A stretch of DNA of 41,683 nucleotides from Thermodesulfovibrionales bacterium (GTDB lineage Bacteria; Nitrospirota; Thermodesulfovibrionia; Thermodesulfovibrionales; Dissulfurispiraceae): contig JAGUWD010000029.1 of assembly GCA_020062545.1 (NCBI GenBank), positions 79,672 to 121,354 of the forward strand, read 5' to 3'. The position numbers and the translations under genes were made by a program. The notes under the pieces are model-generated. The model was not told the DNA's origin, ran no database searches, and saw nothing but the letters and a program-made list of their open reading frames with translations. Of this stretch, positions 1 through 41,683 are shown piece by piece (position 1 is the stretch's first letter; every line of letters begins with the position of its first letter).

Positions 1-388
1 TTAAAAGCTCTATCGCATGCTTCTCTGCATCGTCTTTATGTTTTTCCACGTAAAGGGTTGGAAGCAGAACATTTTCGAGTACCGTGGCATATGGCAGCAG
101 GTAAAAATTCTGGAATACAAAACCTATGTGTTCATTTCTTATTACCGAGAGTTCATCGTCAGTGAGGTTCGAGACCTCACTGTCTGCAAGTACATAACGC
201 CCGGATGTTGGCACATCAAGGCATCCAATGAGGTTCATGAGGGTTGTCTTGCCGGAGCCCGATGTGCCCATGATGGCAACGAATTCTCCCCGGTCTATAC
301 GAAGATTTATACCGGTCAGGACCTCCACATTCTCTTCGCCTATTTTATAGGTCTTTGTTATATTTTCCATTAGACAGAGAATACTCAT
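1..388 (-). CDS. MacB/LolD-type ABC transporter ATP-binding protein (partial, cut by window start)
   Basis: The reading frame runs off the left edge of the window, so only about the first 129 residues are seen. It has the Walker A motif GTSGSGKTT (residues about 41-49) and a Q-loop VFQNFYLLP, as in the MacB/LolD family of ATPases that drive export or lipoprotein transport. The ATG at 388 is preferred because it supplies the usual short strand before ENITKTY. An ATG at 370 is the alternative, and neither has a convincing Shine-Dalgarno site. It follows a TolC-like gene and a MacA-like adaptor on the same strand, so together they should form a MacAB-TolC type tripartite exporter. A 166-bp palindromic element lies just upstream, within the presumed operon. 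The permease part would lie beyond the window. Confidence 0.88.
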   Translation of the reverse strand, partial: MSILCLMENITKTYKIGEENVEVLTGINLRIDRGEFVAIMGTSGSGKTTLMNLIGCLDVPTSGRYVLADSEVSNLTDDELSVIRNEHIGFVFQNFYLLPYATVLENVLLPTLYVEKHKDDAEKHAIELL

Positions 389-427
389 AATTTTAGCAAT
401 CTAAATTGAGCAATTCTAATTCAGAAA

Positions 428-593
428 TATATGTCAGGTGCGGCGAAAAGACTTTAAACCTTGCACTTGTAGATACATTTATCTTGTATCTATCATCTAC
501 TACATCGGATACTTGATGGATTAGTTGCTTATAATCTTTCATATACACTTGAATGAACACTTTTTAAAGTCTTTGAGCCGTGCCTGACATATA
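428..593. repeat. 166-bp palindromic element, copy 1 (MITE-like)
   Basis: This element has terminal inverted repeats of about 31 bp. The left end at 428-458 and the complement of 563-593 share TATATGTCAGG, then CGGC, then AAAGACTTTAAA, with 27 of 31 positions identical. A smaller hairpin (AGATACA and TGTATCT, about 471-491) lies inside. A copy of the same length is at 32219-32384, and a related one with different outer ends is at 4270-4438. The similarity to the 32219 copy extends left to about 401. It contains no ORF. It sits between the adaptor gene and the ATPase gene, so it should be transcribed as part of the operon. Confidence 0.85.
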
Positions 594-604
594 AAATCGT
601 CTAA

Positions 605-1681
605 TCACTTTTTTGCAGACACAGGCAGGATTAATTTTGTGGCGAGTTCGTCTCCTTCTTTGACTCCTGATATTATCTCTGTTTTTTCTTCGCCCCTGAT
701 GCCGATTTTCAGTTCCACTTTTTGAACCTTATCAGTACCCAGTACCTTATAGGCGATCTGTTTTCCCTTTTCGAATTTTATGGCTGCATTGGGAACTGTG
801 AGTATATTCTGCTTTTCATCGAAGATTATCTTTACATGTGTTGTCATTTCCGGTTTCAACAACAAGGCGTCTTCTTTAGTAACCTTCACAATGGTGAGGT
901 AATAAACGATATTGTCTTTTACAACAGGCTGCGGGTATATCTTTTCTATTGTCCCGTAGAACAGCTTACTGGGATAAGTATCTACGTAGTATTCTACCTT
1001 CTGTCCCAGCCTGACCCTTCCTATGTCTGTCTCATCAACATATATCCACATCTCAAGGCGTGTCGGATCGAGGACAGTAACGAGGTTTGCAACCTGAAGT
1101 CCTGCAACAATAGTCTCGCCTTCCTGAGCTGTAACATCAGATACGACTCCGTCAATTGGCGCATAGATCCTTGTGTATGTGAGCTTTGTCTCATGCTGTC
1201 TTAACTGTGCTGTGATATCATCTATCTTTGCCTTTGCCGCTTCGAACTGGCTCTTTGCCCTGTCAACAGCATCCTTTGTGGTGTATTCATGCTTAATGAG
1301 TTCTTTTTCCCTCTCATAGTTTATTCTGGCATAATCATAATTTGCCTTTGCCTCGTTCAGGACAGCCTTCTGTTGCTCGATGGCCTGTACAATTTCCCTG
1401 TCGTCTATAAGGGCTATAACCTGCCCTTTCTTCACCCTGTCTCCGATTTTCACATTCATTCTGAATATTGAGCCGGTTGCCCTCGCGCCTATCTTAACCA
1501 CCGCACCAACCTGGGGCTTTATGATCCCTGTCTCTACAAGCACTCCCCTTATGCTGTCCTTCTCAACCTTTGCAGTTTCCAGTATCTTTATTGACGGCTT
1601 GACAAAGAACTTTTTGTACAGGAAAAAACCGCCTGTAAGGAATATCGCAGCGATGATAATAATAAATAAAACTTTTTTCAC
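605..1681 (-). CDS. MacA/HlyD-family periplasmic adaptor (membrane fusion protein)
   Basis: A 358-residue protein that should bridge an inner-membrane transporter and the TolC-like channel. One N-terminal membrane anchor (residues about 4-24) is followed by a biotinyl-lipoyl half-motif around residues 60-90, an alpha-helical hairpin with many Lys, Glu and Ala (about 90-165), the second lipoyl half (TYTRIYAPIDGVVSD, about 168-182) and beta-barrel and membrane-proximal domains. IYAPIDGVV and the pattern GARATGSIFRMNVKIGDRVKKG are typical of the MacA/HlyD family. The gene lies 14 bp downstream of the TolC-like gene on the minus strand. The ATG at 1681 is followed directly by a Lys-Lys and hydrophobic stretch, as expected for the anchor. 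The substrate cannot be deduced. Confidence 0.92.
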   Translation of the reverse strand: MKKVLFIIIIAAIFLTGGFFLYKKFFVKPSIKILETAKVEKDSIRGVLVETGIIKPQVGAVVKIGARATGSIFRMNVKIGDRVKKGQVIALIDDREIVQAIEQQKAVLNEAKANYDYARINYEREKELIKHEYTTKDAVDRAKSQFEAAKAKIDDITAQLRQHETKLTYTRIYAPIDGVVSDVTAQEGETIVAGLQVANLVTVLDPTRLEMWIYVDETDIGRVRLGQKVEYYVDTYPSKLFYGTIEKIYPQPVVKDNIVYYLTIVKVTKEDALLLKPEMTTHVKIIFDEKQNILTVPNAAIKFEKGKQIAYKVLGTDKVQKVELKIGIRGEEKTEIISGVKEGDELATKLILPVSAKK

Positions 1682-1691
1682 AAATCCTCCG

Positions 1692-1717
1692 TTGCCTATT
1701 GCCTATCGCCTATTGCC
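1692..1717. repeat. Heptamer repeat island (TATTGCC/GGCAATA type)
   Basis: Almost four units of a TATTGCC-like heptamer (TATTGCC, TATCGCC, TATTGCC) span the end of the TolC-like gene and the short gap before the adaptor gene. The last codons of the TolC-like protein (EAIGDRQ) and its stop codon are encoded by the repeat. The same heptamer is found at 31106-31222 and 36829-36856. Confidence 0.8.
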
Positions 1718-2970
1718 TCAAGACTTTTTACTCCCGTAATTTTTTCGAGCAGTGCCTTTGATAGAATCAGGTTTAATTTTGAGATGATCAATTGCTCCCT
1801 TGCATTTGACAGAAGACTCTCAGCCTGAACAAGTGAAAGTATATCAGCCTTTCCCACCTTATACTCTCCGAATGCCTGCGAATAGTTGTGCTCTGCCTGT
1901 TTGAGTTGCTGCTCAGCGACCTTCAGTTTGTTGGAAGCAGTGGCGAAGTCTTCATAGGTCTTATGCACATCGAGCAATATGTTTCTTTTTAGTTCATTCA
2001 GTTTTTCGGCGGATACCCCCTTTTCAAACTCGGATGATTTCTGTTTGAAGAATTTGCCAAGTTCGAATATATTCCATGTGGCTGTAATACCGGCCGTCTT
2101 TTCCTCGGGAAACGATGTCCTGAATGCGCCTCCCTCTGTTTTTGAATAAGATGTGCTTAGCTGTAAAGACGGATAGAAGGTGCTGTTTGCAAGGGACTTG
2201 TTGCTTCTGGATATCTCCATGGAGTTTTCCGCCTGTTTGACTTCTGGCCTCTGGAGTGCTATGTCGGATAATTTGTTTTTATCCGGCAGCTTAATATCAA
2301 TGTCCAGAGAGCCGACAATGTCATACTGGCTGTCCAGGGACTTCCCTATCAGGGAGTTGAGTTCAGATAATGCCTTTTTAAAATCACCCTCGGCCTGAAT
2401 CAGATTATATCGTGCCTGCTCAAGCCGGACAGATGCCTGAAGGACATCGGAAAGCTTTGCAACACCGAATTTATATCTTCCCTCTGCAATCTCATGGTCT
2501 TTCTGTGCATCATGAAGCTGTATCTTTCTCTGTTCGACGGTTTTCTTTTGGGCAATGGCAGTATAAAACGCCGCCTTTATATTGTATTCGAGATCAAGGA
2601 GACTCTTTCTGACTTCCTCTTTGTCCGTATTAAGGTTAAGTCTCGCAATGTCTCTGTTTGCCCTTCTTTTGCCGCCATCAAATAGGGTATAAGATAATGT
2701 GAGGTCATAGGTTCTTGCACTGAATTCTCTGCTTGTATATAACCGCTTCTGGGATGTTGATGCATCAAGGCTCGGCAGATAGGAGGCCAGCGATGCATCA
2801 TACAATGCCTCGGTTGACCTAACTTTTATAAGGGATGCCTTGTATGAAGGAAGATTCTCCATGGCAAGGGATATGGCCTCATCGAGGGTTAATGCATAGG
2901 CTGAAGAAACAAAGACAATGAACGGGAGTGCAAGAATATATATGCGGATGCCTTTGAAAAAACTTTTCAT
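1696..2970 (-). CDS. TolC-family outer membrane efflux protein
   Basis: A 424-residue TolC/OprM-type channel protein. The N-terminal signal peptide ends ...VSSAYA, followed by LTLDEAISLAMENLPS, the usual opening of the family. Two homologous halves of long helices follow, each with the AxxxLxxAxxxYxxG pattern (EGRYKFGVAKLSDVL about residue 160, and FGEYKVGKADILSLV near residue 370). The ATG at 2970 was chosen over an in-frame TTG at 2976 because it gives a standard signal peptide. No strong ribosome binding site is visible for either. The extreme C-terminus is encoded by a heptamer repeat and is probably not conserved. With the next two genes it forms a tripartite export system. It lies 24 bp from larC but is functionally unrelated to it. 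Confidence 0.93.
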   Translation of the reverse strand: MKSFFKGIRIYILALPFIVFVSSAYALTLDEAISLAMENLPSYKASLIKVRSTEALYDASLASYLPSLDASTSQKRLYTSREFSARTYDLTLSYTLFDGGKRRANRDIARLNLNTDKEEVRKSLLDLEYNIKAAFYTAIAQKKTVEQRKIQLHDAQKDHEIAEGRYKFGVAKLSDVLQASVRLEQARYNLIQAEGDFKKALSELNSLIGKSLDSQYDIVGSLDIDIKLPDKNKLSDIALQRPEVKQAENSMEISRSNKSLANSTFYPSLQLSTSYSKTEGGAFRTSFPEEKTAGITATWNIFELGKFFKQKSSEFEKGVSAEKLNELKRNILLDVHKTYEDFATASNKLKVAEQQLKQAEHNYSQAFGEYKVGKADILSLVQAESLLSNAREQLIISKLNLILSKALLEKITGVKSLEAIGDRQ

Positions 2971-2994
2971 AGCCAATAAATTAACACATTAAAC

Positions 2995-4191
2995 TTAATG
3001 AATACAATAATGCGTAATGATTTCTTCTGCAATCTTCTTAATTGGTATTTTTGTTTTTTTTGCTATTGCCTTTAAATCCTCGTATTCAGGAGAAATATTG
3101 ACTATATTACCTTTTAAAGTGGATACCTTTATCCTCACATTCCCGTATTTCGTCTTTATCTTTTTTATCTTTCTGTCTAAAGTCCTTCTATGCGCCTTAT
3201 AAAATCTGAGGCCGATTGTAGTTGTCTCCTGAAATAATATGTTCGAGAGCTTATCGATATCGCTTTCCTCTGAGATTACTGTAAGCTTCACAGCCGGCCT
3301 GCCTTTCTTCATTATGATATTTTCTAAAAATACATCATGGGCACCTGCCTTAAAAAGCATTTCCATAACGTATTCATAAAACTGGGGATTCATGTCATCG
3401 ATATTCGTTTCGATAACTGTTACAAACTCTTTGGATTTGCCTGCATTTGCCTCTTTGCCGATTAGTATCCTCAAAGTATTGGACATATTGGCAATATCTC
3501 TGTTCCCTGCGCCGTATCCGATCTTTTCTATCGTGATTTCTGAAAGACTATAAGGGTCTGCATTCATGCCCGATACAATGGCGGCCCCTGTAGGCGTTGT
3601 AAGTTCAAAAGGAATTTCCGATGAATATACTGGATAGCCTTTTAGAAGTTCTGCTGTGGCAGGAGCAGGCACAGGGAGCATGCCGTGCTCGGTCTTCACA
3701 CTGCCGCTTCCGAGATTTATTGATGAAACATATATCTTTTCGATTCCAAGAATATCAAGGCCTATCAATGCCCCGAATATATCCACAAGACAGTCAGTGC
3801 CTCCTAATTCATGGAGATGGACTTTATCAAATGGCTCACCGTGAACCCTTGCCTCTGCCTCAAAGAGCCTTTTAAAAATGTGCAATCCTTTCTGTTTGAT
3901 TTTTTCAGATAGCTGGGAGGTTTTGATTGTTTTTTCTATATCTTTCCATTTTTTGCCTTTGGCTTTTAGCCTTTTGCCTTCAGCCTTTATTATTACATCC
4001 ACCTTTGTTGCAGAAATACTGCCTCTTAAAACCTTCTTTGATGTGAGGCTGTAATTTTGAATAGGGAGTTTTTTGAGGCCCCTTTTTATGTCCGATATAT
4101 CCACCCCGGCATCCACAAGTGCGCCGAGGCACATATCGCCGCTTATCCCTGCAAAACAGTCGAAATAGGCTATCTTTTCATGCTTAGGCAT
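2995..4191 (-). CDS. larC: LarC, nickel-pincer cofactor (NPN) nickel insertion protein
   Basis: A 398-residue, full-length LarC (formerly DUF111). The N-terminus carries YFDCFAGISGDMCLGALVDAG and, near residue 120, VHLHELGGTDCLVDI. The middle has LTTPTGAAIV, and the C-terminal LarC2 half has IETNIDDMNPQFYEYVME. In characterised lactate racemase systems, LarC is the CTP-dependent cyclometallase that inserts nickel into the pyridinium dithiocarboxylate nucleotide made by LarB and LarE. No larB, larE or larA is in this window, so the enzyme that would use the cofactor is unknown. The start ATG at 4191 is the only one that keeps the conserved N-terminal motif close to the terminus. A palindromic element and a divergent macro-domain gene lie upstream. 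Confidence 0.96.
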   Translation of the reverse strand: MPKHEKIAYFDCFAGISGDMCLGALVDAGVDISDIKRGLKKLPIQNYSLTSKKVLRGSISATKVDVIIKAEGKRLKAKGKKWKDIEKTIKTSQLSEKIKQKGLHIFKRLFEAEARVHGEPFDKVHLHELGGTDCLVDIFGALIGLDILGIEKIYVSSINLGSGSVKTEHGMLPVPAPATAELLKGYPVYSSEIPFELTTPTGAAIVSGMNADPYSLSEITIEKIGYGAGNRDIANMSNTLRILIGKEANAGKSKEFVTVIETNIDDMNPQFYEYVMEMLFKAGAHDVFLENIIMKKGRPAVKLTVISEESDIDKLSNILFQETTTIGLRFYKAHRRTLDRKIKKIKTKYGNVRIKVSTLKGNIVNISPEYEDLKAIAKKTKIPIKKIAEEIITHYCIH

Positions 4192-4269
4192 GAGGGTATT
4201 TTACACTCTTTTACTGGCTACTGGCTACATGATTCGTAATTACCATAATCAGTAAAGAAACATTTACAG

Positions 4270-4438
4270 AAGAAAAGCAGGCATGGGTGAGAAGCCTTTA
4301 TCAGCGATACCTCAGAGGCGAACCCTCCCGCTGTTTAAGGGCAATTTCAGTATTACTTTTTGCATTCAGCATCATAAACAGGCAGCAAAATAATCTCATC
4401 GCATTGATAAAGACTTTGAAACCGTGCCTGCTTTTCTT
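4270..4438. repeat. 169-bp palindromic element, variant copy 2
   Basis: The left end (4270-4303) and the complement of the right end (about 4404-4438) begin with the same 14 bases, AAGAAAAGCAGGCA, and share CTTTATCA further in, with about 28 of 34 positions identical. The inner block CAGGCACGG followed by AAAG(A/T)CTTTA matches the ends of the copies at 428 and 32219, and the total length is nearly the same. The outermost bases and the core differ. It has no coding capacity. Confidence 0.75.
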
Positions 4439-4468
4439 GGTCGGGAATTCAGGAAAGGTATTTGTTTG

Positions 4469-4498
4469 TTGAGTTCAAGGAATTTATTGGGTTATACT
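4469..4498 (+). promoter_or_regulatory. Predicted sigma-70 promoter for the macro-domain gene
   Basis: TTGAGT at 4469-4474 and TATACT at 4493-4498 are separated by 18 bp, close to the sigma-70 consensus. They lie about 30 bp upstream of the ATG, with a GGAGG ribosome binding site in between. This is pattern recognition only. Confidence 0.5.
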
Positions 4499-4526
4499 TT
4501 AAAGTCCAATTCAATGGAGGATACTT

Positions 4527-5069
4527 ATGAAGATTGTTGCAGAACATAATGTTAATAGTAAAATATTGAGGCTTGTCATGGGCGACATTACAGAGCGTGA
4601 TGTGGATGCCATTGTGAATGCAGCGAACTCACACCTACAGCATGGAGGCGGCGTTGCAGGCGCTATTGTGAGAAAGGGCGGGCAGATTATACAGGATGAA
4701 AGCAATAAAATTGGCTTTGTTCCTGTGGGAAATGTAGCTATTACCACTGCTGGTAAACTGCCTTCAAGATTTGTTATTCATGCGGTTGGTCCGAGGTTGG
4801 GAGAGGGTGATGAGGACAATAAATTGAAAAATGCAATAATAAATACTTTAATGATTGCCTCGGGGAAAGGGCTTAAAAGCATATCCATGCCTGCCATAAG
4901 CTCGGGGATATTCGGATTTCCAAAGGACAGATGTGCAAAGATACTCGTAAATGAAGCAAAGAAATTTTTGGAGGAGCATAAAGACACTTCCCTTGAAATA
5001 GTGGAATTCTGCATCTTTGATGACCTTACCCTTGGCTATTTCAAACAGGAATTTGATAAACTAAGTTGA
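4527..5069 (+). CDS. Macro-domain protein (ADP-ribose binding / probable ADP-ribosyl or O-acetyl-ADP-ribose hydrolase)
   Basis: A 180-residue single macro domain. It has the N-terminal GDITERDVDAIVNAANS (about residues 19-35), the glycine-rich ligand loop HGGGVAGAIVRKGG, the strand VIHAVGPR and the second loop SMPAISSGIFGFP. These are the elements of the MacroD/Af1521 class that bind ADP-ribose and often hydrolyse ADP-ribosyl esters or O-acetyl-ADP-ribose. The ATG at 4527 follows GGAGG at good spacing, and the gene has its own predicted promoter. It is monocistronic, with tRNA-Thr following 45 bp later. The exact substrate cannot be read from sequence. Confidence 0.93.
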   Translation: MKIVAEHNVNSKILRLVMGDITERDVDAIVNAANSHLQHGGGVAGAIVRKGGQIIQDESNKIGFVPVGNVAITTAGKLPSRFVIHAVGPRLGEGDEDNKLKNAIINTLMIASGKGLKSISMPAISSGIFGFPKDRCAKILVNEAKKFLEEHKDTSLEIVEFCIFDDLTLGYFKQEFDKLS

Positions 5070-5114
5070 AGCTTTTTGGGGATTTAGAAAGGGGGATAAA
5101 CTCTCTTTCGTTCA

Positions 5115-5186
5115 GCCGGGATAGCACAGTGGTAGTGCAGCTGATTCGTAATCAGCAGGTCGTGGGTTCGAATCCCATTCCCGGCT
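5115..5186 (+). tRNA. tRNA-Thr (anticodon CGU)
   Basis: A 72-nt cloverleaf. The acceptor stem GCCGGGA pairs with TCCCGGC, the D-stem is GCAC/GTGC, the anticodon stem GCTGA/TCAGC has loop TTCGTAA (anticodon CGT, codon ACG), and the T-arm is GTGGG TTCGAAT CCCAT. The discriminator base is T and CCA is not encoded. It lies between the macro-domain gene and the FecR operon. Confidence 0.96.
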
Positions 5187-5230
5187 TTTGTTTTCCTGAA
5201 TCTTCCAAATCTCTTCTGGGTAATTTTCCC

Positions 5231-5259
5231 TTGACTTTTTAATCAATTAGGTAATAATA
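5231..5259 (+). promoter_or_regulatory. Predicted sigma-70 promoter for the FecR/caspase/cyclase operon
   Basis: TTGACT at 5231-5236 is followed after 17 bp by ATAATA (5254-5259), with an overlapping TAATAA at 18-bp spacing. It sits about 50 bp upstream of the FecR gene start. It is the best promoter-like sequence ahead of the closely packed genes from 5308 to 12246, suggesting one transcript for them. Confidence 0.5.
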
Positions 5260-5307
5260 AAGCTATAAAATTTATCACTGCTATAAAGAGTTCTGGAGGT
5301 TTTTAAT

Positions 5308-6357
5308 ATGAAGCGGATTGTTTTTATTGTCGCTACATTCCTGTCTTTTTTCATATTTTATTCATACAGCGAGGGCGCTTCTGTCGGCAGGATATCGGAA
5401 ATGAGTGGGAGTGTCTTATACAAAGAAAAAAGCAGCGCCCCCTATCAAAAGGCTGAAAAGGGTATGGCATTGGAAAAAGGCTGTTGGGTAAAGACTGGTG
5501 CAGACGGCTGGACTGTTTTGTTGTTGTCGGATAGCAGCAGATTGACTCTGGCGAATAATACGGAACTGGAGATAACAGAATTCATTGTGAGCAAAGAAAA
5601 AAAAGATGGGATATTCAATGTTGCGCAGGGTAAACTGAGGGCATCCGTTACGCGGCTTGCAGGAGAGAAGGTAAATTATAAGATAAAGAGTCCCACAGCA
5701 GTTGCGGGAATTAAAGGCACCGAGTTCATGATGATGACGCATGGATTTGCCAATGTGTTCTTCGGAAACGAAGGACAGGTGGAGATTTCAGGCGATACAA
5801 CTCCCTCAAAACCCCTGAGTGTCGATACAATGGTACAGAACACAAGGAGCTATACACCCACAGACCCTGTCAAGGTCGAACCTGACACCCCGATTTATAC
5901 TGCTAAAAAGGATTTTGAAGCAATAACAGCAGCAGAGCCTCCAAAGGACTGGGAGATTTCGGGCAATTTGCCCAATATTATTGCGCGGTGGAATATAAAC
6001 TACGGACATTACCTCGCAGATGCAGGGAAGTATGAAGATGCACTCTATGTGTTCCAGATAGCCCTTGACCTGACAAATTTACCCGAGATCAGGAGCGATG
6101 CGAGACTGGAGAGGGGGGCGGTATATTCGAGATTTTTAAGAAATCCAGAGGCTGCGCTGGCAGAGTATCTATTAGTGATAGAAACATATCCCATAGTTCC
6201 TCAAAGAGAGACAGCACTTTATCTCGCAGGTATGACCTTATATGAACTCGGCCTCAAAGAGCAGGCAAAGGAGAAACTCCTGCAGTATAAGAAGGAATAT
6301 CCCGACGGCAAGCACATCAGCAGCGTGGAGACGATACTGAATATTTTAGATAAATGA
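5308..6357 (+). CDS. FecR-domain protein with C-terminal TPR region, exported
   Basis: A 349-residue protein with a signal peptide (residues about 1-23). A FecR domain (about 28-165) contains LEKGCWVKTGADGWTVLLLSD and the diagnostic IKSPTAVAGIKGTEF near residue 126. A linker and tetratricopeptide-like helices fill about 215-349 (for example AGKYEDALYVFQIAL and LKEQAKEKLLQYKKEYPDGK). FecR domains of this kind are best known as periplasmic regulatory partners, but no TonB receptor or ECF sigma factor is nearby, so a role as an envelope sensor or scaffold for the following genes is more likely. The start follows a clear GGAGG. It is the first gene of the operon that continues into the DUF4384, WD40-caspase and CHASE2-cyclase genes. 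Confidence 0.88.
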   Translation: MKRIVFIVATFLSFFIFYSYSEGASVGRISEMSGSVLYKEKSSAPYQKAEKGMALEKGCWVKTGADGWTVLLLSDSSRLTLANNTELEITEFIVSKEKKDGIFNVAQGKLRASVTRLAGEKVNYKIKSPTAVAGIKGTEFMMMTHGFANVFFGNEGQVEISGDTTPSKPLSVDTMVQNTRSYTPTDPVKVEPDTPIYTAKKDFEAITAAEPPKDWEISGNLPNIIARWNINYGHYLADAGKYEDALYVFQIALDLTNLPEIRSDARLERGAVYSRFLRNPEAALAEYLLVIETYPIVPQRETALYLAGMTLYELGLKEQAKEKLLQYKKEYPDGKHISSVETILNILDK

Positions 6358-6380
6358 TTTTTAGTTATGAAGGGGGGAGA

Positions 6381-7250
6381 ATGAAAATTTATTTTTTATC
6401 GCTCTTTATTATTTTTGCGTTTTTTGTTAATACTGCCCATTCAGCCCAATCCACCATCACCGAATCCGAAGGCTATGCTTGCATGGGCGAGGATAAATCG
6501 AGGAAACAGACAGAGCAGGCTGCAATGGCCGATGCAAAGAGAAAGGCGATAGAGCAGATATCGACTTATATAAAGAGCGAGACGCATGTCAAGGACTTCG
6601 AGCTTGAAAAAGATCTGGTTTCTGCTTATGCCAATGCGACAGTGAGGATTATTCAGGAGATGGAAAAAGGATGGTATAAAGACCAGTCCCTTGGAGATTG
6701 CTTTAAAATAAAGATAAAGGCAGAGGTAGTTCCTGATGAAAAGGCAATGGATATGCTCTCAAAAAGCAAACAGACAACCGATGACCCATCTGCGCCTTTG
6801 CAGGTTCGGGTCTGGACAGATAAAAAGGAATATGCAAGCGGAGATAAGATAAAAATATACATCAAAGGCAACAAGCCGTTTTATGCCATTGTCCTGTACA
6901 GGGATGTTAAAGGAGAATTGCTGCAACTGCTGCCGAATCCTTACAGAAAGGATAACTACTTCAACGGTGGGGTGATCTATGAAATCCCTTCAGGCAATGA
7001 CAGGTTTGAACTGGAGGTCAGCCCCCCTTTTGGTGAAGAAAACGTTTTCGTGTATGCGAGCACGTCTATGCTCGGAGATATAAATGTTGAGGACATGGGA
7101 GGAGTTTATCAGGTAAAGACGAGACATGTCGATATCGGAGACAGAACAAGGGGCGTTAAGCTGAAAGAAAAATCCGGAAGCAAGGGATCTTTGGCATCCG
7201 AGTTTTTTGAGGGTAGAACGACACTGAAAACAGGGGGGCATAAGAAATGA
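6381..7250 (+). CDS. Exported protein with N-terminal LPP20-like domain and DUF4384 domain
   Basis: A 289-residue protein. The ATG at 6381 was chosen because AGGGGGGAG directly precedes it and a signal peptide follows (ending ...NTAHSA). An in-frame ATG at 6354 would put the signal peptide too far in. Residues about 25-120 resemble the LPP20/FlgT-N type of domain (Ala-rich helix, then DCFKIKIKAEVVPD). Residues about 135-240 are a DUF4384 domain, with the motifs YASGDKIKIYIKGNKPFYA and LLQLLPNPY. DUF4384 is frequently found next to or fused with caspase-like peptidases. It overlaps the caspase gene start by 4 bp (ATGA), implying translational coupling. Its function is unknown; it is probably a sensory or partner subunit of the caspase protein. 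Confidence 0.85.
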   Translation: MKIYFLSLFIIFAFFVNTAHSAQSTITESEGYACMGEDKSRKQTEQAAMADAKRKAIEQISTYIKSETHVKDFELEKDLVSAYANATVRIIQEMEKGWYKDQSLGDCFKIKIKAEVVPDEKAMDMLSKSKQTTDDPSAPLQVRVWTDKKEYASGDKIKIYIKGNKPFYAIVLYRDVKGELLQLLPNPYRKDNYFNGGVIYEIPSGNDRFELEVSPPFGEENVFVYASTSMLGDINVEDMGGVYQVKTRHVDIGDRTRGVKLKEKSGSKGSLASEFFEGRTTLKTGGHKK

Positions 7251-10138
7251 AAAGGGTATTTTATTTAGCCATTATATTTTTTGTTTTCTTTCTGAAGAAT
7301 GGAGTTTATGCAGGAGAGCCGCCGAGAGAGCCGATTCTGAGAATAGAGACAGGCATGCATACTTCTGTCATAAAGAGGATCGGCGTAGATGCCGAGAATC
7401 GCTATCTTGTTACAGGCTCAAACGACAAGACAGTCCGCGTGTGGGAATTATCAACAGGAAGGCTTTTAAAGATAATCAGGCCTCCCATAGGTGACGGGAA
7501 TGAGGGAATGATATTTGCGATAGCAATGTCCCCTGACGGAAGGACTATTGCCTGTGCAGGCTGGACAGGACAGAACTGGGATGGCATGTATGCATCCATA
7601 TATTTCTTCGACCGCGAGAGCGGTAGACTTATAAAGAGGATAAGCGGACTGTCTTCCACTGTTTTCAGTCTTGCTTATTCTAAGGACGGGATGTACCTCG
7701 TTGCCGGGTTGTGGGGCAATAACGGCATAAGGGTTTATCGTACATCCGACTATTCGCTTGCTGCGGAGGATAGGGATTACGGTAGCGACAGCTACGGTGC
7801 TGATTTCGATATGTACGGCAAGCTCGTAACAACATCGTGGGATGGTTATATCCGCCTTTATGACAATAACTTCAGGTTGATTGCGAAAAAGAGGGCGCCA
7901 AGCGGCAACAAGCCTTACGGCATCAGTTTTTCACCTGATGGTTCGAAAATAGCTGTTGGTTTCGATGACTCAACAAAGGTGGATGTCCTATCGGGCAGAG
8001 ACCTTTCATATCTTTATTCGCCTGATTCTGGCGGGGTCACCAATGGCAATTTAGTAGCTGTATCATGGTCTCAGGATGGAAGGTCCCTTTATGCGGGCGG
8101 GATTTACTGGAGCAGTGCCTTAAACAACCGTCCCATCCGCAAATGGACAGATGGGGGAAAGGGAAGATACGTTGATTTATCTGCAACTCAGAGCACTATT
8201 CTGCAGATTCTTCCGTTGAGATACGGGGGCATTGTATTTTGCTCCCATGACCCTGCATTCGGTGTATTCGATGCATACGATAGAAGGGCAATATATAAAA
8301 GCCCTGCTATTGCAGACCACAGGGATAATCATGAAGGATTCCTTGTATCTTATAATGCATCAACGGTGCAGTTCGGCTATGAAGTATTTGGAAGGTCGCC
8401 TGCCCGTTTTTCAGTGCCGGACCGCCTTCTTGAATTAAATCCGGAATCTTCGGGTTCCATTTTGAAATCGCAAATTTTAAACCCCCCTATAACATCAGCA
8501 ATAGGTCTTACTATTACGGATTGGAAAAATACCTATAATCCGAAGGTAAACGGCACAGCCTTAAAACTTGATCAATATGAGATGTCCCGCAGCGTTGCCA
8601 TTTCTCCAGATAATCAGACTTTTCTTCTGGGAGCAGAGTGGTATCTCCGCCTGTTTGACAGGTATGGAAATGTGAAATGGAAGATTCCGGCTCCAGGCAT
8701 TGCATGGAGCGTGAACATATCTGGCGATGGGAAGTTGGCAGTCGGAGCCTTTGGAGATGGAACAATAAGATGGTACAGACTGAGGGATGGAAAGGAAGTT
8801 CTGGCACTGTTTCCCCATAATGATAAAAAGAGATGGGTTATATGGACGCCGTCAGGTTATTATGACGCATCACCTGGTGCAGATGAGATAATAGGCTGGC
8901 ACATAAACAATGGAAAAGATGCTGCCTCTGATTCTTTCCCCATATCCCGGTTCAGATCCACATACTATCGACCTGATGTTATTGCAAAGGTATTTGAGAC
9001 AATGGATGAAAATGAGGCTGTCAGACTTGCAAATGAAGAGTCGGGCAGAAGGAAACAGGATATAACTATCCAGAAAATGCTTCCTCCTATAGTAACTATT
9101 GTCAGTCCTGTAGAGGGAACAGAGGTTTCCACACATGAGGTTACGGTTAAATTCAGCATCCGCACCCCATCAGGAGAGCCTGTAACAGGCTTGAAGGCGC
9201 TGGTGGATGGAAGGCCGGTTTCAACAGAGCGCAGCGTTAAGATAGTAGGTAAGGAAAGGGATGTTGATGAGATAAGAGTCCCTGTTCCGGAAAGGGATTC
9301 GGATATCTCCATTATCGCTGAGAACAGGTTTGCTGTTAGCGAGCCTGCTACCGTACGGGTAAAGTGGAAGGGTGCAAAAAAGGATGAGTTTGTCATCAAG
9401 CCAAAGCTCTATGTCCTGGCCATCGGCGTCAGCAAATACGAAGATAAAAGCCTTGCCCTTGCTTTTGCTGCAAAGGATGCAAGGGATTTTGCAAGTACGC
9501 TGCAGAGGCAAAAAAACGGACTGTATAGGGAAGTGATGGTGAAAGTCATTACCGATGAAAAGGCATCAAAGGATGAGATACTGGACGGACTCGACTGGCT
9601 TGCAAAGGAGACAACAAGCAAGGATGTGGCAATGGTCTTTCTGGCAGGACATGGTGTGAATGACCATAGCGGCGTGTATTACTTCCTGCCAGTGAATGCA
9701 AACACTGAAAAACTGAAGAGAACAGGCGTGGCATTCTCGGATATTAAAAATACACTATCGTCTCTGGCAGGAAAGACCATACTCTTTGTTGATACCTGCC
9801 ATTCTGGCAATATCATGGGTACGAGGAGAGGAGTAGCCGATATATCAGGCATTGTGAATGAGCTTGCCAGTGCAGAAAACGGTGCAGTTGTCTTTGCGTC
9901 TTCCACAGGCAAGCAATACTCCCTCGAAGACCCAGTATGGAACAACGGAGCATTTACCAAGGCTCTGGTCGAAGGAATAAGCGGAAAAGCGGATTACACA
10001 GGTAAGGGGAAGATAACCATAAACATGCTCGACCTGTATCTTTCGGAGAGGGTTAAGGAACTGACAAAGGGAAGACAGACCCCGACAACAACAAAGCCCA
10101 ATACAGTGCCCGATTTTCCTGTGGCTGTCAGGAAATAA
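7247..10138 (+). CDS. Exported WD40 beta-propeller fused to C14 caspase-like peptidase
   Basis: A 963-residue protein with a signal peptide (about 1-22). WD40-type repeats follow, from LVTGSNDKTVRVWEL near residue 56 through LAVGAFGDGTIRWYRL near residue 505. Next come a GYYDASPGADEIIGWH module common in this family, an Ig-like beta segment (about 605-710) and a C-terminal caspase domain (about 720-960). The catalytic pair is visible: His802 in FLAGHG and Cys851 in VDTCHSG. Members of this clan CD group usually cleave after Lys or Arg. The peptidase should act outside the cytoplasm, with the propeller as a binding or sensing platform. It overlaps its upstream gene by 4 bp and its downstream cyclase gene by 1 bp, so the three are very probably co-translated. 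Confidence 0.93.
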   Translation: MKRVFYLAIIFFVFFLKNGVYAGEPPREPILRIETGMHTSVIKRIGVDAENRYLVTGSNDKTVRVWELSTGRLLKIIRPPIGDGNEGMIFAIAMSPDGRTIACAGWTGQNWDGMYASIYFFDRESGRLIKRISGLSSTVFSLAYSKDGMYLVAGLWGNNGIRVYRTSDYSLAAEDRDYGSDSYGADFDMYGKLVTTSWDGYIRLYDNNFRLIAKKRAPSGNKPYGISFSPDGSKIAVGFDDSTKVDVLSGRDLSYLYSPDSGGVTNGNLVAVSWSQDGRSLYAGGIYWSSALNNRPIRKWTDGGKGRYVDLSATQSTILQILPLRYGGIVFCSHDPAFGVFDAYDRRAIYKSPAIADHRDNHEGFLVSYNASTVQFGYEVFGRSPARFSVPDRLLELNPESSGSILKSQILNPPITSAIGLTITDWKNTYNPKVNGTALKLDQYEMSRSVAISPDNQTFLLGAEWYLRLFDRYGNVKWKIPAPGIAWSVNISGDGKLAVGAFGDGTIRWYRLRDGKEVLALFPHNDKKRWVIWTPSGYYDASPGADEIIGWHINNGKDAASDSFPISRFRSTYYRPDVIAKVFETMDENEAVRLANEESGRRKQDITIQKMLPPIVTIVSPVEGTEVSTHEVTVKFSIRTPSGEPVTGLKALVDGRPVSTERSVKIVGKERDVDEIRVPVPERDSDISIIAENRFAVSEPATVRVKWKGAKKDEFVIKPKLYVLAIGVSKYEDKSLALAFAAKDARDFASTLQRQKNGLYREVMVKVITDEKASKDEILDGLDWLAKETTSKDVAMVFLAGHGVNDHSGVYYFLPVNANTEKLKRTGVAFSDIKNTLSSLAGKTILFVDTCHSGNIMGTRRGVADISGIVNELASAENGAVVFASSTGKQYSLEDPVWNNGAFTKALVEGISGKADYTGKGKITINMLDLYLSERVKELTKGRQTPTTTKPNTVPDFPVAVRK

Positions 10139-12246
10139 TGAAGGCGCACAGATTTTTTATATTTACGGCAATAGGCATTGCATCCGTTGTCCTCGCAGTT
10201 GTTTTATATGCACAGAAGACAGACTTCTTCAGTTCTCTTGACCTTAAGCTCAAGGATGTGAGGTTCAGGGCAAGAGGAAATATAGAGCCTGACAAACGGG
10301 TTGTTATTGTCGCTATAGATGAAAAGAGCATCAATGAACTTGGGAGATGGCCGTGGGACAGAAAAATAATAGCACAACTGGTCGAGAACCTTAACTTTTA
10401 CGGTGCAAAGACTATAGCCTTCGATATTATCTTTTCAGAGCCATCCAATGCAGCATCAGATAAGGCATTATCAGACGCACTTCAAAAAAATAAAAATGCG
10501 ATACTCGGCTACTTTTTCAGGTCAGATGGCGAACCTCCTTCAAAAGAATCGCTCATGCTGCTTGAAGATACGAGGGTAAAAATCATTAAGACAACAGGCA
10601 ATGTCACCGAAGTGCCTGTCCACAGTTATCCGGCAGTTGAGTTGAATATCCCGGTAATTGGCAAATCAGCTAAAAGCATGGGCTTTTTCAACATAATCCC
10701 TGACAACGACGGTATTTTGCGGTCGGCTAATATTTTGATGCTCTATGACGGTTATGTCTATACTTCTTTGCCCCTTACAGCATTGAGGCATTACATGGGA
10801 AGTGAGATAGTCCTTGAGGTCGCCAATTACGGCGTGGACAATCTTCTGATAGGGAGCTATCGCATACCATGCGACGAGTCTGGAAGACTTACGCTGAATT
10901 ACTACGGCAAGCAAGGGATATTCAGGACAGTACCTGCCGTTGATATAATCAACAAAAGACTTAAGCCCGGCGATTTGAAGGATTGCCTTGTTTTTGTTGG
11001 AGCAACAGAGGTAGGACTCTCCGACCTTCGTGCAACGCCTGTTGACCCGGTACTTCCCGGCATCGAAGTCCATGCAACAGTTGCATCCAATGCCCTTCAG
11101 AAAAGACTTTTGATAAGGGACGGCAGGGTAATAGCATTGGACATTGTTTTTATTATAGTCTTTACACTTATACTCACCACATCCCTGAGTTTTGTCAGGA
11201 GGACACTATTAGCACTTTTATTTTTTCTAACGACCCTCGGACTTTATTACATTACAAACCACTTTGCCTTCAAATATTACCCTTTAAACACATCTGTATT
11301 GTTCCCTCTGATTTCTATCACATTATCTTATCTCGGCTCAGAGGCTTACAGGAATCTCGTGGAAGAAAAACAGAGCAGGTTTCTCAAAAAGGCGTTCTCG
11401 AGCTATGTGTCTCCAGACCTTGTGGGCGAGATAATAAAAAGGCCTGACATGCTCAAGTTAGGAGGCGAGAAGAGGGAGATAACTGTATTATTCTCAGATA
11501 TCCGTGGTTTTACTACCCTTTCTGAAAAGCTCACTCCTGAATCTCTTGTTTCGGTCTTAAACCAATATCTCGGTCCAATGACAGATATTGTTCTTAAAAA
11601 TAAAGGAACCCTTGATAAATATATCGGTGATGCAATAATGGCGATATACAATGCACCTCTGAATATAGAAGATCATGCTGCCCTTTCATGCAAGAGTGCC
11701 ATTGATATGCTGGAAAAGCTCAAGGAGCTTAACAATTCCTTCAAAGAAAAAGGGTTGCCGGAAATCGATATAGGAGTTGGAATAAATACAGGAGATGTGA
11801 TTGTAGGCAATATGGGAACAGACATGAGATTCGATTATACTGCCATTGGAGATACGGTGAATCTCGCATCGAGACTTGAGGGCATGAATAAGGTTTATAA
11901 GACGCATATCATTATCAGCGAATTTACATTCATGCATCTGAAAGAGGGGGAGAAGACAGGTTTTAAAGTCAGGGAACTCGATATGATAAAGGTCAAGGGC
12001 AAGGATAAACCTGTCACCATCTATCAGGTTTCTTCCGGCATGGATGAGGCATTGATCGACAAGTTTAAAGAAGCATTGCAGCTTTACAGAAAACAGCAAT
12101 TTAAAGAGGCGAAGGAAATATTCGAAAGGCTCGAATCGGAATACGGCGATAAGACCGCAGGCGTATTTGCTGAAAGATGCGTCGAGTTTATGGAAAACCC
12201 TCCCGGTGCCGACTGGGACGGCGTGTATGTGGCAAAGACAAAGTGA
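10138..12246 (+). CDS. CHASE2-domain class III adenylate cyclase
   Basis: A 702-residue membrane protein. An N-terminal membrane segment (about 6-24) leads into a periplasmic CHASE2 sensor (about 30-330, with IDEKSINELGRWPWDR and YYGKQGIFRTVPAVDIIN). Three closely spaced membrane segments (about 335-400) and a cytoplasmic cyclase domain (about 440-635) follow. The two metal-binding aspartates are present (Asp454 in FSDIRGFTTL, Asp498 in YIGDAIMA), as are the adenine-type lysine in LDKYIGD, DYTAIGD, and the transition-state Asn and Arg in VNLASRLEG. A homodimer should therefore make cAMP. A short helical tail (about 640-702) resembles one TPR unit. The start overlaps the caspase stop codon by one base. 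A Crp-type protein at 33888 is a candidate receptor of its product. Confidence 0.95.
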   Translation: MKAHRFFIFTAIGIASVVLAVVLYAQKTDFFSSLDLKLKDVRFRARGNIEPDKRVVIVAIDEKSINELGRWPWDRKIIAQLVENLNFYGAKTIAFDIIFSEPSNAASDKALSDALQKNKNAILGYFFRSDGEPPSKESLMLLEDTRVKIIKTTGNVTEVPVHSYPAVELNIPVIGKSAKSMGFFNIIPDNDGILRSANILMLYDGYVYTSLPLTALRHYMGSEIVLEVANYGVDNLLIGSYRIPCDESGRLTLNYYGKQGIFRTVPAVDIINKRLKPGDLKDCLVFVGATEVGLSDLRATPVDPVLPGIEVHATVASNALQKRLLIRDGRVIALDIVFIIVFTLILTTSLSFVRRTLLALLFFLTTLGLYYITNHFAFKYYPLNTSVLFPLISITLSYLGSEAYRNLVEEKQSRFLKKAFSSYVSPDLVGEIIKRPDMLKLGGEKREITVLFSDIRGFTTLSEKLTPESLVSVLNQYLGPMTDIVLKNKGTLDKYIGDAIMAIYNAPLNIEDHAALSCKSAIDMLEKLKELNNSFKEKGLPEIDIGVGINTGDVIVGNMGTDMRFDYTAIGDTVNLASRLEGMNKVYKTHIIISEFTFMHLKEGEKTGFKVRELDMIKVKGKDKPVTIYQVSSGMDEALIDKFKEALQLYRKQQFKEAKEIFERLESEYGDKTAGVFAERCVEFMENPPGADWDGVYVAKTK

Positions 12247-12298
12247 AAAGACTCCGCATATCTCAATATGTTATTATTTAAGCAAAGGAGAACGATGA

Positions 12299-12487
12299 AT
12301 GAAGGGCATTACTATTGAGACTCTTTACAAAAAGGTTATTGAATTACAGCACGATATTACTCAGATTAAAAAAAGTCTTCTGGAAGAGCCTGAGTTGAGA
12401 TCAGAGTTTGTTCGAAGAATGAAGGATATAGATATTGAAAAGTCTGTAATTGTTAAAGACTTCGGTAAAAGATATGGGTTGAAGTAG
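12299..12487 (+). CDS. Putative antitoxin of a RelE-type toxin-antitoxin pair
   Basis: A 62-residue, charged, mostly helical small protein whose gene ends exactly where the RelE-like toxin begins (1-bp overlap). The ATG at 12299 has AAAGGAGAA about 8 bp upstream; an out-of-frame ATG at 12295 is ignored. It has no clear named DNA-binding domain. The antitoxin assignment rests on size, position and overlap rather than on a motif. It lies directly downstream of the cyclase gene with a 52-bp gap and no evident promoter. Confidence 0.7.
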   Translation: MKGITIETLYKKVIELQHDITQIKKSLLEEPELRSEFVRRMKDIDIEKSVIVKDFGKRYGLK

Positions 12488-12738
12488 TGTATACCCTCAC
12501 CATCAAAGAGAGTCTCGATAAAAAATTCAAGAAACTTCAGAAAAAAGACAAAGAAATTTTGCGACTGATCGAAAGAAAGGTGCAGGAGATTCTTGCTGCC
12601 CCTTACAGATTTAAACCTTTAAGAAAGCCCCTCCAGAATAAGCGCAGAGTTCATGTGGCCGGATCTTTTGTTCTTATCTATGAAGAGTTGGTCACGTTAT
12701 TAGATTTCGAGCATCACGATAATGTTTATGAAATATAA
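12487..12738 (+). CDS. RelE/ParE-superfamily toxin (probable mRNA interferase)
   Basis: An 83-residue protein with the RelE fold pattern: a helical N-terminus rich in Lys, then FKPLRKPLQNKRRVHVAGSF, a strand VLIYEE, and LLDFEHHDNVYE at the C-terminus, as in archaeal-type RelE. Toxins of this family cleave mRNA at the ribosome or inhibit gyrase (ParE branch); the FVLIYE and HHDNVYE features favour RelE. The start is GTG at 12487, overlapping the antitoxin stop (TAGTG) by one base, so translation is probably coupled. It looks like a separate module set between the cyclase operon and the CHAT gene. Confidence 0.88.
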   Translation: MYTLTIKESLDKKFKKLQKKDKEILRLIERKVQEILAAPYRFKPLRKPLQNKRRVHVAGSFVLIYEELVTLLDFEHHDNVYEI

Positions 12739-12764
12739 TGTAGATGCTTAATTGGAGGTGCGGG

Positions 12765-12833
12765 ATGCAGAAAACCTCAGCAATAGTTTCTCCTAAACTT
12801 TGTCATGGCTTGCGAGGAAGAAGGGGAATGTGA
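12765..12833 (+). CDS. 22-codon leader ORF coupled to the next gene
   Basis: An ATG at 12765 follows a strong ribosome binding site (TTGGAGGTG) and opens a 22-codon frame ending in TGA at 12831-12833. That stop overlaps a GTG at 12830 in the pattern GTGA. The peptide is basic (ending LRGRRGM) and matches nothing I recognise. It may be a translational coupling leader for the following membrane protein gene, or the remains of an N-terminus separated by a frameshift. Confidence 0.4.
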   Translation: MQKTSAIVSPKLCHGLRGRRGM

Positions 12834-13327
12834 GCATTCAGCTCAGGAAAACCATTATCACGGCATCTTTGCTCTTCATTGCCGATGCATTTGTCCTCAA
12901 TCAGTTCACGATTGCGTTATTCGCCATTATACTCGGCGTTCCAGCGCTGATTGTAAAACTCTTCAGGGCAAGAAAGGACGGAGAGAGGAAGAAACTGCTG
13001 GTGTCTAAGGCAGGCATATATGCACTTATGGTTGTGCTCATTATCGGAGCCAATATTTTTAATAACATGATTGCAGAGAGAAGGGCGAAAGATATTATCG
13101 CTGCCTGCGAACAGTTCAAAACAAAAAGCGGGCGCTATCCGGAGAAGCTTTCGGAACTCGTTCCGGAATTTCTGTCAAAAGTACCAAGCGCAAAATATTC
13201 ATTGACGGGAAGTGCTTTCCGGTACTTTGCCCGACAGGACAGCCATGCACTCATGTATGAAGCAGTTCCGCCCTACGGCAGAAAATATTATGTATTAGAG
13301 AAAAAGGTCTGGGAGTTTGTGGACTGA
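12830..13327 (+). CDS. Small inner-membrane protein of unknown function
   Basis: About 165 residues. Two hydrophobic stretches at about residues 8-38 (with IITASLLFIADAF) are followed by a basic loop, a third membrane segment (about 58-78, GIYALMVVLIIGANIF) and a soluble C-terminal part of about 85 residues (IIAACEQFKTKSGRYPEKLS, ending WEFVD). The pattern of a helix followed by GRYPEKLSELVPEFL is reminiscent of the periplasmic part of pseudopilin-like proteins, but no prepilin cleavage site is present. GTG at 12830 is preferred because a leader ORF with a strong ribosome binding site ends there. A TTG at 12800 would add 10 residues. It is followed after 33 bp by the TPR-CHAT gene. Confidence 0.65.
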   Translation: MSIQLRKTIITASLLFIADAFVLNQFTIALFAIILGVPALIVKLFRARKDGERKKLLVSKAGIYALMVVLIIGANIFNNMIAERRAKDIIAACEQFKTKSGRYPEKLSELVPEFLSKVPSAKYSLTGSAFRYFARQDSHALMYEAVPPYGRKYYVLEKKVWEFVD

Positions 13328-13360
13328 GGACAAAGGAGAGTTAGTCAAGGGAGAATAAAA

Positions 13361-16300
13361 ATGTCAACAATCTATCGTTTGTTTGCAATTGCTCTTATGC
13401 TACTTATATTTGCCTGCAATGTCTTTGCCCAAACCAAGAGTGAGGCGGAAAGGCTTTGGGAACTCGGAGAAAAGGCATATAACGGAGGCAGATATAAAGA
13501 AGCAATCACTTTTTATGAAAGGTCACTGACTCTATGTGCAGGAGACAATGAATGCATTGCCGCAGATCTCAATGGCATAGGCACTTCCCATGAGGCAATG
13601 GGAGATGATATAAAAGCGTTTCCTTTCTATGAAAGGGCGATGAATGCAGCACGCAAAACAAACAACAAGGACTTGCTTGCAACTGCCCTTTTCAATGTTG
13701 GAGCAGTTTATTATCGCCAGGCAATTGATTATGAAAAGGCTTATGATTATCTCGAAGAATCGAGGAGATATTTCAAAGAACTGAATGATAAGAATAGCCT
13801 CGGTATCGTTTTGCATTATTTAGGCAAGATTTCCTCAATGCTCGGAAGATATGAAAAGGCATTAAGTAGTTTCAATGAAACATTAAAAATAGTCAGAGAG
13901 CAGGGCAATCAACAGGCTATCGGAGCTAATCTTGCAAATATCGGCAGGGTATATTCAAGGCTTGGACAGTATGAGAGAGCCATTTCATATGATGAAGAGG
14001 CATTAAAAGCTGCAAAACAGGCAAAAGATCAAGAAGGTGTATCTACTATATTGAGGGATATGGGTGATGCTTACAGTGGACTCTTTAAGCACGATAAAGC
14101 TATTTCTTATTATCAAGAAGCTATCGAAATTCAAAAAAGAAATAATTTCAGAGGAGAACTATCAATTTCCTTCAATAATCTCGGGGCATTTTATGCTGAC
14201 CTTAACCAGTATGAAAAAGCCCTCTCAAACTATGAAGAGGCACTTAAATTAGCAAAGGAACAAAATGATGCTCCCACAACAGCCACTCTTCTTAATAATA
14301 TTGGGCATGTGTATGCAAAACTTGGCAGGTCTGACAGAGCCATCATGCATTATCAGCAAGCACTCGAAATGGAAAGGAGATTAAAAAGACCTCAATCGCT
14401 TACGTATGTCTTAAACAATATCGGAATGGAGTATTTCAAAGTTGGTAAATACAGTGATGCACTTAAATACCTTCAGGAAGCCCTTGAGATTGATAAGAAA
14501 CTAAATAATCCCCATCTTCTTGCAACAAGGCTTAATAACATTGGAGCAGTTTATCTGAAACAGGGACGATACAGAGATGCAGAATATGTATTTCTCGAAA
14601 GGAAAAAACTGGAAAACAGGATTAAACCAAATAGGTTGCTTCATCCAGGGCTTGTGGAGGTATATCTTTTAACAGGAAGATATAATGATGCCTTAAACCT
14701 GATTAGAGAAATACCTCCATCATGGAGAGACAACAGAAATAGACATATCGAATATCACACACAGCTTGCAATAGCATTAAAAGGTAAAAATGACCTAAAA
14801 GATTCAGCGATTAACCTTCTAAAGGCGGTTAATCTGGTCGAAGATATGAGACAATCTATTATTGAAAAAACTGGATTCTTTGCTGGAGGTTCATATTACA
14901 GCCGTTTAACGCCGTATAAAGAACTGGTTTCCGTTCTTTCTATGATGTCAGAGAGAGGCTATCAACTCCCTGATGAATTCAGGACTTACGGCAGCAATCC
15001 CGCATCGGTTGCCTTTTACTTCTCAGAGCTTACAAAGGCAAGGACACTTCTTGAAACAATGGCAGGTGCTGCAAGGAAGGTGCAGACCGCAGACATTCCA
15101 CCTGATTTAAAAACTCGTGAGGAAGAGTTGCTTCGTGAGCTTTCTTATATTGACAGCAGATGGGATGAGGCTTTAAAGAAAGGTGAGACCGCTGTAAAGG
15201 AGTTGCAGGCAAGACAGGATAGGGCTAAAAAGAGGCTTGACAGCCTTATAAATGAATTAAGGCAGAAATATCCAAGATACGCAGCACTTCATTATCCGCT
15301 GCCTGTTAAGGCAGAAGAATTGCCTTTAAAAGAAAATGAAGTTCTTTTTGAGTATGCAGTAACAGATGATGCCACATATCTATTTGTCGTTAAAAAAGAT
15401 GGCATAAGAAAATCGATAAAAATTCCTGTAACAAAAGAGGCGCTCGAAGAAGATATAAAGACATTCATCGAGCCGATGAATTTTAAAGAGCCAGATAGAT
15501 TTTCAATAAAATCAGCACAAAGGCTATATGAACTTTTGCTTTCAGAGGCATTGAAGGATACAAGGGAAAATGAGAAGATAATTATCGTTCCTGATGGGAT
15601 ATTAGGACTATTGCCATTTGAAGCTTTGGTTATAAATGAAAGGACAGTAATCAAAGACAGCACCTATGTAGCAGACAGATACACAATCACCTACTATCAA
15701 TCAGCAACTGTACTTGCATTAAACAGAATTCTCAAAGAGTCTGGGCCGGAGAAGCCGCTTTTTGCACTTGGCAATCCTGTATACACTTCTGATGATCCAA
15801 GATATACGGCATGGAAGGAGAAAAAGAAGGAGCCATATCTTGCCAATCTCTCACGGTATTCATTCAGAGGGCTTTCAATAAAGGCAAAATGGGGGGCAGT
15901 AACAGAAGAGGAAAAGGGAGGCAGGATTGAATTCCCACCCCTTCCTGAAACGGAGATAGAGGTTAGAGAAATAGCAAAGATAATGGGAGTAGCTGTCGAG
16001 CCGCCCCAGATTTTACTTTCAGTCATGGCAAATGAGACAAATGTCAAAAGAACTGGACTTGAAAAATATAGATACATCCATTTTGCAACCCATGCCTCAC
16101 TTCCGGGAATAATTCAGGGTATAAATGAACCATTCATACTTCTCGGGCAGGTTGAAAATCAAGGAGATGACGGATTTTTAAGTTTAAGCGAAGTGGCAAG
16201 TATGAAACTTAATGCAGAAATGGTGGTGCTATCAGCATGTGTAACAGGAGTTGGCAAAGAAGTTGAGGGAGAAGGTGTTGTCAACTTTGCAAGGGCATTT

Positions 16301-16504
16301 CAGCAGGCAGGCGCAAGGAGTGTTGTTGTAAGCCTCTGGGAAGTGGCATCTGAACCTGCTGTTGAATATATGAAAATACTTTATACCCATCTCAAGGCAG
16401 GCAAGAGCAGGTCAGAGGCATTGAGGCTTGCGAGGAATGCAATCAAGACAAAATACCACAACCCATTTTACTGGGCTGTATTTATACTGCATGGGGAAGG
16501 GTAA
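13361..16504 (+). CDS. Exported TPR-CHAT protease
   Basis: A 1047-residue protein. A signal peptide (about 1-23, ending NVFA) is followed by roughly ten tetratricopeptide repeats with 40-residue spacing (about 30-430, for example LGRYEKALSSFNETLKIVRE). A long helical region follows (about 430-640), then a CHAT domain (about 690-1047). The CHAT caspase-like dyad is intact: His911 in HFATHASL and Cys960 in LSACVTG. CHAT proteins with TPR arrays include the Craspase TPR-CHAT protease of type III-E CRISPR, but this one carries a signal peptide and no CRISPR genes are near, so an envelope role is more likely. The ATG at 13361 follows AAGGGAG. Its signal peptide closely resembles that of the DUF4919 protein at 26732. 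Confidence 0.93.
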   Translation: MSTIYRLFAIALMLLIFACNVFAQTKSEAERLWELGEKAYNGGRYKEAITFYERSLTLCAGDNECIAADLNGIGTSHEAMGDDIKAFPFYERAMNAARKTNNKDLLATALFNVGAVYYRQAIDYEKAYDYLEESRRYFKELNDKNSLGIVLHYLGKISSMLGRYEKALSSFNETLKIVREQGNQQAIGANLANIGRVYSRLGQYERAISYDEEALKAAKQAKDQEGVSTILRDMGDAYSGLFKHDKAISYYQEAIEIQKRNNFRGELSISFNNLGAFYADLNQYEKALSNYEEALKLAKEQNDAPTTATLLNNIGHVYAKLGRSDRAIMHYQQALEMERRLKRPQSLTYVLNNIGMEYFKVGKYSDALKYLQEALEIDKKLNNPHLLATRLNNIGAVYLKQGRYRDAEYVFLERKKLENRIKPNRLLHPGLVEVYLLTGRYNDALNLIREIPPSWRDNRNRHIEYHTQLAIALKGKNDLKDSAINLLKAVNLVEDMRQSIIEKTGFFAGGSYYSRLTPYKELVSVLSMMSERGYQLPDEFRTYGSNPASVAFYFSELTKARTLLETMAGAARKVQTADIPPDLKTREEELLRELSYIDSRWDEALKKGETAVKELQARQDRAKKRLDSLINELRQKYPRYAALHYPLPVKAEELPLKENEVLFEYAVTDDATYLFVVKKDGIRKSIKIPVTKEALEEDIKTFIEPMNFKEPDRFSIKSAQRLYELLLSEALKDTRENEKIIIVPDGILGLLPFEALVINERTVIKDSTYVADRYTITYYQSATVLALNRILKESGPEKPLFALGNPVYTSDDPRYTAWKEKKKEPYLANLSRYSFRGLSIKAKWGAVTEEEKGGRIEFPPLPETEIEVREIAKIMGVAVEPPQILLSVMANETNVKRTGLEKYRYIHFATHASLPGIIQGINEPFILLGQVENQGDDGFLSLSEVASMKLNAEMVVLSACVTGVGKEVEGEGVVNFARAFQQAGARSVVVSLWEVASEPAVEYMKILYTHLKAGKSRSEALRLARNAIKTKYHNPFYWAVFILHGEG

Positions 16505-16530
16505 ACTGCCGCATAAATGTGAATTTTACC

Positions 16531-16559
16531 TTGACCTGATATTTGTTGTGTTTTAAAGT
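16531..16559 (+). promoter_or_regulatory. Predicted promoter for the DUF4139 gene
   Basis: TTGACC (16531-16536) and TAAAGT (16554-16559) are separated by 17 bp, just upstream of the 16597 gene. The -10 box is weak, so confidence is limited. Confidence 0.35.
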
Positions 16560-16596
16560 TTAATGGAAGCGAGAGATATCAAAGGAGGAAGTTGCG

Positions 16597-18213
16597 ATGA
16601 ACAAAAATTTTTTCTTAGCCGCTATTCTGATTTTTTCTTTTGTTTTTGTTTTTTTCAATAATGTGTGGGCTTTTCCCGCAGAGATAGAGAGTGTCCCGAA
16701 AATCCAGAGCATTGTCCTTTATCCCGACAGCGCAATGATAAAGAAAGAGGCGGGCATTGCGGTTAAGAAAGGCGAAAATATCATAAGGATTTCCGGATTG
16801 ACTACGGCTTTGACTAACGAATCGGTTCAGGTGAATATTAAGGAAAAGGCTGCTGTCAGGATATCCGAGGTCAAGGTTGAAAAGACCTATCTCCAGAAGA
16901 CAGTGCAGGATAAGATACAGAAGCTCCAGTCGAGGCTTGACAGCATTAACGAGCTTATAAACGCAAATCAAAACGAAATCTCCGCCATAAATAGTTCGAC
17001 CGAATTCTTAAAGAAGACCGTTCCATTCCCGCAAAACCAGAAGGTTACACAGACCGAGGTTGAAAGCCACGCTAAGTTTATCGAGAAGTCGTTGTCGGGA
17101 AACTACGAGAGGGTCGCAAAACTCGAAAATAAAATAAAGAAGTTCCTTGAAGAAAAGAGGGCAGTGGAAAATGAGCTTAAAAACCTAAGCTCATCAAGGG
17201 ATGAAAGCAAAACCATTGTAATCAATCTGCTTTCGAATGCAGAAAGGGAGATTAATCTGGGACTTTCCTACATTGTTGCAAAGGCAGGCTGGTCTCCGCA
17301 GTATGATGTAAGGGCTGACTCTGCTACAGGAAAGATAGATATTGCTTGCTTTGCAACCGTAACCCAGTCTACCGGAGAGGACTGGAAGAATGCGAATATG
17401 GAAATCTCTACTGCAAGGCCTTCTTACGGCCCTTCTCCTGAGCTTTCAGCATGGTATATCGATATTTACAAGCCGAAGCCTGTGGTTTATAAATACAAAA
17501 AGGCTATTGAGGGTGAAGACCTCATGATGAGGGAGAAAGCAATGGAAGTAGCTCAGGAACAGCAATTCGAAGAGACGAAGATAAAGACAGAAGCGACATC
17601 GTTCAGTTTTATAATCCCGGGCAAGGTCAATATTCCGTCAGACAACCAGCCGCACAGGATATTAATCGCAGCCTCGTCCAAAGAGGCTAAACTCGACTAT
17701 TATGCAGTGCCGAAACTCTCACGGCATGCGTATTTAAGGGCAGACCTTAAAAATCCGCTCCCGTTTCCAATCTTGTCCGGGCAGATGAATATGTTTTTAG
17801 ATGAGCGGTTTGTGAATAAAACATATGTTGATAAGCAGATCCTTCCCGATGATGACATGAGCTTGCCACTCGGAATCGATGAAGGCATTAAGATAGAGAA
17901 AAAGCTCCTGAAGAAATTCACCGAATATTCCGGAGTGTTTTCGAAGGATACGCAGATAAACTACGAGTATGCCATTGACATTGTCAGCAGCAAAGATAAA
18001 GAGGTCAACATCAATATCAGCGACAATTTTCCTGTTTCGAGAAACGAACAGATAAGAGTTACCCTTAATTCGCCAAAGAAAGAAGATGCAAAGATTTCTG
18101 ATGACGGGATAATCACATGGGATTTAAGGCTTAAGCCCAATGAGAGGAAAACTCTGAAAATAAAATTCAGGGTCGAGCATCCGAAGGACTTGAGGATTAC
18201 GGGATTGGAGTAG
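16597..18213 (+). CDS. Exported DUF4140/DUF4139 protein (mucoidy-inhibitor A-like)
   Basis: A 538-residue protein with a signal peptide (about 1-25). A DUF4140-type N-terminal domain (about 36-130, starting IQSIVLYPDSAMIKKEAGI) is followed by a coiled-coil helical insertion (about 105-205) and a DUF4139 domain (about 215-530). The DUF4139 domain shows LSYIVAKAGWSPQYDVRADS, VTQSTGEDWKNANMEISTARP and the terminal DLRLKPNERKTLKIKFRVEHP. The family is widespread in envelope contexts but has no established biochemical role. The start follows AAAGGAGG at good spacing. A possible promoter precedes it, so it may be its own transcription unit. A decayed WD40 gene follows. Confidence 0.9.
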   Translation: MNKNFFLAAILIFSFVFVFFNNVWAFPAEIESVPKIQSIVLYPDSAMIKKEAGIAVKKGENIIRISGLTTALTNESVQVNIKEKAAVRISEVKVEKTYLQKTVQDKIQKLQSRLDSINELINANQNEISAINSSTEFLKKTVPFPQNQKVTQTEVESHAKFIEKSLSGNYERVAKLENKIKKFLEEKRAVENELKNLSSSRDESKTIVINLLSNAEREINLGLSYIVAKAGWSPQYDVRADSATGKIDIACFATVTQSTGEDWKNANMEISTARPSYGPSPELSAWYIDIYKPKPVVYKYKKAIEGEDLMMREKAMEVAQEQQFEETKIKTEATSFSFIIPGKVNIPSDNQPHRILIAASSKEAKLDYYAVPKLSRHAYLRADLKNPLPFPILSGQMNMFLDERFVNKTYVDKQILPDDDMSLPLGIDEGIKIEKKLLKKFTEYSGVFSKDTQINYEYAIDIVSSKDKEVNINISDNFPVSRNEQIRVTLNSPKKEDAKISDDGIITWDLRLKPNERKTLKIKFRVEHPKDLRITGLE

Positions 18214-18304
18214 GGTGTGGCATTGCCCTAACAGTTATCTCGTATTTCGCAACCAGCGAACATATAAAGGCTTACAGGTCTAAAGCAATAACCAGAGGTG
18301 CAAA

Positions 18305-18470
18305 ATGATACACAGATTGGTTTTAGCGATTTTACTCTATATAGTTGTTTCAAATAACGTCTCCGCCTCTGAAAAGCCCGAGATTTTTGCCAAGTGGGGC
18401 ATACTAATTTGGTTACATTTGTTGCCTTTTCTCCTGACGGAAGGTATACATTAAGTATGCGATGAGGATT
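18305..18470 (+). pseudogene. Decayed WD40-caspase family gene (leader and first WD40 blade)
   Basis: The ATG at 18305 opens a signal peptide nearly identical in design to that of the intact gene at 23411 (MIHRL... then EKPEIF versus DKPDIF). After AKWG the frame is lost and stops at 18452. In another frame the DNA continues GHTNLVTFVAFSPDGRYTLS, the expected first WD40 blade, so one base has been lost near 18398 (around aagtggggcat). The rest of the propeller and the peptidase are absent. The ribosome binding region upstream also resembles that of the gene at 29723. Confidence 0.85.
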
Positions 18471-18766
18471 TTAAAAACTGCAAGGTATTAAGTGGCAATG
18501 AGTTTAAATTCAATGAAGAAGCATGCTCAATAGAACTTACTCTGGAAAGTAGCAAATCAGTCAAATTATTTGATATATGTTGCTCATATACAGGTACGAA
18601 AAAAGATACAGTTTCAAATGATTCTAATAAATATCAAAAATCGGATGATAATGAATATAAACTCATTATAAAAAACACACATGGCATAATTCATTATAAA
18701 GGGATTGATTTACTGAAGGCATTTGAAAAGAAGGAAAGAACAAAGTATTTTCTGGAGTATAAATGA
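18455..18766 (+). pseudogene. Orphan C-terminal coding fragment without a start
   Basis: An open frame of about 103 codons, with no ATG, GTG or TTG start supported by a ribosome binding site, runs straight on from the WD40 remnant. It encodes a hydrophilic Cys-, Ser- and Lys-rich segment (for example SIELTLESSKSVKLFDICCS) ending KYFLEYK. Codon use looks native. I read it as the 3' end of another gene joined to the WD40 remnant by a deletion. I do not recognise the family. Confidence 0.45.
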
Positions 18767-18791
18767 TTAATTCAATAAAGGAGGAGTACCC

Positions 18792-20780
18792 ATGTTCAAA
18801 AAAGATATTATTTATTGTGTATTTTTGATTTTATTGCTGGCATTTAACAATGCCTTTGCTGATGAACCTGTTGTAATAGTCTCTGAAGGTGAGTATGTAA
18901 TGGGAGCTGGTGAGAGCATGGAAGTTTCAGAGGAGAAGGCAAAAAGAGCAGCAATCCAAAAGGCAGCAGAGCAGGCGGGTGCTTATGTAAAAAGCTATAC
19001 AAAGGTTAAAAATCTTGCTCTGGAAAGCGATGTTATTGAGGTTATTGCAAATCATTCAATGAAGGTTGAGGTTATAAATAAGAAGAAAACAGTGGTTGGC
19101 GATGTAGATGCAATAAAATTCTATGTAAAAATAAAAGCTTCCCTGTCTCAGAAAGAGATAGAGGCAAATCTTAAAAAAGTAATGCAGGACCAGAGCATTG
19201 TAGAAGAATACAGCAGGCTGAAAGCTGGTTTCGAAAAACAAAATAAGGAAATGGAAAAATTAAAAAGACAGCTTGAGCTTGCCACAGGTGGAGATAAACA
19301 AAAAATAGCAAAACTTATTTCTGAAGAGGAAAGAAAATATAAAGCAAGTTTATGGCTTGAAAGGGCGCAATCGCTTTTTGATATAGAGGAAAAACTCAAA
19401 GCTTATGAAAAAGCCTTAGAGCTTAATCCAGATATGCCTCAGGCTTATTTAGGTATTGCGAAAGTTTTGGAAGATAAAGGCGGTGAGCCTTTAGATGATA
19501 AAGAAAGGGGAAATAAACTCGAAGCTTTAAAAGAGGCTGTTGAAAATCTCAATAGAGCAATATCCCTTGAGGAAAACTATGCAGAGGCTTACGCATTGAG
19601 GGCAGAAATTCTTTACAAAATAAAATGGCTTGAAAAATCAGAAGAAAATGAAGAAGGCTACGATAGAAAAATTTTAAAGGATATAGACAGGGCATTAGCC
19701 TTAAACGCCCCTAATAAAGGAGAATTATATTATCTGCGGTCATCCATATATCTGGATGAACTTCAGAATGCCGAATTAGATCAGGCAAAAACAAATACAC
19801 TTAATCCAGAAATAATTGAAGAGTATCTCAATAAAGCAATAGCTGAAATTGATCAGGCAATGGCTCTTTGTGGAAATGAAGATTTAAAATGCATGGCTGA
19901 GTGCTACAGAAGAAAAGCAAATGCTTACGTATACGCAATGCTCTACTATGCGAGGAGAGGGAACGATTCAGCTAAAGAAAAAAAGTTTAGTTTGCTTAGA
20001 GATAAATTTTTCCAAAAAGCTAACGAATTGGAAAGACAAGAAAAAGCAAAAGGTCAGGAAGAGGAAGCAAAATGGCAGGAAGAAGTAAAAGATTTAAGAC
20101 AGACAGAATACGGCAAGATAAATTATGAGATTGAATATGGATGGAAAGAGAGAATAATGGGAATTTCATTTGAAGATTTAAAAGGAAAAAGCGAAGAGGA
20201 GCAGAAAAAAATAGGCAAACAAGTAAAAGCAAAACTTAAAAAAAAGATTTCTACTGGTAAGGCATCTGCTGAAGAGTATATTTTTATGTCTATAGGTGAA
20301 AATTCACAAACACGTAAAAATTACTTTGGAAAAGGCATATCACTTATTGAAAAAAGAAATCCCCAGGGGATAGAAGCGCTTTTATTTGTCCAGTGGCTTT
20401 TTTATTATGCACCCTCGCAAAATGAAAATGATGATACTTACTTAAATTACTTAAATAAGGCAAAGGCAATTGTAGATAGAAACCTTTCTCATGCGCAAAA
20501 GGCATTGAGCATAAATGAATTTATGCTGTTAATTTCCGAAATGGAAAAGGCAAAAAGTGACACTGAAAGACTTAATGTTACTAAAAAACTTTGCAAACTT
20601 GATAGACAGCAGGCTGAAGCCTTCCAATGGTTAACTTTTGCATTAATAATTTCACATCAAAAGGCAGAGATATATGAGAGACTGGATTTACCAATAAAAG
20701 CAAGAGAAGAATACCTCTATCTTTGTAATACCTTTAAAGATGATGAGTCATGCAAGAATGCTGAAAGATTAAAAAAATGA
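18792..20780 (+). CDS. Exported protein with LPP20-like N-terminal domain and TPR/helical repeats
   Basis: A 662-residue protein with a signal peptide (about 1-24, ending NAFA). An LPP20-like domain (about 28-125) has an Ala-rich helix KAKRAAIQKAAEQAG, then AIKFYVKIKASLS. A short coiled coil (about 130-180) and TPR-like units follow, with LNPDMPQAYLGIAKVLEDKG (about 214) and EENYAEAYALRAEILYKI (about 258). The rest is a long helical region rich in Glu and Lys. There is no catalytic motif. The ATG follows AAAGGAGG. The gene overlaps or abuts the next one (ATGA at 20777). Its N-terminus belongs to the same group as the proteins at 6381, 34667 and 38108. It is probably an envelope scaffold; the partner is unknown. 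Confidence 0.75.
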   Translation: MFKKDIIYCVFLILLLAFNNAFADEPVVIVSEGEYVMGAGESMEVSEEKAKRAAIQKAAEQAGAYVKSYTKVKNLALESDVIEVIANHSMKVEVINKKKTVVGDVDAIKFYVKIKASLSQKEIEANLKKVMQDQSIVEEYSRLKAGFEKQNKEMEKLKRQLELATGGDKQKIAKLISEEERKYKASLWLERAQSLFDIEEKLKAYEKALELNPDMPQAYLGIAKVLEDKGGEPLDDKERGNKLEALKEAVENLNRAISLEENYAEAYALRAEILYKIKWLEKSEENEEGYDRKILKDIDRALALNAPNKGELYYLRSSIYLDELQNAELDQAKTNTLNPEIIEEYLNKAIAEIDQAMALCGNEDLKCMAECYRRKANAYVYAMLYYARRGNDSAKEKKFSLLRDKFFQKANELERQEKAKGQEEEAKWQEEVKDLRQTEYGKINYEIEYGWKERIMGISFEDLKGKSEEEQKKIGKQVKAKLKKKISTGKASAEEYIFMSIGENSQTRKNYFGKGISLIEKRNPQGIEALLFVQWLFYYAPSQNENDDTYLNYLNKAKAIVDRNLSHAQKALSINEFMLLISEMEKAKSDTERLNVTKKLCKLDRQQAEAFQWLTFALIISHQKAEIYERLDLPIKAREEYLYLCNTFKDDESCKNAERLKK

Positions 20781-20794
20781 ACAAGGATAAAACT

Positions 20795-21331
20795 ATGAGG
20801 AAAACATCATTTGCAATTAATCTTGTATTTTTCATGCTAATCTTATGCCCTGCATTATCACTTGCAGATAGAGGGCATTTCTGGTGGACTATGGATGCAA
20901 AGTTGAGCGAAGACTCTCAGAAGGCAATCATATTTCACAACAAAAAAGAAGAGGTGCTGATTCTTGGAACGGAACTTAAGGCAGACAAGGAGATAGGTAT
21001 TTTGGAATTTATCCCCATCCCTTCTGAGCCATTGGTAAGCCTTGCTAAGGGAAATCCCTTTGAGGAGATAAACAAATTACTGAGGCTTAAAAGGATAGAA
21101 TTTGAAGGGATGCTTACAAAAGGTGGCTCTCGGTCAGAGCCTGTAGAGATAAGGCTTAGCCATAAGATAGGGCTACATGATGTTACAGTGATAAAGATAA
21201 ATGACATAAATGCAAGGAAGATAGAAAGAGGATGGGGCTATGATGGGAATTATTATAATTTTCTGGATGATTTTGCTGCTGATGAAATTGGAGATTATTT
21301 TGAGGCACATCCAGAGTTAAGGAAGAAATAA
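20795..21331 (+). CDS. Exported DUF2330-like protein, C-terminus lost by frameshift
   Basis: About 178 residues with a signal peptide (ending LSLA). It then has DRGHFWWTMDAKLSEDSQKA followed by IIFHNKKEEVLILGTELKA and ILEFIPIPSEP, which resembles the start of DUF2330-type proteins. The ATG at 20795 has AAGGA 7 bp upstream; an in-frame ATG at 20777 overlaps the previous stop codon and is the alternative. The protein ends early at ELRKK. Adding one A in the TTAAGG run near 21319 would let the frame continue for another 55 or so codons into a SHOCT domain. It could be a true frameshift mutation, a sequencing error or programmed frameshifting. Confidence 0.65.
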   Translation: MRKTSFAINLVFFMLILCPALSLADRGHFWWTMDAKLSEDSQKAIIFHNKKEEVLILGTELKADKEIGILEFIPIPSEPLVSLAKGNPFEEINKLLRLKRIEFEGMLTKGGSRSEPVEIRLSHKIGLHDVTVIKINDINARKIERGWGYDGNYYNFLDDFAADEIGDYFEAHPELRKK

Positions 21332-21489
21332 GGAGTTATGACAATGAAGTAGAACTCGTATCTGAAGAGGAGACCGAAGGAGATTTTGAGACCAAGCTTA
21401 GAAAACTTGAGTCCTTAAGAAAGGATGGACTGATTTCTGATGAAGAGTATCAGAAAAAAAGAAAAGAAATCATGAATGAAAAGTGGTAA
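21320..21489 (+). pseudogene. Out-of-frame SHOCT-domain tail of the DUF2330-like gene
   Basis: The frame next to the one used by the upstream gene is open here without a start codon. It reads VKEEIRSYDNEVELVSEEE and then a SHOCT domain, LRKLESLRKDGLISDEEYQK, ending at TAA 21487-21489. SHOCT is a short C-terminal oligomerisation-type motif and normally sits at the end of a longer protein. It joins smoothly to the upstream protein after HPEL if one base is restored. Confidence 0.75.
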
Positions 21490-21517
21490 ATATAACCAGC
21501 ATCACAAAGGAGGACGA

Positions 21518-22738
21518 ATGAAAAGGCTTAAGGCATGTCTTGTATTATTTTTTTCAATTCCTTTCATCTTTCTACTTTCCAGCTCATCAGAGGCAAATGC
21601 AGATAAAGTTGTTAGTGCAAACAATGAGTTTACCTTTGATTTGTATTCAAAGCTAAGCGGCGGAAGGGATAACATCTTCTTCTCACCCTATAGCATCTCA
21701 ACAGCCCTTGTTATGACCTATGAAGGTGCAAGGGGAATGACAGCACATGAGATGGAAAAGGTCCTCCATTTTCCGAAGGACAGCAATGCACGCAGAGAGG
21801 GATTTTTAGAACTAATCAATGAGATAAACAAAAAAGATAAAAAATATCAACTTCACACTGCCAATACCCTATGGGTTGAAAAGACCTACAAACTCCTTGA
21901 TGAGTATTTGAAGATAATAGATAAATACTATCAGGGCAAGGCAACAAATGTTGGTTTTATTGACCAGGATGAGAGGGAGCGATCTCGTCTGATGATAAAT
22001 CAACGGGTAGAAAGGCATACAAACAATAAAATCAGGGAATTGATAAAACCGGGAATGCTAACTGAAGATACAAGATTAGTCCTTACCAATGCCATATATT
22101 TCAAGGGGAAATGGCAGATTCAGTTTGATAAGTCTGCAACAAAGGAAGAGGATTTTAAAATTACTCCAGAAAAGAAAGCAAAAGTTCCAATGATGAGAAT
22201 AACTGGAATAAATCCTCCAGAATTCAATTATTCAGAGACAGAAGATTTGCAGGCCATTGAGCTTCCCTATGATGGCAGTGAACTCTCAATGCTTATACTA
22301 CTTCCCAAAGGCAGTTTAGAGGATGTAGAAAAGACACTGAGCTATCAAAAGATAAAGGACTTAAGGAACAGATTAGGGAAGCGACCTGTTATAGTTTATT
22401 TACCGAGGTTTAAGTTTGAAAGAGGGTATCAGCTTAAGCCAGCACTCATTGGTATGGACATGCCAACTGCCTTTTCCGATGCTGCAGACTTTTCAGGCAT
22501 GGATGGCACAAAAAAGCTCAAGATTGCTGATGTGATTCATAAGGCATTTGTAGAGGTAAATGAAGAAGGCACAGAGGCTGCTGCAGCAACGGGTGTGATT
22601 ATGGTAACTAAGGCTGCTGTGCATGAAATCAAAAAACCAGTTACCTTCCGTGCAGATCATCCATTCATATTCATAATCCAGCATAACAAAACTGGTGCTA
22701 TATTATTTATAGGAAGGGTTTATGAGCCGGGAAAGTAA
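21518..22738 (+). CDS. Exported serpin (serine/cysteine protease inhibitor family)
   Basis: About 406 residues, close to the usual serpin length. A signal peptide (about 1-28) is followed by SPYSISTALVMTYEGARG, LVLTNAIYFKGKWQIQFDKS, HKAFVEVNEEGTEAAAATG and HPFIFIIQHNKTGAILFIGR, which cover the shutter, breach and C-terminal serpin signatures. The hinge of the reactive loop (EEGTEAAAATG) has the small residues needed for inhibition. Counting 17 positions from the first Glu (residue 349) puts P1 at Lys365. ATG 21518 was chosen because AAAGGAGG precedes it. The gene sits among genes for caspase-like peptidases, so those are possible targets, though a trypsin-like host or environmental protease is equally compatible. 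Confidence 0.94.
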   Translation: MKRLKACLVLFFSIPFIFLLSSSSEANADKVVSANNEFTFDLYSKLSGGRDNIFFSPYSISTALVMTYEGARGMTAHEMEKVLHFPKDSNARREGFLELINEINKKDKKYQLHTANTLWVEKTYKLLDEYLKIIDKYYQGKATNVGFIDQDERERSRLMINQRVERHTNNKIRELIKPGMLTEDTRLVLTNAIYFKGKWQIQFDKSATKEEDFKITPEKKAKVPMMRITGINPPEFNYSETEDLQAIELPYDGSELSMLILLPKGSLEDVEKTLSYQKIKDLRNRLGKRPVIVYLPRFKFERGYQLKPALIGMDMPTAFSDAADFSGMDGTKKLKIADVIHKAFVEVNEEGTEAAAATGVIMVTKAAVHEIKKPVTFRADHPFIFIIQHNKTGAILFIGRVYEPGK

Positions 22739-22744
22739 AATAGG

Positions 22745-23035
22745 ATGTGTGAGATGTATAAAACATCTTCTGTTATAAAGGTAATTACAAGCCTTTTTCT
22801 CGTTCTGGCTTTTTTAAGTCCGGCATTGGCACAGGAAAAGCCAGATATTTTTGTGCAAATGGGGCATAGCTATAATGTTTACTCCGTTTCCTTTTCTCCA
22901 GATGGCAGATACATTGCATCGGGTAGTTATGCGGACAGCGAGGTGCCAATTCTTGCTGAACAGGTCTTCAAAAGAGCCCAGTATCCTACAGCCCAGCCTA
23001 CAGGTCAGGCATTTCCAGTGGGTAAGGTGAAGTAA
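22745..23035 (+). pseudogene. Internally deleted WD40-caspase family gene
   Basis: A 96-codon frame. A signal peptide and EKPDIFVQMGHSYNVYSVSF plus SPDGRYIASGS (first WD40 blade) match the start of the protein at 23411. The frame then jumps to VPILAEQVFKRAQYPTAQPT followed by GQAFPVGKVK, which looks like the extreme C-terminus of a caspase-family protein. Nearly the whole propeller and peptidase would have been removed in frame. It may still be translated, but it cannot be a peptidase. It starts 6 bp after the serpin stop codon. Confidence 0.75.
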
Positions 23036-23060
23036 GACGGTTGTAAAAAGGAGGTTCTAA

Positions 23061-23414
23061 ATGCTTAAGATCTTTGTCTCATTAATCCTGAGTTTATTCT
23101 TTATGAACACTCTTTACGCCGGGCAGTCTGCCATCACAGGACTAAAGGTCTCTGACCCAAAGGTTCTCATTGGGCTATCGGTCTTCCTTATGTTGATAGG
23201 TGGAATGGTTATAGACCCTCTGACAGGCTTTATATGCTTTGTGCTGGCAGGAATTTTGGGATTCATCGCCACGTTAAAAGGAAAAGGAGTTGTAAAATAT
23301 GTTGCGATAATTTTTTTGATAATTACCCTTGTTTTAGCAGTATCAAGATTTCCAGAAGCCGGCCGTCACCTCAAAATTTATAAATCCAAAACAGTAGCAG
23401 GAGAGACGAGATGA
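23061..23414 (+). CDS. Small membrane protein of unknown function
   Basis: A 117-residue protein with an apparent signal peptide or first membrane segment (about 3-20). Further membrane segments follow at about 33-50 (VLIGLSVFLMLIGGMVI), 55-72 and 80-95 (VVKYVAIIFLIITLVLAV). A short basic tail ends the protein. The start follows AAAAGGAGG. The last codons overlap the start of the WD40-caspase gene by 4 bp (ATGA), so the two are probably co-translated and the protein may anchor or assist the peptidase. I do not recognise the family. Confidence 0.65.
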   Translation: MLKIFVSLILSLFFMNTLYAGQSAITGLKVSDPKVLIGLSVFLMLIGGMVIDPLTGFICFVLAGILGFIATLKGKGVVKYVAIIFLIITLVLAVSRFPEAGRHLKIYKSKTVAGETR

Positions 23415-26400
23415 TACACAGATTGCTTTTAGTAATCTCTGCGACTATTTTATTAAGTTCCAATATAACCTTTGCCTCCGACAAGCCCGATATTTTTGTG
23501 CAGTTAGGACATTCCAGCACCATCAAATCAGCCACCTTTACATCCGACGGGACATATCTCATCTCCGGCAGCGAAGACCGAACGGTTAAAATATGGGAAA
23601 CAGCAACAGGCAAGGAAATAAAAACATTGCGCCATGAATGGGGAGTCACGGCGATTGCCATTTCTCCTGACAATAAAACAATTCTTGCCGGCGACGAAAA
23701 TGGAAATATCGCCATCTGGGAAACAGTCACCTGGAAATTGCTGGGGAAAATGGTTAGAAAAAATCTGGGAAAAATCTATTCTCTTTTTTTTTCGCCGGAT
23801 GGCAGGCATGTCGTGGCCACAGATTTCTTCAGGCTTGTTTACTTTGATGTTTTGGCAAAAAAACAAGTATTCACTCTGAACGATGGTCAGAACATTTACA
23901 GCAAAGGCGGTAAAGCCATCAATTACAATGTCGCGGTTTTTACCAAAGATGGACGCCGTTTGATTCTCGGCGAAAAACAAATTGAAGGCTACTCCAAAGG
24001 AAAGGGAATAAGCATCAGTATTTACGATATCAAAAGCAGAAAAAACATTAAGCGTTACGAACTTTTCACAGGCGAGGCGCAGATTCATTCCCTTGCCGTT
24101 TCTCCCGACGAAAGGCATTTATTAGTATCTTCATCTATTGCTCAATCAAAGGATATATTCGAGAAGTCTGGCAAAGTGTTTGTTGTTGACATCCAAAACG
24201 GCAACATCATCAGAGAGATTTCTTTTCCAGAGCCGTTTTTTGGAGCCGCTTATTCCCCCGCGGGTAATTATGTGGCAATCGCCAATTACGGAGAAATCAT
24301 AATTTATGAAACAAAGAACTGGAATGTCCTCAGAAAAATTTCTGCGCGCCTGCCGGTGGCTTTTTCGCCTGACGGACAATCTCTGATTTACGGCAATGAT
24401 AATGCGTGGACATATTACGGTCAGTGGGTTCACAAAACCGGCCTTGATTTAATCAACATAAAAACAGGAAATAGGCTCAACCGTTACGCGGCAAATGTTG
24501 ACCAGATGACAAGCGCCTCTTTTGCGGCAGGTGAGAGGGAAATTGTCTCCAAAAGCTGGATTTTGCTTAATTGGGACAGAGAAAATGGAACGATGAAGAA
24601 AGCTCTCGTTCTGAAAGATGCGGCAAACAGAATGCTCACCGCAAGCGCGGCAAGTGAAGACGGGAAATATTTGATAGTTGGCAACGATTACGGAAGCTAT
24701 ATTTATCATACCGCTGACGGGCGGATGCGCCGGATGTGGGACAAGCCTATTCCCCATCCGGATTTTACAGCGGACGGCAAAATCCTTTTCTTTTCCACCT
24801 ACGACAGAAAAGTCATTCTTTGGGACATTGAAAATAACAGGCAGATAAGACAGTTTGCTGATTGGGGACGCAGGGAGAAACTATTCATTGATTATAATAA
24901 AATATCTCCAGACGGCAGATACGCCGTTGTATTGCTTCGAGTTTACGAACAGGAAGGAGAAAAACGCATTATTATCGTATGGGATACAAATACCGGCCGC
25001 GAGATAAACAAATCCGAAGTTGTAAGCAGTATCTATTCTTTAATCTTTTCTCCCGATTCCCGTTATATTCTGACCGGCGAAGTTGTATTCGCCGCCAGCG
25101 CCAGCGAGACTGAATATAGCGCTGTCTTGCGTTCCCTACCGGACAACCGTATCGTGAGAAAGTTCCCGGGACACAATGATGTGATCAGTGCGCTGGCCTT
25201 TTCCCGCAATGGTGAATTCATTCTCACGGGAAGCTGGGATCAGCGGATCATTCTGTGGGAAACCAAAAACGGCAAAAAAGTCAAAACTTTTGTCGGATGT
25301 GCTGGAACTATCTATACACTGGAATTTTCCGCGGACAATATTAATTTTGTATCGGCAAGCCACGACAATGCTGTCCGTCTCTGGAACATAAATACCGGCA
25401 AAGAACTAGCCCAATTCATCAGTTTCACTGACGGCGAGTGGATTGTGATCACGCCGGAAGGATATTTCAACGCTTCGCCTAACGGCGCCAAGCATCTCAA
25501 TGTCCGTGTTGGCAATAGTGTCTATTCCATAGACAATTTTTATGAAAAGTTCTTTAATCCTGTCTATGTTGCCTCTGTTTTACAGGGCAAAGAGGTTGAG
25601 GCAGTTGCAGATATAACAAAAGGAATCTTAACGCCTCCTGATGTAAAGATTACATCTCCAGAACCGAATACATCATTCAGCACAGACACTGCGACAATAA
25701 CAATTTCAGCGAAAGATACAGGCGGAGGCATTGATGAAATAAGGCTCTATCATAATGGTAAGGCAATAGGTGAAGACCAGAGGGCCGTAAAGATAGTTCC
25801 AAAAGGCAATGAGGTTATAAAGACCTATACTGTTACCCTTGTGGATGGTATAAACACATTCAGGGCAACTGCATTCAGCAAGGACAGGACAGAATCAAAC
25901 CCCTATGAACTCGTCGTTAAACTATCTGCTCCTTCAAAAGATGTATCCATGCATGTTTTTGCAGTAGGCATCAATAAATACAAAAACCCCGCATTAAATT
26001 TAAACTATGCCGAGCCTGATGCAAAAGGTATAGCTGACTTTTTCAAGCAGAAAGGGAAGGGATTATTCAAGGATATTGAGGTCAAAGAGATTTACAACGA
26101 ACAGGCAACAAAAGAAAGCATATCGGCAAAGCTCAAGCAGCTTCAAAACACAAACCCGCAGGATGTTGTATTAATATACCTTGCAGGGCATGGAGAGAAT
26201 ATAAATGACAAATGGTATTTCATCCCCCATGAGCTTACATATCCTGAAAGGGAAGAGCATGTAAAAACAAAAGGCATTTCATCTGATGAACTATCAGGAC
26301 TTATAAAAAACATCAAGGCACAGAAGATACTCTTGCTTATTGATGCGTGCAAATCAGGGGCGGTATTGATAGCATTCAGGGGCTTTGAAGACAGGAAGGC

Positions 26401-26686
26401 ACTATCGCAGTTATCAAGGTCAACAGGTGTGCATATAGTAGCCGCATCAACAAAAGATCAGTTTGCATCAGAAGTAAAGGAATTGGGTCATGGAGTATTC
26501 ACATATATCATGCTTGAAGGACTGAAAGGTAAGGCGGTAGGCAAGGGTGAGACTGTTACAGTGAGAAAACTGATGGGATATATAGAAGAAAAACTGCCTG
26601 AGATAACGAAGAAATACAAGCAGGAGGCTCAATTCCCTGTTGTTGATTCAAGGGGAATGGATTTTCCGTTGGTGTTGACTAAATAG
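23411..26686 (+). CDS. Exported WD40 beta-propeller fused to C14 caspase-like peptidase (second copy)
   Basis: A 1091-residue protein with a signal peptide (about 1-23). Two propellers' worth of WD40 repeats span about 30-680 (from YLISGSEDRTVKIWET near residue 50 to FVSASHDNAVRLWN near 650). A GYFNASPNGAKHLNVR module, an Ig-like beta segment (about 740-835, starting PPDVKITSPEPNTSFS) and a caspase domain (about 842-1090) follow. The catalytic pair is His927 in YLAGHGEN and Cys980 in IDACKSGA. It has the same architecture as the gene at 7247 but is not a close copy. Arginine codon use changes sharply near 25,560: about half CGN before and none after, indicating a mosaic gene. The start overlaps the small membrane protein gene. 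Confidence 0.93.
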   Translation: MIHRLLLVISATILLSSNITFASDKPDIFVQLGHSSTIKSATFTSDGTYLISGSEDRTVKIWETATGKEIKTLRHEWGVTAIAISPDNKTILAGDENGNIAIWETVTWKLLGKMVRKNLGKIYSLFFSPDGRHVVATDFFRLVYFDVLAKKQVFTLNDGQNIYSKGGKAINYNVAVFTKDGRRLILGEKQIEGYSKGKGISISIYDIKSRKNIKRYELFTGEAQIHSLAVSPDERHLLVSSSIAQSKDIFEKSGKVFVVDIQNGNIIREISFPEPFFGAAYSPAGNYVAIANYGEIIIYETKNWNVLRKISARLPVAFSPDGQSLIYGNDNAWTYYGQWVHKTGLDLINIKTGNRLNRYAANVDQMTSASFAAGEREIVSKSWILLNWDRENGTMKKALVLKDAANRMLTASAASEDGKYLIVGNDYGSYIYHTADGRMRRMWDKPIPHPDFTADGKILFFSTYDRKVILWDIENNRQIRQFADWGRREKLFIDYNKISPDGRYAVVLLRVYEQEGEKRIIIVWDTNTGREINKSEVVSSIYSLIFSPDSRYILTGEVVFAASASETEYSAVLRSLPDNRIVRKFPGHNDVISALAFSRNGEFILTGSWDQRIILWETKNGKKVKTFVGCAGTIYTLEFSADNINFVSASHDNAVRLWNINTGKELAQFISFTDGEWIVITPEGYFNASPNGAKHLNVRVGNSVYSIDNFYEKFFNPVYVASVLQGKEVEAVADITKGILTPPDVKITSPEPNTSFSTDTATITISAKDTGGGIDEIRLYHNGKAIGEDQRAVKIVPKGNEVIKTYTVTLVDGINTFRATAFSKDRTESNPYELVVKLSAPSKDVSMHVFAVGINKYKNPALNLNYAEPDAKGIADFFKQKGKGLFKDIEVKEIYNEQATKESISAKLKQLQNTNPQDVVLIYLAGHGENINDKWYFIPHELTYPEREEHVKTKGISSDELSGLIKNIKAQKILLLIDACKSGAVLIAFRGFEDRKALSQLSRSTGVHIVAASTKDQFASEVKELGHGVFTYIMLEGLKGKAVGKGETVTVRKLMGYIEEKLPEITKKYKQEAQFPVVDSRGMDFPLVLTK

Positions 26687-26731
26687 AAATCATGCGTCGG
26701 ATAGGCGTCATGGATGTTTAAGGAGGAAAAA

Positions 26732-27379
26732 ATGTCAATAGTATCGCGCACGCTTACAATTGTTCTGATGATGCTTATCTTCACATGCAATGCCTTTGCC
26801 GAAGAAGATGGTCAGCCTGAAAAACTTCCCGACTATCAGACCCTGCTTAAACGGGTTATGAGTTTCGACCGCACTGTTGACTTCAAGGCATTAAGGCTCT
26901 CCTATGCTGAAACCGCGGACTATAATCCTTACGGCGACGATAAGGCAAAAAAATCTGAGATGTTTGAAGCGCTGAGAAATAAGGATTACGATAAGGCTAT
27001 TGCCAATGCACAAGTAATACTCGAAAAGAAGTTTGTTGATATCGAAGCCCATTTTGTCTCCAGCATCGCTTTCAGCGAGATGAAGAATTCCGAGAGATAC
27101 AATTTCCATCATTTTGTTACGAGGGCGCTTGTTGACTCTATACTCGACTCGGGAGACGGCAAGACCCCTGAGACTGCCTTTGTAGTTATCGAAACAGGCG
27201 AGGAATATACGTTGCTCGGCATGACAGGCTTCGAGGTTGTCCGCCAGAGTCTTATAAAATCGAATGGGCACAGTTATGATAAAATGGAGACTAAGCACAG
27301 GAAGACCGGCAAGACAGCAGTATTCTTTTTTAATGTGGATATACCGTTTAACTGGCTGAATAAACAATTCAGAAAATAA
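26732..27379 (+). CDS. Exported DUF4919-type protein
   Basis: About 215 residues. A signal peptide (ending CNAFA) is followed by PDYQTLLKRVMSFDRTVDFK and ALRLSYAETADYNPYG, then helices with LRNKDYDKAIANAQVILEKKF, and a C-terminal beta region (TAFVVIETGEEYTLLG, KTAVFFFNVDIPF). This matches the DUF4919 family, which has no known function. ATG 26732 was preferred to 26714 because AAGGAGG lies between them at proper spacing. The signal peptide shares its design and much of its sequence with the TPR-CHAT protein at 13361. It lies just upstream of a CHAT lipoprotein gene. Confidence 0.8.
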   Translation: MSIVSRTLTIVLMMLIFTCNAFAEEDGQPEKLPDYQTLLKRVMSFDRTVDFKALRLSYAETADYNPYGDDKAKKSEMFEALRNKDYDKAIANAQVILEKKFVDIEAHFVSSIAFSEMKNSERYNFHHFVTRALVDSILDSGDGKTPETAFVVIETGEEYTLLGMTGFEVVRQSLIKSNGHSYDKMETKHRKTGKTAVFFFNVDIPFNWLNKQFRK

Positions 27380-27407
27380 TTGCAGTTATGAAAATTGAGT
27401 GGCGCAT

Positions 27408-29726
27408 ATGAAGAGAAAGAAAATTCTTTATTTCTTTGTAATAGCGATTTTATTTTTCAGTGGCGGCTGCGCTGGCCTCTCTAAAGATATCGAAGTCAGC
27501 TCGCTCATGCAAAAAAAGCGCCATCACGATGTAATTCGGATCCTCCAGCAGGATATTGATCGTAAGGAGGCAATCTCCTCGTTCCAATTGTTTCTCCTTA
27601 GTGCTTCCTATTATGAGATCCGGGATTATGAGAAAATGTTCTCGACGGTGGATATGCTTGAAAAACAGATTGCACACGGCGGCGCCACCTATATTTCTTA
27701 TTTCGGTGCCGACATTTCTGTTTACCCTGGAATTCTTCGTGGTTATGCATATCTTGATCAAGGGGAATACGAGAAAGCGATCAAGGCTGCGGCAGCAGCC
27801 CATGTCCTCCTGAATAGGATTGGCAAATCCAATATTTGGTATCGTTCGCAGCTCATTGATATAGCAAGCATTCTCGGAGTGGCCCATGCCTTTTTGAACC
27901 ACGATGCAGAGGCAGATCGCTGGCTCGATGTCCTGCGGGGCATAGATATTAGCGACACAATTCTGGGGCCGGAAAAATTCACTGCCATTGCCAGAATACA
28001 TATGGCGAAAAAACAATATAATCAAGCCTTGGCTGCCATACAGGACACTGAGGCAAAAGTCTCTGGGTTTGTCACGGTCTTCTATGACCAGACCTTTCAG
28101 GAACTTCCCAAATTTTTTATTTTGACAAAGTGTCAATATGAAACTGGAAAGATTCATGATGCCAGAGAGAATTATGACCAGCTTCTGAAACATCCCCAAA
28201 TTAAACAGATAGGAGGACTTTACTGGCCTATCCTTTTAGATCGGGGCAGAATTGCCCGTATGGAAGGCAAGGAAGTAATAGCTGAACAGCTTCTCAGAGA
28301 GGCTGTTGATGTGATAGAGAAACAACGATCCTCCATCATGTCAGAGGCAGGGAGGATCGGCTATGTGGGAGACAAACAGGCTATTTATCAGGAATTGGTT
28401 GCCCTGCTGATTTCGGGAGGCCGTGCTGCGGAGGCCTTTGAATATGTAGAGCGCTCAAAGTCAAGGGCGCTTGTGGATTTGCTGGCCTCAAACAAGGAAT
28501 TCAGCGTTCCGAAAGATAAGGAACAGGTCGCTTCAATGCTGAAAGAGCTTGAAACGATTGAGGCGGAAGGCAAGGTTATTGATATCAGCAGCATGGCCAC
28601 TGAAAAGGCAAGTCAAAGGAATATCAGGAGCGTTCAGATAAAAGAGAGAATAAAAAACTTAACGCCTGAACTGACATCTCTCGTTACAGTCTCTATACCT
28701 CCTCCAAGTGAAATACAATCGTATATCGGCAATGATGAAACACTCGTTGAATACTATTATCACGGGGAAGACCTTTATGTGTTTGTGTTGACTAAAAATA
28801 CATTAAAGGCTGTAAAACTGGACGGCAAAGGTATTCTGAAAGATATAGAACAGTTCAGAAGATTGCTGCAAGACCCGATATCAACGCAATACCCTGAACT
28901 CTCGCAAGGACTCTATCAAAGACTGATAAAACCGATTGAGAATTTGATCGCCACTCCAAAACTTATTATCGTGCCCCACGGAATCCTTCACTACCTGCCG
29001 TTTAATGCCTTGAACAGCGGGAGCAATTATCTGATAGACAAATACAGCATCAGTTTTCTGCCGAGCGCGAGCGTGATAAAATTCCTTAAACAAAGGCAGG
29101 CGCAAAAAAACCGGCAGACATTGATATTCGGCAACCCCGACCTCGGAGACCCGAAATATGACCTCAAATATGCAGGAGAAGAGGCCGTTGCTATATCGAA
29201 TGAAATGCCTAATGCGAAGGCGCTTTTGCGAAAAGAGGCAACAGAGACCAATTTCAAGAGATTTGCAAATCAGTTTGGATACATCCATTTTGCAACTCAC
29301 GGCATGTTTGAATCCGACTCGCCTTTGAACTCAGGACTCTTTCTTTCAAGGGATGTTGAAAACGACGGATTGTTAAGTGTAAATGAACTATATTCGATCA
29401 GCCTGAATGCGGATTTGGTTACATTGAGCGCCTGTGAAACAGCGCTCGGTAAAATCAATGCCGGAGATGATGTTGTGGGACTTCAGAGGGGATTTCTATA
29501 TGCAGGGGCTAATTCCATTGTTGCAAGCCTGTGGAAAGTGGATGACCTGGCAACCTCGCAATTGATGAAGGAATTTTATTCCAATCTGAAAAAGACAAAT
29601 AAACGAGATGCCTTGAGAGAAGCGCAGTTGGCTGTGAAGAAGCAATATGAACATCCATATTTCTGGGCTGCGTTCCAGTTGACAGGGATGGCTGAGCAGA
29701 AGGATGTAACCGGAGGTGTAAAATGA
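27408..29726 (+). CDS. CHAT-domain lipoprotein with helical repeats
   Basis: About 772 residues. The N-terminus has a lipoprotein signal (LFFSGGC, Cys about 22), so the protein should be membrane-anchored. TPR-like helices cover about 30-350 (for example LDQGEYEKAIKAAAAAHVLL and EQLLREAVDVIEKQRSS), and the CHAT domain occupies about 430-765. The catalytic dyad is His631 in HFATHGMF and Cys676 in LSACETALG, with the usual GFLYAGANSIVASLWKVDD after it. ATG 27408 is preferred to GTG 27399 because it gives a compact lipoprotein signal. Arginine codons are mostly CGN in the N-terminal half and mostly AGA/AGG in the CHAT half, hinting at a domain swap. It overlaps the next gene by 4 bp. Confidence 0.92.
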   Translation: MKRKKILYFFVIAILFFSGGCAGLSKDIEVSSLMQKKRHHDVIRILQQDIDRKEAISSFQLFLLSASYYEIRDYEKMFSTVDMLEKQIAHGGATYISYFGADISVYPGILRGYAYLDQGEYEKAIKAAAAAHVLLNRIGKSNIWYRSQLIDIASILGVAHAFLNHDAEADRWLDVLRGIDISDTILGPEKFTAIARIHMAKKQYNQALAAIQDTEAKVSGFVTVFYDQTFQELPKFFILTKCQYETGKIHDARENYDQLLKHPQIKQIGGLYWPILLDRGRIARMEGKEVIAEQLLREAVDVIEKQRSSIMSEAGRIGYVGDKQAIYQELVALLISGGRAAEAFEYVERSKSRALVDLLASNKEFSVPKDKEQVASMLKELETIEAEGKVIDISSMATEKASQRNIRSVQIKERIKNLTPELTSLVTVSIPPPSEIQSYIGNDETLVEYYYHGEDLYVFVLTKNTLKAVKLDGKGILKDIEQFRRLLQDPISTQYPELSQGLYQRLIKPIENLIATPKLIIVPHGILHYLPFNALNSGSNYLIDKYSISFLPSASVIKFLKQRQAQKNRQTLIFGNPDLGDPKYDLKYAGEEAVAISNEMPNAKALLRKEATETNFKRFANQFGYIHFATHGMFESDSPLNSGLFLSRDVENDGLLSVNELYSISLNADLVTLSACETALGKINAGDDVVGLQRGFLYAGANSIVASLWKVDDLATSQLMKEFYSNLKKTNKRDALREAQLAVKKQYEHPYFWAAFQLTGMAEQKDVTGGVK

Positions 29727-30274
29727 TAAACAGATTGCTTTTTGTGATTTTAATTTCTACTGCTGTTTTATTAAGTTCAAATGTATTTTCCGCCGAACCG
29801 TTGAAATCTTCAGAACTTGATACCATTGAGCCTGAAGAATATGAGATTTTTAATGCAGTTCTTGATAAATATCATGCCCTTGTCTCACTTGAGAAAACAA
29901 CTATGTCTGAAAAAAAGCTGGATAATGCCGATGTTACGCATTTGAAGCGATTGAGCGTCCATGTTGATGCTTATCTAACAGGCGACTTTAATAAGAAAAA
30001 CAGCAGATCATATGAGCTTGAAAAAAGATTTTTTAAGAAGAGATATTTTATGGATGAATCGTATCAGAGTTTTCCGGGCAGCGGCAAGGAAAGCGTAGGA
30101 ATATCGAGGGTGGGCTTCAATAAAGAGAAAGATAGAGCATTGATTTTTGTAAGGTATAAAAGCATAACGCCGCCAGAGGCATTTTACGAAGAAGGCAATT
30201 TTGTTTATCTTGAGAAAAAGGAGGGCAAATGGGTTGCAATAAAAACAGTAATGGCATCGCAAAGGTATTATTAA
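29723..30274 (+). CDS. Small exported protein of unknown function
   Basis: A 183-residue protein with a signal peptide (about 1-25, ending NVFSA). A helical region (EYEIFNAVLDKYHALVSLEK) and a beta-rich C-terminal part (DRALIFVRYKSITPPEAFYE, then WVAIKTVMASQRYY) follow. The terminal layout of strands ending in a conserved-looking aromatic tail is like small NTF2- or lipocalin-type folds, but I cannot assign a family. Its first 25 codons and ribosome binding site are clearly related to those of the WD40-caspase genes at 23411 and 18305 although the rest of the protein is unrelated. It overlaps the CHAT lipoprotein gene by 4 bp, so it is a likely partner or substrate. Confidence 0.7.
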   Translation: MINRLLFVILISTAVLLSSNVFSAEPLKSSELDTIEPEEYEIFNAVLDKYHALVSLEKTTMSEKKLDNADVTHLKRLSVHVDAYLTGDFNKKNSRSYELEKRFFKKRYFMDESYQSFPGSGKESVGISRVGFNKEKDRALIFVRYKSITPPEAFYEEGNFVYLEKKEGKWVAIKTVMASQRYY

Positions 30275-30281
30275 ATATTAA

Positions 30282-31244
30282 TTAATGCTTAGGGCTCCGA
30301 AGGCATTTCTCTATCATATTTTTAGTTTTTGCAATTTCCTTTTTGTCGCCTGCGCTTTCGCTGACAGAGAGCGCCCTTTTGAAATAATCGAGCGCACTGT
30401 TTTTATTACCCTGTTTAAAATAGGTATTACCCATTCCCATTAAATCCTGTGCTATTTTTCTGCTTAAGCCGAGTGTCTTGTCTATGGAAAGCGCGTCTTC
30501 ATAAAACTTTATCGCCTCGCTGTATTCGCCTTTCGCAACCTTTGCCTCGGCTATGAGCCTTAAGGAATTTGCCGTCTCTGCCTCATTTCCGTTTGATTTA
30601 TTGAGCGAGAGTCCTTTATTCCCATATGATATGGCTGAAGCGACATCGCCTTTTTCAAGATAAGCCCTTCCTTTGAGGTTATAAACTTTGCCAATGTTAC
30701 TGCATTGCGAGCTTTGGCAGAAGGATAATAATTTATCTGTCCATTCCAATGTCCTGTCATAATTCTTTTCATCCATGTAAAGCATTGCTTTCAAAAATGC
30801 AGCCTCGGACAGATGTACCGGATTATAGGCAATTGGCGATATATTTAGTATTTCGTCTATCTGTTTGTGTGCATTGTCTTTATCACCGAGCTTGCGATAG
30901 GTGGCAGCCATATTAATTATATTTATCGCAATGCCATCAATGTTTTCGATGGAGCGGTTGATTTTGAGCGCCTCATTGTAAAGCATGAGTGCATTTTCAT
31001 AATCACTATTTTTAAATGAGGATTCTGCCTTCTGGTTGAGATTGACTGCTGAAAGATGGGCATCTGACAATGTTGCATGTTTTGCCCCGCAACCAATTAA
31101 AAACAGGCTATAGGCAATAGGCAACAGACGATAGACGATGGATATTATTATCCTATAGCATTTTGTCTCTTGCCTATCGCATTTTGTTAGCCTATTGCCT
31201 ATAGCCCATTGCCTATTGCCTGTCTTATTCATAGCTGTCCACAT
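30282..31244 (-). CDS. TPR lipoprotein, last gene of the Mla-type operon
   Basis: A 320-residue protein, or 316 if the ATG at 31232 is used. A lipobox (LFLIGC, Cys about residue 52) is preceded by an unusually long N-terminus, much of it encoded by GGCAATA-type heptamer repeats. Five or six TPR units follow (for example NSDYENALMLYNEALKINRS, EKGDVASAISYGNKGLSLNK, YSEAIKFYEDALSIDKTLG, KNSALDYFKRALSVSESAG). The gene overlaps the end of mlaD by 20 bp. It is probably a lipid-anchored scaffold on the outer or inner membrane working with the Mla-type transporter. No MlaA or MlaC homologue is visible in the window. Confidence 0.85.
   Translation of the reverse strand: MWTAMNKTGNRQWAIGNRLTKCDRQETKCYRIIISIVYRLLPIAYSLFLIGCGAKHATLSDAHLSAVNLNQKAESSFKNSDYENALMLYNEALKINRSIENIDGIAINIINMAATYRKLGDKDNAHKQIDEILNISPIAYNPVHLSEAAFLKAMLYMDEKNYDRTLEWTDKLLSFCQSSQCSNIGKVYNLKGRAYLEKGDVASAISYGNKGLSLNKSNGNEAETANSLRLIAEAKVAKGEYSEAIKFYEDALSIDKTLGLSRKIAQDLMGMGNTYFKQGNKNSALDYFKRALSVSESAGDKKEIAKTKNMIEKCLRSPKH
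31106..31222. repeat. Heptamer repeat island arranged as an inverted repeat
   Basis: GGCTATAGGCAATAGGC at 31106-31122 is perfectly complementary to GCCTATTGCCTATAGCC at 31190-31206, with further GGCAATA-like units on both arms and a loop of about 67 bp. It lies inside the coding region for the N-terminus of the TPR lipoprotein and could form a hairpin in its mRNA. Similar islands occur at 1692-1717 and 36829-36856. Confidence 0.8.
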
Positions 31245-32181
31245 CCAAGGTCTTTTCTTCAGGCTCCTTTATGAATAGCCTTATTGGCCATATTTTTTTT
31301 GCTGAATCGGTAATTTCTTTTGCTCCTTCTGCTGCGTCTTCGCCTTTTTTGAGCATGGACGGGATTTTAGGTGCTGTCTGCTCTGTCGCCTTTTTTATTT
31401 CTTCGGTTGTCTTCTGAATATTTTCGAGACTCTTGTTTGTCTTCTCAAGGATATTCGGGATGTCCTTGTCAACCTTCTTTATGAGGTCGTCAACTGTGAT
31501 CATGGTCTGTTTTGTTGAATCGAGTACGGAATCTATTTTCTTTGTTGTCGCATTCACTCCTTTGTTAGCATCCTTGAGCAGGGCATTCAGATTCTGCTGT
31601 GTCTCGGGTAGGTCTTCCGAAATTTTGCGGAGGTTTTTTAATGTCTGTTTAATATCGCCCTGCGGATTGTTGATGTAATGGATTATCTCTTTTACATCGC
31701 TTAGAACAGGCTTTATTTCCTCTTTTAACTCCTCTGCTATTTCGCCGAGCCCCTTTGCCCTTTCAAATTCTATTATTCCATTTTCAGTAACTTGTTTCGC
31801 TTTTTCAGAACCAGGTGTTATTTCTATGACACTGTCGCCGATAAACCCTTCTTTGAAAAGCCTTGCCTTTGAGTCTGTCCTTATCCATTTCATGTATTTT
31901 GTATTTATGGATAGCTCCACCTTTACCCTTGCCACATCGTCCAGGGATAATCTCGCAACCTTTCCTATTTTAAATCCGCTGAGTTTTACTGCGGTTCCTT
32001 CATTTATACCCTGTCCACTGTCGGCTATGAAATATATCTTTGTCCTGGGCGTGAACACGCCGTGTTGTATCCCGATAATAGCCATTGCAGTGACAATACC
32101 TGCAATTGCGATAAAGACAAACAGCCCTATCTTCTTTTCTATGCCGATAAATCTTTCATCCGTTTCTTTCATTAATTCCAT
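31225..32181 (-). CDS. mlaD: MlaD-type MCE-domain lipid transport protein
   Basis: A 318-residue protein. One N-terminal membrane anchor (about 17-38, KIGLFVFIAIAGIVTAMAII) is followed by an MCE domain (about 45-125), with IYFIADSGQGINEGTAVKLS, GFKIGKVARLSLDD and GFIGDSVIEITPGS. A long C-terminal helical region (about 145-300) is rich in Lys, Glu, Asp and Thr. MCE proteins form hexameric rings that carry phospholipids across the periplasm. This one would be the substrate-binding ring for the MlaE-type permease encoded upstream. The ATG at 32181 has TAGGTGAG at good spacing. A 166-bp palindromic element separates it from the ABC-like gene. Confidence 0.93.
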   Translation of the reverse strand: MELMKETDERFIGIEKKIGLFVFIAIAGIVTAMAIIGIQHGVFTPRTKIYFIADSGQGINEGTAVKLSGFKIGKVARLSLDDVARVKVELSINTKYMKWIRTDSKARLFKEGFIGDSVIEITPGSEKAKQVTENGIIEFERAKGLGEIAEELKEEIKPVLSDVKEIIHYINNPQGDIKQTLKNLRKISEDLPETQQNLNALLKDANKGVNATTKKIDSVLDSTKQTMITVDDLIKKVDKDIPNILEKTNKSLENIQKTTEEIKKATEQTAPKIPSMLKKGEDAAEGAKEITDSAKKIWPIRLFIKEPEEKTLDVDSYE

Positions 32182-32218
32182 TTTTACTCACCTAAATTGA
32201 GCGATTATAATCTAAAAA

Positions 32219-32384
32219 TATATGTCAGGTGCTGCGAAAAGACTTTAAACTCCACACTTGCATTAACATTTATCTTGTATCCGTCATCTACTACATTGGA
32301 TACTTGATGAATAATGCTTTTATTGTCTCTCATATACACTTGAATTAACACTTTTTAAAGTCTTTGACCAGTGCCTGACATATA
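32219..32384. repeat. 166-bp palindromic element, copy 3 (MITE-like)
   Basis: Same length and ends as the copy at 428-593: TATATGTCAGG at both termini, then AAAGACTTTAAA. The interior is also similar (AACATTTATCTTGTATC, CATCTACTACAT, GGATACTTGATG). The similarity extends left through TAAATTGAGC to about 32192. It lies inside the mla operon between the ABC-like gene and mlaD. In both places the extended left flank ends within about 10-15 bp of the start codon of the downstream minus-strand gene, so the orientation relative to that gene is the same. Confidence 0.88.
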
Positions 32385-32403
32385 AAATAGCTCGACTTAG
32401 TAA

Positions 32404-33045
32404 TTATATCCTTAAAATAATATCCGCCCTTACATTCTTGATGGATTGTTCATCAAATGTGATGTATACGGATGTTCTGCCCTGTTTTTCTGCGTGAAAA
32501 TTCATGGTCATTTGCATCAATCTATCCGACATATCGGGGCTCAGCCCTTCAAATAAAGAGTCGTATATCATCAGTTCAGGCTCCATGAGCATTGCCCTTA
32601 TGAGTCCTATCAGCCTTTTCTCATGAACAGGCAGGGGACCTGGCAGTCTTCCTATTAGCTCTTTAAGATATGGGACATCTATACCTGCCTCGTTGAATCT
32701 CTGCTTTACCTTTGCTTCCAGATCCTCCGGCTTTTTTCCTGTATGGTACGATACCGGAAGCACTATGTTCTCCCATACCTTGAGGTTGCTGATCAATCCA
32801 CCGTCTTTCAAAACCACCCCGATCCTGCTGAAAAGCCTGCAAGAATCTTTTTCGGAAAGCGCATATGTTTCCTTGTCGAGCAGAAAAACCCTTCCCGATG
32901 CAGGTCTTTCGAGTCCCACGATGACATTGAGCAGCTTTCTGTTTTCATATTCGGAACGTGTGATAATCTTGCATTCAGAGCCCCTCTTTATCTCAAACGA
33001 GAGCGCATGAAAATGCTCTGTAGCAATATTTTCGAGTCGTATCAT
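32404..33045 (-). CDS. MlaF-like ABC protein lacking all ATPase motifs (degenerate)
   Basis: A 213-residue protein with the overall length and layout of an ABC ATPase domain, encoded exactly where MlaF would be, overlapping mlaE by 4 bp. The key motifs are gone. The P-loop region (about residues 29-37) reads TRSEYENRK instead of GxxGxGKST. The Q-loop glutamine is Lys in GVVLKDGG. The signature LSGGQ is replaced by LPGPLPVHEKRL. Walker B is MIYDSLFEGLSP with Ser in place of the catalytic Glu, and the H-loop His is Phe in YITFDEQ. The frame is intact, so it looks conserved as a protein rather than a pseudogene. It cannot be expected to hydrolyse ATP; it may be a structural or regulatory subunit paired with an ATPase encoded elsewhere. 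Confidence 0.85.
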   Translation of the reverse strand: MIRLENIATEHFHALSFEIKRGSECKIITRSEYENRKLLNVIVGLERPASGRVFLLDKETYALSEKDSCRLFSRIGVVLKDGGLISNLKVWENIVLPVSYHTGKKPEDLEAKVKQRFNEAGIDVPYLKELIGRLPGPLPVHEKRLIGLIRAMLMEPELMIYDSLFEGLSPDMSDRLMQMTMNFHAEKQGRTSVYITFDEQSIKNVRADIILRI

Positions 33046-33818
33046 ACAAACGATATGACTGTAATTATACCATCAAATATGAATACTAAGAACAGGCTCT
33101 GCATAACCGCCCTCGTAGCTGCCTGCGGAATTTCTGTTATTGATGCCTCCACGCTGAAGCCCTGATAGCATGAAACTATGGAGATCAACAATCCGAACAC
33201 AAGGCTTTTAAGAAGGGAGACTAAGACCTCAAAGAGTTTCAGGGCCGAGAATATGCCTTTGAGGTGTTGTGAAAAAGAGAGGTCGAGGAATATCGATGTG
33301 AATGCCAACCCTCCTGCAATTGCCATCACCTGAAAGTAGAACGCAAGGATGAAGACAGAGACCGTAATTCCAGCAACCCTTGGAACAATGAGATAATCCA
33401 CGGGATTAATCCCCATAATCCTGAGGCTGTCGGTCTCCCTGTTGACCTTCATCGAGCCGAGCTCTGAGGAGATGGCGGTGCCGCTTCGTGCTATGATTAT
33501 TATGGCAGCAAGCAATGGCCCGAGTTCTCTCACCACTGTCCAGATGAGTATCTTGCCTGTAAGCACAGCATTTGATCCCACAAGATTCACTATTTGCGTG
33601 ATGATGACAATCCCTATAAGTATCCCTATTGCAGCCACTTTGCTCAATGCTTCTATCCCCGTGAAATATAGCTGTTTGTGTAAGACGGAACGGATTGGGG
33701 CACTGCGTAATAACGGGATATTCCTTACGGAATAACACAATAACGTATAATATCCCTCCAGATATTTAAAGGCATTGATTATATTTTCCCCGATTTTTCG
33801 AATATTAATGATTGTCAT
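33042..33818 (-). CDS. mlaE: MlaE-type lipid ABC transporter permease
   Basis: A 258-residue integral membrane protein with five or six hydrophobic segments (for example AAIGILIGIVIITQIVNLVG and VAGITVSVFILAFYFQVM). It has the MlaE family signature GPLLAAIIIIARSGTAISSE, then GSMKVNRETDSLRIMGINPV and DYLIVPR. It should form the inner-membrane core of a phospholipid transporter with the MCE protein encoded downstream. It is the first gene of the minus-strand operon mlaE, ABC-like, mlaD, TPR lipoprotein. The start at 33818 faces the Crp-type gene with a 69-bp AT-rich gap. Confidence 0.94.
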   Translation of the reverse strand: MTIINIRKIGENIINAFKYLEGYYTLLCYSVRNIPLLRSAPIRSVLHKQLYFTGIEALSKVAAIGILIGIVIITQIVNLVGSNAVLTGKILIWTVVRELGPLLAAIIIIARSGTAISSELGSMKVNRETDSLRIMGINPVDYLIVPRVAGITVSVFILAFYFQVMAIAGGLAFTSIFLDLSFSQHLKGIFSALKLFEVLVSLLKSLVFGLLISIVSCYQGFSVEASITEIPQAATRAVMQSLFLVFIFDGIITVISFV

Positions 33819-33887
33819 AAATCAAATTTTATCATAATCAATTTTTATATTCAGGAAATTTTTGAAATCTGATAAAATTACACCAGT

Positions 33888-34586
33888 ATGGAAAAAGGCA
33901 CGAATACAGAATTGATAATGGGCTTCCTTAAGGATCTCCCCATATTCAAAGGACTCCCTGACAGACATTTGAGACATCTGTCAGGTGATTTCATTGTTCG
34001 TAATGTGAGTAAAGGCGAGACTATATTCTATCAGTCCGACAACAGCACAGACCTTTATATAGTCCTTGAAGGGACTGTGAGGGCATCCCTTCTGAATCAT
34101 GATGGAGAGGAACTTATACTCGCAACATTCTGCAAGGGGAATTTCTTTGGCGAGATGAGCCTCCTCGATGGCAAGCCCAGGTCTGCAACAATGATAGCAG
34201 TAGATGATTCAACGCTTGGCATATTAAGGCGGGAGAAGTTTCTCCTTGCAGTCAAAAATGACCCGATGATTGCCATTGACCTGCTTTCGGCAATTGTCCA
34301 GAGGATGAGAATGGCAAACGGCATGATAGAATCCCTGGCATTTTTAGATGTGAGCCAGAGGCTTGTAAAGCTATTATTGCAAATTGCAAAGACAGAGGGT
34401 TATAAGGATGAAGACGGATTTTTCAGGATAAAGAAACTCACACACCGGGAGCTTGCAGCACACACAGGCGCATCAAGGGAGGCCATAACCAAGGTTATGA
34501 AGGTGCTTGCCTTCAGAGAGATGGTAAAAGAGAAGGGCGGTTATTTTTTGATTTCACCCGATGCGGAAGATGTGTATAACGAATAA
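33888..34586 (+). CDS. Crp/Fnr-family transcriptional regulator with cAMP-type binding pocket
   Basis: A 232-residue protein with a cyclic-nucleotide-binding domain (about 15-130). The phosphate-binding cassette is FFGEMSLLDGKPRSATMIA; the Glu and the Arg-Ser pair are the residues that contact cAMP in E. coli CRP. A dimerisation helix (about 125-160) and a winged helix-turn-helix (about 180-225, with LTHRELAAHTGASREAITKV) follow. There are no Fnr-type N-terminal cysteines, so iron-sulfur sensing is unlikely. It is divergent from the mla operon. With a complete adenylate cyclase encoded in the same window it could be the cAMP receptor. No operator could be confidently identified in front of the neighbouring genes. 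Confidence 0.94.
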   Translation: MEKGTNTELIMGFLKDLPIFKGLPDRHLRHLSGDFIVRNVSKGETIFYQSDNSTDLYIVLEGTVRASLLNHDGEELILATFCKGNFFGEMSLLDGKPRSATMIAVDDSTLGILRREKFLLAVKNDPMIAIDLLSAIVQRMRMANGMIESLAFLDVSQRLVKLLLQIAKTEGYKDEDGFFRIKKLTHRELAAHTGASREAITKVMKVLAFREMVKEKGGYFLISPDAEDVYNE

Positions 34587-34666
34587 TTAAGGAAGGTGAA
34601 TTGGCACTTGAAAATATGGGCTTCCAGATTTACACTTGAGCTTATACTAAAAGAGGAGGTATGCCT

Positions 34667-35791
34667 GTGTGTAAGAAAGTAATAGTAGTTCTTTTGTTTC
34701 TTATTGTCCTTCCTACCTCAGAAGCCTTATCTCAGATTAAATGCGTCGATGCCGAAGGTGAAGCCATTATTGTAAACAATGATATCCCCTCTGCAAAGGC
34801 AGAGGCAATAGCACGGGCAAAATGGTCAGCAGTAGAACAGGTGGTTGGCGTTGAGGTGAAGGCTCAGTCTGTAGTGCAGAATATGGCCCTTGTTGACGAC
34901 GCTGTGAGTAAAAACATAAGGGGGTTTGTTGCAGGATATAAGCTATTACAACAAGAAAACAGAAAAGATACGATGTGGGTAAGGATAAATGCATGTATTG
35001 AGCCCACAAAGGCAAAAGACGCCATATCTTCCCTTGCCCTTAATAACTCCGTGGTTGTATTCATTCCCGCAAAGAAACCGGGGGGTATAAGAGAGGAATA
35101 TGAGGAGACCAATATATTGTCAGAGAATCTTATCGGAAGGCTGACAGAGCAGGGATATACTGTTGTCGATGTCGCACCGACCCATACATTGGAAGCAAAA
35201 GAGGTTGAAAATGCGATCAAGAGCGGCAATTTCCTGACCCTGAGAAGCCTTGTGTATAAATTCCTCTCAAACATCCTCCTAATAGGTAAAATCGATTATG
35301 CTATTTCCACAAAAAAGGGAGAGGGCATAGGATACGGCATATCCATGCCTTTTAATAATGTAACGGTAAGGCTCACCTATCGCATTATAGCAAGGGACAA
35401 TACAGGGAAGATGGTTATACTTACATCAGGTACCGAGGAAGGGAAGGGACTTGCAGCGGGTGTTGAGGATGCTGTGGCAAGTGGAATGAAGGAGTTGTCG
35501 CAGAAGATGACGCCGGTTATTCTTGAAAAGGTTTCCCGGTATATAAAGGGAGTTGCAAAGAAGGTGCAGGTCAAGGTTACAGGCGTTAGTGATATGAGCA
35601 CCAATTTTGAGGTCAAGGAAATTCTCCAGAATATAGCATGGGTTACCAATGTTGAAGATAAAGGGCTTGGCGAGTTTATCGTAAGCTATCCTGAGAATTC
35701 GGTATACCTGGCAAACAGCATAGGTCAGAAGGGTAATTTTAAAATAATAGACTTTTCACCATATTCGATAACCGTTGCATATCAGAGATGA
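34667..35791 (+). CDS. Exported FlgT-N/LPP20-like protein
   Basis: About 374 residues. The GTG at 34667 is preferred: the ribosome binding site AGGAGGT ends at 34660, directly against an in-frame ATG at 34661, which leaves no spacer for that ATG but six bases for the GTG. A signal peptide (ending SEALS) is followed by a domain resembling the FlgT N-terminal/LPP20 group (about 22-110, with AEGEAIIVNNDIPSAKAEAI and WSAVEQVVGVEV). A longer middle domain (about 125-270) and a C-terminal alpha/beta part ending YSITVAYQR complete it. FlgT is an outer-membrane H-ring component of Vibrio flagella, but no flagellar genes are in this window. It is followed by a CsgG gene after 29 bp. Confidence 0.72.
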   Translation: MCKKVIVVLLFLIVLPTSEALSQIKCVDAEGEAIIVNNDIPSAKAEAIARAKWSAVEQVVGVEVKAQSVVQNMALVDDAVSKNIRGFVAGYKLLQQENRKDTMWVRINACIEPTKAKDAISSLALNNSVVVFIPAKKPGGIREEYEETNILSENLIGRLTEQGYTVVDVAPTHTLEAKEVENAIKSGNFLTLRSLVYKFLSNILLIGKIDYAISTKKGEGIGYGISMPFNNVTVRLTYRIIARDNTGKMVILTSGTEEGKGLAAGVEDAVASGMKELSQKMTPVILEKVSRYIKGVAKKVQVKVTGVSDMSTNFEVKEILQNIAWVTNVEDKGLGEFIVSYPENSVYLANSIGQKGNFKIIDFSPYSITVAYQR

Positions 35792-35820
35792 GGCTTTAAG
35801 ATACAAAGGAGGAGTATTTT

Positions 35821-36741
35821 ATGACAGTAGTGAAATGGCACCAAAAAATAGTGATATTTTTTTTATTTTCCGTATTAATCGTATTTCAGGGATATGCGGC
35901 AGATGCCGGTGTCAAGAAGATAGCTGTACTTGATTTTGAGGACGCTGCAGTATCGGCACACTTTCAGGCAAGAAACTTCAAAATCGGACGTGCGGTTGCA
36001 GATATCCTGGTTACAGAACTCGTCAAGGATGGGACTTTCAAGGTTATAGAAAGGAGCCAGTTGGAAAAGGTCATCAGCGAGCAGAAATTATCGGCAAGCG
36101 GACTTGTGGATACATCAGAGGTAGCAAAGATAGGGAAGATTTTAGGTGTGAGTGCTATTATTGTCGGAAGTGTTACGCAGTTTGGCATAGACTCAAAGGT
36201 CATGGGCATTTTTGGTATCGGTGTTAAACAGAACTATGCCAGGGTTGCCGTTAATGCACGATTGATAGACACAACAACTGCGGAGATTCTCAATGCTGCT
36301 GAAGGCTCTGCTGAAGAATCGGCATCCGGTGTGCGTATAGAGGGTCTTGCAAATATTGATGCATCGAATATGGCAAATACGATTCTGGGGACTGCAACAA
36401 AGAGCGCACTTGCGAATATCGTTAAACAATTCAAGGAGCAATCAGCTAAATTGAAAGAGACTGTGATTAATGCAAAGGTGGCTTATGTGGATAAGACGAA
36501 TAAGACATGTATTATAGATGCAGGTAAAGACCATGGAGTAACCAACGACACCATATTTTATGTAGTCAAGGTTGTAAAGGAGATAAAAAGCCCTACAACA
36601 GGAGCAGTCATAAAAAGACTGACCGATGTTGTGGCAGAGTTGAAAGTTATCGAAGTCGAAGGTTCAAATGCAACGCTTTTGTGTGTGAGCGGCAAATGCG
36701 ATGTTATCAAGGAAAACGATGATGTATCCACATCGAAATAA
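35821..36741 (+). CDS. CsgG/HfaB-family outer membrane protein
   Basis: A 306-residue protein. A signal peptide (about 1-28) is followed by KKIAVLDFEDAAVS, ILVTELVKDGTFKVIERSQL and KIGKILGVSAIIVGSVTQFG, the standard CsgG core, and then a C-terminal extension (about 210-306) of beta strands (AYVDKTNKTCIIDAGKDHGV). CsgG forms the curli export pore in Enterobacteria. This one lacks the lipobox cysteine, since the signal ends in an Ala-rich type I site (GYAADAG), and no curli subunit is encoded nearby. The start follows AAAGGAGGAG. With the LPP20-like and FlgT-like neighbours it may form an outer-membrane ring. Confidence 0.9.
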   Translation: MTVVKWHQKIVIFFLFSVLIVFQGYAADAGVKKIAVLDFEDAAVSAHFQARNFKIGRAVADILVTELVKDGTFKVIERSQLEKVISEQKLSASGLVDTSEVAKIGKILGVSAIIVGSVTQFGIDSKVMGIFGIGVKQNYARVAVNARLIDTTTAEILNAAEGSAEESASGVRIEGLANIDASNMANTILGTATKSALANIVKQFKEQSAKLKETVINAKVAYVDKTNKTCIIDAGKDHGVTNDTIFYVVKVVKEIKSPTTGAVIKRLTDVVAELKVIEVEGSNATLLCVSGKCDVIKENDDVSTSK

Positions 36742-36827
36742 AAGTGTGAAAATTACCTTTACATGGCATCTCACAGGGGTGTAAACTTGCTTCAGAATGG
36801 CAAATGAAAAACAGGAGGTGTTTTAAA

Positions 36828-38081
36828 ATGGGCAATAGGCAATGGGCAATAGACAATGTGCAAAGGGATAAGAGACTATGGATTTTACTATCCATCACAA
36901 TATTTGTCCTGTTATTTCTTTCTAATTGTGCTCCGAAGGAGATTGCTAAGTGTACTTCTCCCGAGGACAACCAGCAGCATCACTATTTAATGGGGATGAA
37001 GGCTCTGGAAGACGGCAGGATTGATGTAGCACAGAGCAAATTTGACAGGGCAATTTACTGCGAAGAGAAATTCTCACCGGCTCATAGCGGGCTCGCCATT
37101 GTCACTGCTGAGAGGGTGAAGAAACAGGCCGATGCAGGATTCAGAAAGGTTGAGGTTGAAAGAGCCCTTGATTATCTTAAAAAGGCTAAAAAGCTCGCGG
37201 AGACCAATGAAGACAGATTTAATTATCTTACGGCAACGATAAGGGTTCATACTGCCCTCAAACTGAACAACTGGCTTAAAACAGTAGAAGATGCCTTTGG
37301 AGATATTCGTGAATTAAAGGTTGATGAAAATAAATTGATATACTATCAGGGCACAGAATCTGCAAGCTATTTTATGGGCATTGCCTATCTCGAGGCGCTT
37401 GAATTCCAGCAGGCACGGGATAAGTTTGCGGATGTTCTCAATGCAAAAAGAGAGGGCAAATGGCATGAGAAGGCCGACAGGGCATGGAAAAAGACAGACA
37501 AGATTGTTCGTGCAATAGCAGGGATAACAGTGGGTGATGTTGGAAGGAAAATAGCTGTCAAGGACTCGATTACACGCGGGGATCTTGCTGCACTATTGGT
37601 TGACGAGATGAAGATCGACAAACTCTTTGCAGGCCGTATACCTGCTCAATCCCGGATTGATAAAATGAAGGCTGAATTTACACCTGCAGATATTCTTAAT
37701 TATCACTTCAAAGAGGAAATACTCACTATTTTGAAATGGAAGGTCAGAGGCCTTGAGCCAAAGTATGATGAAATGACAAAGGCATATTTATTTAAGCCTA
37801 CAGATGTTGTAAGGCGAGGGGAGATGGCATTTATCCTTGAGGATGTTTTAATAAAACTTACCGGCGATGAAAAGATGGCCACTGCATTCTTCGGACATTC
37901 TAAATCTCCATTTCCTGATGTGCGGCCTACATCGCCATTTTATAATGCCGTTATGAATATGACTACAAGGGGGATAATGGAAGGGGAGTTGTCGGGTGAG
38001 TTCAGGATTGACTCACCTGTGGACGGATCAGAGGCAATCCTTGCCATAAGGGTACTGAAACAGAGAATGAATGTTTATTAA
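36828..38081 (+). CDS. Lipoprotein with TPR-like region and C-terminal SLH-like domain
   Basis: About 417 residues. ATG 36828 was chosen because AGGAGGTG precedes it and the in-frame ATG at 36804 lies before that site. The first codons (MGNRQWAIDN) are encoded by a GGCAATA-type repeat. A lipobox (LLFLSNC) follows a hydrophobic stretch. Residues about 50-230 are helical and TPR-like (MKALEDGRIDVAQSKFDRAI, YLEALEFQQARDKFADVL). The C-terminal part has S-layer-homology-like segments (DSITRGDLAALLVDEMKI, DVVRRGEMAFILEDVL, FPDVRPTSPFYNAVMNMTTR). SLH domains bind cell-wall polymers, so the protein may tether the membrane to the wall. Confidence 0.82.
   Translation: MGNRQWAIDNVQRDKRLWILLSITIFVLLFLSNCAPKEIAKCTSPEDNQQHHYLMGMKALEDGRIDVAQSKFDRAIYCEEKFSPAHSGLAIVTAERVKKQADAGFRKVEVERALDYLKKAKKLAETNEDRFNYLTATIRVHTALKLNNWLKTVEDAFGDIRELKVDENKLIYYQGTESASYFMGIAYLEALEFQQARDKFADVLNAKREGKWHEKADRAWKKTDKIVRAIAGITVGDVGRKIAVKDSITRGDLAALLVDEMKIDKLFAGRIPAQSRIDKMKAEFTPADILNYHFKEEILTILKWKVRGLEPKYDEMTKAYLFKPTDVVRRGEMAFILEDVLIKLTGDEKMATAFFGHSKSPFPDVRPTSPFYNAVMNMTTRGIMEGELSGEFRIDSPVDGSEAILAIRVLKQRMNVY
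36829..36856. repeat. Heptamer repeat island within a coding start
   Basis: GGCAATAGGCAATGGGCAAT plus further degenerate units lies directly after the ATG of the SLH-like lipoprotein gene. It is read as GNRQWAIDN. It is related to the islands at 1692-1717 and 31106-31222. Confidence 0.75.
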
Positions 38082-38107
38082 TTGAAAATAAATAAGGAGG
38101 AGGAATT

Positions 38108-39025
38108 ATGAAAAGAAATGTATTTGTTGCACTGTTGATAGTTCTTGCGTTGGCAGGAGTTGCCTTTGCCCAGCAGGATACTGTTCCATCTCAGGCTGAC
38201 TTGAGGTTTCAATCAGCAAACCAGTGGTTGAACCAGAATAACCTTTCTATCACAACATCGCCGGAGCAGGCATTCATAAGCGATTATATCCTTGTCATGT
38301 CTGAAGGGCTTCCGTCTCCAAATGCAAAGTCTCCTGCACAAAAGAGGCTTACTGCCGAAAGAGCAGCAACAGCCCTTGCATACCGCCAGCTTGCAGAGAT
38401 ACTCGAAGGTGTAGCAGTGGTGGGTGATACCTTGGTAAAGGATGCCTCTCTTCAGTATGATGTTGTGAGGACAGCAGTCGAGGGTTTTGTAAAGGGTGCA
38501 AAGGTTGTTTACAAAGAGTATAATCCTCAGGAGGAAGTGGCTGTTGTCTTTGTAAAAATAGGCATGACAGGGCCGCAGAGTTTTGCAAAGGTCATGTACG
38601 AAAAGATGCTTGGAGATCCTTCGGTTAAGCAGGCCATGGTTGAGCCAAAGCCTGCATACCGTGCAAAACCGGTGCCTATCGAAGAGCGTTATGATGGTCT
38701 TGTTATCGATGCCACTGAGCAAGGTTTCAGGCCTGCCCTGATAAACAGGATTTTCACACCAAAGGGAGAAGTGCTTTATGACCCTTCAAAGATAAGCCAG
38801 AAGGTGCTTGTTGAGCAGGGGTGCGGCGAATACACAAACAGCATTGACAAGGCAAAGGCAGCACTCGAAACACGGGGCGTAAAGAATCCTTTGATTGTAA
38901 AGGCATCCGGAACGGTCTCTCCGTCAGACCTGCAGGTTACAGATGAGGATGCCGTAAAGATTTTCTCTGCAAACCAGAAGACGAACTTCCTTGCAGGGGC
39001 AAAGGTGGCATTTGTATTGAAATAG
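38108..39025 (+). CDS. Exported LPP20-family protein
   Basis: A 305-residue protein. A signal peptide (about 1-21, ending GVAFA) is followed by an LPP20-like domain (about 70-165) with RLTAERAATALAYRQLAEIL, EGVAVVGDTLVKDASLQYD, VEGFVKGAKVV and EVAVVFVKIGMTG. The C-terminal half (about 190-305) has YDGLVIDATEQGFRPALINR and IFTPKGEVLYDPSKIS, seen in LPP20/FlgP-related proteins. There is no lipobox, so it is probably soluble in the periplasm or assembled in a ring. The start follows AAGGAGGAGG. It lies in the CsgG/SLH/OmpA gene run. Confidence 0.83.
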   Translation: MKRNVFVALLIVLALAGVAFAQQDTVPSQADLRFQSANQWLNQNNLSITTSPEQAFISDYILVMSEGLPSPNAKSPAQKRLTAERAATALAYRQLAEILEGVAVVGDTLVKDASLQYDVVRTAVEGFVKGAKVVYKEYNPQEEVAVVFVKIGMTGPQSFAKVMYEKMLGDPSVKQAMVEPKPAYRAKPVPIEERYDGLVIDATEQGFRPALINRIFTPKGEVLYDPSKISQKVLVEQGCGEYTNSIDKAKAALETRGVKNPLIVKASGTVSPSDLQVTDEDAVKIFSANQKTNFLAGAKVAFVLK

Positions 39026-39061
39026 AGAACGGCAGTATTTAAAGCGGCAATGGAGGAGATA

Positions 39062-39463
39062 ATGAAGGCAGCAAAGATTCTTTTAATATCCCTTTGTCTG
39101 TTTCAATTTTTATTTTTTCGAGCAGCAACATCTGAAGGCGGTATTACACAATTAGTCATTGACGAATATCGTCAGGTAAAGGAAAGGGTTGAGAAACTTC
39201 CGCAGACAAAAGCAGGCAAATATGCAAAGGAAGTAGTAGAAAACGTATCGAGGAGCATCCTTATGGCAAGGGAAGGTCTGGAGGCAGGCGACGAGAAAAG
39301 GATGAAAGAGGCAGTTGATATGGCAAAGATTCAGATAACATTTGCTGAGGCAGTTGCTGAAGAGCGCGAAACTGCTGAGAAAATAGAGGTATTAAAGGCC
39401 GAACTCAAGTTGCTTGAGCAGAGACTGAATGATTATTTATCAGCAAAAGGAGCAGGGAGATGA
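39062..39463 (+). CDS. Small exported helical protein (DUF4398-like)
   Basis: About 133 residues. ATG 39062 was chosen because TGGAGGAG precedes it; an in-frame ATG at 39050 lies before that site. A signal peptide (about 1-24) is followed by a long all-helical region (QVKERVEKLPQTKAGKYAKE, GLEAGDEKRMKEAVDMAKIQ, KIEVLKAELKLLEQRLNDYL). This layout is like DUF4398 proteins, which are often encoded just before OmpA-like proteins. It overlaps the OmpA-like gene by 4 bp (ATGA), so the two are probably co-translated partners. Confidence 0.72.
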   Translation: MKAAKILLISLCLFQFLFFRAATSEGGITQLVIDEYRQVKERVEKLPQTKAGKYAKEVVENVSRSILMAREGLEAGDEKRMKEAVDMAKIQITFAEAVAEERETAEKIEVLKAELKLLEQRLNDYLSAKGAGR

Positions 39464-40539
39464 AAAAATTATTAGTTTTAGTTATTATTTTTTTTAATGT
39501 CTCCACAGGCATTGCGGCTGATAAGGAGAAAGTGTTTTATCAGATTGAGAAGGCAAGGTCTATAATCAAAGAGTTTACTGCTAAGCCCGAATCAGTAAAT
39601 TATGCCGATGATATTACTGTAGCATGGAACTATATTAAAATTGCAGAAACAGAATTTCAAAAGAACACAAATATACTCGGCAAACTAAGTGACCAGGCTG
39701 TTCCCACCATAATCCATTATGCAAATATGGCAGAACTCACAATTCGAATCGCTTTATCCCGTCTGGAAAAGGCAGGTCATGAAAAAGAAATATCCCGTCT
39801 GGAAGGGCTAATCTCTGATATAAAGGCAAAAATTAAGGTATTGGAGGATAAAGATGCAGAGATTATCAGATTGAAGAAAGAGGTTGAAAAGGCAAAATCA
39901 GACATAACAAAATTACCATCCGAGATCTCAAAAGAGAAGGATTCAGAAATTGAAAGGCTTTCAAAAGAGGTCTCTGCACTGAAATCAGAAAAGGAGGAAT
40001 TGAACACTAACCTCACTTCGCTTAAAAAGGAACTCGGTGATAAAAATAAGGCATTTGAAGCCTTACAGACAGAACTTAAATACAAGCTAACCGAACTTAC
40101 AAAAATGCAGAAGGATCTGCATTCACTGGGCAAATTAAAGGAATTTCTTGATGTAGTAGGTATGTTAGGGGTCCCTGTAAGAACATCGGAAAATGGAATA
40201 ACAATTATTATTCCGAGAAGGGATTTCATCAAGATTACAAGTAAAGGTGCTGTTCTCTCTCCTGGTTCGGAAAAGGTTATTGGCCAGCTTGTGTCTCTAA
40301 TAAAGAGATTCCCTGAATACAGGATAGTATTAAAAGTTTATGGTTTTGGACAGCCAGCTAAGAATGAAGGTATGAAAGCCACAGAGCATATGGCCATTAT
40401 GGTAAAAGATGCACTGCTTCAAAGAGGTAATATAGCAGCAGAGATGATTACCGCAGAAAGCGGCGGTAATATACCAATATTTCCAAAAGACGCTGTTGAG
40501 TTGAACAGGAGGGTAGAGATAACATTTTTGACCAAGTAG
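39460..40539 (+). CDS. OmpA-like domain protein with long coiled coil
   Basis: A 359-residue protein with a signal peptide (about 1-19). A helical DUF4398-like part (about 20-105) and a long coiled coil (about 105-220, rich in LKKEV and LSKEVSALKSEKEEL) are followed by an OmpA C-terminal domain (about 225-357, ending LNRRVEITFL). The usual diaminopimelate-binding Asp (in the TDxxG region) and Arg are not evident: the strand reads VLKVYGFGQPAKNEG and the helix TEHMAIMVKDALL. Peptidoglycan binding may therefore be weak or lost. It should span the periplasm near the outer membrane. Confidence 0.87.
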   Translation: MKKLLVLVIIFFNVSTGIAADKEKVFYQIEKARSIIKEFTAKPESVNYADDITVAWNYIKIAETEFQKNTNILGKLSDQAVPTIIHYANMAELTIRIALSRLEKAGHEKEISRLEGLISDIKAKIKVLEDKDAEIIRLKKEVEKAKSDITKLPSEISKEKDSEIERLSKEVSALKSEKEELNTNLTSLKKELGDKNKAFEALQTELKYKLTELTKMQKDLHSLGKLKEFLDVVGMLGVPVRTSENGITIIIPRRDFIKITSKGAVLSPGSEKVIGQLVSLIKRFPEYRIVLKVYGFGQPAKNEGMKATEHMAIMVKDALLQRGNIAAEMITAESGGNIPIFPKDAVELNRRVEITFLTK

Positions 40540-40593
40540 CGCTGATGGCATACTTATATGGAATCTTTTGAATATTCTCAGGGGGGTAAAGTT

Positions 40594-41196
40594 ATGTTAA
40601 AGAGAGCAACAACAATTTTAGCAGGATTGGTTTTATTGGCATCAGCAAGCTGTGCATTTGTTGACCAGAAGGTTGATTTGTCTTACGAAAGAACTGTCAA
40701 TGCAAGAGGTGGTTCAGGAGAGGTGTTTATTGCAAAGCCGAAAGAGCAGCATAGTCTTGTTAAGAAATCAAATAGCTGGGTTATCGGAACCGTAAAAAAT
40801 ACAATGGGAATGAAAACAGCAGATGTAGTTACAGAAAATAATATTGGAGACTGGATTGTGGGTGCATTGGTACAGGAGTTGAGCTTTGCAGGATATAATA
40901 CGAGGACCGTGTCGGAACTTCCAAGCGATGCATCAAAGGGGATTGATTTAACTGTTTTAAAGGTATTTGTGGATCAGGATCCAGGGTTCTGGACAGTAGG
41001 TGCTATAAGCGATATACAGTTTACAGTCGAGATATGGAAAAACGGCATTAAGGCAAAGGTACTGAACATTGCTGCAAAAGGTGACGAGCGGTCTATGGCC
41101 GGTACAGCCGAGACAAAGGGAATTTCTCTTCGCAAGGCAATGCAGGCTGCCATGCAGCAGGCTGTGCCCGAAATAATAAAAACATTGGAGTATTAA
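40594..41196 (+). CDS. Small lipoprotein (YajG-like)
   Basis: About 200 residues. ATG 40594 was chosen because CAGGGGGGT precedes it and a lipoprotein signal follows (LLASASC, Cys about 21). The mature part has ENNIGDWIVGALVQELSFAG, GIDLTVLKVFVDQDPGFWTV and AMQQAVPEIIKTLEY, resembling YajG-type lipoproteins that are periplasmic and of poorly known function. It ends 10 bp before the third caspase-type gene, whose product is also lipidated, so the two are probably co-expressed. Confidence 0.75.
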   Translation: MLKRATTILAGLVLLASASCAFVDQKVDLSYERTVNARGGSGEVFIAKPKEQHSLVKKSNSWVIGTVKNTMGMKTADVVTENNIGDWIVGALVQELSFAGYNTRTVSELPSDASKGIDLTVLKVFVDQDPGFWTVGAISDIQFTVEIWKNGIKAKVLNIAAKGDERSMAGTAETKGISLRKAMQAAMQQAVPEIIKTLEY

Positions 41197-41206
41197 GGAA
41201 GATTAG

Positions 41207-41683
41207 ATGATAGCAGGTTTGCGTATTAAAATTTTATTATCGAGCATTTTTTTAATAGCTGCAGGCTGCAGCATGTATGAGTTCAAAGACCCCACAGGAG
41301 CTCAGGTACAGATTGCATATGAGACCCATGAACAAGGGAAGTCACCTGTTGGCAAGCCACAGAAACAAAAAGAAGAACCTATCACAGACGACAAACTCCC
41401 ACCACCTCGACCCGACACCTATGCAATAGTAATCGGCATAGACTACAAGAAAAGAGATGACATCCCCAATCTCCAGTATGCATCAACAGATGCAAAAAAG
41501 ATATACAGCATACTCACCGACCCAAGATACGGAGGAGTCCCCAAAGAGAATGCAGTATTACTATTGAACGAGAAAGCAACAAGAAACGAAATGATAGCAG
41601 CATTAAGGAAGATAAAGAACTGGGACGGATATGTATATGTATATTACTCAGGACACGGAGCACCAAAGACAAAAGGGGATAAG
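41207..41683 (+). CDS. Caspase-like (C14) lipoprotein, partial (cut by window end)
   Basis: 159 codons are visible before the window ends. A lipobox (LIAAGC, Cys about 19) is followed by a proline-rich linker (about 40-75) and the start of a caspase p20 domain: YAIVIGIDYKKRDDIPNLQY, ASTDAKKIYSILTDPRYGG and YVYVYYSGHGAPKTKGDK. The catalytic His150 (YYSGHG) is present and the Cys lies beyond the edge. Unlike the other two caspase homologues it has no WD40 region in front. It is the third caspase homologue of the window and would be membrane-anchored. The start follows AAGGAAGATTAG with weak ribosome binding potential. Confidence 0.92.
   Translation, partial: MIAGLRIKILLSSIFLIAAGCSMYEFKDPTGAQVQIAYETHEQGKSPVGKPQKQKEEPITDDKLPPPRPDTYAIVIGIDYKKRDDIPNLQYASTDAKKIYSILTDPRYGGVPKENAVLLLNEKATRNEMIAALRKIKNWDGYVYVYYSGHGAPKTKGDK

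Follow-up and report, generated by a model that had tools for sequence, protein, structure and literature searches.

The MlaF-position gene of an Mla-like operon in a Thermodesulfovibrionales bacterium (Nitrospirota) was found to encode a pseudo-ATPase, here called pseudo-MlaF, which has an intact ABC fold under purifying selection, has lost both halves of the ATP site and is found alongside the same trio of partners across several phyla. The operon lies within the stretch of 41,683 nucleotides that was analysed as a whole (the window; contig JAGUWD010000029.1, positions 79,672 to 121,354). It is a Mla-like MCE system with a conserved pseudo-ATPase, distinct from the described Mla-type systems with which it was compared, and no earlier description of a degenerate MlaF family was found in the literature searched (preprints and most subscription journals lay outside its scope).

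The pseudo-MlaF open reading frame (32404-33045, minus strand; 213 aa) starts with ATG, contains no internal stop or frameshift and shares 4 bp with mlaE (33042-33818). The ORF, the alignment, an AlphaFold model and a structural match together identified the product as a catalytically degenerate ABC ATPase fold. The protein matched the Pfam family ABC_tran above cut-off, and scored 42 bits against a cut-off of 441 with the NCBIfam MlaF model. The AlphaFold model (pLDDT 96) showed the NBD fold, with E. coli MlaF (6xbd_I) as the closest PDB structure (Z 25.2, 206 residues aligned); a chance resemblance to ABC ATPases was ruled out by the ABC_tran match and the Z of 25 over 206 residues. Pseudo-MlaF ends at the position of E. 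coli MlaF residue 218 and therefore does not have the C-terminal 'handshake' extension, which is required for E. coli MlaF function (PMC7367683).

The ATP-site motifs were compared with those of 23 canonical MlaFs, where the motif residues are invariant or almost so. The P-loop GxxGxGKS was found to be replaced by TRSEYENR (residues 29-36; 32938-32961, minus strand), with the Lys changed to N35 and all P-loop Gly gone, and the Q-loop Gln by K80. The ABC signature, canonically LSGGM, reads LPVHE (residues 138-142; 32620-32634, minus strand), Walker B (32557-32574, minus strand) retains Asp162 with the catalytic Glu changed to Ser163, and the H-loop His is Phe197 (32455-32457, minus strand). Of the 12 catalytic-motif residues that a MlaF ATPase carries in its Walker A, Q-loop, ABC signature, Walker B and H-loop, pseudo-MlaF consequently retains one (Walker B D162). 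The preliminary description, made from the window alone, had reported these replacements (P-loop, Q-loop Gln, signature, Walker B Glu and H-loop His) in a full-length ORF with no frameshift and a 4-bp mlaE overlap, all of which was confirmed here; its wording that every ATPase motif had been lost holds for 11 of the 12 motif residues and fails for D162. In an NBD dimer, one subunit contributes the P-loop and its partner the signature to every ATP site. Because the sites are two-subunit composites, a pseudo-MlaF homodimer would have no complete site and a mixed dimer with canonical MlaF would be short of one half of each; pseudo-MlaF thus falls short of the pair of complete sites (P-loop with opposing LSGGQ) expected of an NBD dimer. 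Sequencing error was rejected as a cause, as relatives 97% and 77% identical carry identical residues at the motif positions.

A decaying copy heading for loss might be suspected from the replacement of all the catalytic residues, but dN/dS for pseudo-MlaF was 0.09-0.20 in nine pairs (mlaE, 0.05-0.22; MCE gene, 0.06-0.18), and the same degenerate state was shared, in full-length and intact frames, by 89 loci in several phyla. By these three lines decay was ruled out, and we regard it as scarcely credible.

The same pseudo-MlaF, with the same residues degenerate, was present in 19 of 60 related genomes at 31-97% identity. Its mlaE clade was present in exactly these 19, side by side with it; in the remaining 41 every MlaE is canonical. 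When bacterial genomes were scanned with the family profile and the pattern ISNL..EN, 80 loci were recovered, which after merging with the relatives and removal of duplicates gave 89 non-redundant loci with pseudo-MlaF. The gene order was mlaE, pseudo-MlaF, MCE gene, TPR gene in 61 of the 89 and pseudo-MlaF, MCE, TPR, then mlaE in 18 (mainly Gallionellaceae); the remainder were split or interrupted at contig ends. Where mlaE was adjacent to pseudo-MlaF (63 loci), 30 loci had the 4-bp overlap. According to record titles and NCBI ranks (titles of metagenome bins being fallible), the hosts belong to Nitrospirota, Thermodesulfobacteriota (Geobacteraceae, Syntrophorhabdales), other 'Deltaproteobacteria' (some assigned to Myxococcota by NCBI), Pseudomonadota (including Gallionellaceae and Acidiferrobacterales) and Verrucomicrobiota.

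The two signature glycines were found in none of the 89 loci. The catalytic Glu was retained in 4, the H-loop His in 3, the Q-loop Gln in 5, the full GxxGxGK[ST] in 5 and the P-loop Lys in 39. When seven core catalytic residues were counted (K, Q, S, G, G, E, H), none was kept in 22 loci, one in 50, two in 16 and three, the maximum, in a single locus, so that 72 of 89 keep 0 or 1. The preliminary description had treated pseudo-MlaF as a single odd copy, which did not stand, as it is an ancient multi-phylum family. The alignment of homologues that it had proposed revealed the same degenerate state in the 19 relatives and the 89 loci, and the sister genomes with intact motifs that would have told against it were absent, all 19 relatives with this mlaE type having the degenerate protein.

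Because the 80-locus scan required ISNL..EN, loci were additionally picked by MlaE alone, and these MlaE-selected loci, with the MlaF sequence ignored, have the same degenerate neighbour. Among 296 genomes of Nitrospirota, the phylum of the window, those with a top-clade MlaE (E < 1e-80) also have pseudo-MlaF, and the two adjoin, the exceptions being G080, where they lie on different contigs, and a second operon copy of G226. In this copy (L170, G226:C34), mlaE is followed directly by a short MCE ORF and a TPR gene with pseudo-MlaF missing, possibly through an assembly error. No intact MlaF was found beside a main-clade MlaE in the MlaE-only searches of Nitrospirota and of the phylum of Trichlorobacter (Thermodesulfobacteriota).

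Less degenerate forms were found around the main clade. In a sister group, mostly of the Nitrospirota family f27, the same four genes are present and the MlaF-position protein has a P-loop GPSRSGKS and mostly a Q-loop Gln, with a broken signature (LNQGE), a Walker B of DD, DS or DE and no His. Within Thermodesulfobacteriota, no main-clade protein retains the signature, the catalytic Glu or the His; the closest relatives of this clade show GPSGSGKST, FVFQD, LSLGL and DE or DD, likewise with no His. Intact or near-intact P-loops occurred in one early-branching deltaproteobacterial group of the family and in the sister groups, both of which are without the H-loop His and a normal LSGGQ. In the ABC tree, the main-clade pseudo-MlaFs formed one clade (SH-aLRT 99) with the f27 intermediates outside it, and the first split within the clade was the deltaproteobacterial branch holding the P-loop-bearing members. 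The MlaE tree agreed, with an own clade (support 99) barring one spurious long-branched row; both are quick trees with several long branches. The likely order of loss was H-loop and signature, then Walker B Glu, then P-loop. In a further MlaE lineage of Trichlorobacter's phylum (L244-L247), the MlaF-position protein is also without a P-loop, perhaps independently.

As several sister lineages keep the P-loop, some members of the wider group may still bind ATP, though without hydrolysing it normally. It is very unlikely, however, that such binding still gates the transporter itself: the GPSGSGKS-type P-loops of the sister groups and the P-loop Lys of 39 of the 89 family members would be in keeping with it, but the window protein has neither the Lys nor any P-loop Gly, the full GxxGxGK[ST] occurs in only 5 of 89, and the signature needed for ATP sandwiching occurs in 0 of 89.

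The partner permease (33042-33818, minus strand; 258 aa) belongs to the MlaE family (PF02405, E 6.6e-60) and falls, by clade profile and by its own clade in the MlaE tree (99), with the MlaEs that accompany pseudo-MlaF. The lipid-site charges Arg97 and Glu98, whose roles in MlaE are described in PMC7790496, are largely retained in the clade. Conservation was compared as mean information between 66 pseudo-MlaFs and the 23 canonical MlaFs, and fell over the whole protein from 3.04 bits in canonical to 2.01 in pseudo-MlaF and within the P-loop from 3.91 to 1.47, while rising from 3.26 to 3.41 at residues 82-101. This permease-facing segment (32743-32802, minus strand; GGLISNLKVWENIVLPVSYH) has invariant columns in both alignments, includes the MlaE-contact positions 84, 96 and 100 and, together with residues 134-150, is strongly conserved outside the ATP site. 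The invariance of ISNL..EN in the 80-locus alignment is partly by construction, because the scan pattern contained it; in the 19 relatives, which were found without the pattern, I85, S86, N87, L88, E92, N93, L96, P97, Y100 and H101 are invariant.

In E. coli, the MlaE coupling-helix residues R142, S131, Q128, E127 and M135 touch MlaF E112, R157, L96, R52 and Y108 (PMC7784689). By alignment, with the E. coli numbering inferred from offsets, these MlaF residues correspond to Y100, R150, L84, N40 and L96 of pseudo-MlaF. Y100 was conserved in 59 of the 66 pseudo-MlaFs, R150 in 63, L84 in 54 and L96 in 66, so that four of the five contact positions are 82-100% conserved; position 40 is variable. 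In the coupling-helix region of MlaE (residues 119-147; 33378-33464, minus strand), E127, present in 88% of canonical MlaEs, is absent from the clade (R in the window), Q128 is replaced by an invariant Glu (E128) and R142 by an invariant Tyr (Y142). The fifth contact pair, MlaF R52-MlaE E127, is lost on both sides. Mainly because of the conserved contact face and of this two-sided loss, pseudo-MlaF probably still docks on its own MlaE, as judged from conservation and the homologous contact map.

These interface data bear on the main rival to the clamp model developed below, in which a canonical MlaF encoded elsewhere drives the permease and pseudo-MlaF is a regulator or a place-holder exchanged for it. 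The preliminary description had proposed a search for a second MlaF, and the window's genome has two canonical mlaF genes, beside two other mlaE genes; the third-best match, considered as an orphan MlaF, adjoins LptC- and LptA-like genes and was read as LptB. At least one further MlaE was present in all 19 pseudo-MlaF relatives and in 21 of 21 other host genomes examined, and MceG, which serves several Mce systems in trans, is an established precedent (PMC9947336). Canonical MlaE was, however, present in 60 of 60 relatives with or without pseudo-MlaF, and its co-occurrence therefore carries no information. The loss of E127 from the MlaE coupling helix, with the clade-specific E128 and Y142 gained, argues against exchange with canonical MlaF, and conservation in pseudo-MlaF is strongest on the very face that would compete for the same site. 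We accordingly consider an ATPase supplied in trans unlikely.

The third partner is an MCE protein (31225-32181, minus strand; 318 aa; PF02470, E 5.2e-15; AlphaFold, alignment) with an N-terminal membrane helix, one MCE domain and a predicted long, needle-like helix of about 150 residues; the AlphaFold model was confident in just the membrane helix and the MCE domain, and the helices at 145-295 were modelled, as a monomer, with low confidence. The fourth conserved gene encodes a TPR lipoprotein (30282-31244, minus strand; Pfam, lipobox LIGC-G). By a simple rule, 73 of 83 TPR proteins have a lipobox, and because Asp never follows it, the lipoprotein fits outer-membrane sorting by the E. coli rule. 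No MlaC or MlaB gene was found in the operon among the ORFs and Pfam matches of the neighbours. With a putative needle helix like that of MpcD, taken from the low-confidence prediction, and a lipoprotein as fourth partner, the four-gene system appears to resemble a trans-envelope bridge.

On balance we favour, with moderate confidence, a reading of pseudo-MlaF as a structural clamp on the MlaE dimer in an ATP-independent trans-envelope lipid conduit. Two copies of pseudo-MlaF would sit on the coupling helices of the dimer and lock MlaE in one conformation, probably the outward-open one; the MCE hexamer, together with its helices, would form a hydrophobic tunnel that crosses the periplasm and leads to the outer-membrane TPR lipoprotein; and lipid would pass along this conduit without ATP, passively or driven by something else, with pseudo-MlaF acting as an assembly clamp rather than a motor. 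MCE systems without an ATPase exist, as in PqiABC, where PqiA has no ATPase domain (PMC12436622), and nucleotide-free MlaE adopts an outward-open state from which an unbroken hydrophobic path leads into MlaD (PMC7790496). AsmA-like proteins have been suggested as lipid-diffusion channels (PMC11226057). Against the clamp model stand the missing handshake that E. coli MlaF needs, the canonical MlaE system in every genome examined, the P-loops of several sister lineages and the low confidence of the helix prediction behind the needle. The preliminary description had rightly recognised a pseudo-ATPase in an Mla-type operon, both being real, and had left open an ATPase from elsewhere or working without ATP; the second fits better, as mutual docking is indicated by the surface that pseudo-MlaF has conserved and by the altered coupling helix of its MlaE, and the first keeps some small probability given the two canonical MlaFs in the genome.

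Several genes were observed around the operon. A CRP-like regulator gene (33888-34586) and mlaE are divergently transcribed. Between the TPR gene and mlaE, Gallionellaceae loci (e.g. L121:8217-10004) encode a protein with apparent CHASE2 and adenylate cyclase domains, and a similar CHASE2/cyclase-type protein adjoins mlaE in L077 (domains read by eye in both cases). A cluster of FlgT-like, CsgG-family and SLH-domain genes (34661-38081) is found again close to the operon in deltaproteobacteria (e.g. loci L117, L118). About 16 deltaproteobacterial loci share, upstream of mlaE, a conserved protein of about 250 aa that resembles an outer-membrane beta-barrel (e.g. L109:4129-4875) and is a possible outer-membrane partner. 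A TPR-CHAT protein with a predicted protease-like domain (27399-29726) and a small ORF (29723-30274) are convergent with the operon.

A MITE-like element of 166 bp with 31-nt terminal inverted repeats (32219-32384) is inserted between the pseudo-MlaF and MCE genes and is not part of the system; a 97% identical relative (L065) has only 9 bp at this site. The element has 45 matches in the genome, nearly 30 of them near full length, including one near window positions 428-593 and one just past the canonical mlaE match on contig C4. Tandem 7-bp repeats (TTGCCTA type) lie at 1692-1718, 31190-31221 and 36827-36857, two of which enter the N-terminal signal regions of the TPR lipoprotein (30282-31244) and an SLH protein (36804-38081); relatives show similar repetitive signal peptides.

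Pseudo-MlaF might also be a regulatory pseudoenzyme that, with no energy role, opens or closes the MlaE-MCE channel on sensing a ligand or protein. The strong conservation outside the ATP site (82-101, 134-150) and the CRP-like regulator gene, or CHASE2-type cyclases in other lineages, beside the operon would agree with this, but neither a second conserved surface nor a ligand pocket was found in pseudo-MlaF; we think it quite improbable, and it is compatible with the clamp model rather than opposed to it.

The ATP need of MCE transporters and the direction of their lipid movement are debated, and a lineage keeping the permease, the MCE tunnel and the NBD fold without ATP hydrolysis is a natural experiment on this question. 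The system also offers a test of NBD roles beyond ATP burning, an evolutionary series in which the ATPase is lost by degrees, and what is likely to be another ATP-independent route for lipids in diderms, and the annotation 'ABC transporter ATP-binding protein' in these operons is functionally wrong. We hold as an evenly balanced proposition that these operons represent a widespread class of envelope lipid transporter, in which an ABC transporter turned into an ATP-independent trans-envelope lipid bridge with the former ATPase as clamp, and of which graded intermediates survive in f27 and in Trichlorobacter's phylum.

Like MlaFEDB of E. coli, Acinetobacter and Pseudomonas, the system combines an MlaE permease, an MCE protein and an NBD-fold subunit in one operon, but here the ATP-site motifs and C-terminal handshake are lost, the MCE protein has a long helix and a length of about 318 aa, and instead of MlaC, MlaB and MlaA genes the operon has one for a TPR lipoprotein. 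The nearest layout is that of the Mla-Pqi chimeric system Mpc of Brucella abortus, MpcEFDA, with MlaE-like, MlaF-like, single-MCE and outer-membrane lipoprotein genes; MpcD likewise has a single MCE domain, a similar length (~330 aa) and a coiled-coil needle, to which the 318 aa and the low-confidence helices 145-295 of the window's MCE protein would correspond (PMC12436622). In contrast, the MlaF-like ATPase of Mpc is conserved, MpcE bears a STAS domain and the lipoprotein is PqiC-like (PMC12436622), whereas here the ATPase is dead, MlaE contains only PF02405 and the lipoprotein is of TPR type.

PqiABC and LetAB share MCE tunnels working without an ATPase as well as a periplasm-spanning needle and an outer-membrane lipoprotein (PqiC), but neither PqiA nor LetA is related to MlaE or has an NBD, and PqiB and LetB have several MCE domains; the present parts are ABC-derived, with an MlaE-family permease and a single MCE domain in place of a PqiA/LetA-type membrane protein and a multi-MCE protein. 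Veillonella parvula MlaEFD is similarly minimal (MlaE, MlaF and a long MlaD proposed as an envelope bridge), but differs in an MlaF with no reported motif loss, an MlaD with an outer-membrane beta-barrel and the lack of a TPR lipoprotein (PMC10665443). Mycobacterial Mce operons, served by MceG in trans, also have no working ATPase of their own, but there the NBD gene is wholly absent, whereas here a pseudo-NBD is retained in the operon. Finally, ABC exporters with one degenerate nucleotide site show natural loss of ATP-site residues in an NBD, but one of their two sites still works (PMC7756269), whereas by motif content both sites of any dimer containing pseudo-MlaF would be dead.
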